From the NCBI GenBank assembly GCA_905233905.1, contig CAJOFN010000002.1:1-59628 (forward strand): a DNA stretch of 59,628 nt, written 5' to 3'. The notes beneath the pieces are model-generated. The model did no database searches and was not told the DNA's origin. It saw only the letters and a list, made by a program, of their open reading frames with translations. This document shows positions 1 through 59,628 of this stretch, piece by piece. The stretch comes from an uncultured Lachnospiraceae bacterium (GTDB lineage Bacteria; Bacillota; Clostridia; Lachnospirales; Lachnospiraceae). Position 1 is the first letter of the stretch; each line of letters begins with the position of its first letter. A program made the translations under genes and the position numbers.

Positions 1-260
1 CCTATGCTGTTTACAGCCTTGGCAAGACGGGATACCTTATGAGCAGCGTTGTTCTTGTGGTAGATGCCCTTGGACGCAGCCATGCTGATCTCCTTCGTAG
101 CCAGACGAAGAGCGCTCTCAGCTGTCTGAGGGTCCTTTGCTGCCACTGCAGCCTCTACCTTCTTGATGCTGGTCTTAACTCTCGAACGGATAGCCTTGTT
201 ACGATCTGTCTTTGTCGCTGTAACAAGTATGCGCTTTTTTGCAGATTTGATATTAGCCAA
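1..260 (-). CDS. rpsT: 30S ribosomal protein S20 (partial at window edge, TTG start)
   Basis: Minus-strand translation MANIKSAKKRILVTATKTDRNKAIRSRVKTSIKKVEAAVAAKD... from TTG at 260; AAAGGAGGTG RBS just upstream. Absent from the ORF track because of the TTG start. Confidence 0.93.
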   Translation of the reverse strand, partial: MANIKSAKKRILVTATKTDRNKAIRSRVKTSIKKVEAAVAAKDPQTAESALRLATKEISMAASKGIYHKNNAAHKVSRLAKAVNSI

Positions 261-287
261 TGTATTCACCTCCTTTGCGACCGACCT

Positions 288-316
288 ATTCTATCATATC
301 TTGTCGCCATACGCAA
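288..316 (-). promoter_or_regulatory. Sigma70-type promoter for rpsT (TTGCGT-N17-TAGAAT)
   Basis: -35 at 311-316, -10 at 288-293, 17-nt spacer, just upstream of rpsT. Confidence 0.55.
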
Positions 317-326
317 GTAAAATTTA

Positions 327-2126
327 CTACTCCTTGGGATTATGTCTTGCTTCTCCTACCACAACCCTGTTACGGCCGCTTTCCTTTGCCTCATACAGAG
401 CATTGTCTACACGGGTGTAGATGGCCTTTTTGTCCTCTCCTCCGGTTGTAACCGTAACTCCCAGACTGCAAGTCAGCCGTCTGACCTTGGGGAAGGGATA
501 TAGCTCAACGGTCTGGCGTATCTCCTCAGCCCTCTCAACTGCCTCTTCAAGAGAAGTCCCCGGCATCAGCAGGAAGAATTCCTCGCCTCCCCAGCGTCCT
601 ACCGCTTCTCCGTCATATTCCTTTACAGTCGCGTTAAGCACGGCTGCTACACCCTCTAATATCTTATCACCGGTCTCATGGCCGTAGGTATCGTTGACAC
701 GCTTGAAATGGTCCACATCCATCATAACAAGGGCAACCTGTCTGCCTGTTTTCTCTGCCTCGTCTATGGCAGCATTGATCCTTCTTTCTATCTCACGGCG
801 GTTGAACAGCGCGGTAAGCTCGTCCACTGTTGCCATATGCAAAAGCTTTTTGTTGGCTTCCTCAAGGTCTCCAAGAGTCTCCCTTAATTCCTTTGAGGTA
901 ACCCTTACAAGGGTTGTAAGCCTGTTGACAAGGGATGCCTGCCCGTGCATCTGTGAAGCATCCACCCTTACCGGAGCTATTTCCCTGCCGGTCTTTTCAC
1001 CCTCACGCATGGCAATGGTAAGCATGGTGATATTATGCCACATTATATTGCCGGACTCCGGATCTCTGTTCAGCTCGCCGCCTGTACAGAAGCCGCAGGT
1101 CTCAGCCAGCTTCTGGAAAGGAGCCATCTCATTATTAATAAAATAATTCCAGAAGATCTTGCGCATGGTACAGGTGTATATCAGTACAGCCTCAGGCTCA
1201 AACTGCCTTACCTGCTCTGCCCGAACGTCAACCTCCGCCACTATCTCTGTAGGATCACCATAAGCCATGGTAACGGTCATCCCCTCCCTGATGTAGCCGG
1301 CAAGCTCTAATGTACCTTCTTCCGTTCCAGCAACACAATGACGAAGCATCTTTCTGCCGTCATCCTCCGCCAAAAGCGGGAATTCCATGGTATTTGTCAC
1401 AAAATCCTCATCCAGATCTATATCAAGGTATTTCTTATAAAGCTCTGAAGCATCGAAATTGTCTACGGAATACAGCGTGTTCTTGTGCGCCTTCGTAACC
1501 GTAAAGGTTCTGCCAAGAGGCTTCCAGCCTGCGGTATATCCCACGTCAATATGAAAAGCTTCACCTGAATAAACCACCAGTACAATGGCATTGTCAAATA
1601 TTCCGCCTTCTGTTACAAGGAAGCGTCTGCCGCCCTCCACCTCATGACTTATGGGATAGCCGCCAAATATCTTTACGTCTTTTCTACACTGCTCCAGTTC
1701 ATTTAAAAACGCGAGAGAATCAAGTGGCGCGCCCTGCATCAGTATCTCACATGCCTTTATGTCGGCAGAGTCATCTATTATATTCCTTACCTGCCTGCCG
1801 TAATCTGCTTCGTTATCTAAAATATCCGGGAAAAAGAAAACCCTTGTCTCGGTTTTTTCAAATATCATGGCGGAAAGCAGTATTACCGGATCTGTAAGTG
1901 AACCCTTGATGATCTCCGCGTGGGAAGAAACACCGCACAGCTCCGCTCTGGGAAAGGCCTGTGCCAGAGTATCCCTTATTTCAAGTATCCAATCCTCATC
2001 ATCCAATCCGCAGTACATATGAAAGAGCAAAGAGCTGTAGCTTCTGCCCTCCAGGTCTTTTCTTATGCTGTTAACGGCATTAGACAGTGCCTCTTTATTG
2101 TATATCTCAAACAGAAGCTGCTTCAT
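327..2126 (-). CDS. FIST-domain sensor diguanylate cyclase (FIST_N/FIST_C + GGDEF)
   Basis: N-terminal FIST-like region (SSHAEIIKG, GGYPISHEVEGGRRFLV) and C-terminal GGDEF domain with GRWGGEEFFLL motif. Confidence 0.85.
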   Translation of the reverse strand: MKQLLFEIYNKEALSNAVNSIRKDLEGRSYSSLLFHMYCGLDDEDWILEIRDTLAQAFPRAELCGVSSHAEIIKGSLTDPVILLSAMIFEKTETRVFFFPDILDNEADYGRQVRNIIDDSADIKACEILMQGAPLDSLAFLNELEQCRKDVKIFGGYPISHEVEGGRRFLVTEGGIFDNAIVLVVYSGEAFHIDVGYTAGWKPLGRTFTVTKAHKNTLYSVDNFDASELYKKYLDIDLDEDFVTNTMEFPLLAEDDGRKMLRHCVAGTEEGTLELAGYIREGMTVTMAYGDPTEIVAEVDVRAEQVRQFEPEAVLIYTCTMRKIFWNYFINNEMAPFQKLAETCGFCTGGELNRDPESGNIMWHNITMLTIAMREGEKTGREIAPVRVDASQMHGQASLVNRLTTLVRVTSKELRETLGDLEEANKKLLHMATVDELTALFNRREIERRINAAIDEAEKTGRQVALVMMDVDHFKRVNDTYGHETGDKILEGVAAVLNATVKEYDGEAVGRWGGEEFFLLMPGTSLEEAVERAEEIRQTVELYPFPKVRRLTCSLGVTVTTGGEDKKAIYTRVDNALYEAKESGRNRVVVGEARHNPKE

Positions 2127-2142
2127 TTATGATCATCTCCTC

Positions 2143-3540
2143 TTAAAATAAAAGCCTCTCTTCCAGATAAGCCTTAAGCTCGGTCAGCTTAACCCTCTCC
2201 TGCTCCATGGTATCACGCTCCCTTACGGTAACGCAGCCATCCTCCTCTGAATCAAAGTCATAGGTGACGCAGTAGGGTGTTCCTATCTCATCCTGACGGC
2301 GGTATCTCTTGCCGATATTACCCCTGTCGTCATATTCACAGTTAAAGTAACCTGATAGTTCAGTATAAACCTTCTCGGCACCCTCCGCAAGCTTCTTGGA
2401 CAGAGGAAGAACTCCTACCTTTACCGGAGCTATGGCGGGATGGAAATGCAGAACCGTCCTCATATCGGGCTTTTCCTCTGTTCCGATATTTTCCTCATCA
2501 TATGCCGCGCAGAGGAAGGCAAGAACCACACGGTCAGCCCCCAGGGAAGGCTCAATACAGTAAGGTATGAACCGCTCGCCCTTAGCATCATCAAAGTATG
2601 TCAGATCCTCTCCTGAGGTCTCAATATGCTGCTTCAGGTCGTAATCCGTCCTGTCAGCTATGCCCCAAAGCTCGCCCCAGCCGAAGGGGAAGAGGAACTC
2701 TATATCGGTGGTTCCCTTGGAATAGAAGGCAAGCTCTGCCGGATCATGGTCACGAAGCCTCATCTCTTCTTCCTTTATGCCAAGCGAGATAAGCCAGTCC
2801 CTGCAGAAGCCTCTCCAGTATTCAAACCACTCAAGGTCAGTGCCCGGTTCGCAGAAGAACTCCAGCTCCATCTGCTCAAATTCTCTGGTACGGAAGGTAA
2901 AGTTACCGGGGGTTATCTCATTCCTGAAGGATTTACCTATCTGACCGATGCCAAAGGGCAGCTTCTTGCGGCTTGTACGCTGAACATTCTTGAAATTGAC
3001 AAATATCCCCTGTGCCGTCTCCGGTCGAAGATATACCACATCCTTTGCATCCTCCGTTACGCCTTGGAAGGTCTTGAACATAAGGTTAAACTGCCTGATC
3101 TCGGTGAAATTATGCTTGCCGCAGGAAGGGCAGGCAATATTGTTGTCCCTGATGAAGCTCTCCATCTCCTCCTTTGTCCAGCCATCTACTGAGTTCTCCA
3201 GTGTAACACCGTTATCGTTGGCATAATCTTCGATGAGCTTGTCAGCCCGAAATCTCTCATGGCATTCGCGGCAATCCATAAGAGGATCGGAAAATCCTCC
3301 CAGATGTCCGGAAGCGTGCCAGGTCTGTGTATTCATAAGGATAGCACAATCAACGCCAACATTGTAAGGGTTTTCCTGAATAAACTTTTTCCACCATGCC
3401 CTTTTTACATTGTTCTTTAACTCAACACCCAGATTACCATAATCCCATGTATTTGCAAGCCCTCCGTAAATTTCGGAGCCCGGATAGATAAATCCCCTGT
3501 TCTTGCAAAGAGCTACGATCTTGTCCATACTTTTTTCCAT
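2143..3540 (-). CDS. glyS: Glycyl-tRNA synthetase (dimeric alpha2 type)
   Basis: [42 protein letters not shown]..., class II motifs [21 protein letters not shown]. Confidence 0.95.
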
Positions 3541-3555
3541 TTTGGCTGTCCTCCA

Positions 3556-4281
3556 TCATTTACCGTAAATAATATAAGTTCTTACATTGTCACTGATACG
3601 CACTAATCTTGCGTTTTCTATTCCCGTTGACTCATCACTTATGTAGTCCGCGTCCTGTGGCAGTGACACCGCCATTGCCTGATCCGTGATCACAACACTT
3701 GCGTCAGAGGCTTTCGTGATATCCGACATCTCGGCATTGTCCTTTTTCTTTCCGTTTTCAACCGAAACAAAGGAGCAGTTAAAGTCATAGCCTTCGGCTG
3801 ATGCTTCCTGAACTGTTCCGCAGAATAAGTCAAGTCCTGTAAAATCCGCATAGGTCTCGGCATCATCATAGATCGTCTTAAGGTATACCAGACCGTTCTT
3901 TACCTCACAGCCCTTGTATTTTATCCTGCCCTTTGCATCCTTGCTGTCGTTGTATTCATTTATGGTCTCTTTAGCGAAATCAGCTATCTGCCCCTTGGTG
4001 GATTCGTTATCCCAGGCCTCTATTTCTTCAAAAACTATGCTCCCGTCGTCCTTTACCGTGAGGGTGGTTTCTGTCGCCTTCTTTTCAAATCCGCCCAGAA
4101 GGTAATACACGAACAGGGCAATGGCTGCCACTACAGCAAGCATAGCGGTTATAAGCCTGCGTCTGCGCCTTTTGAGGATAACCATCCTCTCCTTTTTACG
4201 GCGCAGCATTGCCTGTTCCCTGGTCATATTCCCTCTTGACGCCCTGTGAAATTGTTCTCTTCTTTGTCTGTTCGCAGTCAT
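3556..4281 (-). CDS. Uncharacterised membrane-anchored protein with basic N-terminus and one TM helix
   Basis: Complete ORF between recO and glyS; Arg/Lys-rich N-terminus then LITAMLAVVAAIALFVYYLLGG. Confidence 0.8.
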   Translation of the reverse strand: MTANRQRREQFHRASRGNMTREQAMLRRKKERMVILKRRRRRLITAMLAVVAAIALFVYYLLGGFEKKATETTLTVKDDGSIVFEEIEAWDNESTKGQIADFAKETINEYNDSKDAKGRIKYKGCEVKNGLVYLKTIYDDAETYADFTGLDLFCGTVQEASAEGYDFNCSFVSVENGKKKDNAEMSDITKASDASVVITDQAMAVSLPQDADYISDESTGIENARLVRISDNVRTYIIYGK

Positions 4282-4294
4282 TTTGTTACTCCGG

Positions 4295-5029
4295 TTACAG
4301 GTCTAAAAACTCTTCGCTCTTAAACTCTCTTTTTACAAAGCTTTTATAATATTCCCTTACCAGACTCCCAAATTCCTCTGCCGCGGCCTCACTCATTTTA
4401 AATGAGAAGAGCTTTGCCGGCGGTGTCGCCGCAATGTATTGCAAAGCATACAGCACCGAAGCTGATATGGGATGTCCATTAAGTCTGCTGTGACAGTCAT
4501 TGCATATAACATGCCTGCCCTCTATGGAGATGTACTCTAATCCATCTTCGCGGCCGCAGCCGCCGCATCTGAATACATCGGGATATTCCCCGTTGATCAC
4601 AAGTGTTTTAAATTCATATACGCTTCTTACAAATTCCGGGTCAAACTGCTCCATCAAAAGCGCCCGGAAGGCCTGATACAACAGTATCAGTCTCTGGGTC
4701 TCGTCATTGTTCTCCAATGAGAAATAATCCGCTATCTCTAAAAAATAATAACCATACCATACGAGAGAAATATCAGAGGTCAGCTCAGCAAAATAATTCT
4801 TGATGGAGGCTGAATGGATAGTGTAGGAGTCCCTTCCCTCAAAGGCCTCAAAATCGCCGCTTACAAAGGGATTTGTCGCTGCCACAAGGGAGCTTTTGGG
4901 CCTTCTTGCCCCTCTTGCAAAGGCGGATACCTTACCCCGCTCTTTGGTGAGGAGTACAATCCTCCTGTCGTATTCACCCACCGGCATACTTGACAATACC
5001 ATGCCGGTCAAAGTGATCTGTCCTGTCAA
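4295..5029 (-). CDS. recO: DNA repair protein RecO
   Basis: OB-fold N-terminus (LTGMVLSSMPVGEYDRRIVLLTKERGKVSAFARGARRPKS) and CGGCG...CNDC zinc site; overlaps era start. Confidence 0.93.
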   Translation of the reverse strand: MTGQITLTGMVLSSMPVGEYDRRIVLLTKERGKVSAFARGARRPKSSLVAATNPFVSGDFEAFEGRDSYTIHSASIKNYFAELTSDISLVWYGYYFLEIADYFSLENNDETQRLILLYQAFRALLMEQFDPEFVRSVYEFKTLVINGEYPDVFRCGGCGREDGLEYISIEGRHVICNDCHSRLNGHPISASVLYALQYIAATPPAKLFSFKMSEAAAEEFGSLVREYYKSFVKREFKSEEFLDL

Positions 5030-5952
5030 TTTCCTTCCTCGTTATATCCGAAATTTGCCACAAGGTAATCGCTATCCCTCCAGTCCTTTTTCACCTTGAC
5101 AAAAAGTGAAAGATTGGCCTTTGCTTCCAGCATCTTTTCTATTTCATACCTCGCGTTAGTACCGATCTTTTTGAGCATGCTGCCGCCCTTGCCTATGATT
5201 ATGCCCTTGTGTGATTCCTTTTCACAGATTATGGTGGCATCTATGTCATACATGGGCTTGTGCGGTCTTTTTTTCATGGAATCAACCGAAACCGCAATCC
5301 CGTGAGGCACCTCCTGATCCAGAGCATGAAGCGCCTTCTCCCGGATAAATTCTGCCACAAGCGCCCTCTGGGGCTGATCCGTTACCGTATCCTCGTCGTA
5401 AAACATCGGCCCATAGGGAAGATAGGAAAAGATCACATCCACTAAGGTATCTGTCGCGTCCCCCTTCCTTGCGGATATGGGAATAATATCTGCGAAATTT
5501 AGCAGATCCTTGTAGGCGGCTATCACTGGCAGCAGCTTTTCCTTTGGTACGGTATCTGTCTTGTTTATGGCAAGTATTACCGGAATATCCACATCAGTTA
5601 GTGACTTTGCTATCGCCCTGTCTCCCCCTAAAGGATTATCGTCCGGTTCCACCATCCACACTATCACATCCACGTCACGTATGGCTGATCTGGTGACAGA
5701 TACCATGTATTCCCCCAGCTTGTTTTTTGCCTTAATAACACCAGGAGTGTCTACAAAAACTATCTGCCCCTCTCCCTCTCTCGTATATACCCCCGTGATC
5801 TTATTTCTGGTGGTCTGTGGCTTGTTGGAGGTTATGGCGATCTTCTGTCCCGCGAGACGGTTAATAAGTGTGGATTTCCCCACATTGGGGCGCCCGATTA
5901 TGGTAACAAAACCGCTTTTTACGGAACCCTCTGACAAATCCTCTAAGGTCAT
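5026..5952 (-). CDS. era: GTPase Era
   Basis: G1 GRPNVGKST, G3 DTPG, G4 NKTD, C-terminal KH domain (GIIIGKGGSMLKKIGTNAR). Confidence 0.97.
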   Translation of the reverse strand: MTLEDLSEGSVKSGFVTIIGRPNVGKSTLINRLAGQKIAITSNKPQTTRNKITGVYTREGEGQIVFVDTPGVIKAKNKLGEYMVSVTRSAIRDVDVIVWMVEPDDNPLGGDRAIAKSLTDVDIPVILAINKTDTVPKEKLLPVIAAYKDLLNFADIIPISARKGDATDTLVDVIFSYLPYGPMFYDEDTVTDQPQRALVAEFIREKALHALDQEVPHGIAVSVDSMKKRPHKPMYDIDATIICEKESHKGIIIGKGGSMLKKIGTNARYEIEKMLEAKANLSLFVKVKKDWRDSDYLVANFGYNEEGN

Positions 5953-8852
5953 ATGCTCCTCGCCTCATCAAATAACTCTATATTCTCATCTATCACATTT
6001 TCATTGCCGATGGTACAGATATAATGCTCATCAATGGCGCTTCTGACGGCATCTGCAAGAGCGCGGATATCCCCACAGTCAGCATCTATGACCTCATCCC
6101 TCTCCTTCTGGAGACGCTCCTCGCTCATTCCTGTAATATAAGCCGTAAGAGACCTCATTCCCTCTGCTGCCGGTGAAAGAGGCGTATCCATCGTGCTAAC
6201 CGCGCCGATGACATACTTTGTCATATCCCTGTCAGAGGCATCAAACTCTGCCAGATAATCCGCTGTTTTTTCAAATATCTCATAGGTGGCGGCAAGATTC
6301 GGGTCACGGTAGGAGGAAAACATGAGGTTGCCGTTCCTTGAAATAACGCTCATACACCCGTATGCTCCGCCCTTGACCCTTACATTAAGCCAGAAGTATT
6401 CATAATTAAGCAGTACCTTAAGCACCTTCATGGCACCGCTGTAGCTGTGTCCATGCCTGCGGAAATTCCCCGCGCAGGATACATACTGTACCTTTGCTGC
6501 TGTCTTTATAGCCTCATTATGATGGTGGTCAGTTTTCTTCTCATCCTTATAAGAAGAAGGCTCATGCAGCTTATCGCAAAATGCCCCAAGCCTGTTTGTA
6601 ATGCTGTCATAACCCTGCTGCTGGCTTATGATATTTACCTTCATGCGCTCACGTGTAAATATCCATCTGCACATGTCAGAAATATCCTTAGTAAGAGCCT
6701 TGATCTGGCTGTCATAATTTGCGTCAAGCCTCTTAATATATTCATAGTAGGCAATACCTGATATGTCATCTAACTTTGCCAGATTGTCAGCAAAATAGCT
6801 GCCTGCCCGGTATGCTGAAAGGATGTGCCCCGTAGACATAAGCTTCATCTGCATGGAGGATACCTCCTGGGACAAAAGCTCTCTTATCCGCTTTTTGTCG
6901 GAAAAATCGGATCTGAACAGCATCTCCTCCATCAGCTCAAAAGCCTTATCCTCCTTGTCGTAGATGTATTTGAGCATCACCTCAACAAAGAAACGGTAGC
7001 TTCCGTCATCCGCGGTATAAAGCTTTGGAATAACGGAAATCCCGCCTGTATGAAGGTTGATCTCGTTGGACAGGTCGGTATATGAATAGTTTTCGGTGTC
7101 CACGTAGCCCAAAAGCCTTGTAATAAATGAAAGCTTTTCCACCGAAATGTCGTCTATATCCGGCAGCTCGAACATTATCGAAAGATAGGCTATGCCTCTT
7201 GTATCCAGCTTGCTGTATATCACCTCAATGCCGTCCACATCCATTACCTTATGGCACAGCGGTCTTACCTTCCTTTTGAGGTCGCTCCTCTTTAACATGG
7301 GAAGTGTCATAAGCTCTTCCTGTGTAGAGGGAGTGGACTGATATTCCTTCAGATGGGCGGTATCACTTATCAGCTTTTTGATCTGGTCTTCTGACATGCC
7401 GGCTCTGATCTCTTCAAGGCTCTTTGCCAGCTCCTCTTCCTTTGTCTTGTTAAGCCCCTTTTTCGGCTCAACAATAACGATGGAGCCGTGTGGATTATCC
7501 ACAAGATACTCCCTGATAAGCTCCTCAAAATATCCGGTCTCAAGATCAGCTTTAAGCTCGTCCAGCACCTTAAGGGTATCAAGATGCATAAAGGGCTCTT
7601 TTTCGTCATACAGCCAGCTGTCAAGGGCATTAAGCCCATACAAAAGTCCCTTGGGATAAGAGCCGAAATCCGCTTCCCTGACCTTGAATTCTGTGCTGTT
7701 GATGGCGGCTGTAAGGGATACGTGATCAAGCGCTCCGTCAGCCTGCTCCTTAAATACCCTTTTTATTATATCTAAAAATTCCTGCTCCCTGTCTATATCA
7801 GTACCCTTTGCGATCACCGAAAATACAGGCTGCAGGGTTCCGTTGTCATAGCCCCCAAGGATATCCTTACCGATACCGGCGTCAATAAGAGCCTTCCTGA
7901 CAGGAGCTCCCGGGGAGGAGATAAGGGCATAATCCAAAAGCTCAAAGGCAAGGTAAAGCTTCTGATCCAGCACATCACCTATCACAAGGTTATATGACAG
8001 GTAGGTAGCCTCCTTTTCATCCTCACTGCTTGAAATGGGATACTTGGAAACTATCCTTACCGGCTCTTTGAAGGGCTTTTGCCTGCATACCTCAGAATCA
8101 AGCTCAATTTTGTCATATTTGCAAAGATATTCCCTGTCAAGCCATGTAAGCTGCTCCTCAAAATCCATATCTCCGTAAAGATATATCCATGAATTTGAGG
8201 GATGATAATACATGGAATGAAATATTAGGAATTTCTCATAGGTAAGCTTTGGAATAACCTCCGGGTCTCCGCCGGATTCAAAGCCATAGGGAGTATCCGG
8301 GAACAATGAGTTTAATATGGTTCTTGAAAGAACATCATCCGGAGAAGAGAAGGCTCCCTTCATCTCGTTGTATACCACTCCGTTTATGGTAAGAGGACTG
8401 CTTTCATCCTTTAGCTCATAATGCCAGCCCTCCTGATAGAATATCTCAGGATGCTTGGAAATATTCGGATGCAGACAGGCATCCATATATACATCCATGA
8501 GATTTCTAAAATCCGCGTCATTGGTGCTGGCTATAGGATAGACCGTCTTGTCCGGATAGGTCATGGCGTTTAAAAATGTGTTCATCGATCCCTTTGCCAG
8601 CTCCACAAAAGGGTCCTTGATGGGATACTTGTCCGAACCGCACAGCACTGAATGTTCCGTGATATGAGCCGTCCCACAGGAATCTACAGGAGGCGTGCGG
8701 AATGCTATATAAAAAACCTTATTCTCATCATCGTTAGAAAGCAGCGCCAGTCTCGCGCCGGTCTTTTTGTGACGCAGTAATATACCGTCTGACCGCAGAT
8801 CGTTTAATTTACTTTCGGATATCCGCTCATAAGCTTCCGGTATTTTTATCAT
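5949..8852 (-). CDS. M16C-family insulinase-like zinc metalloprotease
   Basis: 967 aa; inverted zinc motif HITEHSVLCGSDKYP; presequence-protease-like architecture. Confidence 0.93.
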   Translation of the reverse strand: MIKIPEAYERISESKLNDLRSDGILLRHKKTGARLALLSNDDENKVFYIAFRTPPVDSCGTAHITEHSVLCGSDKYPIKDPFVELAKGSMNTFLNAMTYPDKTVYPIASTNDADFRNLMDVYMDACLHPNISKHPEIFYQEGWHYELKDESSPLTINGVVYNEMKGAFSSPDDVLSRTILNSLFPDTPYGFESGGDPEVIPKLTYEKFLIFHSMYYHPSNSWIYLYGDMDFEEQLTWLDREYLCKYDKIELDSEVCRQKPFKEPVRIVSKYPISSSEDEKEATYLSYNLVIGDVLDQKLYLAFELLDYALISSPGAPVRKALIDAGIGKDILGGYDNGTLQPVFSVIAKGTDIDREQEFLDIIKRVFKEQADGALDHVSLTAAINSTEFKVREADFGSYPKGLLYGLNALDSWLYDEKEPFMHLDTLKVLDELKADLETGYFEELIREYLVDNPHGSIVIVEPKKGLNKTKEEELAKSLEEIRAGMSEDQIKKLISDTAHLKEYQSTPSTQEELMTLPMLKRSDLKRKVRPLCHKVMDVDGIEVIYSKLDTRGIAYLSIMFELPDIDDISVEKLSFITRLLGYVDTENYSYTDLSNEINLHTGGISVIPKLYTADDGSYRFFVEVMLKYIYDKEDKAFELMEEMLFRSDFSDKKRIRELLSQEVSSMQMKLMSTGHILSAYRAGSYFADNLAKLDDISGIAYYEYIKRLDANYDSQIKALTKDISDMCRWIFTRERMKVNIISQQQGYDSITNRLGAFCDKLHEPSSYKDEKKTDHHHNEAIKTAAKVQYVSCAGNFRRHGHSYSGAMKVLKVLLNYEYFWLNVRVKGGAYGCMSVISRNGNLMFSSYRDPNLAATYEIFEKTADYLAEFDASDRDMTKYVIGAVSTMDTPLSPAAEGMRSLTAYITGMSEERLQKERDEVIDADCGDIRALADAVRSAIDEHYICTIGNENVIDENIELFDEARSI

Positions 8853-8867
8853 ATGATCGTATTCCCT

Positions 8868-10115
8868 TTACCTTTCTATGGGGTGGATGAAGAGCCCGCT
8901 CCGAAGCTTAGGCTCAAACCAGGTTGATTTCGGAGGCATCAAAAGTCCTGCGTCTGCCACGGCAAAAAGCTCCTCCATGGAGGTGGGATACATTGCAAAT
9001 GCAACCTTCATGTTCTCCCTTTCACACTTGGACTCCAGACCCTCAAGCCCTCTGATCCCGCCTACAAAATCTATTCTTATATCCCTTGTGGGGTCCTTTA
9101 TATTAAATATGGGTTCTAAGATCTCATCCTGCAAAATGGAAACATCCATTCCCTTTACCGGATCATCTGACCTTATATCCTCGTGAAATTCAAACAGGTA
9201 CCATTTATCATCAAGATACATGGAAAACTGTCCCTTTTTCTCGGGAGAAATGCCGTAAAAGCCCTCCTTTATCAGATCGGCTTTTTTTTCTATTGCAGCT
9301 AAAACCTTTGCAGGGGTAAGCCAGTTAAGATCCTTTACTACCCTGTTGTAATCCATTATCTCAAGCTCGTTCTCATCAAAAAGAACCGACAGGAAATAGT
9401 TGAATTCTTCCTTTCCGGTATTTCTCGGATGGGAGGCTCTCCGCATCTGCGATACCTTTACCGCTGACGCTGCCCTGTGATGTCCGTCAGCAATATAAAC
9501 CTCCGGGATATTGCCAAAGGCAAAGGTTATATTATCAATATCACGCTCATCATCTATAACAAAGACCCTGTGCCTGATACCGTCATCCGCGGTAAAATCA
9601 TATACCGGCTTGGCATTTTCCCTTGTAGCCTCTATTATTCCCGAAATTGTATAATTATGCCTGTGCGCAAGAAAGATCGGACCGGTCTGCGCAGAGGTCT
9701 CGTCAATATGCCTTATGCGATCCTGCTCCTTTTCCGCGCGGGTATTTTCATGTCTTTTTACTACCCCGTTCTCATAATCATCTACCAGAACGCAGCCTAC
9801 GATCCCGCTTTGAACCCTGCCCTTCATGGTAAGCTCATACAGATAATAGCAGGGCTTTTCCTCGGTTATAAAGTCACCGCTTTCAATTTCCGCTCTTAAA
9901 AGCTCATCAGCCTTTTTGTATACCACATCATCGTAGGTTCCCACGTCTTCGCCGAAATTAGTTTCCGGTCTGTCTATACGCAAAAAAGACCTGGGATGAT
10001 TTTTGATCTCCATACAGGCTTCCTTGCGGTTATATACGTCATAAGGCAGCGCGGCTATCTGTGAAGCCAGTTCACTTGTGGGACGCACCGCCTTAAAGGG
10101 TTTTACTGTTGCCAT
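8868..10115 (-). CDS. DUF1015 family protein
   Basis: VKPFKAVRPTSELASQIAALPYDVYNRKEA..., VYIADGHHRAASA motif. Confidence 0.9.
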   Translation of the reverse strand: MATVKPFKAVRPTSELASQIAALPYDVYNRKEACMEIKNHPRSFLRIDRPETNFGEDVGTYDDVVYKKADELLRAEIESGDFITEEKPCYYLYELTMKGRVQSGIVGCVLVDDYENGVVKRHENTRAEKEQDRIRHIDETSAQTGPIFLAHRHNYTISGIIEATRENAKPVYDFTADDGIRHRVFVIDDERDIDNITFAFGNIPEVYIADGHHRAASAVKVSQMRRASHPRNTGKEEFNYFLSVLFDENELEIMDYNRVVKDLNWLTPAKVLAAIEKKADLIKEGFYGISPEKKGQFSMYLDDKWYLFEFHEDIRSDDPVKGMDVSILQDEILEPIFNIKDPTRDIRIDFVGGIRGLEGLESKCERENMKVAFAMYPTSMEELFAVADAGLLMPPKSTWFEPKLRSGLFIHPIER

Positions 10116-10126
10116 TGTCTGCTCCC

Positions 10127-11290
10127 TTACTTTATTACCCTGATCCTGATAACCTCAGATATCTTTTTAAGCTTCTTTAACGCACCCTCTGTCACAGGAG
10201 TATCAAGATCCAAAAGAGCATATGCCAGCGTACCCCTGGTCTTATTGAACATATCCGATACATTGATATTGTCGTCGCCCATTATGGTCGTATACTGGGC
10301 GATAACGCCCTTAACATTGTGATGCATGATGGCTACCCTGCCGGCCCTGGGAGGAACACCCATATCGCAGTCAGGGAAGTTTACGGAATTTATGATATTT
10401 CCGTTCTCAATATAGTCCATGGTCTGCTCTACAGCCATTACAGCGCAGTTATCCTCTGCCTCCGCCGTAGATGCCCCTAGATGAGGTGTGAGTATAACCC
10501 CCGGCTTTCCCGCAGTTGTGGTGTTGGGGAAGTCTGATACATACTTCCTTACCTTGCCGGCATTTATGGCGTCAAGCACCGCCTGCTCGTCCACTAAAAG
10601 ATCCCTTGCAAAATTCAGGATAACAACCCCCGGCTTCATCTCCTCTAAGGCTTCTTTGTTGATCATACGCCTGGTATTGTCCATAAGTGGAACATGAACG
10701 GTAATATAATCACACTGCTTGTAAATATCACTTAAGTTGTCAATATGCCTTACGCTTCTGGAAAGGTTCCAGGCAGCCTTAACGGAAATATAAGGATCGT
10801 AGCCATATACCTCCATACCAAAGTGGGTAGCTGCATTTGCAACCCTTACGCCTATGGCGCCAAGACCGATAACACCCAGCTTCTTACCGAAAAGCTCTGT
10901 GCCGGCATAGTTCTTCTTTGCCTTTTCCATGGCACTGGCGATCTCTTTGTCGTCGGCATTTTCATCAACCCAGCTCTTGCCGCCGATTATATCCCTTCCG
11001 GCAAGCAGCATCCCGGCAAATACCATTTCCTTTACGGCGTTGGCATTGGCTCCCGGGGTATTAAATACCACTATGCCGTGTTCCGCGCAGTCCTGAATGG
11101 GGATATTGTTCACTCCCGCTCCTGCCCTTGCCACGCACAAAAGCTTTTCATGGAAACGCATATCGTGAAGCTTCGCGCTCCTTACCAGTATGGCGTCAGC
11201 ATCCTGTACATCCTTTGTCTCCTCGTAATCCCTGGTAAACAGGGACGTACCTTTTTCCGAGATCGGGTTCTGACAGTTGTAATAATACAT
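10127..11290 (-). CDS. serA: D-3-phosphoglycerate dehydrogenase with C-terminal ACT-like domain
   Basis: GAGVNNIPIQDCAEHGIVVFNTPGANANAVKE, NAD motif GLGAIGVRVANAA, TPHLGASTAEAEDN. Confidence 0.92.
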   Translation of the reverse strand: MYYYNCQNPISEKGTSLFTRDYEETKDVQDADAILVRSAKLHDMRFHEKLLCVARAGAGVNNIPIQDCAEHGIVVFNTPGANANAVKEMVFAGMLLAGRDIIGGKSWVDENADDKEIASAMEKAKKNYAGTELFGKKLGVIGLGAIGVRVANAATHFGMEVYGYDPYISVKAAWNLSRSVRHIDNLSDIYKQCDYITVHVPLMDNTRRMINKEALEEMKPGVVILNFARDLLVDEQAVLDAINAGKVRKYVSDFPNTTTAGKPGVILTPHLGASTAEAEDNCAVMAVEQTMDYIENGNIINSVNFPDCDMGVPPRAGRVAIMHHNVKGVIAQYTTIMGDDNINVSDMFNKTRGTLAYALLDLDTPVTEGALKKLKKISEVIRIRVIK

Positions 11291-11314
11291 GATTACATGG
11301 CTCCTTATCCGTGA

Positions 11315-12397
11315 TTAACTGTTTTTACTTTCAAAGTCTTCCATAAAGGCAACAAGCTTTTCCACGCCAGCCAAAGGCATGGCATTGTATATTGAAGCCC
11401 TCATGCCGCCAACGCTGCGGTGTCCCTTGAGATTTTCAAGACCCGCTTCCTTAGCCTCGGCGACAAATCTTGCGTCAAGCTCATCATTGCCTGTAACAAA
11501 AGGAACATTCATAAGGGATCTGTCCTTCTTTACAACGGTTCCCCTAAAGAGCCTGCTGTTGTCAAGGAAATCATAGAGAAGCTTCGCCTTTTTGACATTG
11601 CGCTCCTTCATCACCTCAAGACCGCCCATGTCAAGTATCCATTTGAATACCTTGCCGCAGATATAAATACCGTAGCAGGGAGGGGTATTGTACATGGAAC
11701 CGTTATCCGCCTGGGTTTTCCACTTCATCATGGTGGGAGTACCCTCCAGGCAGTCCTCCCTTATAAGGTCTTCCCTGATGATATTTATAACCACGCCTGC
11801 CGGCCCGATATTCTTCTGAACTCCGCCGTATACCACGCCGTATTTCGTAACATCCATAGGCTCTGATAAGAAGCAGGAGGAAACATCGGATACCAGATCC
11901 TTGCCCTTGGTGTTGGGAAGGTTTTGGTACTTTGTGCCGTAGATCGTATTATTTTCACAGATATAGACATAGTCCATATCATCTGTTATGGGAAGGTCAT
12001 CCACCTCGGGGATGTAGGAAAAGGTCTTGTCGGCAGAGCTTGCAAGCTCCACAGCATCTCCGTAAATGGAAGCCTCAGCCCGGGCCTTCTTTGCCCACTG
12101 CCCTGTAACAATATAGCCTGCCTTTTTATTTTTCATAAGGTTCATGGGAACAGCGGCAAACTGCAGTGAGGCTCCGCCCTGCAAAAACAGTACCTTATAA
12201 TTGTCCGGTACGGATAAAAGCTTTCTCAGATCCGCTTCCGCTGTTGTTATGATGTCGTCATACATCTTTGAGCGGTGGCTCATCTCCATTACGGACATAC
12301 CACAGCCCCTGTAATCCATCATCTCCTCAGCAGCTTCCTTTAAAACCTCTTCTGGTAGTACCGCAGGTCCTGCGGAAAAATTATAAACTCTTGCCAT
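11315..12397 (-). CDS. serC: Phosphoserine aminotransferase
   Basis: VYNFSAGPAVLPEEVL, VYGGVQKNIGPAGV lysine motif, adjacent to serA. Confidence 0.96.
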   Translation of the reverse strand: MARVYNFSAGPAVLPEEVLKEAAEEMMDYRGCGMSVMEMSHRSKMYDDIITTAEADLRKLLSVPDNYKVLFLQGGASLQFAAVPMNLMKNKKAGYIVTGQWAKKARAEASIYGDAVELASSADKTFSYIPEVDDLPITDDMDYVYICENNTIYGTKYQNLPNTKGKDLVSDVSSCFLSEPMDVTKYGVVYGGVQKNIGPAGVVINIIREDLIREDCLEGTPTMMKWKTQADNGSMYNTPPCYGIYICGKVFKWILDMGGLEVMKERNVKKAKLLYDFLDNSRLFRGTVVKKDRSLMNVPFVTGNDELDARFVAEAKEAGLENLKGHRSVGGMRASIYNAMPLAGVEKLVAFMEDFESKNS

Positions 12398-12414
12398 TAT
12401 CCGTCTCCTTTTTG

Positions 12415-14094
12415 TTATTTTTGATTCAATGCCTCAGGTCCGAAGCACTCGCTTATGGGAGTCCCGGGAGCCACCATGGGCCATACCTTGTCATCCCTGT
12501 CTATCATTGCGTCTATCAATATGGGTTCTGTTGCAAAGACAGCCTCTTTTAACGCTGCTTCATACTCCTTCCTGTTGGTGACACGCACGGCATTTATTCC
12601 AAATGCCTCTGCCACCTTTACATAATCCACATCCTCATCCAGAACCGTCGCCGAATAATTCTCATCGTAGAACAGATCCTGCCACTGCCTTACCATTCCG
12701 AGAACATGATTATCCATTATTATCTCAACAATGGGCACACCCTCCCGCTTTGCTGTGGCAAGCTCATTCATGTTCATTCTGAAGCAGCCGTCTCCGGCTA
12801 TATTAAAGACCTTTTTGTGACCCAGTCCGATGGACGCGCCTATGCTTGCTCCAAGTCCGTAACCCATGGTCCCGCAGCCTCCAGAGGTGATAAGCTGTCT
12901 GGGGCGGCTGAATTTATAATACTGCGCAGCCCACATCTGATGCTGGCCGACCTCAGTGGTAATGACCGCGTCACCCTTTGTCATCTCATACAGAGTCTTT
13001 ATCATGTAAGGACCGTTAAGCCCTTCGGCAATATCATCCTTTTCCCTGGAGGAAGCGATCTCTTCTATCCGCTTCATCCACAGGCTGTGATCCATCTTTG
13101 GAAGCAGGGGATTAAGCTGCCTTAATATTCCCCTTATATCTCCCACAACCTGCGCGGTAGCCACTATGTTCTTGTTGATCTCAACCGGGTCTATGTCAAA
13201 TTGCAGTATCTTTGCCTTTTTTGCAAACTCCTTTGGATTGCCCAGAATACGATCTGAAAACCTTGTGCCTATGGCTATCAGCAGGTCACACTCGCTGACA
13301 CCGAGATTTGATGTCTTTGTGCCGTGCATGCCAAGCATTCCGGTGTATCGTCTGTTCCTGCCGTCAAAAGCTCCTTTACCCATAAGGGTATCACAGACAG
13401 GTGCGTCCACAAGCTCGGTAAACTCGGCAAGCTCCTCACTTGCTCCGGAAATAACGGCGCCTCCGCCGATCATGATATAGGGTCTTTCGGACTCCGAGAT
13501 CATCCTCGCCGCACGCTTGAGATCCTCCTGTGTGATGGTCTTAACCACCGGCTCTACGGGCTCAGGCTCCTGGAGAGTAAACTCAGCCATGGTATCTGTG
13601 ATATTCTTTGGAATATCAATAAGTACCGGTCCGGGGCGTCCCGAACGGGCAATGTTAAAGCCCCGTCTTATGGTATCCGCCAGCTTGTCAGCATCCTTTA
13701 CTATGAAATTGTGCTTGGTGATCGGCATGGTGATACCGGCAATATCCACCTCCTGAAAGCTGTCCTTGCCTAAAAGCGCAAGTCCCACATTGCAGGTTAT
13801 GGCTACTACTGGAACAGAATCCATGTACGCTGTAGCTATACCAGTGACCAGATTCGTTGCTCCGGGACCGCTGGTGGCAAAGCATACTCCTACCCTTCCG
13901 GTAGCCCTCGCGTATCCATCGGCAGCGTGAGCCGCCCCCTGCTCATGGCTTACCAGCACATGATGGATCTCATCCCTGTGCCTGTAAAGCTCATCGTAGA
14001 GGTTAAGGATCGCTCCTCCGGGATAGCCGAAAATGGTATCAACTCCCTGTTCCTTTAAACATTCAATTACGATCTGAGAACCGTTTAACTGCAT
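12415..14094 (-). CDS. ilvB: Acetolactate synthase large subunit
   Basis: GSQIVIECLKEQGVDTIFGYPGGAILNLYDEL..., ThDP motif GDGCFRMNMNELATAKREGVPIVEIIMDN. Confidence 0.95.
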   Translation of the reverse strand: MQLNGSQIVIECLKEQGVDTIFGYPGGAILNLYDELYRHRDEIHHVLVSHEQGAAHAADGYARATGRVGVCFATSGPGATNLVTGIATAYMDSVPVVAITCNVGLALLGKDSFQEVDIAGITMPITKHNFIVKDADKLADTIRRGFNIARSGRPGPVLIDIPKNITDTMAEFTLQEPEPVEPVVKTITQEDLKRAARMISESERPYIMIGGGAVISGASEELAEFTELVDAPVCDTLMGKGAFDGRNRRYTGMLGMHGTKTSNLGVSECDLLIAIGTRFSDRILGNPKEFAKKAKILQFDIDPVEINKNIVATAQVVGDIRGILRQLNPLLPKMDHSLWMKRIEEIASSREKDDIAEGLNGPYMIKTLYEMTKGDAVITTEVGQHQMWAAQYYKFSRPRQLITSGGCGTMGYGLGASIGASIGLGHKKVFNIAGDGCFRMNMNELATAKREGVPIVEIIMDNHVLGMVRQWQDLFYDENYSATVLDEDVDYVKVAEAFGINAVRVTNRKEYEAALKEAVFATEPILIDAMIDRDDKVWPMVAPGTPISECFGPEALNQK

Positions 14095-14097
14095 CCC

Positions 14098-15774
14098 TTA
14101 TTCTCCTGCCTTTGGTATCTCAAGAATAGCTCCTCTGTTGCCTGATGTTACCATGGCGGCATAGCGGGCCAGATAACCTTCCGTAACCTTGGGCACCTTG
14201 GGCTTAAGCGCGGCGCGTCGCTTATCAAGCTCTTCGTCGGATACCTTAAGATCAAGCTTCAAGCCCGGTATATCTATCGAAATAATATCTCCCTCTTCCA
14301 CAAGGGCTATGGGACCTCCTACCGCTGCCTCAGGAGATACATGTCCTATGGACGCGCCTCTTGAAGCCCCTGAAAACCTTCCGTCTGTAATAAGGGCAAC
14401 GCTTGAGCCTAAGCCCATGCCTGCTATTGCGGAGGTAGGATTTAGCATTTCGCGCATACCCGGGCCGCCCTTGGGTCCCTCGTAGCGGATAACTACCACG
14501 TCACCTTCATTTATCTTTCCGCCCTTGATAGCGTCAATCGCGTCCTCTTCGCTGTCAAATACCCTCGCCGGTCCTTCGTGTACCATCATCTCGTCCACTA
14601 CGGCTGATCTTTTTACCACAGACCCGTCAGGAGCAAGGTTGCCCTTTAATACTGCAAGACCGCCTGTTTTAGAGTAAGGATTATCCACAGGCCTTATAAC
14701 CTCGGGATTTAAGTTGACGGCATTTTGGATATTCTCTCCCACCGTCTTTCCGGTAACAGTCATGCAGTCGGTATGAAGGAGTCCTATATCTGCCAGCTCC
14801 TTCATTACGGCATATACGCCACCTGCCTCATTAAGGTCTTCCATGTAGGTCGGGCCTGCCGGAGCAAGATGGCAGAGATTCGGCGTCCTCTCACTTATGG
14901 GATTGGCATATGAAATATCAAAATCAAAGCCGATCTCATGGGCTATGGCAGGCAGGTGAAGCATGGAATTTGTAGAGCATCCCAAAGCCATATCAACTGT
15001 AAGGGCATTCTCAATAGCTTCCTTTGTCATTATGTCCCTGGGCCTGATATTCTTTTCAAGCATATCCATTACGGCATAACCTGCACGCTTTGCAAGACGA
15101 AGCCTCTCGGAATAAACCGCGGGGATGGTACCATTGCCCCTAAGTCCCATTCCAAGCACCTCTGTAAGGCAGTTCATGGAATTTGCGGTGTACATACCGG
15201 AGCATGAACCGCAGGTAGGGCATACCTTTTCCTCGTATACAGCCACATCCTCCTCTGTCATTGTACCGGCAGCGTGAGCTCCTACAGCCTCAAATATGGA
15301 TGAAAGGGAACGCTTCTTACCGTCGATATGTCCGGCAAGCATGGGTCCTCCTGATACAAATACCGTAGGAACATTGATCCTTGCCGCTGCCATAAGAAGG
15401 CCGGGTACGTTCTTGTCACAGTTTGGCACCATGACAAGGGCGTCAAACTGATGGGCTATAGCCATACACTCCGTGGAATCCGCGATCAGGTCACGGGTAA
15501 CAAGGGAATATTTCATTCCGATATGTCCCATTGCAATACCGTCACATACGGCAATGGCAGGGAATACAACGGGAGTTCCGCCTGCCTCAGCCACGCCCAT
15601 GCGTACAGCGTCTACGATCTTGTCGATATTCATATGCCCGGGCACTATCTCATTATATGAGCTTACAATGCCCACCATTGGCTTTTTTACCTCTTCAGGA
15701 GTATAACCTAACGCATTTAACAGGCTTCTTGCCGGAGCCTGCTGCATACCGCATTTCATATTATCACTTTTCAT
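14098..15774 (-). CDS. ilvD: Dihydroxy-acid dehydratase
   Basis: [50 protein letters not shown]. Start placed at MKSDNMKCG, giving a TAATG overlap with leuB; the ORF track extends it to 15798. Confidence 0.95.
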
Positions 15775-16871
15775 TATGCCAACCTCTCTACTATGCAATC
15801 TCCCATTCCCTTTGTGTCTGTCTGTATGATGCCCGAAATATCCTCCGCAGGCATGATGTCGCCGGTCCTGTAGCCGTCCTTTAATGCCTTTTTGACAGCT
15901 CCTTCAACTGCCAGAGCCTCGTCGTCCATATCAAAGCTGTATCTTAGCATCATTGCCGCTGAAAGTATGGTGGCAATGGGATTGGCAATTCCCTTTCCTG
16001 CTATATCGGGAGCGCTTCCGCCGCTGGGCTCATAGAGTCCGAATTTTGTCTCGTTAAGACTGGCTGACGAAAGCATGCCAAGTGAGCCTGTGAGCATGCT
16101 TGCTTCATCTGATAATATATCCCCGAACATATTCTCCGTCAGGATGACATCAAACTGAGCCGGATCCTTGACAAGCTGCATTGCAGCGTTATCAACCAGC
16201 ATATGGGAACATTCAACCTCAGGATAATCAGCGGAGACCTCATCCACTACCTTACGCCACAGCCTTGATGAATCAAGCACATTAGCCTTATCCACGGAGC
16301 AGACCTTCTTATGGCGCTTCATAGCTATATCAAAGGCGCGGATGGCTATGCGACGGATCTCATTCTCATTATAAACAAGGGTATCATATGCCGTCACAAG
16401 ACCGTCCCTCTCCTCGGTTCCTCTTTCTCCGAAATAGAGACCGCCGGTGAGCTCCCTCATTATCATCATATCAAAGCCGTTTGCGACTATATCCTCTCTT
16501 AAAGGACAGGCCTCCTTAAGCTCATTATACAGATAAGCGGGCCTGAGATTTGCAAAAAGCCCCAAAGCCTTTCTGATGCCCAAAAGTCCCGCCTCCGGAC
16601 GCTTCTCAGGGGGAAGCTTGTACCAGGGTGAGGTCTTTGCGTCGCCGCCTATGGAGCCCATAAGCACGGCATCGCTTGCCTTTGCCGCTGCTATTGCCTC
16701 ATCAGTAAGAGGTACTCCGCAGGCATCTATGGACGCTCCGCCCATAAGTATCTCGGTGTATTCAAAGCTGTGGGAATATTTTGCCGCAACAGCGTCAAGC
16801 ACCTTTATAGCCTCTGCCACTATCTCGGGTCCGATACCGTCCCCGCGTATAACTCCTATCTTGTGCTGCAT
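15774..16871 (-). CDS. leuB: 3-isopropylmalate dehydrogenase
   Basis: [50 protein letters not shown]. Confidence 0.96.
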
Positions 16872-16885
16872 AATTCTCCTCCAAA

Positions 16886-17086
16886 AAGCAAACCCGGAAT
16901 GTCGGGCCTATTTTTTTGACTCCTAGCCAAAGCCAGGTGGGTGACCGCAAATGATCTTCTGCCTTCCACCGCGAGATGAAGCATCTCTGAATGAGGCCTG
17001 GCATAGGATCAAAGATATAGGTGTCCCGTTTAAAGTAGATGTAGGTTCAAAAACAATAGGTTGAATCGAGCATTCCAGGTACTTGT
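16886..17086 (-). ncRNA. ssrS: 6S-like RNA immediately upstream of leuB (boundaries approximate)
   Basis: Hand fold gives a rod. Closing stem CCUGGAAUG(17071-17079)/CAUUCCGGG(16893-16901), then UCG/CGA, CCUA/UAGG and U/A-rich pairs. Bubble with 3'-side hairpin CCUGGC-UUUG-GCUAGG. Terminal arm GGG..ACC/GGU..CCC capped by GAGAUG-CUU-CAUCUC. About 200 nt, as expected for 6S RNA. No covariance model was run. Confidence 0.7.
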
Positions 17087-17094
17087 GCCTTATA

Positions 17095-17436
17095 TCATTT
17101 CTTCTTTTTGTCTTCCTTTTCCTCAGGCTCCTTTACAGAGTCCTCAGGCTTTTCTACAGCCTGTATGGCTGACTTCTGCATTGGGATGCGGCAGTTACGG
17201 TTGCTGCCGAATTCCACTATGACCGTATCATCCTCTATATCTATGATCACTCCGTAGAAACCGCTTGTGGTAAGTACCGTATCTCCCAGAGCAAGCTCCG
17301 AGAGCATCGCGTTTTTCTGGTTCGCTTCCTTTTGCTGGGGACGTATCATCATGAAATAGAATATCGCGAATATGATCGCCATCCACGATACCATGCTAAG
17401 GATACTTCCTCCTGCGGCTGATGCTGTAATTATCAT
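17095..17436 (-). CDS. yajC: Preprotein translocase subunit YajC
   Basis: Single TM helix then FYFMMIRPQQKEANQKNAMLSELALGDTVLTTSGFYGVI. Confidence 0.94.
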   Translation of the reverse strand: MIITASAAGGSILSMVSWMAIIFAIFYFMMIRPQQKEANQKNAMLSELALGDTVLTTSGFYGVIIDIEDDTVIVEFGSNRNCRIPMQKSAIQAVEKPEDSVKEPEEKEDKKKK

Positions 17437-17482
17437 TATCTGTATTCTCCTTCCTTGCGCGAATTATAATCAGTGTAGTATT

Positions 17483-18637
17483 TTACATTACATCCCCCGA
17501 TAGTGCAAGTATCTTGTTCTTTTTATAAGAAGCATACACTCCTGCGTCGATGGCATCCCTTATCTCCTTCATAAGATGGTTATAGAAATAGAGATTATGA
17601 AGCACTAATAGCCTCATCCCCAGCATTTCCTTTGCCTTCATAAGATGCCTGATGTATGACCTTGAATATTTCTGGCAGGCGGGACAGCCGCAGCCCTCTT
17701 CCAGAGGCTTCTCATCCGTTTCATAGCGCTTGTTTAAGATATTTATCCTGCCATGTGAGGTATAGGCGTGCCCGTGACGCCCGTTCCTGCTGGGATAGAC
17801 ACAGTCAAAGAAATCCACTCCCCGGTCTACCGCCTCCAGGATATTTTCCGGGGTTCCCACTCCCATAAGATAAGTGGGCCTGTCCTTGGGAAGAAAAGGC
17901 ACCGTCTCATCAAGTACCTCATACATCTGCTCATGTGTCTCTCCCACGGCAAGTCCGCCTATGGCATAGCCCGCCAGGTCAAGCTCCGATATCCTCTTTG
18001 CGTGATCTATGCGTATATCCTTGTAAATTGCGCCCTGGTTTATTCCAAACAAAAGCTGTTTTTTATTTATGGTTTCTTCAAGGCTGTTTAAGCGGTTAAG
18101 CTCATCCCTGCAGCGGTAAAGCCATCTGGTGGTCCGCTTAACGGACCTTATCACATATTCCCTTTCGGCAAGTGCATTGGGACACTCATCAAAGGCCATT
18201 GCAATGGTGGAGGCAAGATGGGATTGTATCTGCATGCTCTCCTCCGGCCCCATGAACACCTTGTGCCCGTCAATATGAGAGGCAAAGGTTACACCTTCTT
18301 CCTTTATCATGCGAAGCTTTGCCAGGGAAAATACCTGAAATCCGCCGGAATCCGTAAGTATGGGCCTGTCCCAGTTCATAAATTTATGAAGGCCTCCCAT
18401 TTTAAATACTATCTCATCCCCCGGTCGCAGATGCAGATGATATGTGTTGGAAAGCTCTATCTGTGTCCCAATCTCACGCAGATCCTCTGTGGAGACAGCG
18501 CCCTTGATCGCGGCGGCTGTTCCCACATTCATGAAAACGGGCGTCTCCACCACTCCGTGAACCGTGGTGAAACGCCCCCTTTTTGCCCTTCCATCGGTAT
18601 TGATCAATTCATACATTTTAAATATTCCATTTGACAT
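17483..18637 (-). CDS. tgt: tRNA-guanine transglycosylase
   Basis: HLRPGDEIVFKMGGLHKFMNWDRPILTDSGGFQVFSL, CxCxxC zinc site CGCPACQKYSRSYIRHL. Start could be internal at MYELINTDG (about 18616). Confidence 0.96.
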   Translation of the reverse strand: MSNGIFKMYELINTDGRAKRGRFTTVHGVVETPVFMNVGTAAAIKGAVSTEDLREIGTQIELSNTYHLHLRPGDEIVFKMGGLHKFMNWDRPILTDSGGFQVFSLAKLRMIKEEGVTFASHIDGHKVFMGPEESMQIQSHLASTIAMAFDECPNALAEREYVIRSVKRTTRWLYRCRDELNRLNSLEETINKKQLLFGINQGAIYKDIRIDHAKRISELDLAGYAIGGLAVGETHEQMYEVLDETVPFLPKDRPTYLMGVGTPENILEAVDRGVDFFDCVYPSRNGRHGHAYTSHGRINILNKRYETDEKPLEEGCGCPACQKYSRSYIRHLMKAKEMLGMRLLVLHNLYFYNHLMKEIRDAIDAGVYASYKKNKILALSGDVM

Positions 18638-19689
18638 GAGGCATTGGAAAGAACCGCGTCTGCCACTACCAGAGCAGCCATAGTCTCTACCACGACTACT
18701 GCCCTTGGAACAATGACCGGATCATGCCTGCCTGCTATGACTATCTGTGTATCCTCTCCCCCTGTCGTTACCGTATCCTGCTGAATGGATATGGAAGGCG
18801 TCGGCTTAAATGCGGCTCGAAATACTATATCCGAGCCGTCACTCATACCGCCTAACACTCCTCCTGAATGATTAGTGCGTTTTTGGATGCCCTCCTCCCC
18901 CTTACAGAAAGCATCGTTATTCTCACTGCCCTTCATCAGGGCAGCCTTAAAGCCCTCACCGATCTCAAAGCCCTTTACCGCCCCTATGGAAAGCATTGCA
19001 TAGGCAAGAGACGCGTCTAATTTGTCAAAGACGGGATCACCCAGGCCTGCCGGAGCGTTTTTTATAATACATTCAACGACTCCGCCAACGGAATCCCCTT
19101 CCTTCATTGCTTCTTCCAGATATATGGCTGCCTCTGCGGCGGTCTTTTCATCCGGCATATAGAGCTTATTATTCATCTCATCAAAATCCACATGGGTTAT
19201 CTCATGCGGACCTATGGATCTTGTGTAGGCAGAGACGGTTATTCCAAGCTCATTTAACATCTTCGCCGCAATGGCACCTGCTGCCACGCGCCCTATGGTC
19301 TCCCTGCCGGAGCTCCTGCCGCCGCCGCGGTAATCCCTTATGCCGTATTTGGCAAGAAAGGTACGGTCCGCGTGACCCGGCCTTAGGACATCCTTGATAT
19401 TGCTGTAGTCTCTGGATCTTTGATCCTTGTTTGCCACCATAAGGCTTATGGGAGTGCCGGTAGTAACTCCCTCAAACACCCCGGACAGTATCTGAACCGT
19501 ATCTGACTCGCTGCGCGCCGTAGTAAACCTGGACTGCCCGGGCTTTCGCCGGTCAAGATATGCCTGGATATCAGCTTCACAGAGCTTAAGCCCCGCAGGG
19601 ATACCGTCCACCACTGCGCCAACTGCCTTGCCGTGAGACTCACCCCAGGTGGACACCTTAAGATTTCTTCCGAATATGGAGCCGCCCAT
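18604..19689 (-). CDS. aroC: Chorismate synthase
   Basis: STWGESHGKAVGAVVDGIPAG, YRGGGRSSGRETIGRVAAGAIA, GGMSDGSDIVFRAAFKPTPSI. Confidence 0.96.
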   Translation of the reverse strand: MGGSIFGRNLKVSTWGESHGKAVGAVVDGIPAGLKLCEADIQAYLDRRKPGQSRFTTARSESDTVQILSGVFEGVTTGTPISLMVANKDQRSRDYSNIKDVLRPGHADRTFLAKYGIRDYRGGGRSSGRETIGRVAAGAIAAKMLNELGITVSAYTRSIGPHEITHVDFDEMNNKLYMPDEKTAAEAAIYLEEAMKEGDSVGGVVECIIKNAPAGLGDPVFDKLDASLAYAMLSIGAVKGFEIGEGFKAALMKGSENNDAFCKGEEGIQKRTNHSGGVLGGMSDGSDIVFRAAFKPTPSISIQQDTVTTGGEDTQIVIAGRHDPVIVPRAVVVVETMAALVVADAVLSNASCQMEYLKCMN

Positions 19690-20747
19690 CAGTCAATACC
19701 AAGAATACGGATGCAGTTGGGCTGGTTTGCCTTGATCGGAGCGCTTCTCTGTACAAAATGAGGCCTGTCTCCGTGGAAAACCTGGAAGGTACGGACTTCA
19801 TTGCTGTCATGGTTAAGAACCGCAACATACTCATCACCCGGCAGTACGGACAGCGACTTAGGGAAGTCTCCCGATATCTTTGTCATCTGTTCAAAGGAGA
19901 GCTTGCCGGTTTCATTGTCCCTGTGGAATACAGACACTCCGTTGTAGCCGTCTATTGAAACATAAATATAATCACCCTTAAATGACTGGCACATGCAGCT
20001 TGCTTCGGTGAGCATACTATAATCCTTATCAAGAACGGAAATCTTCTGGATCCTCTCGAATTCCGGCTCGCCGTCCTTATCCTCATAGGTGTAAACCTCT
20101 ATGAGATTGGCTACTTCATCAAGGATATAGCAGAATCTTCCGTCATGTGAAAATCTGATGGTCCGGGGCGCCGCGTCCAGAACGCAGCGGATTATATGCG
20201 CTAATTTGAGCCTTCCTGCTTCATAGTCGATCCTGTACACCTTGACCTGTGACAGACCGTGATCCACCGCGAGAAGATATTTCTCATCTCTGGTAAGCTT
20301 TACACAGCTAACCATTGGATGATCGATCCTGCGCTCGTACTTTGTGTATGCCACTCCCCTGTGGAAGATGCCGTCAGCTATGCCGTCTATGGTACCGTCA
20401 GGATTAAGGCGCATCATCGTAACCCTGCCGTCGTGATAGCCTCCCACGAACAGGTATCTGTTAAGGGAATCAACCTCAACAAAGCATCCCCTCATTCCGC
20501 CAATCTGTTTCTGGCTGGTCTTGGTAAGATCGCCGTTTTCCCCTACTGTGAATGAAGCTACACCCTCATCAGCTATTGAATACAGGAATTTTCCATTCCT
20601 TGAAAGAGTAAGATAGGACGGATTGTTGATCTCCGCAACACTCTGCTCCGTAAGCCTGCCCTTTTCCATATCAACATCATAGACATGAATTCCAACCGAT
20701 GTCTCATGAGTGTATGTTCCAACATATGCCTTAAACTTCTGCGCCAT
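19689..20747 (-). CDS. Lactonase family beta-propeller protein (6-phosphogluconolactonase-like)
   Basis: YVGTYTHETSVGIHVYDVD..., repeated beta-propeller segments, CVKLTRDEKYLLAVDHG. Confidence 0.85.
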   Translation of the reverse strand: MAQKFKAYVGTYTHETSVGIHVYDVDMEKGRLTEQSVAEINNPSYLTLSRNGKFLYSIADEGVASFTVGENGDLTKTSQKQIGGMRGCFVEVDSLNRYLFVGGYHDGRVTMMRLNPDGTIDGIADGIFHRGVAYTKYERRIDHPMVSCVKLTRDEKYLLAVDHGLSQVKVYRIDYEAGRLKLAHIIRCVLDAAPRTIRFSHDGRFCYILDEVANLIEVYTYEDKDGEPEFERIQKISVLDKDYSMLTEASCMCQSFKGDYIYVSIDGYNGVSVFHRDNETGKLSFEQMTKISGDFPKSLSVLPGDEYVAVLNHDSNEVRTFQVFHGDRPHFVQRSAPIKANQPNCIRILGID

Positions 20748-20760
20748 TTCTTCCCCCCTG

Positions 20761-21996
20761 TTATAGCTTTTTGTGTCTTAATACCGCAAAATCCTCTATG
20801 GGATTTCCAACGTCAATATAAAAAATCTGTTTGGCGTGAGGCACGCTATCAATTATATTACCTTCTTCATCGAACAAATGCAATACTTTGACCCTTTCGT
20901 TGTCTCCCGAAGGGTGCATTATCTCTATCTCATCCCCTGTACCAAATTTATTTCTCTGCATCATGCGATAGCAGATCCGGCCGTCTATCTCCTTACTGCC
21001 GTCTACATAGCCTAAAAATACATAATCCGTAACATAGGTGGATTCATCGTAGATCATGGAGTCCTCTGAAGGCTTCCCAAAGAAAAACCCCGTGGTAAAG
21101 GTACGGTTGGTACAAGCCGATACCTCATCCTCATACCACTTAAGACGCTTCCTGTATTTCTCTTCGGATGAAAAATAATCGTCTATCGCCTGCCTGTAAG
21201 CCCTCGCCGTGGTAGCGACATAAAGGATGGACTTCATCCTCCCCTCAACCTTTAAGCTGTCGGCGCCTGTCGCTATAAGCTCCGGCAGATGGGATATCAT
21301 GCAAAGATCCTTGGAATTCATGATAAAGGTGCCCCTATCATTTTCAAATATGGGCAGCCTCTCACCCTCTCTTGTCTCCTCCTCCAGATAATATCTCCAT
21401 CTGCAGGGATGGGTACAGGCGCCCCTGTTGGCGTCCCGGCCGGTAAAATAATTGCTCAGAAGACATCTTCCGGAATAGGAAATGCACATTGCCCCGTGAA
21501 CAAAAACCTCAAGCTCCGCCTCATCCCCAAGCTCTTCCCTGATGCCGGCAATCTCCTTAAGGTTCAGCTCTCTGGCAAGCACCACTCTTTTTGCGCCCTG
21601 TTCTCTCCAGAACCTTACTGACATGGCATTTGTGGTATTGGCCTGAGTGCTGATATGTATGGGAATGTCACCTAAATATTCCTTTGCAAGGGCAAATACC
21701 CCCGGATCTGCCACTAAAACCCCGTCAGGCATTATGTCGGAAAGCTCTTTAAAATATTCCCTGATCGGCTCTATATCACCGTTATGCGCAAAGATATTTG
21801 CCGTAATATAGACCTTTTTCCCAAGAGAATGTGCAAATCCGATGCCTTCTCTCATATCCTCATAAGAAAAATTGTCTGCCTTTGCGCGAAGGCTGTATGC
21901 CTCTCCGCCAATATATACCGCATCCGCTCCGTACCGGAATGCTATCTTTAATGTTTCAAGATTGCCCGCAGGCATCAAAAGCTCAGGTTTTTTCAT
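20761..21996 (-). CDS. Peptidase U32 family protein
   Basis: KPELLMPAGNLETLKIAFRYGADAVYIGGEAYSLRAKADNF, ELEVFVHGAMCISYSGRCLLSNYFTGRDANRGACTHPCRW. Confidence 0.95.
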   Translation of the reverse strand: MKKPELLMPAGNLETLKIAFRYGADAVYIGGEAYSLRAKADNFSYEDMREGIGFAHSLGKKVYITANIFAHNGDIEPIREYFKELSDIMPDGVLVADPGVFALAKEYLGDIPIHISTQANTTNAMSVRFWREQGAKRVVLARELNLKEIAGIREELGDEAELEVFVHGAMCISYSGRCLLSNYFTGRDANRGACTHPCRWRYYLEEETREGERLPIFENDRGTFIMNSKDLCMISHLPELIATGADSLKVEGRMKSILYVATTARAYRQAIDDYFSSEEKYRKRLKWYEDEVSACTNRTFTTGFFFGKPSEDSMIYDESTYVTDYVFLGYVDGSKEIDGRICYRMMQRNKFGTGDEIEIMHPSGDNERVKVLHLFDEEGNIIDSVPHAKQIFYIDVGNPIEDFAVLRHKKL

Positions 21997-22630
21997 GTTT
22001 TGTGCTGACGGCGATCCCGTCGCCTATAGGCATTATATCCGTAACAAGCTCATCATCATGGGTGATGGCATAGAGATATTCTCTCATTCTTTTGTGTATC
22101 GTCCGGTCTCTCCTTCGCACGGCATACCGCGGCAGCAATATATCCCCGTCAAAAAGAATATTGTCACTGACCAGTATCCCGCCTTCATTAAGCAGACCCT
22201 TCAGCCGGCAGAGCATTGTTATATACTGTGCCTTGGAGGAATCTAAAAATATAAGATCATACCCTTCGTCAAGGTCTTCTATGACCCGGGCGGCATCACC
22301 TTCCAAAAGGCTTACCCGGCTCCCAAGAGACATATCTGAAAAATTCGCCCTTGCCTCCGGGATTATCCTTGCATCCTGCTCAATGGTTACAAGAGTCGCA
22401 TCGGACTGTGCATGACGCAGCATGTACATGCCGGAATACCCTGCCGCCGTACCTATCTCAAGTATCCTCTTCGGCGCCTTTGACGCTAAGAGCCATTTCA
22501 GAAAATATTCCGTCTCTCTTCGGATGATCGGTATGTCCCGCTCTTCCATTGAAGCGCGCAGGCCTTCCATAGCCTTATCATCCTCCATCAGAAGGCTGTC
22601 GCAAAAGGATTGCCAGCAGTCTGTGTTCAT
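21983..22630 (-). CDS. O-methyltransferase (TrmR-like SAM-dependent)
   Basis: RILEIGTAAGYSGMYML, DLIFLDSSKAQY. Start moved to MNTDCWQSF, giving an ATGA overlap with the RNase J stop; the ORF track extends it to 22681. Confidence 0.85.
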   Translation of the reverse strand: MNTDCWQSFCDSLLMEDDKAMEGLRASMEERDIPIIRRETEYFLKWLLASKAPKRILEIGTAAGYSGMYMLRHAQSDATLVTIEQDARIIPEARANFSDMSLGSRVSLLEGDAARVIEDLDEGYDLIFLDSSKAQYITMLCRLKGLLNEGGILVSDNILFDGDILLPRYAVRRRDRTIHKRMREYLYAITHDDELVTDIMPIGDGIAVSTKHEKT

Positions 22631-24291
22631 ATTTCCATTATGATGGGCATGATCATGGGTCTGCGCTGGGTTTCCTTCCATACAAAGTCTGAAAGGGCAG
22701 TCTTGACTTCATTCTTGATCCTTCCCCAGTCCTTGATCTTCTGCTGTGTGAGGGAGTCCAGCCGGTCCACTAAAACCTCATGAGCCGAATCCATAAGATC
22801 CTCTGCTCCCTTAACATATACAAAGCCCCTGGATACAATATCAGGTCCTGCCAGAACCTCTCCGCTGCCGGAATCAAGAGTCATTACAACGATGATGATG
22901 CCGTCTTCCGCAAGGCGCTGTCTGTCGCGGAGTACCACGTTACCGACATCTCCCACTCCGAGGCCGTCAACCATAATGGCGCCGGTGTGGACATTGCCCG
23001 TAACCTTTGCGCTGTTCTGATCCAGTGAAAGAATATCTCCGGAATTCAAGACAAAGATATGCTCATCGTCGTAGCCTAATTTCCTTGCTATCTCCGCCTG
23101 CGCCTTCAGATGCCTGTATTCGCCGTGAGCCGGGATACAGTATTTGGGACGGACCAGCGAATAGATGAGCTTGATCTCTTCCGCGCAGGCATGGCCTGAT
23201 ACATGGACATCCTGGAAGATAACATTTGCGCCCCTGTGATAAAGGTCGTTTATAACTCTTGAAACTGCCTTTTCATTGCCCGGTATGGGATGTGATGAAA
23301 ATACTATCGTATCATTGGGCTTTATCTTAACCTTCCTGTGGGTGCCGTTTGCCATCCTTGAAAGAGCCGCCATGGACTCACCCTGACTGCCTGTGGTGAT
23401 AAGCACAGTCTTTTCATCGGGGTAATTGGAAAGCTCATCCGTTGATATCATTGTCTTGTCGGGAATATTGAGATACCCGAGATCGGAAGCCGTGTTTATG
23501 ATATTAACCATGCTTCGACCTTCGACTCCCACCTTTCGTCCGAATTTGTGAGCTGAATTGATGATCTGCTGCACCCTGTCAACATTGGACGCAAAGGTAG
23601 CTATTATTATGCGGGTATCGGTATGCTCGGAAAAGATCTGGTCGATCTTGCGGCCTACAGTCCTCTCCGACTCTGTAAAGCCGGGTCTCTCCGCATTGGT
23701 GGAATCACAGATAAGCGCCAGCACGCCCTTCTTTCCGATCTCTGCAAAATGCTGAAGATCTATGGCGTCACCGAACACCGGAGTATAATCCACCTTAAAA
23801 TCTCCTGTATGCACTACTGTACCGGCAGGAGAATGTATTGCAAATGCCGCCGCGTCCTGTATCGAGTGATTGGTACGGATAAATTCCACCCTGAAGGGTC
23901 CTAAATTGATGGACTGACCATAGCTAACAACCTTGCGTCTTACCTTTGAGGTCAGGTTATGCTCCGCAAGCTTGTGCTCGATGACACCTATGGTAAGCTT
24001 GGTTGCGTAAACAGGCGCAAGTATCTCCCTTAAAACATAAGGGAGCGCCCCGATATGGTCCTCATGGCCGTGGGTAATGAAGATACCCTTGACCTTGTCC
24101 TCGTTCTCCAAAAGATAGGATATATCCGGGATCACAAGGTCGATCCCTAACATATCATCCTCAGGAAAAGCCAGTCCGCAATCAACCACTATGATCGTGT
24201 CCTGATATTCAAAAGCCGTAATGTTCATTCCTATCTGTTCCAGACCTCCTAAGGGAATGATCTTAAGCTTTTCTCTGTTCTGTTTTCCCAC
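22627..24291 (-). CDS. rnj: Ribonuclease J
   Basis: ITHGHEDHIGALPYVL metallo-beta-lactamase motif, CDSTNAERPGFTESER, VSGHACAEEIKLI, IPAHGEYRHL. Confidence 0.95.
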   Translation of the reverse strand: MGKQNREKLKIIPLGGLEQIGMNITAFEYQDTIIVVDCGLAFPEDDMLGIDLVIPDISYLLENEDKVKGIFITHGHEDHIGALPYVLREILAPVYATKLTIGVIEHKLAEHNLTSKVRRKVVSYGQSINLGPFRVEFIRTNHSIQDAAAFAIHSPAGTVVHTGDFKVDYTPVFGDAIDLQHFAEIGKKGVLALICDSTNAERPGFTESERTVGRKIDQIFSEHTDTRIIIATFASNVDRVQQIINSAHKFGRKVGVEGRSMVNIINTASDLGYLNIPDKTMISTDELSNYPDEKTVLITTGSQGESMAALSRMANGTHRKVKIKPNDTIVFSSHPIPGNEKAVSRVINDLYHRGANVIFQDVHVSGHACAEEIKLIYSLVRPKYCIPAHGEYRHLKAQAEIARKLGYDDEHIFVLNSGDILSLDQNSAKVTGNVHTGAIMVDGLGVGDVGNVVLRDRQRLAEDGIIIVVMTLDSGSGEVLAGPDIVSRGFVYVKGAEDLMDSAHEVLVDRLDSLTQQKIKDWGRIKNEVKTALSDFVWKETQRRPMIMPIIMEI

Positions 24292-24331
24292 TATATATTT
24301 ATCCTCCGTAAAAAGTCGAAATTATCTTGCT

Positions 24332-24337
24332 ATTATA
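24332..24337 (-). promoter_or_regulatory. Extended -10 element (TGCTATAAT) upstream of RNase J
   Basis: In the hypB-rnj gap on the minus strand: ...GATTGTGCTATAATAGC; no good -35. Confidence 0.4.
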
Positions 24338-24357
24338 GCACAATCTGTCTAATTTTA

Positions 24358-25005
24358 CTACTGTAAAACTCTCTGTCTTATCCATTCAAAAAATTCCTCC
24401 ATCCCCTCTCCTGTCTTTGCGGAAACGGGGATGATCCTTGCATTTTCATTCCTCATCTGGATATTTTCCCTTGCCTTTTCCATGTCAAAATCAAATACCC
24501 CTGCGGTGTCGATCTTATTGATAAGCACAAGGTTGCAGACCTCAAACATAAGGGGATATTTAAGGGGCTTGTCATCCCCCTCCGGCACGGAAAGGATCAT
24601 GGCATTTGCCGAAGCTCCCGTATCAAACTCTGCCGGACATACCAGATTTCCTACATTTTCAAGCACTACAAGGTCATGCTTTTCCTTAAGATGTGATAGT
24701 CCCTGGGCAGTCATTCCGGCGTCAAGATGGCACATGCCTCCGGTATGAAGCTGTATCACCTCCACTCCGCAGTCTGCAAGCTTTATCGCGTCCACATCCG
24801 AGTCGATATCCGCCTCCATTATCCCTATGGACAGCTCATCCTTCATTGCGGTAACAAGCCGCTTTAAAACGCTGGTCTTTCCTGCTCCCGGGGATGACAT
24901 AAGGTTTAATAGAAAGGTCTTCTCCCCAAGAAGCCTCTTTCTTAAAGCCTCGGCCTCAGCATCATTATCCTCGTAAATGCTTCTTTTAATATCTATGATC
25001 TCCAT
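24358..25005 (-). CDS. hypB: Hydrogenase nickel incorporation GTPase HypB
   Basis: NLMSSPGAGKTSVLKRLV P-loop, GIMEADIDSDVDA, ENVGNLVCPAEFDTG, LVLINKIDTA. Confidence 0.95.
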   Translation of the reverse strand: MEIIDIKRSIYEDNDAEAEALRKRLLGEKTFLLNLMSSPGAGKTSVLKRLVTAMKDELSIGIMEADIDSDVDAIKLADCGVEVIQLHTGGMCHLDAGMTAQGLSHLKEKHDLVVLENVGNLVCPAEFDTGASANAMILSVPEGDDKPLKYPLMFEVCNLVLINKIDTAGVFDFDMEKARENIQMRNENARIIPVSAKTGEGMEEFFEWIRQRVLQ

Positions 25006-25020
25006 GTTTTTACCGCCTTT

Positions 25021-26007
25021 CTAACATATCCTTGGCAGCCCCTCGTCCGCCAGGGGGTAGAGCCTGCGCCTTCCCCCTATGGAGGTTATCACAAAAAGCT
25101 CTCCCTCGTCCGCCTCCTCAACTACGCCAATATCTCTGGCCGCTTCTCCGTATTTTGACTCTCTTATGGCACAAAGCGCCTCTTCGCTGTCAGCCTCATC
25201 CACGATACATACAAGCTTGCCCTCATTTCCCATGTAAAGAGGATCAAGCCCCATGATGCCGCAAAAGCCTCTTACCTCTTCACTTACCGGGAGGTCTGCC
25301 TCATTGATAATAAACCGCTTTCCGGAGGAAGCCGCCAGCTCATAAAGCACTGTTGCAAGGCCGCCTCTGGTAATATCCCTTATGCTGTGAACCTTAAGCT
25401 TTTTAAGCTTTGCTGCCATTTCGGTAAGGGGCGCATTATCTGATGTGATGGAATTAGACACCTCAAGCCTCTGTGAGAGTATGCAGGCGTGGTGATCCCC
25501 AAGGCTTCCGCTTACTATGATATGATCCTTGGGCCTTGCGCCTCTTGCCGATATATCAGTATCCTTTTCCACAAAGCCTATGCCTGTGGTATTTATCATA
25601 AAGCCGCCGCTGCCTTCTATAACCTTTGTATCGCCGCAGGCTATTTTTACTCCTGCTTCCCTAACAGTAAGCGCTATGGAGGAAGCAGCCTTCTTTAATT
25701 CGCTTATACGCGCTCCTTCCTCTATCACAAAAGCCACGGTCAGATATTTCGGAACGGCTCCCCTTGATAAAAGGTCATTTACACTGCCGCATACGCAAAG
25801 CCTCCCTATATCGCCTCCGGGGTAAAATACCGGCGTTACCACAAAGCTGTCCGTTGTAACGGCTATTCTCTCATTGCCGCGCAGCACCGCGGCATCATCC
25901 ATGTCATTGACGTATGTATCTCCGAAGGCCTCCGCAAAAACAGTCTCTATGAGCTTTGATGTCGCGCTCCCCCCGCTTCCGTGAAGCATGGAAATCTGCT
26001 CTTCCAT
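25021..26007 (-). CDS. hypE: Hydrogenase maturation carbamoyl dehydratase HypE
   Basis: LHGSGGSATSKLIETVF, AVTTDSFVVTPVFYPGGDIGRLCVCGSVNDLLSRGAVPKYLT, C-terminal GLPRIC. Confidence 0.96.
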   Translation of the reverse strand: MEEQISMLHGSGGSATSKLIETVFAEAFGDTYVNDMDDAAVLRGNERIAVTTDSFVVTPVFYPGGDIGRLCVCGSVNDLLSRGAVPKYLTVAFVIEEGARISELKKAASSIALTVREAGVKIACGDTKVIEGSGGFMINTTGIGFVEKDTDISARGARPKDHIIVSGSLGDHHACILSQRLEVSNSITSDNAPLTEMAAKLKKLKVHSIRDITRGGLATVLYELAASSGKRFIINEADLPVSEEVRGFCGIMGLDPLYMGNEGKLVCIVDEADSEEALCAIRESKYGEAARDIGVVEEADEGELFVITSIGGRRRLYPLADEGLPRIC

Positions 26008-27054
26008 TTATTTCCCCCTGATATCATTTACAAAATGTGTAAAACAGCTTCCTTCCCTTGACACCATGCATGCCCCCTGTGGAGAAGACGGAGTACATCC
26101 CCTGCCAAACAGCGGACATTCCGCCGGATTTTTGCTGCCGGTAAGCACCCGGTCACAAATACACGCCTTATTCAGCTTGATGTCTTCGTCAAGAAATACG
26201 CTGCCCTCATCAAGATGGCTGTATTCTTCCCGTAATATCAGCCCGGAACCCTTTATTTTCCCAAGCCCTCTCCATACAGCGCCGCAGGGCTTAAAATACT
26301 TATCTGTAAGCTCCTTTGCCTTAAGGTTGCCCTCTCTTGTGACCACAGATGGATAATCATTCTTTACCAGGCCCCTGCCGCGGTTTTTTACAAGATCGAA
26401 TAACGCCACAAGCAGCCTTTCTCCCGTAAATCCGGCGACGACAAAGGGTATGGCATACACGCGGGCAATATCGGAAAAGGCATCATAGCCTGTGATAACG
26501 GACACATGCCCCGGTGCCAGAAAGCCGTCAATAGGCGCACCGTTCTCCATGATCCTTCCGATAACAGCAGGCATGGTTTTTATGGCTGTAAGTATATGGA
26601 TATTTTCTATCCCGGCTTTTATCACCCGGTCAATAAGCTGTGCATAGACAGGGGCGGTAGTTTCAAACCCTACTGCCGCAAACACAAATATCTTTTCCGG
26701 AGACTTTTCCGCTATATCAATGCAGTCAAGAGGAGAGTATACCATGACAACCTCTGCTCCCCTTGATCTTGCATCAAGAAGGCTTTCTCTGCTTCCCGGA
26801 ACCCTCATAATATCCCCAAAGGTAACTACGCAGTAACCCGGCTTTAAGGACAGCTCTATCAGCTTGTCAATGTAAGAGGAAGGCGTAACACAGACAGGGC
26901 ATCCCGGACCGGATATAAGATGAATACGGTCTGAAAGCATATCCCTTATGCCGCAGGAGGCTATTGCCGCGGTATGGCTGCCGCAAACCTCCATTATCCT
27001 CATATCCTCCCCGTCATATTCCTTCAGAAAGGCTTTTACGGAATCAATGGTCAT
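26008..27054 (-). CDS. hypD: Hydrogenase formation protein HypD
   Basis: IMEVCGSHTAAIASCGIRDML, LISGPGCPVCVTPSSYID, GFETTAPVYAQLI. Confidence 0.97.
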   Translation of the reverse strand: MTIDSVKAFLKEYDGEDMRIMEVCGSHTAAIASCGIRDMLSDRIHLISGPGCPVCVTPSSYIDKLIELSLKPGYCVVTFGDIMRVPGSRESLLDARSRGAEVVMVYSPLDCIDIAEKSPEKIFVFAAVGFETTAPVYAQLIDRVIKAGIENIHILTAIKTMPAVIGRIMENGAPIDGFLAPGHVSVITGYDAFSDIARVYAIPFVVAGFTGERLLVALFDLVKNRGRGLVKNDYPSVVTREGNLKAKELTDKYFKPCGAVWRGLGKIKGSGLILREEYSHLDEGSVFLDEDIKLNKACICDRVLTGSKNPAECPLFGRGCTPSSPQGACMVSREGSCFTHFVNDIRGK

Positions 27055-27266
27055 ATTAGTTCCTCAATCTCACTTAAAAGCCCCTGAAGCTCATCTGCCT
27101 CTGATTCTGATATAATCTGCATTATATATCCGGCATGAACCAGGACTCTTTCGCCGATCTTCGGCTCCACAAATCCTAATGCCGCCCTGACCTTGTTCCC
27201 GCTGAAATTAACAACGGCGTCATTTCCTTCTATGCTTTCCACGATACCCGGAAGCGCTACACACAT
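27051..27266 (-). CDS. hypC: Hydrogenase maturation chaperone HypC
   Basis: MCVALPGIVESIEGNDAVVNFSG..., VLVHAGYIMQII; essential Cys2 present. Confidence 0.95.
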   Translation of the reverse strand: MCVALPGIVESIEGNDAVVNFSGNKVRAALGFVEPKIGERVLVHAGYIMQIISESEADELQGLLSEIEELI

Positions 27267-27267
27267 A

Positions 27268-29598
27268 TCAATCCTTCTCCTTTTCCATCAGATAGTACAT
27301 CTGCCCCAAAGCAATCCCGCCGTCAGTACAGGGCACAGCTTTATTAATATAAACTTTAAATTCTTCCTTTTCAAGCCTGTCAAACAGCATGTTCAGCAAA
27401 AGAGAGTTGCTCATCGTACCACCGGACAGGGCTATGTCAGGTTTTTTCGTCGTACATTCCGCAAAGATCCTCTTACACATCCCAGCTGTCATATCCGCTA
27501 TAGCCCTGTGGAATAAATATGCAAGCCCGGAAGCAGCCCTGCCCTCCCGTTTTTTATTAAATATCCATTCAAGAAGTTCTCCCGGATCAGCAATCAGACC
27601 ATCATGGTCATCAATAATATCAATAGCCGGAGCATCCCCGAAAGCGTCAGCCCTTCCGTTATAATCTTCGGCGGCAGCCTGCAGCATCATTGGTGCCCTG
27701 CCCTCGTATTCATTGTCATGGCAGATATCCAGTATTGATGCAGCGGTGTCAAAGAGCCGCCCCATGGACGAGGAATAGACTGTATTTATCTTTTTATCAA
27801 TGGCACGGCATCTCAGTTCAAAAGCTTCTTTATCCTTTTTATCAAGCTTGCTTTTAATAATTTGTCCGAAAAACTCATCCTTAACCTTCGTCTGCGAAAG
27901 CCATCCGTATGCCGAAATGTCACAGTCCTTTGCGGATATATCCGAAGCCATAATAGCCGCGTATCTGATATGTCCGGCACGTACAAAATCACGCCCGTTA
28001 CATAGCAGAAACTCTCCGCCCCAGATATTGCCGTCCCTGCCGTAACCGGTACCGTCGTATGCCACCCCAAGCACATTTTCCGTAAGGCCATGCTCCGCCA
28101 TCACTGATAATATGTGCGCATGGTGGTGCATAAGCGCCTTTGAGCCATCAGGCATATTCCTTGATGAAACATATGAGGGGTGTGCGTCCTTTGCAAACAG
28201 CTTCGGTTCTATATCAAGGAGCTTTTCCATATGGCCCAGAGCCCTGCCCCTTGCCTCAAACGCCCTTTCATCGGCCAGATCCCCGAAATGCCCGCTTAAG
28301 TATACAGCTTCGCCCCGGCCTATGGCAAATGAGGCTTTTAAATCTCCTCCGGCAGCAAACGCCTCCTGCGGCAGCCTTTTGCCCGGTACCAGTACAGGCT
28401 TTGGAACATATCCCCTTGCCCGCCGTATTATCTGTACTCCGCGGGGGGTAACCTGACAGATACTATCGTCGAGAGCGCTTACTATCCGTCTGTTGTTTGA
28501 CAGGACAATATCAATGACGCCGGAAGCCTTTGCAATACCCTCCATTGCCTCATCATCCGCTATGATAGGTTCTCCCCCCAGGTTAGCGCTTGTCATAACA
28601 AGGGCTCCTGTCCGCTCAAGAATCATGACAAGGGCAGAACTGCAGGGCAGCATTGCACCGATCCTGTTGCTGTCAGGGGCAATGTTTTCTGCGATCCCAA
28701 AAGCATCATGCTTTGCCCTTAATAAAACAATGGGTCTTTCCGGTGATGTCAGAAGCTCTCTTTCCTCTTTTGAAACCTCCGCTGCCTTCTCCACGGCGTC
28801 CACATCCAAAAACATTACCGCAAAGGCCTTATGCGCCCTTGCTTTAAACCTCCTCAGCCTTGCTGCGGCATCAAAAGAGGAGGCAAGATGCGCAAGGTGA
28901 TAGCCTCCCACATCCTTTATAGCTGCGATGCCTCCGGCTAAAAGCACCTCTATGGTTTTATCCAATGCCTCTTCGTTTCCGCTGTATCTCTTCCCCGATG
29001 CCGTGTCACAGGCATAAAGCTTTGGTCCGCAGTCATTACAGCATATGGTCTGGGCGTACCTTCTGACATCTCCCTCTCTTATATAATCCTCTTTACATTT
29101 CTCACAGAGTTCAAACTCTGTCATGGAGGTATTTTCCCGGTCGTAGGGAACCTTCTCCATTATCGTATATCTTGGCCCGCAGGAAACACAGGAGATAAAG
29201 GGATGCCTGAATCTTCTGTTTCCCTTATCAGACAGCTCCCTGCGGCATCCTTCACATAATCCGATATCCGCCGGCAGTATCCTTACATTCTCTGAATTCT
29301 CGCCGCTTTCCCTTATCTCAAATGAGATCGGCCTGTCATTTGAAATCCTGTCCTCCCCTGTAAGGCTTATGCTTCTGACCCATGATCCGGGCAGGATCGT
29401 ATTTCCCTGCTTTAGTGCAAAAAGACGGCGGACCAACTCATCCACCGCCTCTTCTTTTCCAAAAACCTTAAGCTTAACGCTTCCGCCGCTGTTTAAAACC
29501 CATCCTCCAAGGGACAGTACGCTGCAGGTCTCTGCCACAAAGGGCCGGAACCCCACGCCTTGAACAAGACCGCGTATATTGTAGAATCTTTCGATCAT
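27268..29598 (-). CDS. hypF: Carbamoyltransferase HypF
   Basis: Acylphosphatase-like N-terminus (RGLVQGVGFRPFVAE), CEGC/CxxC zinc fingers, YrdC-like domain, VAYDGTGYGRDGNIWGGEFL, ALSGGTMSNSLLL. Confidence 0.96.
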   Translation of the reverse strand: MIERFYNIRGLVQGVGFRPFVAETCSVLSLGGWVLNSGGSVKLKVFGKEEAVDELVRRLFALKQGNTILPGSWVRSISLTGEDRISNDRPISFEIRESGENSENVRILPADIGLCEGCRRELSDKGNRRFRHPFISCVSCGPRYTIMEKVPYDRENTSMTEFELCEKCKEDYIREGDVRRYAQTICCNDCGPKLYACDTASGKRYSGNEEALDKTIEVLLAGGIAAIKDVGGYHLAHLASSFDAAARLRRFKARAHKAFAVMFLDVDAVEKAAEVSKEERELLTSPERPIVLLRAKHDAFGIAENIAPDSNRIGAMLPCSSALVMILERTGALVMTSANLGGEPIIADDEAMEGIAKASGVIDIVLSNNRRIVSALDDSICQVTPRGVQIIRRARGYVPKPVLVPGKRLPQEAFAAGGDLKASFAIGRGEAVYLSGHFGDLADERAFEARGRALGHMEKLLDIEPKLFAKDAHPSYVSSRNMPDGSKALMHHHAHILSVMAEHGLTENVLGVAYDGTGYGRDGNIWGGEFLLCNGRDFVRAGHIRYAAIMASDISAKDCDISAYGWLSQTKVKDEFFGQIIKSKLDKKDKEAFELRCRAIDKKINTVYSSSMGRLFDTAASILDICHDNEYEGRAPMMLQAAAEDYNGRADAFGDAPAIDIIDDHDGLIADPGELLEWIFNKKREGRAASGLAYLFHRAIADMTAGMCKRIFAECTTKKPDIALSGGTMSNSLLLNMLFDRLEKEEFKVYINKAVPCTDGGIALGQMYYLMEKEKD

Positions 29599-29615
29599 AT
29601 ACAGCCCTTAGTTCT

Positions 29616-30062
29616 TTAGTTCTCTGCGGCTTTCTCCGCAGCCTTCGCGACAGCGGCAGCTTTGGCGGCAGCAGCCTTTGCGGCCGCTTCCTCCCTCTTC
29701 TTTCTCTCTGCCTCAAGTACCTCGGGAGATTTGGTATAGGTCACCTCACCCTTTGCTGCGTCAGGCGTCTGATAACCTTCGATCATATGAAGGCATTTCT
29801 TGGGGCATTTTTCAACACAATATCCACAGGCAATGCAGTCAAACCTGTTGATAGACCATGTACCGGCATTCCTGTCTACGGAAAGAGTACCGCAGGGACA
29901 GCAGCGGACACACATACCGCAGCCTATACATTCGTCTATTGTGATCTCAATATGTCCCCTTGCCCCGTCGGGATATTCTATGGGCGCCGCCGGATAAGAG
30001 GTTGTCACAGGCGGACGAAACAGATTTAAAATTGCCTCTGAAGCGTATTTTAATACAGCCAC
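29616..30062 (-). CDS. echF: Ech hydrogenase ferredoxin-like subunit (2x[4Fe-4S]) with Ala/Lys/Glu-rich C-terminal tail
   Basis: CIGCGMCVRCCPCGTLSV and CIACGYCVEKCPKKCL motifs; tail EAERKKREEAAAKAAAAKAAAVAKAAEKAAEN. Confidence 0.85.
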   Translation of the reverse strand: MAVLKYASEAILNLFRPPVTTSYPAAPIEYPDGARGHIEITIDECIGCGMCVRCCPCGTLSVDRNAGTWSINRFDCIACGYCVEKCPKKCLHMIEGYQTPDAAKGEVTYTKSPEVLEAERKKREEAAAKAAAAKAAAVAKAAEKAAEN

Positions 30063-30069
30063 CGCGCAC

Positions 30070-31152
30070 CTACCTTTCCGTACAGCTTACGCATGGATCA
30101 ATAGTCAGAACAAGCAGTCCCACATCCGCAAGCTGGGTATTCTTAAGCATCTCACACAGTCCCGGCAGATTGGCAAAGGTAGGAGTCCTTACTCTCATGC
30201 GCACCAGATTGGGCTTGCCGTTTGCCTTGACATAGTATACAGCCTCTCCTCTGGGCTGCTCCACACGCATAAAACATTCACCGTCGGGATTACCCTTTAC
30301 TGCCACTGCCAACTCATTATCCTGGGGCATCTTTGAGATTGCCTGGCGGAGCAGGTCTATGGACTGGAAAACCTCCTGCATACGGCAGTAGCATCTCGCA
30401 AATGAGTCCCCGTCATTACTTGTTATTGGCTCAAAATCAAGATCACCATAGGCAGCGTAGCCAAGCTTTCTCATATCTGTGGATATGCCGCTTGCTCTTG
30501 CAAAAGGACCGGCGCATCCAAGGTCATGAGCCTGTTCCTTTGTAATAATGCCTACGCCCTTAAGCCTTGAAAGCACCGAATAATCCTCAAAAAATGTATC
30601 CCTGATGGCATAAAGCTCCTGCTCCACCTCATCCAGCGTGGAAAGGATGGTACGCTGCTGGTCTGCCGGTATATCTCTTATAACTCCACCAACCTTATTT
30701 ACGGAGAAGATAAGCCTTCCGCCGCTGGTCAGCTCCTGGAGATCAAGAACCTTTTCCCTTACTCTCCAGCACTGGTAGAAGAGATTCTCATAGCCGAAGC
30801 CGTCTGCAAGGAGTCCCAGCCACAGAAGATGTGAATGCATCCTCCCAAGCTCTGCCCATATGGTACGAAGATATTTGGCACGGTCGGGAACCTCAACCCC
30901 GAATATATGCTCTACTGCCTCACAGTAGCCCATTCCATGCTGAAAGGAGCATATACCGCAGATCCTCTCTGCCACATATGCCATCTGGTTGAAATCACGC
31001 TTTTCTACAAGCTTTTCCAGTCCCCTGTGAATGAAGCCCACGGAGGGTATTGCCTCCACAACCGTCTCATCCTCGATCACAAGATCAATATGTATGGGCT
31101 CGGGAAGCACCGGATGCTGCGGTCCAAAGGGTATAATACTGCGTTTCTTCAT
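30070..31152 (-). CDS. echE: Ech [NiFe] hydrogenase large (catalytic) subunit
   Basis: N-terminal RICGICSFQHGMGYC and C-terminal DPCVSCTER nickel ligands, both CxxC pairs intact. Confidence 0.93.
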   Translation of the reverse strand: MKKRSIIPFGPQHPVLPEPIHIDLVIEDETVVEAIPSVGFIHRGLEKLVEKRDFNQMAYVAERICGICSFQHGMGYCEAVEHIFGVEVPDRAKYLRTIWAELGRMHSHLLWLGLLADGFGYENLFYQCWRVREKVLDLQELTSGGRLIFSVNKVGGVIRDIPADQQRTILSTLDEVEQELYAIRDTFFEDYSVLSRLKGVGIITKEQAHDLGCAGPFARASGISTDMRKLGYAAYGDLDFEPITSNDGDSFARCYCRMQEVFQSIDLLRQAISKMPQDNELAVAVKGNPDGECFMRVEQPRGEAVYYVKANGKPNLVRMRVRTPTFANLPGLCEMLKNTQLADVGLLVLTIDPCVSCTER

Positions 31153-31517
31153 TACCCCTCCTCCTTAAAAGGTGTTTCTTTTTCTATTCTGTAAAGCTTG
31201 TTCTGATAATCAAGCCGTATCATCTCGATCTTTACGCCGAAAAGCTCCTTCATCTCATTTTCATAAAATACCGCTTGAGGCACAATATCCGTGATGGAAG
31301 GAATTACCGTCTCGGGATCAATAACTATGCGAAGGGTGACATACTCATAGGTAGTATCATCCGCAAATGAGTATGACAGCTCATACTTGCCCTCGTTATA
31401 CACGGCACAGGCCTGGGACAGCCTCATGCCGGCGTTTTTCTTCTCCATTACCTTTCCAAGCAGTCCTTCTGCCGGAATCTCTTCTATAACCTCCAAAGGG
31501 TGGATCACCTCTGCCAT
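31152..31517 (-). CDS. echD: Ech hydrogenase subunit D (NuoC-like)
   Basis: Small NuoC/30-kDa-like protein (YVTLRIVIDPETVIPSITDIVPQAVFYENEMKELFGVKIE) between echE and echC. Confidence 0.85.
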   Translation of the reverse strand: MAEVIHPLEVIEEIPAEGLLGKVMEKKNAGMRLSQACAVYNEGKYELSYSFADDTTYEYVTLRIVIDPETVIPSITDIVPQAVFYENEMKELFGVKIEMIRLDYQNKLYRIEKETPFKEEG

Positions 31518-31525
31518 TTACTACC

Positions 31526-31978
31526 TCACATTCCCTTTCCGCTCTGTACCAGAGCATCATGCTCGTCTGAACGCTTCTGGAACAACTCAACAGCCTGTAC
31601 TATACCGTCAATGATGGACTGTGGCCTTGCAGCGCAGCCCGGAACATATATATCCACCGGAACCACCTTGTCCGCACCGCCTAAAATATTATAGCAGTCC
31701 TTAAATATTCCTCCGGTACAGGCACACACACCTACCGCAACCACTACCTTGGGTCTTGGCATCTGATCATAAAGCTGTCTTACTACGCTTGCGTTCTGTG
31801 AATTTATTCCTCCCGTTACAAGCAGAATATCTGCCTGCATTGGGTCTCCCGTGTTCATTACCCCAAAGCGCTCCGCATCGTATACCGGCGTAAGGCACGC
31901 CAATACCTCAATATCACAGCCATTACAGCTTGACCCGTCATAATGCAGCAACCAGGGTGATCTTTTTACATTCGCCAT
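31526..31978 (-). CDS. echC: Ech hydrogenase small subunit (NuoB-like)
   Basis: MANVKRSPWLLHYDGSSCNGCDIEVLACLTPVYD..., VVAVGVCACTGGIF, VYVPGCAARPQSIIDGI. Start moved to MANVK; the ORF track extends it to 32077. Confidence 0.92.
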   Translation of the reverse strand: MANVKRSPWLLHYDGSSCNGCDIEVLACLTPVYDAERFGVMNTGDPMQADILLVTGGINSQNASVVRQLYDQMPRPKVVVAVGVCACTGGIFKDCYNILGGADKVVPVDIYVPGCAARPQSIIDGIVQAVELFQKRSDEHDALVQSGKGM

Positions 31979-31989
31979 TTTATTACCTC

Positions 31990-32856
31990 TTAAATATGAA
32001 TCAGCATCAAAGCCAGCAGATTCACGCCTGCCGACAGCAGCGTAACGATCCAGGTGATCTTTAACATACTCTCCCACTTCATTCTGGCGCTGGTATTATC
32101 TATAAGGATCTCAAGAAAATACACAGCCGCTATAAGGATCAGCGCCGCGATAACGGACAGGGGGCTGGAATTGACCACGTATAACCCCACAACACCCATG
32201 AGAAATACGTTCTCATACCATTCTGATATCTGGAACAGAGCCAGATTCTGGGCGCCCATCTCTGTGGTTATTCCCTTTACGATCTCTTGATGCATATGAT
32301 GGGAAGTGGACAGGTCAAAGGGGGATTTTCTCATCTTTATTGTGAGGATGAATACAAATGCTATAAAAAATCCCGGCATAAGGGCAAGGTCAAGCTTGTC
32401 TGAAATAGCGATCTCTTCAACATTAAAGGTACCCTCAACCAGATAAAACCCAACGCACGCCAGCAGCACTGCAGGCTCATAGGTCATCATCTGGATAAGC
32501 TCCCTGTTGGAGCCTATGGTGGCATAGGGAGATGATGTAACAACGGATGCAAAATACAAAAATGTAGCCGCTGTTGACATTACAAAAAAGCACATGAGAA
32601 TATCAGTACCCCCGTAAAACATCGCTCCCGTAAGGACCATCATTATAAGATAGGTCAGCAGGAAGAAGGTCTGGGAGGTGGACACTGTAATAGCCTGCTT
32701 TTTTAAAAGCTTTATCACATCATAAAACGGCTGAAGCAGAGGCGGTCCCACTCGCCTTTGCATCCTGGCGGAGATCTTGCGGTCTATGCCCTGAAGCAGC
32801 CCTCCCACAATGGGAGCCAAAACAATATATGCCGCTACTCGCATCATCATATTCAT
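31990..32856 (-). CDS. echB: Ech hydrogenase membrane subunit B (NuoH-like)
   Basis: QGIDRKISARMQRRVGPPLLQPFYDVIKLLKK; multiple TM helices. Confidence 0.93.
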   Translation of the reverse strand: MNMMMRVAAYIVLAPIVGGLLQGIDRKISARMQRRVGPPLLQPFYDVIKLLKKQAITVSTSQTFFLLTYLIMMVLTGAMFYGGTDILMCFFVMSTAATFLYFASVVTSSPYATIGSNRELIQMMTYEPAVLLACVGFYLVEGTFNVEEIAISDKLDLALMPGFFIAFVFILTIKMRKSPFDLSTSHHMHQEIVKGITTEMGAQNLALFQISEWYENVFLMGVVGLYVVNSSPLSVIAALILIAAVYFLEILIDNTSARMKWESMLKITWIVTLLSAGVNLLALMLIHI

Positions 32857-34781
32857 GCCACAACACCTCCTATTATCATGATCATCATGACGATAAGGAT
32901 CGTCATTGCGAACAACTGGCCGGGCACCATGAGCTTACGCTGTCCGATGCGTCCCGGGAAATAGTAATTTGAAAGCCATAATCTCTTAGGATCTCCAAAG
33001 GAGTCGATAAAGAAGCGGTTATCACCCTCGTTGATACCGTTCATGTAAGAGAGCTTGCGGTTGGTGCGGTAATTTTTCACGTAATTATAGGATATAACCG
33101 GCACCGCAAGCACTATAATGATGATAAGCACCAGTACATAAAGCACAGACTGAGGCAATACATCGTGAGCAGCCCCGAACATCTCTGTCAGCAGAGGATT
33201 AACATAAACCCTTGATAAAAGAGGGAAAAGCAGACATAAGAGTATCATCAATGCCGCATGAATACTGAGGGAGATCATCTCATTGCGCTTGGTAATATCC
33301 TCGAATTTCTTTTCCCTTATGTGGCTCTGGCTTATGAGCTTGCCCATCCATTTGGTCCAGTAAAGGGATGTTGTAGCGGAACCAAAGGCGATGAAGAACA
33401 CCATCATAACATTTCCGCTGTCCACTGACGCCTTGAACGCAGACCATTTTGCTATCAACATTCCAAAGGGTGCCAGAAACATTCCGGCTATTCCTATGAA
33501 CATAAATATGGCAAGCTTGGGAAGTATGTACAAAAGACCGTGCATATCCTCTATATCCCTGGAATGAAGGGAATTCTCCGTAGCACCCACATCCTGGAAA
33601 AGCAGAGACTTTGAGATCGCATGGAAGATCATAAGGAATACTCCTGCCCATATGGTCTCCATCCGTCCCATTCCGGCGCACGCCACCATAAGACCAAGGT
33701 TGGATATGGTAGAAAATGCCAGCACCTTCTTGCCGTCGGACTGCGCAATAGCCATTATGGAAGTTATAATAAATGTAAAGCCGCCTATCAGGGATATCAT
33801 CATACCTGTAAGGGTGCCCTGCATTGCGGGGGCGAGCCTGAACAGGATATAGATACCAGCCTTTACCATTGTTGCTGAATGTAAAAGCGCGGAAGAAGGC
33901 GTAGGCGCAACCATTGCGCCGATAAGCCATGTTGAGAAAGGAAGCTGGGCGGACTTGGTAAGAGCCGCAACAGCTATAAGCACAACAGGAATGACCGCAA
34001 CAGCCCTTCCCGCCACACCGACTGCTATCAGCTCATGCAGCGATACCGAACCTGTATGGGTCACAAACTGCCAGATCCCTATGGCAAGACATAGCCCGCC
34101 AAAGAGGTTCATCCACAGAGCCCTGAAGGAATTGTTTATAGCCTCCGGCTCCCTTGTATAGCCTATGAGCAGGAAAGAGCATATACTGGTACACTCCCAG
34201 AAGAAATCGATCCAAAGCAGGCTTTCGGAAAGCACAAAGCCAAACATGGCACCCAGGAAGAAAAACAGCAGCATGAAGAAATATCTCCTCCGGTCAGGTA
34301 CATCCGACCTGTGCTGATGATAGCCGTCCATATAGCCTGCGCCGTATACAATTATAAGTCCGCCGATAATGCCCACAATAAGGCACATAAGGATTGACAG
34401 ATGATCCAGATATATCTTTCCGCCACCCTCAGCCTTTGGAACATAAAGCTCTATCCAGAGTATCATGCAGGTGGGGATGATCGAAAGCAGGCTGATCCAG
34501 TATTTGCGGTATTTAAAGCACAAAAATACCACTAACACCATAAGCCCCAGCTCCGCTGCAAGCATCACACGATCCACAAAAGCCGTCTCAAAATACATGG
34601 TCACCGGCCTTGCGCCCATGGCAAGCCACGCGAAAAGCAAAATGAAATCAGCCAGGATTATCAGGGACGAGCTTACATAAGCAATGACCTTTCTGACTTC
34701 CATATTCTGTATGCAAAACAGCGTAGCGCCCACACAAAATGGAAACAGTATTAAAAACGGTATCAAAGGCAAACCAGTCAT
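32853..34781 (-). CDS. echA: Ech hydrogenase membrane subunit A (NuoL/antiporter-like)
   Basis: TKSAQLPFSTWLIGAMVAPTPSSALLHSATMVKAGIYIL proton-channel motif; many TM helices. Confidence 0.93.
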   Translation of the reverse strand: MTGLPLIPFLILFPFCVGATLFCIQNMEVRKVIAYVSSSLIILADFILLFAWLAMGARPVTMYFETAFVDRVMLAAELGLMVLVVFLCFKYRKYWISLLSIIPTCMILWIELYVPKAEGGGKIYLDHLSILMCLIVGIIGGLIIVYGAGYMDGYHQHRSDVPDRRRYFFMLLFFFLGAMFGFVLSESLLWIDFFWECTSICSFLLIGYTREPEAINNSFRALWMNLFGGLCLAIGIWQFVTHTGSVSLHELIAVGVAGRAVAVIPVVLIAVAALTKSAQLPFSTWLIGAMVAPTPSSALLHSATMVKAGIYILFRLAPAMQGTLTGMMISLIGGFTFIITSIMAIAQSDGKKVLAFSTISNLGLMVACAGMGRMETIWAGVFLMIFHAISKSLLFQDVGATENSLHSRDIEDMHGLLYILPKLAIFMFIGIAGMFLAPFGMLIAKWSAFKASVDSGNVMMVFFIAFGSATTSLYWTKWMGKLISQSHIREKKFEDITKRNEMISLSIHAALMILLCLLFPLLSRVYVNPLLTEMFGAAHDVLPQSVLYVLVLIIIIVLAVPVISYNYVKNYRTNRKLSYMNGINEGDNRFFIDSFGDPKRLWLSNYYFPGRIGQRKLMVPGQLFAMTILIVMMIMIIGGVVA

Positions 34782-34816
34782 TCAGTTCCTCCTTACTTGA
34801 AAAACATCCAAAGTCC

Positions 34817-34845
34817 ATTATCTGCCTGTTTACGAAAAAAAGCAA
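34817..34845 (-). promoter_or_regulatory. Candidate ech operon promoter (TTGCTT-N17-GATAAT)
   Basis: -35 at 34840-34845, -10 at 34817-34822, in the echA-hypA divergent gap. Confidence 0.45.
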
Positions 34846-34896
34846 TAGTAATATGTAGAAATATTTTATATAATCAATAAGAAGGAGACATTACCC

Positions 34897-35250
34897 ATGC
34901 ACGAACTAAGCTATATGATCAAGCTTGCGGATATTGCAATGACTTCTCTTCCGGATGATGAGAATATCCGCCCCGTAAAGCTCGTGGTTGAAGTCGGAGA
35001 GCTTACAGGAGTGCTTCCCGAATATCTGCGCAAATACTACCCTGCTGTCATAAGGGATACCCCCTTAAAGGGCAGTACCCTCGAAGTGATATCAATACCC
35101 TCCGAGGCGGAATGTCAAAGCTGCGGCACGGTATACCACCCCGACAAGGCCTTTGATTACCTGTGCCCTAACTGCAAAAAAAGCTCCTGCCGCTTCATTC
35201 ACGGCAGGGAGCTTAATGTCAGAGAGCTTGTCATTGATCGTGATTCTTAA
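34897..35250 (+). CDS. hypA: Hydrogenase maturation nickel/zinc protein HypA
   Basis: MHELSYMIKLADIA..., VVEVGELTGVLPEYL, zinc site CQSCGTVY...CPNC; AAGGAG RBS. Confidence 0.93.
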   Translation: MHELSYMIKLADIAMTSLPDDENIRPVKLVVEVGELTGVLPEYLRKYYPAVIRDTPLKGSTLEVISIPSEAECQSCGTVYHPDKAFDYLCPNCKKSSCRFIHGRELNVRELVIDRDS

Positions 35251-35857
35251 GATAGGCATCCACTACATTTATAAGCTTATCATAGCTCATGGCTGCGGTA
35301 TCCAGACACAGATCATAGTTGTGGGCATCAAACCAGTCATGCCCTGTAAAGAATTTATAATAATTGGCGCGGTACTTGTCGATCTTAGCAATGCGTTCCT
35401 TTGCTTCCTTTTCTCCCACACCCTGCTGGTTTACAACCCTCTTTATGCAGTTTTCCTCGGAGGCGTAGAAGAAAAGCCTTACCGCGTTACCGGAATCCTT
35501 TAGGATGTAATCAGCGCATCTTCCTATTATGATACAGGATTCCGTTTCAGCAAGCTGCCTTATCACCTTTGCCTGATAACGGAAAAGATTTTCCCCTGAT
35601 GTAAAATTATCACTGTCCGGTGGGAACACCTCTCCCTTGTAGGCATCCCTGGCTATCCTAAACAGCGGCATGCGCTTCATGCTCTCATCCATCTCTCCGA
35701 AGAGAGCCTCGTTGATACCGCTCTCGTCGGATGCCATCCGAAGCAGCTCCCTGTCATAACAGTGTATGCCGTAAACCTCGGCAAGCTTCTTTCCTAAGGT
35801 TCTTCCCCCGCTGCCATAGCTTCTTGCTATGGTGATCACAATATTTTTCCTGTCCAT
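35231..35857 (-). CDS. Cytidylate kinase-like family protein
   Basis: IVITIARSYGSGGRTLGKKLAEVYGIHCYDRELL..., CIIIGRCADYILKD. Confidence 0.88.
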   Translation of the reverse strand: MDRKNIVITIARSYGSGGRTLGKKLAEVYGIHCYDRELLRMASDESGINEALFGEMDESMKRMPLFRIARDAYKGEVFPPDSDNFTSGENLFRYQAKVIRQLAETESCIIIGRCADYILKDSGNAVRLFFYASEENCIKRVVNQQGVGEKEAKERIAKIDKYRANYYKFFTGHDWFDAHNYDLCLDTAAMSYDKLINVVDAYLKNHDQ

Positions 35858-35859
35858 GC

Positions 35860-36570
35860 TTATTCCCCCAAATATGCGGCTTTTATTGAACTGTCGTTTA
35901 ATAACTCCTGTGCATTACCCTCTAAAACAATATTTCCGGTCTCAAGCACATACGCCCTGTCAGCTATGGATAATGCCTTCTTGGCGTTCTGCTCTACCAG
36001 AAGCACGGTAGTGCCCATCGAAGAGATCTCTTCTATGATCCTGAATATTTCCTGTACCAATATGGGTGAAAGCCCCATAGACGGTTCATCCATAAGCACG
36101 ATCTTGGGCTTGCTCATAAGCGCCCTTCCCATTGCGAGCATCTGCTGCTCTCCGCCTGAAAGGGTTCCCGCAAGCTGGTTCTTTCTTTCCATAAGCCTTG
36201 GAAAGCTCTTGTAGATAGTTTCAAGGGTCTTATCTACCTCGTCCTTGTCCTTTCTGGTATAGGCTCCCAGCTTAAGATTTTCAAAAACAGTAAGTCTTGA
36301 AAACACTCTCCTGCCCTCGGGAACGTGAGCCATTCCCATGGAAACTATCTCATGTCCGGGAACCTTTGTAATATCCTTTCCCTCAAACATGATAGCCCCC
36401 TCCTTCGGAGAGAGCATCCCCGTTATCGTCTGTAAGGTTGTGGTCTTTCCGGCGCCGTTTGAGCCGATAAGGGCTATGACCTCTCCCTCCTCAACATGGA
36501 AGGAAATCCCCTTTATCGCCTGGATCATGCCATAATTAACCTTCAGATCCTTTATCTCCAACATACTCAT
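35860..36570 (-). CDS. livF: Branched-chain amino acid ABC transporter ATP-binding protein
   Basis: Walker A GSNGAGKTT, signature LSGGEQQMLAMGRALM, Walker B IVLMDEPSMGLSPI. Confidence 0.94.
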   Translation of the reverse strand: MSMLEIKDLKVNYGMIQAIKGISFHVEEGEVIALIGSNGAGKTTTLQTITGMLSPKEGAIMFEGKDITKVPGHEIVSMGMAHVPEGRRVFSRLTVFENLKLGAYTRKDKDEVDKTLETIYKSFPRLMERKNQLAGTLSGGEQQMLAMGRALMSKPKIVLMDEPSMGLSPILVQEIFRIIEEISSMGTTVLLVEQNAKKALSIADRAYVLETGNIVLEGNAQELLNDSSIKAAYLGE

Positions 36571-36585
36571 AGGTTTGCGCCTTTC

Positions 36586-37338
36586 TTACTCGCCCAGATA
36601 CGCCTTGACAACTTCAGGATCATTAAGCACATCCTTTGTGCTGCCTTGTGCCAGCTCCTGGCCGAAGTTTAATACGGTAAGTCTCTCACAGATACCGGAT
36701 ACCAGCCTCATATCATGCTCGATCAGCAGTATTGTAAGCGAAAACTTCTCTCTTATGAAATGTATGGTATCCATCAGCTCCTGAGTCTCATTAGGATTCA
36801 TTCCCGCGGCAGGCTCATCCAAAAGCAGAAGCTTCGGACCTGTGGCTATTGCCCTGGCGATCTCAAGCTTTCTCTGGGCCCCGTAGGGGAGATTGCTGGA
36901 TAAGGTATCGCTTTCCGTGTCCAGTCCGAACACAGACAATAGCTCCATAGCCCGTTCATTCATTTCCTTTTCAGCGCGGAAATAAGAGGGCAGACGCAGC
37001 ACTCCCGCAAGTGTGGAGTAGGAGAAGCCATTATGCAGGCCTACCTTAACATTATCCAACACCGACAGCTCCGCAAACAGGCGGATATTCTGGAAGGTCC
37101 TGGCTATTCCCACCTTATTTATCATGGTCGTGGACAGTCCCGTTATATCCTTGCCATCCAAAAAGACAGTGCCCTCCGTGGGCTTATATACCCCGGTCAG
37201 AAGGTTGAAAACAGTTGTCTTTCCGGCTCCGTTAGGTCCAATAAGCCCGTAAAGCTCACCATCGGCGATATCCATGGACAGGCCGTCAACAGCCTTTAGT
37301 CCGCCAAACTGAATACTCAGATCCTTAACTTGAAGCAT
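36586..37338 (-). CDS. livG: Branched-chain amino acid ABC transporter ATP-binding protein
   Basis: GPNGAGKTTVFNLLTGVYKPTEG, LPYGAQRKLEIARAIATGPKLLLLDEPAAGMNP. Confidence 0.95.
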   Translation of the reverse strand: MLQVKDLSIQFGGLKAVDGLSMDIADGELYGLIGPNGAGKTTVFNLLTGVYKPTEGTVFLDGKDITGLSTTMINKVGIARTFQNIRLFAELSVLDNVKVGLHNGFSYSTLAGVLRLPSYFRAEKEMNERAMELLSVFGLDTESDTLSSNLPYGAQRKLEIARAIATGPKLLLLDEPAAGMNPNETQELMDTIHFIREKFSLTILLIEHDMRLVSGICERLTVLNFGQELAQGSTKDVLNDPEVVKAYLGE

Positions 37339-38404
37339 TATCTTTTCCTTTCCACGGAAGCTTGATCCTGTGCATCTGTCTCCATTCTATCGCCTTGGGC
37401 GCCCAGTTAAACAGCATCAGTCCGATGAGCAGAATGGAATAGATCAACATTCTGTAGTTGGACAGACCCCTGAGCAGCTCCGGCAGCAGGGTAAGTATGA
37501 CAGCCGAAACAATGGAGCCCCTGAAATTGCCAAGTCCGCCCAAAACCACAAATACCAGCACAAGTATTGACATGTTAAAGTCAAACTTTGAAGCAGTAAC
37601 GGTAGAAAGATAATGGGAATACAGCACTCCCGCTATACCTGCTATCCCGGCAGAGATCATAAAAGCTATTAGCTTGAATTTCGTAATGGGGATACCCACG
37701 GATTCCGCGGCTATACGGTTATCCCTGATAGCCTGTATCGCACGTCCCGTCCTGGAGTCCACCAAAAATGTCACAACAACAAGAACCGCTATGAGCAGCA
37801 CCATGCCGATGGTAAAATTCGTCACATGAGGCGTTCCCATAATGCCCTTTGCACCGTTTATGATCATCTTGCGCCCCTCTCCCAGTGAGGCGGAATTATC
37901 CGTTACAAAGGAAAAATGAAGTCCCGAATTATCCTTCCCAACATAGAATACATTCAACAGTCCCTTAATGATCTCTCCAAAGGCAAGGGTAACTATCGCA
38001 AGGTAATCCCCGTTTAACCTCAAAACCGGGATGCCTATCAAAAATCCCGCCAATGCCGCGCAGAGGGTTCCAAGTATCAGTGCTATAAAAAATCTTACAT
38101 AAAGTGAAGGGATCGCGTCTGCCATGGCGTGGGTAAAGGTCGCGCTCACAAAGGCTCCCACCGACATAAATCCGGCGTGGCCAAGTGAAAGCTCGCCTAA
38201 AAAGCCTACGCAAAGGTTGAGTCCCACGGCTATAATGGCGTAAATACATAGCTCCGCCAGTATATTGTTCATCGAATGTGAAAGATTTCCGGTCATTGAT
38301 ACGACAGTAATGACAATATATACCGCCACAAGTCCCAGAACGGTCTTTAACAGCTCCGTCGTTGATGGAGAAAGCTTTTTCATCTTATCATTCATGACCT
38401 TCAC
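37325..38404 (-). CDS. livM: Branched-chain amino acid ABC transporter permease
   Basis: GLNLCVGFLGELSLGHAGFMSVGAF, GDYLAIVTLAFGEIIK, RAIQAIRDNRIAAESVGI. Confidence 0.94.
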   Translation of the reverse strand: MKVMNDKMKKLSPSTTELLKTVLGLVAVYIVITVVSMTGNLSHSMNNILAELCIYAIIAVGLNLCVGFLGELSLGHAGFMSVGAFVSATFTHAMADAIPSLYVRFFIALILGTLCAALAGFLIGIPVLRLNGDYLAIVTLAFGEIIKGLLNVFYVGKDNSGLHFSFVTDNSASLGEGRKMIINGAKGIMGTPHVTNFTIGMVLLIAVLVVVTFLVDSRTGRAIQAIRDNRIAAESVGIPITKFKLIAFMISAGIAGIAGVLYSHYLSTVTASKFDFNMSILVLVFVVLGGLGNFRGSIVSAVILTLLPELLRGLSNYRMLIYSILLIGLMLFNWAPKAIEWRQMHRIKLPWKGKDNASS

Positions 38405-39286
38405 CTACACTTTCTCATGGATCGCTTTGCCGAACAATCCTGTAGGCTTAACAAGAAGCACCACAATAAGCACTCCGAAAACTATGGCGTTGGCAAGCTG
38501 TGAGGAAATATACGCGCTTGACAGATCCTCGATTATTCCCAGCAGCAGGCCTCCCACAAAGGCGCCGGGGATAGAGCCTATGCCGCCGAAAACCGCAGCG
38601 GTAAATGCCTTGATACCGGGAAGCGCCCCGGTATAAGGGTTTAACACATGGTACTGGCTGCACAGCAGAACACCCGCTATTGCCGCAAGTCCCGAGCCTA
38701 TGGCAAAGGTAAGGGAAATGGTGGAATTTACATTAACGCCCATCAATGCTGCCGCGTCCTTATCCTCTGATACGGCAAGCATTGCCTGACCTGCTTTGGT
38801 GTATTTGATAAAGCTCATCAGCGCAGCCATGATGATTATACAGCATACAATGGTAAATATGGTTATGCCGGGAATCTTTAACCTGCCGCCTGCAAGGGAT
38901 AATGCCGGAAGTCCCAGCACATCCGGGAATGCCTTGGAATCCGAGCCAAAGAACAACAGGGCAAGGTTTTCTAAAAGATAACTTACACCGATCGCCGTTA
39001 TCAGCACTGCCAGGCTTGCAGCCTTACGAAGAGGCTTATAGGCTATCTTTTCTATCACGATACCCAGCAATGTACAAACTGCCACTGATACCGCAATGGA
39101 AACAAACGGATTCAATCCAAAGCTGTTTACCGCGTAAAACACCACATAGCTTCCGATCATTATTACATCGCCATGAGCGAAATTAAGCATTTTGGCTATA
39201 CCGTAAACCATGGTATAGCCCAGCGCCATAATGGCGTATATGCTGCCCAGACTGATGCCTGCCACCAGATATGAAATAAAGCTCAT
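38405..39286 (-). CDS. livH: Branched-chain amino acid ABC transporter permease
   Basis: GISLGSIYAIMALGYTMVYGIAKMLNFAHGDVIMIG, AAVFGGIGSIPGAFVGGLLLGIIE. Start placed at MSFISYLVAG because the upstream extension (to 39316) overlaps a terminator. Confidence 0.94.
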   Translation of the reverse strand: MSFISYLVAGISLGSIYAIMALGYTMVYGIAKMLNFAHGDVIMIGSYVVFYAVNSFGLNPFVSIAVSVAVCTLLGIVIEKIAYKPLRKAASLAVLITAIGVSYLLENLALLFFGSDSKAFPDVLGLPALSLAGGRLKIPGITIFTIVCCIIIMAALMSFIKYTKAGQAMLAVSEDKDAAALMGVNVNSTISLTFAIGSGLAAIAGVLLCSQYHVLNPYTGALPGIKAFTAAVFGGIGSIPGAFVGGLLLGIIEDLSSAYISSQLANAIVFGVLIVVLLVKPTGLFGKAIHEKV

Positions 39287-39299
39287 ATACCAAACCCTC

Positions 39300-39327
39300 A
39301 AAAAAAGGGGATACAAAACGTATCCCC
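39300..39327 (-). terminator. Intrinsic terminator between livJ and livH
   Basis: Minus strand GGGGATAC-GTTTT-GTATCCCC-TTTTTTT. Confidence 0.75.
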
Positions 39328-39346
39328 ATCAACAAATCCTTTAATA

Positions 39347-40546
39347 TTAATCCATTGGTTTATAGGAACCGTTCTCGATGATTACAGCCTTCGGAGCCTT
39401 ATTTACAGCACCGTTCTCATCCCACTGCATTGAGTCACCGGTGATACCGCCTTCAAAGGTAAGTGAACCCATAGCCTCTGTCAATGCCGCACCAAGCTCA
39501 TCTGTACTCATATCAGGTGTAGCGCCTGCTGCCTCAATGGCTTCCTTGATGATATAGATTGCATCATAGGCATCAGCGCCGAACTGGTTGGGAACATCTC
39601 CGTAAGCTTCTTTGTACTGTGCTACAAAGTTCTGTGTTGTCTCGTCCTCGGCATCTGCTGAAAAAGGTGTAAGGAGCATTACTCCCTCTGCCAGTGAAGT
39701 ATCAAAGCCTTCAAGGGTAAGGATACCGTCCATGCCGTCTACGCCGAAGAAAATAGGCGCATAATTCATTGACTTAGCCTGCTGAAGGATGATGGATGCT
39801 TCCTGGTAGTAAATGGGAAGGAATACAAGCTCTGCGCCGGATTCCTGAGCCTTCTGAAGCTGTGTTGAGAAGTCCGTATTGGTATCAGCGGTAAACGCTG
39901 TATCGGAAACAACCTCAAGCCCTACATTTGCGGCCTCGCTTACGAAGGTATCATGGATACCGGAGGAATAAACGCTTGAGCTGTCATAAATAACAGCTAC
40001 CTTGCTGACATTGTTCGACTCGTCATTTGCGATGTAATCAGCGGAAGCCGACCCCTGGTTGGGATCTGTAAAGCAGACCTGGTAAACATTGTCATTTCCG
40101 TCGATTACATCTGTGGAGGATGCGGACGGAGTGATCTCAAACATGCCGTCAGCCGAAGTCTCAGTAGCAACCGCTATACAGGGAGTCGTGGTAACTGTAC
40201 CCATAAGTATCTGCATACCCCAGTCCTTGAGAGAGTTGTAAGCATTTACTGACTTCTCTGCATCGTTTACATCATCTTCAAAACGGTATTCAACATTATA
40301 TCCGTTGATACCGCCGTTGGCGTTGATCTCGTCTACTGCAATCTGTGCAGCGTTGGCAACACATGAGCCGTATATTGCCGCAGCGCCGGTTGTGGGTCCG
40401 ATACCACCAATGTAGAAGCTTCCCTCACTGCTGCCTGCAGAGTCCCCGCTGCCTGATGAAGATGAACCGCCGGAACCCTGACATCCGGTGACAGCAACGG
40501 CAGTCAGCATAAGAGCCATTCCCAAACTCAACAGTCTCTTTTTCAT
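39347..40546 (-). CDS. livJ: Branched-chain amino acid ABC transporter substrate-binding lipoprotein
   Basis: Lipobox ALMLTAVAVTGCQGSGG; periplasmic binding fold (GGIGPTTGAAAIYG..., QFGADAYDAIYII). Start placed at MKKRLLSLG; the ORF track extends it to 40591. Confidence 0.93.
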   Translation of the reverse strand: MKKRLLSLGMALMLTAVAVTGCQGSGGSSSSGSGDSAGSSEGSFYIGGIGPTTGAAAIYGSCVANAAQIAVDEINANGGINGYNVEYRFEDDVNDAEKSVNAYNSLKDWGMQILMGTVTTTPCIAVATETSADGMFEITPSASSTDVIDGNDNVYQVCFTDPNQGSASADYIANDESNNVSKVAVIYDSSSVYSSGIHDTFVSEAANVGLEVVSDTAFTADTNTDFSTQLQKAQESGAELVFLPIYYQEASIILQQAKSMNYAPIFFGVDGMDGILTLEGFDTSLAEGVMLLTPFSADAEDETTQNFVAQYKEAYGDVPNQFGADAYDAIYIIKEAIEAAGATPDMSTDELGAALTEAMGSLTFEGGITGDSMQWDENGAVNKAPKAVIIENGSYKPMD

Positions 40547-40588
40547 ACTTATCCTCCTTGTAATCTGACGTAAAAGTTCAAATAAACG

Positions 40589-40621
40589 CAAAAGACGCCC
40601 TTAAAACCCCAAGAACGTCTT
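40589..40621 (-). promoter_or_regulatory. Hairpin in the livJ 5' leader
   Basis: AAAGACG ... CGTCTTT stem followed by TTTGCGTTTATTT on the minus strand, between the livJ promoter and start codon. Confidence 0.4.
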
Positions 40622-40633
40622 TGTCCGCCAGCT

Positions 40634-40662
40634 ATAATACTATTATTGCCTAATTTTGTCAA
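40634..40662 (-). promoter_or_regulatory. Sigma70 promoter of the liv operon (TTGACA-N17-TATTAT)
   Basis: -35 at 40657-40662, -10 at 40634-40639, exact 17-nt spacer. Confidence 0.75.
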
Positions 40663-40693
40663 GACTTTATGGGTTTTAAATAACAGCCCAAGC

Positions 40694-43183
40694 CTACCTA
40701 AATTGATTCACTCTCATATTCCCGTCCTTCCACCTTATGCTTATTTCTCCACATTCGATGGTGCAAAGATGCGGTAAATCCAATTCATCCATCCGCGCAA
40801 CAGCCTCCTTCCCGGGGTGACCGTACCGGTTGTTCTTCCCGGCGGATATTATGCAAAGCCGTGGCGATAAGCTCTCGAGCCATCTGCTGCAATTAGAATT
40901 ATTGCTGCCGTGGTGCGCTGCCTTTAACAGCTCTATACCATCTTCTGATATCCACTTAAGCCTGCCCTTATCTACAATCGCTTCCTCCTGTTGGGTTCCT
41001 ATATCCCCTGTAAATACAGCGGTAAAAGCCTTAGTCCCCGGACCTTGTATGTATTTAAGCCCCAGGACAAAGGAATTTTCATTCGCTCCTGTAAACTCTG
41101 AGGGATGATCAGGCGCCAGGCATTTTAAAACAAGCTTTCTTTTCTCAAAAAGCCCGGCCTGTATCACAAGCGCGTCCCCGGGCTTTACATAGCTTATCTC
41201 AACATCCTTTCCCCTGCACAGCCTTACGATATCCTCATAAGCCTTTCCCTTCTCAATTCCCTCCGCCAGAAGCAGCTTATCCACCCTGTATCCGTCTTCA
41301 AGCAGCTCCATAAAGCCGGATATGTGGTCAATATCCGTATGGCTTATCATCCACACATCAACAGACCTTATGCCTCTGCTCTTTAAAAACGGCAGCAGCG
41401 TGTATTTCGCAAGCTTGGCCTCTGAGGTGGAACCTCCGTCAATGAAATACCTTTCACCCATACCGCTGTCAATGAATATGCCATCCCCCTGCCCCACCGA
41501 AAGCATTGCTATCTCAAAGGGCGCTAAGAATCTGGCTGTAAGCACTATTAAACCAAGAACCCAGCAGCCGGCAATAAAAACTCCCTTTGGGCCTGCCCTT
41601 AAAGGAGCTTTCAGGTTCCTGAGCCTGCCTGATACAGTCCCTGCTCTGCTTAAATGCTCTTCCTCCACATCATCAAGCCAAAATTCCATGTGTTGTAGAC
41701 TTAATAAAATTATAATATAATATATTACAATTCGCAGACCATCGGGTTTTCCTGTAATAAACTGCGCTCCCGGAAGGCGTAACGTCAATGAAGCAAGCCA
41801 TTCGTAGTAGTATAGAATAAAATGACAGGGCGTAAGGATAAATGCTCCGGCAGCCGGCAATACCACTCCCAACAGTCCGCCGCAAAGCCCCAGTCCCAGG
41901 AGTATCCCGGCAAGAGGAAGCAGCAGGATATTTAAGAACAGGACATACACCGGTATCTCAAAGTAATACCATGCCACTATCGGCACCGTCGCTATCTGAA
42001 GCGCCAGGGTCCATATTACAAGGGAACAAAGTCTCTCACCGGGACTTATCCGCCATCTTTTCCTTTTATCCTTCATATGGCGCTGCTCCCAGCCTATCCG
42101 TCTGACACTCTCATATATTTCCTTTAACCTGCCGGAATAGAAGCATATTGCCGAAACTGCGCCAAAGGAAAAGATAAATGAAGCCTGTAATACTGCCAGA
42201 GGCTCGAAAAAGAGTATTATAAGCGCAGCCAGCCCCAATGCGCTTGGGGTATCATAAGCCTCTCCCAGGATCTCTGCCACAGTCAGTACGCAAAACATTA
42301 TGCAGGCGCGTATGGCAGATACCGAAGCTCCGCTCATCATGGTGTACAGAAGCACTACGCCTGTTGATGCCGGCCCTACCAGCCGCCGTGAAGCCCCCAT
42401 CGTTTTAAGCAGCCCTGCCGCAAACATGCCGACTGCCATAATATGAAGCCCTGATATAGCAAATATATGGGCCAGCCCGGTCTTCTGAAACAATTCCTTT
42501 GCCTCAGGATCGGTCAGACTCTTATCCCCTACAGTCATCATGGCGATCAGGCCGCTTTCTTCACCGGGGAGATTTCCTTCAAACACAGCACACATGGCGC
42601 GTCTTAGCCTGTAAAGCTTCTCTGCGGCCGATATTCCTGTTTTCTTAACTACAGTTATATTCTCTGCTGACAGCTTTACCGAAACGGATTTCGCCAGGTA
42701 ATAACTCTTCTCATCAAAGCCTCCCTCATTTTCCGCCTCATTCATTGGGATCACTTTGCCCAGGCCCTCTATCTCATCACCTATGGCAGCCATGTCATCT
42801 GGAACATATAACATTACATTATGTAGATTTTTATTATCTTTTGCTTTAACTTTCTTGAAATAATATATTATCTTATCGTTTTTTACTTCCTTTGACCTGA
42901 TAACTCCTCTAAAGGCGATCTCTTCCTTCTCCTGCGCATACTCCATAGCGCTGAATATGGACCCATAGACTGATTTTGTGCGCAAAAATCCCGTCAAAGC
43001 GCACAATACAAGCATAACATATGCAAAATATAATTTATATTTACTTAATTTGATTTTGTGGATATTTATAAGATCTGCCACAAGAAACAGGACAAGGGCA
43101 GCAAAGCCTGCCCCGCCTGTAAGGAAACTTAGATCACCCAGGAGAAGAGCCAAAGCAATATGCAACATTGGTCTCTTTGCCAA
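40694..43183 (-). CDS. comEC: ComEC/Rec2-family DNA internalisation protein
   Basis: Competence domain (GLAHIFAISGLHIMAVGM) and C-terminal metallo-beta-lactamase-like domain (ISHTDIDHISG, KAAHHGSNNSN). Confidence 0.94.
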   Translation of the reverse strand: MAKRPMLHIALALLLGDLSFLTGGAGFAALVLFLVADLINIHKIKLSKYKLYFAYVMLVLCALTGFLRTKSVYGSIFSAMEYAQEKEEIAFRGVIRSKEVKNDKIIYYFKKVKAKDNKNLHNVMLYVPDDMAAIGDEIEGLGKVIPMNEAENEGGFDEKSYYLAKSVSVKLSAENITVVKKTGISAAEKLYRLRRAMCAVFEGNLPGEESGLIAMMTVGDKSLTDPEAKELFQKTGLAHIFAISGLHIMAVGMFAAGLLKTMGASRRLVGPASTGVVLLYTMMSGASVSAIRACIMFCVLTVAEILGEAYDTPSALGLAALIILFFEPLAVLQASFIFSFGAVSAICFYSGRLKEIYESVRRIGWEQRHMKDKRKRWRISPGERLCSLVIWTLALQIATVPIVAWYYFEIPVYVLFLNILLLPLAGILLGLGLCGGLLGVVLPAAGAFILTPCHFILYYYEWLASLTLRLPGAQFITGKPDGLRIVIYYIIILLSLQHMEFWLDDVEEEHLSRAGTVSGRLRNLKAPLRAGPKGVFIAGCWVLGLIVLTARFLAPFEIAMLSVGQGDGIFIDSGMGERYFIDGGSTSEAKLAKYTLLPFLKSRGIRSVDVWMISHTDIDHISGFMELLEDGYRVDKLLLAEGIEKGKAYEDIVRLCRGKDVEISYVKPGDALVIQAGLFEKRKLVLKCLAPDHPSEFTGANENSFVLGLKYIQGPGTKAFTAVFTGDIGTQQEEAIVDKGRLKWISEDGIELLKAAHHGSNNSNCSRWLESLSPRLCIISAGKNNRYGHPGKEAVARMDELDLPHLCTIECGEISIRWKDGNMRVNQFR

Positions 43184-43214
43184 AAGCTCCTCCTTATATA
43201 ATTAAAGAAATATT

Positions 43215-44138
43215 TTATTTTATCACAAGACTATCATTCTTTTCATAAAGGCCGCTGACTTTATCTGTATCCGGAACCACCCCTTCAGCAGGCGTGCCCT
43301 CTATGGATAGCTCAACCTTTCCAATATCATCAAGTGATGTAAGTGAATCAACAATGCCATATACTGCCGTTTCAGTAGCAACACCTGTCTGCTGGCTTAA
43401 AAAGTTGGCATCTAACTTAACATAACAGATTCCGTCCTTGGATGTAACGGACAGTACCTTAACATTAGGAGAAAGCACCGCTTTGGCTCCATCATCAGAT
43501 CCCGGATCTCTTGCCAGATAAGTAAGTACCACGGACTCCTTGGACATGGTGTTATTAAAATGCAGCAGTCTTTTCTTTTTTATAAGCCCCTGACCGTCCT
43601 CACTGCTGTAATACATGGTAAAGGTACCGCTTTCAAGAGCCTCTTCATTCTCCCCGAAGGTATCTAAAAAGGAGTCTGATGTCATTGCTCCCACAACATT
43701 TCCATCCTTGCCCTTTAAGGGCTCATCTCCAATATAAAATACAACCGAGCTTATATAATCAAGCTGCAGGAAGGTCTTTGCCACGGCACTTCTGGTAAGT
43801 ATCTCCCTCGTCCCGGTAAGCTGGGTATATTCCGGTTCAAACCTGAGTATGAGATTGTTGTCTGCCAGGTCAAAATCGACCGTGCCAAGCTCCGCGGGGA
43901 TGGGATTGATATACTCATCATCTAATACCTCCGTAGAAAGTATGGCTAAAAGCTCCTTTATCACATCGCTTGTAACATCGGAAACCACGGTATATTCTAT
44001 CTTCTCAAGCCCGGTCTGGCTTCCGTTGATGTAATAGATGCCAAAGCTGCTGTTGTCCGCAACAAGCGCCTGACTGCAGCCGGCAGTGGCACATATTAAG
44101 ATCACAAGACCCAGAATAATGGTCATACATCTTTTCAA
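43215..44138 (-). CDS. GerMN-domain lipoprotein
   Basis: Lipobox ILICATAGCSQ; GerMN-like repeats (KELLAILST..., FLQLDYISSVVFYIGDEPL, VKLDANFLSQ). Confidence 0.8.
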   Translation of the reverse strand: MKRCMTIILGLVILICATAGCSQALVADNSSFGIYYINGSQTGLEKIEYTVVSDVTSDVIKELLAILSTEVLDDEYINPIPAELGTVDFDLADNNLILRFEPEYTQLTGTREILTRSAVAKTFLQLDYISSVVFYIGDEPLKGKDGNVVGAMTSDSFLDTFGENEEALESGTFTMYYSSEDGQGLIKKKRLLHFNNTMSKESVVLTYLARDPGSDDGAKAVLSPNVKVLSVTSKDGICYVKLDANFLSQQTGVATETAVYGIVDSLTSLDDIGKVELSIEGTPAEGVVPDTDKVSGLYEKNDSLVIK

Positions 44139-44140
44139 AA

Positions 44141-45571
44141 CTATCTGCCTTCCCTTTCTTCGATATAAGAAAGCGGTATGCGGACATCAAATACCGTTCC
44201 CTCGCCCTGTACGCTGCTCACCCTGATCTCGCCGTGGTGGAGTAATATTGCCTCCCTTGTGATGGCAAGGCCAAGCCCTGTACCGCTGATCTCCCTGGAA
44301 TGGGATTTATCCCCTCTGTAAAACCTCTCAAATACGTGGCCGATCGCTTCTTCGGAAATTCCCATGCCGTTATCTTCAACCCTTATGAAGCAATACTGAT
44401 GATCCGAATTGATGGATACATGCACCCATCCTCCGGCATTATTGTATTTGATGGCATTTTCTATAAGGTTCATTATGGCAAGGGAGAACTTGACCTCGTC
44501 AACCTCAGCCGTAACCGGCCTGAAGGATTCCATCACAAGCTCAACCTCCTGCTTTGCCGCAAGGGGCTCCAGACGCTTTAATATAAGCTCCAAAAGCTCA
44601 TTGATATTAGTAATGGTGATATTCAGATCAGCCTTTGACTTATCCATACGGACCAGAGACAGCAGATCGTTTATGGTCTTTGTTTCTCTGTCCACCTCAG
44701 TGGTGATATCCCCCATAAATTCCCTGTACATTTCAATGGGAGCATCATCCCCCATCATATTGATGGAATCCGCCAGAACCTTTATGGATGCAAGGGGCGT
44801 CTTAAGCTCGTGTGATACATTTGATACAAACTCCTGCCTGGAATCATCCAGAACACGCATCATCTGCTGATAGTGGTTAAAGCTTTCCGCTATCTCCCTT
44901 GTCTCGCTGTACGCATTGGAGGTGATGCTGCTCTCATTTGTCTTACCCAGATCATTTATGGAGGATGACAGCTCATGCAGAGGTCTTACAAGCCATCCCG
45001 AAACAAGCCCTGACAGCGCAGCCATAAGCAGTACAACAACGATCAGGCATATAAGCCCTATATTGCTGACATACTCCACTCCGGATTCCAGGGACTCCGT
45101 AGACTCCGTCATCATCATGATCCCGTGAATGGGGGTATTCTCCTCGCTCTGGGACAAAATGGGCGCAGTAATTATAAGGAAGCTGTTGTCCCTGTCGTAA
45201 TATGAGGTATTTTCACCCTGCATGGCGATAACGGCGTTTTCCCACAAGAATATCCTGCCGTCATACATTCCGTAGGTATCCTTTACAACACGAAGCTCCT
45301 CATCAGTTACCATTATCCTGCCCGCGTAGGAATCAGCAACAGAGGTAAGTTCAGCATTGATCCCCTCAGCCTCACCGTTCTCAAGGTAGCCGCTGGTGAT
45401 GATCTCTCCGGACAATAATCCGACCTGAACATTCAATCTTCTGATCTCTGATGAGATCATCTGGGATTCATAGCTTGTGATAAGCACAAAGGTGATGATA
45501 AGTGCCGGCAGAACACCGGCACCCAAAAGGAACAGCATAAATCTAAGCTGCAGACTCTTAGAAAACTTCAT
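44141..45571 (-). CDS. Two-component sensor histidine kinase (HAMP-HisKA-HATPase_c)
   Basis: FVSNVSHELKTPLASIKVL H-box, VEDNGMGISEEAIGHVFERFYRGDKSHSREISGTGLGLAI. Confidence 0.95.
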   Translation of the reverse strand: MKFSKSLQLRFMLFLLGAGVLPALIITFVLITSYESQMISSEIRRLNVQVGLLSGEIITSGYLENGEAEGINAELTSVADSYAGRIMVTDEELRVVKDTYGMYDGRIFLWENAVIAMQGENTSYYDRDNSFLIITAPILSQSEENTPIHGIMMMTESTESLESGVEYVSNIGLICLIVVVLLMAALSGLVSGWLVRPLHELSSSINDLGKTNESSITSNAYSETREIAESFNHYQQMMRVLDDSRQEFVSNVSHELKTPLASIKVLADSINMMGDDAPIEMYREFMGDITTEVDRETKTINDLLSLVRMDKSKADLNITITNINELLELILKRLEPLAAKQEVELVMESFRPVTAEVDEVKFSLAIMNLIENAIKYNNAGGWVHVSINSDHQYCFIRVEDNGMGISEEAIGHVFERFYRGDKSHSREISGTGLGLAITREAILLHHGEIRVSSVQGEGTVFDVRIPLSYIEEREGR

Positions 45572-45582
45572 GGTCTGTTATC

Positions 45583-46272
45583 CTACTGCTGGTAGTAGTA
45601 CCCAACTCCCCACTTGGTCATAACATACTTGGGCTCACTGGGCTTGGCTTCGATCTTCTCACGAAGTCTTCGGATATGTACATCAACAGTCCTCGCATCT
45701 CCGGGGTATTCCTTGCCCCATACTGCTTCCAGGAGATTTTCGCGGCTGTATACCTTTCCGGGATTGGTAACAAGCAGAAGCATCATGTCGTACTCTTTGG
45801 TGGTGAGGTTGATCTCCTTGCCTGCCACAGACAGCCTTCTGCCGTCGGTATCTATACGGACATCTCCGCTTTCGATTATAGGAGATTTCTCTACCATATC
45901 TGCTGGAGGCGCACTCCTGCGCAGTATGGCCTTTATCCTCGCCTTTACCTCAAGTATATTAAAGGGCTTTGTGATATAGTCATCCGCTCCATACTCCAGC
46001 CCCAATATCTTGTCCATATCCTCACCCTTTGCGGTGAGCATCACTATGGGAACATTGGAAAAGTCCCTTATCTGCTGGCAGACCTCAAAGCCGTCAAGCT
46101 TGGGAAGCATAACATCCAGCAGAATAATGTCGTATTGATTTTCCCTGGCAAGCGAAAGTGCCTCCTCGCCATCATATGCGCAGGTAACCTCCATGTCATC
46201 CTGTTCCAATGAGAACCGTATTCCCTTAACGATAAGCTTCTCATCATCTACTACAAGTACCTTTCTTGCCAT
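45583..46272 (-). CDS. OmpR/PhoB-family response regulator
   Basis: VLVVDDEKLIVKGI, LLDVMLPKLDG, winged-helix DNA-binding domain ending YVMTKWGVGYYYQ. Confidence 0.96.
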   Translation of the reverse strand: MARKVLVVDDEKLIVKGIRFSLEQDDMEVTCAYDGEEALSLARENQYDIILLDVMLPKLDGFEVCQQIRDFSNVPIVMLTAKGEDMDKILGLEYGADDYITKPFNILEVKARIKAILRRSAPPADMVEKSPIIESGDVRIDTDGRRLSVAGKEINLTTKEYDMMLLLVTNPGKVYSRENLLEAVWGKEYPGDARTVDVHIRRLREKIEAKPSEPKYVMTKWGVGYYYQQ

Positions 46273-46286
46273 TTTCTCCCCTTATT

Positions 46287-46904
46287 CTAAATCGTTATCT
46301 GATCCCGCAGCCGGTTTAGGGTAGCCTCTCCTATGCCGTCAACCTTAGTCAGTTCTTCTATACTGCCAAAACCGCCGTTTGCTTCGCGGTATGATATAAT
46401 AGCTGAAGCCTTTGCGTCTCCTATACCTGAAAGATTCTTAAGCCCCGCCGCGTCCGCGGTATTGATGTTGATCAAAGCACTATCCGAAGCTGTAGCCCCC
46501 GATGTCCCGCCCTCGGCAGGATTGCTTGCGGCAGCAGCACTATCGGCAGCTTCTCCCTTGCGGTAAACATACACCTTCTGACCATCGGACAGCACACCTG
46601 CCTGATTCAGCTCCTGATCATCAGCATCAGGCTTCAGTCCACCTGCCATCTCGATGACCTCAAAGACCCTTGAACCGGTCTTAAGCTCATACACTCCCGG
46701 AGCCTTCACCGCTCCGGCAGCCTGTACAAAGATAGTACCGGGAGCCTCCTGATCTGTCTCATCCTCTGCCTGTATATCCTCCTCAATGATCTCTTCCTCA
46801 GGCACCTGGGTGGATTCCAGATAAGAATTATTAGAACAGCCTGATAGAAGGAACATAAGCATAGAGCAGATCAGGGCAGTTACATAACTTATTTTCATAG
46901 ACAT
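46287..46904 (-). CDS. comEA: ComEA-family helix-hairpin-helix (SLBB + HhH) lipoprotein
   Basis: Lipobox MLMFLLSGCSN; FVQAAGAVKAPGVYELKTGSRVFEVIEMAGG; ININTADAAGLKNLSGIGDAKASAIISYREANGGF. Confidence 0.92.
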   Translation of the reverse strand: MSMKISYVTALICSMLMFLLSGCSNNSYLESTQVPEEEIIEEDIQAEDETDQEAPGTIFVQAAGAVKAPGVYELKTGSRVFEVIEMAGGLKPDADDQELNQAGVLSDGQKVYVYRKGEAADSAAAASNPAEGGTSGATASDSALININTADAAGLKNLSGIGDAKASAIISYREANGGFGSIEELTKVDGIGEATLNRLRDQITI

Positions 46905-46943
46905 ACTCCTTAAATAAAAGCATGTCCGTCTAAAGCAATTTTT

Positions 46944-46972
46944 ATTTTATCGAAAAAGGCGCCGCATTACAA
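46944..46972 (-). promoter_or_regulatory. Candidate promoter for the comEA-comEC cluster (TTGTAA-N17-TAAAAT)
   Basis: -35 at 46967-46972, -10 at 46944-46949; divergent from the tRNA-Trp promoter. Confidence 0.45.
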
Positions 46973-46980
46973 GAAAATAA

Positions 46981-47009
46981 TTGACAATGTCACAAAAAAA
47001 TGATATAAA
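46981..47009 (+). promoter_or_regulatory. Sigma70 promoter of tRNA-Trp (TTGACA-N17-TATAAA)
   Basis: TTGACA at 46981-46986 and TATAAA at 47004-47009, 17-nt spacer, about 19 nt before the tRNA. Confidence 0.8.
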
Positions 47010-47027
47010 TGTCAAGGTGTCTATCGT

Positions 47028-47100
47028 AGGGGCATAGTTCAGTTGGTAGAACGTCGGTCTCCAAAACCGAATGTCGTGGGTTCGAGTCCTGCTGCCCCTG
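47028..47100 (+). tRNA. tRNA-Trp (anticodon CCA)
   Basis: 73 nt; acceptor AGGGGCA/TGCCCCT, anticodon loop CTCCAAA, TTCGAGTC T-loop, discriminator G. Confidence 0.96.
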
Positions 47101-47107
47101 GTCAATG

Positions 47108-47147
47108 AAAAGTCCGCAGACTCAATTCGTCGAGCTTGCGGACTTTT
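47108..47147. terminator. Bidirectional terminator hairpin between tRNA-Trp and the pyrophosphatase
   Basis: AAAAGTCCGCA ... TGCGGACTTTT stem flanked by A- and T-runs. Confidence 0.75.
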
Positions 47148-47157
47148 ATCTTTTGAA

Positions 47158-48834
47158 TTACAACTGCTGTATCCCCACAGACAGCGAAGGTACCATCTGC
47201 TTCTTTCTGGATACAACCCCCTCTAAGGTCGCGGTATTGTCACCGGTAAGGACATTCTCTCCAAAGCCGCCTGAAAGCACCTGTGCCGCATTCTTACCTG
47301 CGCAGAGTATGTCAGACTTCTGCTCTATCACATTTGTAAGCATGACAAACACCATATCAATGCCCTTTTCATTCATGGCAGCCTCCAGACATTCTGAAAT
47401 GCCCGGAGAAAGAGTGTCTATCTGGTTCTGGGATACCACACTCACCTGTGATACTCCAAAATTCACCTCTGACTGTGAGAAGATCTTAAAGTCGGTAAAC
47501 AAAATCTCCTTTGACGTCTTATCCCCGAAATCACTGCCTGCCTCAAACATGGCCATTGCATGCTTTTCGTAGTCCACACCGCAATACTTTGCTAACTCCT
47601 TGCCTGCCTCAATATCCACAGGCGTGCAGGTAGGCGACTTGAACATCAGAGTATCCGAAAGGATGGCGGAAAGCATGAGCCCTGCTATATGCGGCTCTAT
47701 CTCAACGCCACATTCCTTGTACATATGGTAGATAATGGTATTGGAGCAACCCAAAGGCTGGTTCCTGAAAAATACAGGAAGATTTGTCTGATGACCGCCT
47801 ATCCTGTGATGGTCGATTATCTCCAGCACCTCCGCATTCTCTATCCCGTCAACAGCCTGTGAGAACTCATTATGATCCACCAAAATGATCTGCTTCTGAT
47901 GCATCTCCAGCAAATGCCGTCTGGAAAACATTCCCACATACTGATGCTGGTCATTTATTACCGGGAAGGATCTGTGTCTTACCTTTGCAAGAGTCTCCGT
48001 AATATCATCAATATAATCATCCTCAAAAAAGGTAATTAGCGGTCCCTTGGTCATAAAGTATTCAATGGGAATGCTCTGATTGATAAGCCTTGCCACCGTA
48101 AAAGAATCAAAGGCCGTGGTAATGACCACACAGTCAATGGCCATCGCCTCCTCGATCACCTCGGGCGGCAGGAAGCTTTCGGCAGTTACGATCATACAGG
48201 AGGGCTTGCAGCTTAACGCCACCATCTGCCTTTCTTCAACATTACCGAGGATAACAAGGTCGCCTTCATTTATGTATTCACGCATGGTGCTGTGATTACC
48301 GGCTGCAACCACAACCTTGCCCTTATCAAAGCAGGCGTTCCTGTCACCTGTGATCAGAACGCCCTCAATAGTATCAATAATATTACTGTAGGGAGTCCTG
48401 GCCCTCGAAAGCTCACGGTTGTCGATAACGTCCATGTAAGTCCTTGCAAGGTCTCCGTGAACGATCATACCCTCTAAAAGACCATCATCGTCCAATACCG
48501 GAAGTGCAACGACCTTTATCTTCTTCATAAGCTCCCAAGCGCTTTTTAAGGACATACTGCCATCAACTCCGGCTGTATGCCTGAAATCGCTGTCTTTGAC
48601 CTGGGCACCTACATTGCCTACATATTCGGGAACCTCTACCCCAAAACGCTCCAGCACATAGGAAGTCTCTCCATTCAGATCGCCGCAGCGCTTGGGAACA
48701 TATTTAATACTTCCGTTCCCTGTCTTGTTCTTGAGATTGGCATAGGTAATCGCCGCGCAGATAGCATCCGTATCAGGATTCTTGTGCCCTATCACCCACA
48801 CCTGTCTTGTCTGTTCGCTTTCCCCCATAAGCAA
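47158..48834 (-). CDS. Manganese-dependent inorganic pyrophosphatase (family II) with CBS/DRTGG insert
   Basis: VIGHKNPDTDAICAAI DHH motif, LVDHNEFSQAVDG, EIIDHHRIGGHQTN, central CBS/DRTGG-like region. Confidence 0.92.
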   Translation of the reverse strand: MLMGESEQTRQVWVIGHKNPDTDAICAAITYANLKNKTGNGSIKYVPKRCGDLNGETSYVLERFGVEVPEYVGNVGAQVKDSDFRHTAGVDGSMSLKSAWELMKKIKVVALPVLDDDGLLEGMIVHGDLARTYMDVIDNRELSRARTPYSNIIDTIEGVLITGDRNACFDKGKVVVAAGNHSTMREYINEGDLVILGNVEERQMVALSCKPSCMIVTAESFLPPEVIEEAMAIDCVVITTAFDSFTVARLINQSIPIEYFMTKGPLITFFEDDYIDDITETLAKVRHRSFPVINDQHQYVGMFSRRHLLEMHQKQIILVDHNEFSQAVDGIENAEVLEIIDHHRIGGHQTNLPVFFRNQPLGCSNTIIYHMYKECGVEIEPHIAGLMLSAILSDTLMFKSPTCTPVDIEAGKELAKYCGVDYEKHAMAMFEAGSDFGDKTSKEILFTDFKIFSQSEVNFGVSQVSVVSQNQIDTLSPGISECLEAAMNEKGIDMVFVMLTNVIEQKSDILCAGKNAAQVLSGGFGENVLTGDNTATLEGVVSRKKQMVPSLSVGIQQL

Positions 48835-48858
48835 ACCTCCTACTGTAGTCCAAACATA

Positions 48859-50190
48859 CTACATTATCACGCCAAGGAAAATAAATCCAAGTATAATATC
48901 TACTACTGTAAGGATGATTATCGCCACATCTCTCCACTTGGACCACTTATACTTAACCTTGACATCCTTTTCTGCCTCTTCAAAATGATCCTGCTCCGTA
49001 ATGAAATCCTGGATATTGCGGTAAACCTTGACATCCTCAGAATGTATCTTTTCAGATAATTCATCCTTCATGCCCTCAACCTGACGGCTGACACCGTTAA
49101 GCGACTCGGAAATCTTCTTTTCGTTGGACAGCATGGCATTGGACAAAAAGCTCTTCTGATCCGCAAACACCTCGTCAAAGGACTGGGTTCCGGCATTCTT
49201 TTGAAGATCAATGATCTCCTCAAGCTTCTCAGAGATTGACGAGAACACATCCTCCATACGCTTGGACTGTTCATCAAATCCCCTGCTTATAAACTCTGTA
49301 TCTATTGAAACCTCCTGCATCTCTCCGGGAAGGTTTGCCGGTATCTCGGTAATGTGCTCAGCCAGACGCTGCTCCATTCCCTCAATATCCTTGCCAAGGA
49401 TCTCGGAAAGCCTGTTGACCTGCTCCTCTATGTCAGCAGCGGCATCTCCTGTCTCCTGACGGCTGCGTACCAGCTCTTCTTCAAGTATCCGGTTGCGCTC
49501 ATTGACATCAGCAAGGGATCTCTCCAGATAATCCACCCTGTCCTGCTTGTCGTCGATTATCTCCTGAAGCTGTTTTGCCTTGTCGCGGAAAGAATCAAGC
49601 TGTGACTGGAAGGAATCTCCGTAAGAGTCTCTGCCTCGTTCTGCTCTGGATACTCCCATATTATCACGGGGAGCGCTATAGCGTTCATCGCGCCCACGGT
49701 AATAAGGCTCTTGATTTCTCATGTCGTCCCGACGATCATTGCCGCGCCTGTCTTCGTTATCATAAGACGCGCCCTGGGTCTGCTCGGAGGGTTCAAATGA
49801 GTCATCCTTTGCAGCGCCTCGATTGTCGTACCCGTCATCAAAAGAACTCTTGCCACGGTTGTCGTACTCATCGCCGTAAGCTCTCCGGCCACGGCCATCA
49901 TACTCATCACCGTAGGGTCTCTGGCCGCGGTTATCGTACTCATCCCCATAAGCTCTCTGACCACGATCATAGCCCTGCCTGCCATATCCGGCACCGTCAC
50001 GATCGTAATCTCCTCTTCCCCTGGGATCATCATAGTCGTAAAAATCACGCCTTACGTCACGATAGGCATCATCCCTTGACATTCCCCTGTGATCGTTAGA
50101 ATATCCGTCTCTGTACTGATCGTCATAGCTTCGACGTCTTCCTTCCCGATAATCATCAAATCTGGGGGTCTGCCGATATCTCTCTTGCAT
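48859..50190 (-). CDS. Protein with Arg/Tyr/Asp/Gly-rich low-complexity N-terminus, coiled coil and C-terminal TM anchor
   Basis: MQERYRQTPRFDDYREGRRRSYDDQYRDGY..., heptad-like middle (DKAKQLQEIIDDKQDRVDYLERSLADVNERNRILEEEL), C-terminal IIILTVVDIILGFIFLGVIM. Confidence 0.85.
   Translation of the reverse strand: MQERYRQTPRFDDYREGRRRSYDDQYRDGYSNDHRGMSRDDAYRDVRRDFYDYDDPRGRGDYDRDGAGYGRQGYDRGQRAYGDEYDNRGQRPYGDEYDGRGRRAYGDEYDNRGKSSFDDGYDNRGAAKDDSFEPSEQTQGASYDNEDRRGNDRRDDMRNQEPYYRGRDERYSAPRDNMGVSRAERGRDSYGDSFQSQLDSFRDKAKQLQEIIDDKQDRVDYLERSLADVNERNRILEEELVRSRQETGDAAADIEEQVNRLSEILGKDIEGMEQRLAEHITEIPANLPGEMQEVSIDTEFISRGFDEQSKRMEDVFSSISEKLEEIIDLQKNAGTQSFDEVFADQKSFLSNAMLSNEKKISESLNGVSRQVEGMKDELSEKIHSEDVKVYRNIQDFITEQDHFEEAEKDVKVKYKWSKWRDVAIIILTVVDIILGFIFLGVIM
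49822..49965 (-). repeat. 4 x 36-bp in-frame tandem repeat (consensus about GQRAYGDEYDNR)
   Basis: Four consecutive 36-bp units at 49822, 49858, 49894 and 49930 encode GQRAYGDEYDNR / GQRPYGDEYDGR / GRRAYGDEYDNR / GKSSFDDGYDNR. Confidence 0.9.
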
Positions 50191-50261
50191 TGACTCATTC
50201 TCCTCTTGTATTTTGTGTTATCAAAAACCACAACATATAGAGTTATAATATCATTTCAGCA

Positions 50262-50643
50262 CTATTTTGTAAACTCCTGTGACAAATAATAAAACAATTT
50301 ATCGTGGTCTATTGGCTTTGACACCAGATAATTCATGCCGGCTGTCCTGACCCTCTCTCTTGCCTCGTCTGTAGCGTCGGCAGTCAGCGCTATGATCGGA
50401 ACGTCCTCCGCATCCTTCATGGGAAGCATTCGGTAACAGGCATGGCGGAATACTTGGTCAGTATATCTGCCAAAAGGCTTTTGTGATTTGGTGCAAGATG
50501 CTGAATAATGACATATGCCATCCCTGTATTTGATGGCAGAAAGGTTAAAAACTGCTGGAGCGCTTCGAGCCCCCTGCTGATGCTCCGATACCAACTATGC
50601 CTGCGGGCTGCTTATTCATTGGAACGTTGTTATTGCTATACAT
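50262..50643 (-). pseudogene. Deletion-scar pseudogene: CheB methylesterase N-terminus fused to the C-terminal half of a receiver domain
   Basis: From ATG at 50643: MYSNNNVPMNKQPAGIVGIGASAGG, frameshift, LEALQQFLTFLPSNTGMAYVIIQHLAPNHKSLLADILTKYSAMPVTE, then another frame RMLPMKDAEDVPIIALTADATDEARERVRTAGMNYLVSKPIDHDKLFYYLSQEFTK. Confidence 0.85.
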
Positions 50644-50688
50644 CCCCTTATATCTCCATGATAAATCTATAAATACATCACTAATAAA

Positions 50689-50717
50689 GCCGCCCATGCA
50701 TCAAACGCACGGGCGGC
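50689..50717 (-). terminator. Intrinsic terminator downstream of pyruvate:ferredoxin oxidoreductase
   Basis: Minus strand GCCGCCCGTGC ... GCATGGGCGGC followed by TTTATT. Confidence 0.65.
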
Positions 50718-50734
50718 ATAAAATCAAGCCTCGA

Positions 50735-53700
50735 TCAGTCGGCTGAATACAGGGTTACCAGCTTTTCAAGATGCTTGCGGTAAGCCTTGTGATCTTCTTC
50801 GTTCTTCTCGAAGAGCTTCGCCGCCTTATCCTTATCAACCTTCATCAGTGATGCATAACGAGCCTCACCCTTGATGAATTCCTGGAAGTCTCCTGTAGGC
50901 TCCTTGGAATCTAATGAGAATGCATCCTTGCCCTCTGCAGCGAGTGCAGGATTATAACGGAAGTTGAACCAGTAACCTGACTCAACAGCCAGCTTCTCTT
51001 CTGTCTGAGCCTTGGACATACCCTTGCGGATACCGTGGTTGATACAAGGAGCATAAGCAATGATAAGGCTGGGTCCGGGATAAGCTTCTGCCTCTGCCAG
51101 AGCCTTAACGCACTGATTCATATCAGCGCCCATTGCGATATGAGCTACATATACATAGCCGTATGTCATAGCGATACCGGCAAGATCCTTCTTCCTTGTC
51201 TCCTTGCCGCCTGCCGCGAACTGTGCAACGGCCGCTGCGGGTGTAGCCTTGGAGGACTGTCCGCCTGTGTTGGAGTAAACCTCTGTATCGTAAACCATAA
51301 CATTGATATCCCTGCCTGATGCAAGAATGTGGTCTACGCCGCCGAAGCCAATATCATAAGCCCAGCCGTCACCGCCGAATACCCACTGTGACTTCTTGGA
51401 CAGGAAATCCTTCTCCTTTAAGATTTCCTTGGCCGCAGCGCTTCCGTCTGCCTCAAGTGCAGCAATAAGCCTGTCTGTAGCAGGTCCGTTGGCGATACCG
51501 CTGCCATAGGTGTCCTTCCACTCTGCAACAGCAGACTTAACATCATCACCGGCTGTCTCGCAAAGGGTCTCAAGCTGCTCGCAAAGCTTTTCCCTGATAG
51601 CCTTTGAACCTAAAAGCATACCATAACCGAACTCTGCGGCATCCTCAAAGAGTGAGTTGGACCAAGCGGGACCATGACCCTTCTTGTTGATGGTGTAAGG
51701 TGTTGAAGGTGATGAGTTACCCCAGATGGATGAGCAGCCTGTAGCATTGGCAATGTACATCCTGTCACCGAACAACTGTGTAAGAAGTTTAGCATAAGGA
51801 GTCTCACCGCAGCCGCCGCATGCGCCTGAGAACTCAAGCAGGGGCTGTCTGAACTGTGAACCCTTAACTGTGGCAAGCTTGAACTTCTCGATAACGTCTT
51901 CCTTGTCGGGAAGGGTAACTGCATAGTCGAAGTATTTCTGCTGCTCTTCATTCTGCTCGAAGGAAGCCATTGAAAGAGCCTGTACCTTGTCAGGACATAC
52001 ATTAACGCATGAGCCGCAGCCTGTACAGTCAAACGAAGATACAACGATGGCAAATTTCTTGCCGGGCATTCCGGTCATATCCTTCATAGGCATACCCTCG
52101 GGAGCTGCTGCAGCTTCTTCCTCTGTCATTGCAACAGGTCTGATTGCAGCATGAGGACATACATATGAACACTGGTTACACTGGATGCACTTTGTAACGT
52201 CCCATACAGGAACATCAGTAGCTACGCCGCGCTTCTCGTGTGCAGCAGTACCGCTGGGTGTAACACCGTCAGCATACTTCTTGACAACGGATACGGGGAT
52301 CGTGTTACCCTGCTGTCCGTTGACCTTGGTCTGGATATCCTTAACGAAATCAATAACCTCAGGACGATCCTTGCGGAGCTCAACTGAAAGGTCGGTATCG
52401 GGAGCGTTCTTCCATGACTCGGGAACATCAACCTTGATAACAGCGTTAGCGCCGGCATCAATAGCGTCATGATTCATCTTTACGATGTCATCACCCTTCT
52501 TGGAGTAAGAAGCTGTAGCGGCATCCTTCATGAGCTGGATAACCTTCTCTGCGGGGATGAGCTCTGTGAGCTTGAAGAATGCAGACTGAAGCACCGTATT
52601 GATACGGTTGCCAAGTCCGATCTCCTTACCGATCTTAACACCGTCGATGATGTAGAAGTTGATGTCATTCTCTGCGATATAACGCTTAACCTGTCCGGGA
52701 AGCTTCTCATCGAGCTCATCAACAGTCCACTGTGTATTGAACAGGAATGTACCGCCGGGTACAAGATCCTGAACCATGTTGTACTTGTTGATGTATGCCG
52801 TACAATGGCAGGCAACGAAGTTAGCCTGTGAGATCAGGTAGGTTGACTTGATCGGAGTATGTCCGAAACGAAGGTGTGAAATAGTAACACCGCCGGACTT
52901 CTTGGAATCATAGTCAAAGTATGCCTGAGCATACATATCGGTATTGTCGCCGATGATCTTGATGGAGTTCTTGTTGGCACCAACAGTACCGTCTGCGCCA
53001 AGTCCCCAGAACTTACAAGCCGTTGTACCCTCCGGAGCGGTAACAGGTGTTTCTGTACGAGGAAGTGAAAGGTTGGTCACATCATCTATAATTGACAGTG
53101 TGAATTTAGGCTTGTCTGTGTTGTGGAAGGTAGCGATGATATCTGCGCTGGTGGTATCCTTTGAACCAAGACCGTAACGTCCGCCAAATACCTCAACAGA
53201 CTCAAACTTTGTACCCTTAAGGGCAGCAACTACATCGAGATAGAGAGGCTCTCCAAGTGAACCGGGCTCCTTGGTACGGTCAAGAACAGAGATATTCTTT
53301 ACAGTATCAGGAATAGCGTCAACTAAAGCGCTTGCAACGAAAGGACGGTACAGGCGAACCTTAACAACGCCGACTTTCTCGCCCTTGCCCATAAGGTAAT
53401 CAATGGTCTCGTCTATAGTCTCGCATACAGAACCCATTGCAACGATGATACGCTCAGCGTCAGGAGCTCCATAGTAGTTGAAGAGCTTGTAGTCTGTGCC
53501 GATCTTCTCATTTATCTTGTTCATGTACTCGGTTACGATAGCGGGAAGCTTGTCGTAGAACTCGTTGCAGGCCTCACGGGTCTGGAAGAAGATATCAGGG
53601 TTCTGAGCGGAACCCATCTCTACGGGATGGTTGGGATTAAGGGCATTGGCGCGGAACTCGTCAATAGCGTCCATATCTACCATTTCCTTAAGATCTTCAT

Positions 53701-54262
53701 AATCCCAGGTCTCGATCTTCTGGATCTCGTGGGATGTACGGAAACCGTCAAAGAAGTTAATGAAGGGAACCCTGCCCTTGATCGCTGACATATGAGCAAC
53801 CGGTGTCAGATCCATAACTTCCTGTACGGAAGACTCGCAGAGCATAGCCACGCCCGTCTGACGGCAGGCATAAATGTCTGAATGATCGCCGAAAATGTTC
53901 AGAGCGTGCGAAGAAACGCAGCGTGCTGATACATTGAATACTCCCGGGAGATTCTCGCCCGCAACCTTATAAAGGTTCGGGATCATAAGTAAAAGTCCCT
54001 GAGAAGCGGTGTATGTGGTGGTGAGTGCGCCTGCTGCAAGTGATCCGTGAACTGTACCGGCTGCACCTGCCTCTGACTGCATCTCTGTCACCTGAACAGT
54101 CCGTCCGAAGATATTCTTGCGACCGGCTGTAGCCCATTCGTCAGTAGCCTCTGCCATTACAGAAGACGGCGTAATGGGATAGATGGCTGCTACATCGGTA
54201 AACGCGTATGAAGCGTGTGCCGCTGCATGGTTACCATCCATGGTTTTCATAGCTCTTTTCAT
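50735..54262 (-). CDS. nifJ: Pyruvate:ferredoxin (flavodoxin) oxidoreductase
   Basis: MKRAMKTMDGNHAAAHASYAFTDVAAIYPITPSS..., CIQCNQCSYVCPHAA and CTGCGSCVNVCP clusters, ThDP motif GGDGWAYDIGFGGVDH. Start moved to MKRAMKT; the ORF track extends it to 54364. Confidence 0.96.
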   Translation of the reverse strand: MKRAMKTMDGNHAAAHASYAFTDVAAIYPITPSSVMAEATDEWATAGRKNIFGRTVQVTEMQSEAGAAGTVHGSLAAGALTTTYTASQGLLLMIPNLYKVAGENLPGVFNVSARCVSSHALNIFGDHSDIYACRQTGVAMLCESSVQEVMDLTPVAHMSAIKGRVPFINFFDGFRTSHEIQKIETWDYEDLKEMVDMDAIDEFRANALNPNHPVEMGSAQNPDIFFQTREACNEFYDKLPAIVTEYMNKINEKIGTDYKLFNYYGAPDAERIIVAMGSVCETIDETIDYLMGKGEKVGVVKVRLYRPFVASALVDAIPDTVKNISVLDRTKEPGSLGEPLYLDVVAALKGTKFESVEVFGGRYGLGSKDTTSADIIATFHNTDKPKFTLSIIDDVTNLSLPRTETPVTAPEGTTACKFWGLGADGTVGANKNSIKIIGDNTDMYAQAYFDYDSKKSGGVTISHLRFGHTPIKSTYLISQANFVACHCTAYINKYNMVQDLVPGGTFLFNTQWTVDELDEKLPGQVKRYIAENDINFYIIDGVKIGKEIGLGNRINTVLQSAFFKLTELIPAEKVIQLMKDAATASYSKKGDDIVKMNHDAIDAGANAVIKVDVPESWKNAPDTDLSVELRKDRPEVIDFVKDIQTKVNGQQGNTIPVSVVKKYADGVTPSGTAAHEKRGVATDVPVWDVTKCIQCNQCSYVCPHAAIRPVAMTEEEAAAAPEGMPMKDMTGMPGKKFAIVVSSFDCTGCGSCVNVCPDKVQALSMASFEQNEEQQKYFDYAVTLPDKEDVIEKFKLATVKGSQFRQPLLEFSGACGGCGETPYAKLLTQLFGDRMYIANATGCSSIWGNSSPSTPYTINKKGHGPAWSNSLFEDAAEFGYGMLLGSKAIREKLCEQLETLCETAGDDVKSAVAEWKDTYGSGIANGPATDRLIAALEADGSAAAKEILKEKDFLSKKSQWVFGGDGWAYDIGFGGVDHILASGRDINVMVYDTEVYSNTGGQSSKATPAAAVAQFAAGGKETRKKDLAGIAMTYGYVYVAHIAMGADMNQCVKALAEAEAYPGPSLIIAYAPCINHGIRKGMSKAQTEEKLAVESGYWFNFRYNPALAAEGKDAFSLDSKEPTGDFQEFIKGEARYASLMKVDKDKAAKLFEKNEEDHKAYRKHLEKLVTLYSAD

Positions 54263-54335
54263 ACTTTCTCCTCCTAACTGGGTTAATAAATTCCTATACT
54301 GGTCCCCCATAACTCTGACAGACCCATTAGATACA

Positions 54336-54364
54336 ATAGTATAAGAAATCTTATGAAAAATCAA
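54336..54364 (-). promoter_or_regulatory. Candidate nifJ promoter (TTGATT-N17-TACTAT)
   Basis: -35 at 54359-54364, -10 at 54336-54341. Confidence 0.5.
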
Positions 54365-54404
54365 TAGTAAATCTTTTAAAATATCCGTAAATTTTGGAAG
54401 TTAT

Positions 54405-55487
54405 TTACAATGTAATCATTCCACCCCCTGCAACATAGTCTCCATCATACAGCACAACCGCCTGTCCGGGTGTTACGGCACGCACCGGCCTTTCAAAATT
54501 AACCCTTATCCTGCCGGCATCCTCATCAACATATTCCACATGACACCTGCTGCCCGGATCTGAGTAGCGGATCTTAGCGATATAGGTCTTTTCCTCGTTA
54601 AAGCGTTCCTGTGACACATGATTGACCTTTACCGCCTCAAGCCAATCGCGGTAGCACTCCTCATTCCTTCCAAGCACCACCCTGTTATTTGTCGTATCCA
54701 TTCCCACAACGAACAGGGGCTCGCCGTATGCGACCCCCAGCCCCTTTCTCTGGCCGTAGGTATAGTTGTATATCCCCTTATGCCTGCCTATGACAGTTCC
54801 GTCTGTAAGGACAAACTCGCCCTCACAGGCTGCCTTACTCCCCATTCTGTCCCTTATAAATGCTCCGTGGTCTCCGTCTGGAATAAAGCACACATCCTGG
54901 CTGTCCCTCTTTGCTGCCACTGGAATACCTGCCTCTTTGGCAATGCTTCTTATCTGTGCTTTGTCATATTCGCCCAGAGGAAACAGGGTCTTTGAAAGCT
55001 GCTCCTGGGTGAGCCTGTAGAGTACATAGGTCTGGTCTTTTTTGATGCTGCCCCGTTTTAATGCATATCTCCCGTCTTCTCTTCTGATAACGGATGCATA
55101 ATGTCCCGTTGCAACATACCCTGCCTTCTGTCTTGCGGCAGTATCCATCATTCCTTTCCACTTGATGAAGCGGTTACATTCTATACACGGGTTCGGCGTA
55201 GAGCCTTTGAGGTAGGAATCACAGAAGCTGTCCACTACCCTGCCCAAAAACTCTTCCTTCATTGACACCACATGAAGCGGTATTGACAAAACAGAGCATA
55301 CTGCCCTGGCATCCTCTACAGCGTCAGCCCCGCAGCATCCTACATGTCCTGCCCGTCGGCATTTTTCATCATCATCCCATAAATGAAGAAAGACTCCCTC
55401 GACCTCGTACCCCTGCTGCTGCAAAAGATACACGCACACCGAAGAGTCTACTCCTCCCGACATTCCGACTAAAACCTTTTCCTTCAA
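54405..55487 (-). CDS. mnmA: tRNA-specific 2-thiouridylase MnmA
   Basis: VLVGMSGGVDSSVCVYLLQQQGYEVEGVFLHLW PP-loop, STPNPCIECNRFIKW, SQDVCFIPDGDH. Confidence 0.96.
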   Translation of the reverse strand: MKEKVLVGMSGGVDSSVCVYLLQQQGYEVEGVFLHLWDDDEKCRRAGHVGCCGADAVEDARAVCSVLSIPLHVVSMKEEFLGRVVDSFCDSYLKGSTPNPCIECNRFIKWKGMMDTAARQKAGYVATGHYASVIRREDGRYALKRGSIKKDQTYVLYRLTQEQLSKTLFPLGEYDKAQIRSIAKEAGIPVAAKRDSQDVCFIPDGDHGAFIRDRMGSKAACEGEFVLTDGTVIGRHKGIYNYTYGQRKGLGVAYGEPLFVVGMDTTNNRVVLGRNEECYRDWLEAVKVNHVSQERFNEEKTYIAKIRYSDPGSRCHVEYVDEDAGRIRVNFERPVRAVTPGQAVVLYDGDYVAGGGMITL

Positions 55488-55498
55488 AAGCTTCTCCT

Positions 55499-56242
55499 TT
55501 AGCCTGACATTCTCTGCCTTACTATCTCATAAAGAAAAACCCCTGCTGCCACGGAAGCATTCAGCGAGGATATTTCACCCTTCATGGGAATGGCTCCGCA
55601 ATAGTCGCAGGATTCCCTGACAAGCTTTGATACGCCCTTTCCCTCATCTCCAATGATAAGGCACATTGACCCGGTGAGGGAAAGTTCATACATATTCTCC
55701 CCTGACGCATCAGCACATACGAACCATAACCCCCGCTTCTTCAGGTCTTCCATAGTGCGCACCAGATTAGTAACCCTTGCAACCGGGGTATGCATGATCG
55801 CACCTGCGGAAGCCTTTGCCACGGTTGCGGTAAGTCCCACTGACTGATGCTTTTTTATGATAACGCCGTGGGCGCCGCATACATTTGCCGTGCGGATTAT
55901 AGCCCCAAGGTTATGGGGATCGGTTATTCCGTCAAGCATCACAATAAGCGGCGGCTCGCTCTTATCCCCGGCTGCTTTGAGAATATCCTCAACCGAAGCA
56001 AAATCCATGCTTGCGGTATACGCGATAACTCCCTGATGCTTTCCGGTCTCGGAAATCTGATCCAGCCTGCTCCTTGGGACGAATTCTATCCTTATACCTC
56101 TCTTTTTGGCTTCCCTTATTACGGTGGAAAGACTTGCGTCAGGCCTTCCTTCGAGAATAATGAGCCTGTCAATGGAAGTCCCTCTCCTTAAAGCCTCAAG
56201 GCAGACATTTCTGCCCTCAAGCATTGAACTGCTGTCCCGCAT
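55499..56242 (-). CDS. rlmB: TrmH/RlmB-family 23S rRNA 2'-O-methyltransferase
   Basis: VMLDGITDPHNLGAIIRTANVCGAHGVII, CLIIGDEGKGVSKLVRESCD, IPMKGEISSLNASVAAGVFLYEIVRQR. Confidence 0.95.
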   Translation of the reverse strand: MRDSSSMLEGRNVCLEALRRGTSIDRLIILEGRPDASLSTVIREAKKRGIRIEFVPRSRLDQISETGKHQGVIAYTASMDFASVEDILKAAGDKSEPPLIVMLDGITDPHNLGAIIRTANVCGAHGVIIKKHQSVGLTATVAKASAGAIMHTPVARVTNLVRTMEDLKKRGLWFVCADASGENMYELSLTGSMCLIIGDEGKGVSKLVRESCDYCGAIPMKGEISSLNASVAAGVFLYEIVRQRMSG

Positions 56243-56673
56243 TATTTTTCAACCTCTTCCTCAAGACCGATTCGGACCAGTTCGATCAGTCTGTCTGTTT
56301 TGCCCGAAACATATAAATATCCCATCAGAGCCTCAAAGCCCGTAGCGATCCTGTAGTCATGGACAGTGGCGTTCTTGGCTATGGAGTGGCTTTTGGCGTT
56401 GCGCCCCCGCCTAAATATGTCTTTCTCCTCATTTGTCAGGTGGGGCTTTAATTTATCAGCTAACTTTGCCTGAAACCCTGCATTTACTATCCTGCTTGCC
56501 TTTTTATGGAGCCTGTTTGTGGAAGTATCATGCCTGCTTATCATCACAGTCCTGATTACCAGCTCAAATATTCCGTCACCAATATAGGCAAGGGTAAGCG
56601 GTGAATAGGAATTTGCATCCTTTGCCTCAAGCCCAAACTCCCGGCAGATGGCGTCCATCAGATTCTCGTCCAT
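56242..56673 (-). CDS. mrnC: Mini-ribonuclease III
   Basis: SPLTLAYIGDGIFELVIRTVM; located between cysS and rlmB. Confidence 0.93.
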   Translation of the reverse strand: MDENLMDAICREFGLEAKDANSYSPLTLAYIGDGIFELVIRTVMISRHDTSTNRLHKKASRIVNAGFQAKLADKLKPHLTNEEKDIFRRGRNAKSHSIAKNATVHDYRIATGFEALMGYLYVSGKTDRLIELVRIGLEEEVEK

Positions 56674-58061
56674 TGCACTCCTTCTCTGGTATCCTTAAGG
56701 GCTATCCCCTTTGCCAGAAGCTCATCTCTTATCTCATCAGCTCTCTTGAAATCTTTGCTCTGCCTTGCCTGCTGCCTGAGATTTATCAGCTCTTCTATTT
56801 CTTTGTCTAATATCTCTGTTTTTTCGCTGATATCTATCCCCATTACCTTGCAAAGCTTTTCAAGAATATCAAGATAACCCTTAACACATTCAGATGAGGC
56901 CTCTGATATATTCTGGTTAATAAATCTTACCAGCTCAAAAATGGCGGCTATGGCGTCCGCGGTATTAAAGTCGTCCTCCATTGCAAGCTCAAACTTTTTA
57001 ACAAAGGACTCTGCCTCCCCAAGCAGCTTTTTCTCTTCATCGGCCAAAGGCTTTTCGGAAGAATTATTTAATACAAAACGGCATTTATCAGCACAGGTCT
57101 GAATCCTTTCGAGGCCGTTTTTTGCTGATTCCATCAGCTCGTCAGAGAAATTAAGCGGACTTCTGTAATGAGCGCTCAGCATAAAAAATCTCAAAACCGA
57201 AAGATCAAACCTTTCGGAAATATCCCTTACCGTAAAGAAATTCCCAAGGGATTTTGACATTTTTTTGTGGTCTATATTTAAAAAGGCGTTATGCATCCAG
57301 TAATTTGCAAACGGAACCCCGTTTGCGGCTTCACTTTGGGCGATCTCATTCTCATGGTGTGGGAAAATAAGATCCTCTCCTCCGGCGTGAATATCAATGC
57401 TGTCACCAAGATATGCCTTTGACATAACCGAACACTCAATATGCCATCCCGGTCTGCCGTCACACCAGGGAGATTCCCAGTAAGGCTCTCCTTCTTTTTT
57501 AGGCTTCCAAAGCACAAAATCCAGAGGGTCCTCCTTTTGTTCTCCGGTAACATTTATATCCCTGTGACCGCCTTCCAGATCCTCAATATTCTTATGTGAA
57601 AGCTTTCCATAATCATCAAAGCTTCTGGTCTTAAAATACACTGTACCGTCCTGGGCCTTATAAGCATGTCCCTTTTCGATAAGGGTGCTTATCATATCTA
57701 TCATGCCGCCTATTTCCTCTGTGGCCTTTGGGTGTACGGTGGCAGGCGAAACCCCCAGTCCTTCCATATCCTTTTTACATTCATCTATATAGCGGCTGGC
57801 TACCTCACCTGCGGTAATGCCCTCTTCCTTTGCCTTTGCGATTATCTTATCATCCACATCGGTGAAGTTGGAAACATATCTGACCTCATAGCCCTTGTAT
57901 TCAAAATACCTGCGCACCACGTCAAATACTATCATTGGGCGGGCATTTCCTATATGAATAAGGTTGTAAACGGTAGGTCCGCAGACATACATGCTGACCT
58001 TGCCGTCCTCAATGGGGACAAATTCTTCTTTTTTCCTGGACAGAGTATTATATATTTTCAC
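56658..58061 (-). CDS. cysS: Cysteinyl-tRNA synthetase
   Basis: [40 protein letters not shown]. Start likely GTG at 58061 ([10 protein letters not shown]) behind GGGAGG; the ORF track extends it to 58076. Confidence 0.95.
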
Positions 58062-58599
58062 GAGGGCACCTCCCACAATTCATACCACAACTGCTCCCCG
58101 AAGACATATCCGCAAAGCCTATATCCCTTATGGCTTCAAGCAGACACACAGCCTGGGCGCTTATGCCTTCCAGCCGTCCGGTAAACCCAAGCCGCTCTTC
58201 GGTTGTAGCCTTTATATTAACACATTCCCTTTCAACCTCCAAAGCTTTTGCGATATTATTTCTCATTTCCTCAATATATCCTGCCAGCTTCGGCTCCTGC
58301 GCTATAACAGTGGCATCAATATTTCCCACTATATAGCCCTCCTTCAAAAGAAGGTCTTTGACCTCGTCAAGCAGCTTCATGGATGATATTCCCTTGTATC
58401 TGTCATCCGTATCGGGAAAATGCCTTCCGATGTCGCCAAGGGCAGCCGCTCCTAAGAGGGCGTCCATTATGGCATGTACCAGAACATCCGCGTCAGAATG
58501 TCCGTCCAGCCCCTTTGAATGTTCTATCTCAACTCCGCCCAGTATCAGCTTCCTGCCCTCAACCAGCCGATGCACGTCGTATCCGGTTCCTATTCTCAT
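58048..58599 (-). CDS. ispF: 2-C-methyl-D-erythritol 2,4-cyclodiphosphate synthase
   Basis: [63 protein letters not shown]. Confidence 0.96.
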
Positions 58600-58742
58600 T
58601 TGTTATTGTCCTTTACATTTTACCATTGGCAGCTAATTTGTATTTGTTCTGCCTGTTTTCTGATCAATTATATCTTGAACGCATATAAAATACAATAGAA
58701 ATACCTATGCCGCAGCTCTCATCATCGGTAAAAAGAAAATTA

Positions 58743-58771
58743 TTGCAAAATGAACCGTTATTGTATATAAT
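58743..58771 (+). promoter_or_regulatory. Sigma70 promoter of tRNA-Thr (TTGCAA-N17-TATAAT)
   Basis: -35 at 58743-58748, -10 at 58766-58771, 17-nt spacer. Confidence 0.75.
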
Positions 58772-58793
58772 ATCATTCTGTCAGAGAGACTAT

Positions 58794-58866
58794 GCTTCGC
58801 TAGCTCAGTTGGTAGAGCACTTCACTCGTAATGAAGGGGTCGTCCGTTCGAGTCGGATGCGAAGCT
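58794..58866 (+). tRNA. tRNA-Thr (anticodon CGT)
   Basis: 73 nt; acceptor GCTTCGC/GCGAAGC, D-loop AGCTCAGTTGGTAGAGC, anticodon loop CTCGTAA, T-arm CGTCCGTTCGAGTCGGATG. Confidence 0.96.
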
Positions 58867-58867
58867 T

Positions 58868-58905
58868 AAAATATCCGGAACGCCTTCAGGTGTGCCGGAT
58901 ATTTT
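58868..58905. terminator. Bidirectional terminator between tRNA-Thr and the AAA ATPase gene
   Basis: AAAATATCCGG ... CCGGATATTTT stem. Confidence 0.75.
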
Positions 58906-58909
58906 ATGC

Positions 58910-59628
58910 TTATCTATTTGGTTTTTTTCTTTGTTTTAGCACCTTCTTTAGCGCCATGAGGTCTTCGTAGTTCACAGCAGTCCGGAAGGTATTGTTGTAA
59001 TACTGCTTGCTCTTGAGCAGCACCGGCCGGATGTTGAAGTCCTCGTACATATTGGTGAGATAGATGTGGCTGTTTGCATTGCAGATCCAGATGTTATCCT
59101 GCCTGCCCATCAGGTCAAGCACTTCGCAGTAATGCGTGGTAAAGATCAGGGTCGCGTTGTTCCTGTTCACGCTCTTGTCCTTATAGAGGCTGATCATGTT
59201 CTCCACAAGCGTTTTATGGAAATGATTCTCCACCTCATCAATCAGCAGGTCAAAGCCCTCTTTCAGGGATGCCACCATCAGCGTGTAGAGAAGGATGCCC
59301 TTTGTCGTTCCGCTGGAAAGGAAATAGATTAGCTGCGTATCTGACATTATCCGCTCCTCATCTCCGGCAACAACCCTGTAGTTGTGGTCATCCACCCTGG
59401 TCAGTTCCTGGATGTTCTCATCAAAGATGCGGATGATCTTCGCAAGCACATCCATCCCGATATCGTAGTTTTTCAAAGCCCTAAACAGCGTCTGGTATGT
59501 ATCGGAACCACCGCTGAAGCTGTCGAAGAAAACCGCCCTTGTCTGTTTCTTTTTCAGGATGAAGAACACATTGGACGTGTCCTCCGGAAGGTCTCCGAGA
59601 TCCTTCATCTCCTCATATCCTTCCCGGT
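58910..59628 (-). CDS. AAA/ABC-type ATPase, C-terminal part (partial at window edge)
   Basis: LSSGTTKGILLYTLMVAS signature-like region, Walker B FDLLIDEVENHFHK, switch LIFTTHYCEVLD; frame stays open to the window end. Confidence 0.75.
   Translation of the reverse strand, partial: REGYEEMKDLGDLPEDTSNVFFILKKKQTRAVFFDSFSGGSDTYQTLFRALKNYDIGMDVLAKIIRIFDENIQELTRVDDHNYRVVAGDEERIMSDTQLIYFLSSGTTKGILLYTLMVASLKEGFDLLIDEVENHFHKTLVENMISLYKDKSVNRNNATLIFTTHYCEVLDLMGRQDNIWICNANSHIYLTNMYEDFNIRPVLLKSKQYYNNTFRTAVNYEDLMALKKVLKQRKKPNR

Follow-up and report, generated by a model that had tools for sequence, protein, structure and literature searches.

Hybrid histidine kinases that carry CheB and CheR domains ahead of a kinase and a receiver are large signalling proteins, common in rumen Lachnospiraceae. 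In a congener of the bacterium studied here (genome G005, contig JAFUYB010000055.1, isolate RGIG4930), the protein is encoded by one open frame of 1247 aa, with CheB (residues 17-190), CheR_N (213-263) and CheR (277-467) domains followed by a coiled coil, and a C-terminal half made up of PAS_10 (726-819), HisKA (872-937), HATPase_c (985-1096) and Response_reg (1125-1238) domains. The aspartates of the CheB motif GTGSDG and of the receiver motif DLMMP have well-known roles, the latter being the phosphorylated residue. The homologue is full length in G005 and partial, at contig ends, in G004 and G002; about 70 further homologues, mostly full length, occur in rumen or gut Lachnospiraceae and a few others, e.g. 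Sharpea, and homologues are also present in Butyrivibrio and Oribacterium. A literature search returned nothing on the CheB-CheR-PAS-HK-REC architecture in Lachnospiraceae, and NCBIfam holds no model of the full architecture, the matches listed all lying under their cut-offs. Near the intact gene in G005 there is also a 990-aa frame (L024, 425-3394) with an amino-acid-permease-like start and a histidine kinase and receiver at its end.

Here we describe a small scar in a 59,628-nt stretch of DNA from an uncultured Lachnospiraceae bacterium (contig CAJOFN010000002.1, hereafter the window). The scar shares both ends of the CheB-CheR hybrid histidine kinases, in the same order and orientation, but differs from them in that the middle 1118 codons are gone and the frame is broken twice. 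We consider it probable (roughly 0.87) that the scar is a dead gene, the remnant of a CheB-CheR-coiled coil-PAS-histidine kinase-receiver protein after an internal deletion.

The scar matches both ends of one intact protein

The scar lies on the minus strand, from 50643 to 50262. It opens with CheB codons 1-72, which lack one base after codon 24, and continues in another frame with the 55 codons that close a receiver domain. The features of the locus are as follows.

50735-54364, minus strand: pyruvate:ferredoxin oxidoreductase-type protein (PFOR), intact neighbour, identified by its sequence, with 92-94% identity in congeners
50689-50717, minus strand: PFOR terminator, upstream of the remnant
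50570-50643, minus strand: putative 5' remnant of the CheB-CheR hybrid kinase gene, codons 1-24, with ATG at 50643 and GASAGG motif (frame a, MYSNNNVPMNKQPAGIVGIGASAGG)
50570-50574, minus strand: run of five G, one base shorter than in relatives, the frameshift (from comparison with relatives)
50429-50569, minus strand: putative 5' remnant in shifted frame, through codon 72 (LEALQQ...MPVTE; ends YSAMPVTE; frame b, tblastn)
50429-50435, minus strand: deletion junction, codon 72 to codon 1191, about 3.35 kb gone; CCGA probably common to both sides, judging from relatives
50262-50435, minus strand: putative 3' remnant, last 55 receiver-domain codons (RMLPMKDAED...QEFTK, then TAG; frame c, Pfam and G005 match)
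50245-50273, minus strand: promoter of the coiled-coil gene (TTTACA, 17 nt, TATTAT), conserved in G003 and G005
48859-50190, minus strand: 443-aa Arg/Asp/Tyr-rich coiled-coil protein with C-terminal membrane segment, intact neighbour

An earlier note on this DNA had read three peptide segments here, a CheB start and then a receiver end, naming no strand. All three are present on the minus strand, with E values far beyond chance: in tblastn searches of the genome, the CheB pieces gave 4.3e-27 and 2.9e-12 (the first searches used a single peptide made from both CheB frames, and each piece also matches on its own), while the receiver piece gave 2.8e-18 against the G005 protein. Pfam finds positions 1-56 of 174 of CheB_methylest (PF01339, E 1.5e-17) as an N-terminal domain with no receiver ahead of it, and positions 67-107 of 111 of Response_reg (PF00072, E 1.3e-6, slightly below the gathering score, which is normal for a partial domain) as the last, C-terminal domain. 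The scar is not one open reading frame but is spread over three, and the longest piece with a start is 110 aa. Its composition is not odd (44-45% GC vs. 44-53% in the surroundings). No RNA families or tRNAs were found at the scar, the nearest being tRNA-Trp at 47027, and a search for flanking repeats as the mark of a mobile element gave only the tandem repeats of the neighbouring gene and short chance repeats. Elsewhere in the window, a 6S RNA is encoded on the minus strand (16887-17084; Rfam RF00013, 56.8 bits).

Aligned with G005, the scar matches residues 1-72 and 1191-1245 of the protein; at the DNA level the agreement is 78% across 186 nt and 72% across 156 nt, with about 3.35 kb between the two. 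Both ends of a single intact congener protein are thus matched in order, strand and adjacency, which supports the reading of the scar as a dead gene. The earlier note had proposed a CheB-CheR-PAS-kinase-receiver ancestor with an internal deletion, its main test being whether the two fragments belong to one gene in relatives; the 1247-aa protein, matched by the scar at either end, shows that they do. Receiver domains are common in this genome and the two pieces could in principle be scraps of separate genes brought together. However, both have the same protein as their best match, the receiver piece and the matching end of the G005 protein share 67% identity vs. about 39-45% between that protein and separate receivers of these genomes, and intact copies exist in congeners, making this origin scarcely credible.

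About 1118 codons (73-1190) are absent from the scar. Since these hold the CheB aspartate region (GTGSDG), all of CheR, the PAS, HisKA and HATPase_c domains and the receiver aspartate (DLMMP), no domain of the scar would be able to work. Neither a second copy of the gene nor a displaced copy of the missing middle was found in the window's genome, a draft of 112 contigs and 1.65 Mb that is an estimated 93% complete (G005 is 3.0 Mb), and CheR, PAS, HisKA and HATPase_c have no close homologue elsewhere in it.

Two separate lesions

At the G run, the sequence is GGAGGTCTCGAA in G004, GGAGGGCTTGAA in G005 and GGGGGCTCGAA in the window, the relatives being one base longer ahead of CTCGAA. The first frameshift had been ascribed to the loss of a single C; the one-base shortfall is borne out, whereas a lost C is one possibility only, the shortfall lying at the end of the five-G run. 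The large junction, previously put at about 50425-50435, can be placed at 50435-50429. It reads GTTACCGAATGCTTCCCATG in the window, compared to GTGACCGAGATC on the 5' side in G005 and ATCCGAAGCCTTCCTATG on the 3' side in G004. The junction fits the microhomology sought there, four bases, CCGA, that were likely common to both ends of the deletion, as judged from relatives, the lost sequence itself being gone.

The best explanation is that an ancestral hybrid signalling protein of about 1.25 kaa (CheB-CheR-coiled coil-PAS-histidine kinase-receiver) would have lost codons 73-1190 when some 3.35 kb within its gene was deleted, the ends of the deletion probably lying at short matches (CCGA). A separate loss of one base in the G run would have broken what remained of the CheB start, and either event could have come first.

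Alternatively, the gene may be intact in the organism and have been collapsed or misjoined by the assembler. The draft is fragmented, at 112 contigs, and the kinase/receiver half is multi-copy (22 matches in the genome), the kind of stretch that breaks assemblies. Such an artefact would nevertheless have to account for two unrelated lesions within 150 bases, the one-base loss lying apart from the junction, and for joined ends that come from the same gene in the correct order and orientation; the approximately 4 shared bases at the junction are too few for an assembler overlap, and G003 and G380 have comparable deletions in genes of this type (see below). We therefore regard an assembly error as unlikely, though it is the chief doubt left, and a genuine internal deletion as the better account.

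The remnant occupies a variable slot and overlaps a promoter

The remnant begins 46 bases past the PFOR terminator (50717-50689) and, at its other end, runs into the coiled-coil gene promoter: among its last codons, those for F-T contain the -35 box (TTTACA) of this promoter, which scores 10-of-12. This raises the alternative that the remnant is retained for some use, either because its 3' end is part of the promoter or because the 110-aa frame (50262-50594) is translated. The same promoter (GTTTACAAA...) is present in G003 and G005, which at first sight favours such a use; both genomes, however, have it without any CheB or receiver sequence, suggesting that the last few bases suffice and that the remnant is unneeded. 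As for the 110-aa frame, it has a TTG start in a non-native frame and would yield out-of-frame sequence plus half a receiver lacking the phosphorylated aspartate. Retention for either purpose is accordingly very improbable; as a dead gene, the remnant would have no working domain and would now do no more than separate the PFOR terminator from the coiled-coil gene promoter. In G004, the gene ends in GAGTTTATGAAGTGA, and the ancestral gene and the promoter may have been fused at a similar GTTTA..AA.

The gene order PFOR - coiled-coil gene - pyrophosphatase is kept in G003 and G005. The gap between the first two (window 50190-50735; L153, L154 and L156) is a variable slot: it is empty, with no CheB gene, in G003 and G005, holds a glycerophosphodiester-phosphodiesterase-like gene (named from sequence) in G002, and holds the CheB-CheR scar in the window. 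The position of the CheB-CheR gene differs among G000, G003, G004 and G005. In a tree of the kinase half, G002, G003 and G005 form one clade (100/100), and the gene is therefore old in the genus.

Regarding the neighbouring coiled-coil protein, 36-nt tandem repeats (window 49826-49969) encode part of its Arg/Asp/Tyr-rich N-terminal region; the repeat part varies between congeners, unlike the conserved C-terminal part. NCBIfam has no match for this 443-aa protein.

The loss appears recent and has parallels in other genomes

The earlier note had also judged the loss to be recent. The nonsynonymous divergence (dN) of the remnant from G004 and G005 (0.096 and 0.103, respectively) is about that between the two intact copies (0.092), a small sample of only 108 codons in which synonymous sites are saturated. 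The remnant has thus gathered no extra amino-acid changes, which supports the view that the gene was probably lost recently relative to the species split.

In the congener G003 (L025, 9150-9500), codons 1-63 remain and are followed, in a different frame, by sequence from about codon 603 onwards. In G380, from another genus (L152, 8960-9260), the gene survives only up to about codon 76 and contains a stop, and synteny with its sister G064 shows that the gene's remainder, together with the flavodoxin-like and TetR-like neighbours and the spacer, is lost. These two deletions are independent losses of homologous genes. In large samples every other N-terminal match sits in a long frame, and no new truncated copy was found in about 790 genomes of the order or family (partly overlapping the earlier sample).

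The 5' breakpoints, at codon 72 in the window, 63 in G003 and about 76 in G380, fall within about 13 codons; uniform breakpoints would cluster in this way with a probability of about 0.0004, a figure computed post hoc on three cases. With three losses in three species and two genera, codons 63-76 of CheB-CheR genes might be a deletion-prone site, an unlikely idea to which we give little weight. A stable hairpin at codons 58-80 was considered as a cause of the clustering and rejected, as it was inconsistent over four intact genes.

Relation to known systems

The window's genome contains a CheB-like gene (C70), a CheR-like gene (C17) and 11 MCP-domain matches elsewhere. Since these remain, loss of the hybrid protein would not be a loss of chemotaxis as a whole; it is seen here in a genome of small assembly size that still has chemoreceptors. 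For annotation, the scar is a caution that the 110-aa frame could be called automatically, and wrongly, as a receiver protein, and it documents that a large signalling protein has been lost more than once. New here are the recency of the loss by divergence, the differing gene positions, the promoter overlap and the independent losses in two other genomes.

What the remnant shares with stand-alone CheB and CheR is a CheB catalytic domain, of which the first third survives; the ancestor would have differed in having a CheB without N-terminal receiver, fused to CheR and a kinase. The closest parallel is with bacterial pseudogenes made by internal deletion, which show the same out-of-frame joining of ends at a short shared sequence and the same slip in a G run, with no paralogue needed, and from which the scar has no essential difference. 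By all appearances, it is an ordinary, fairly recent deletion pseudogene, and biologically ordinary.
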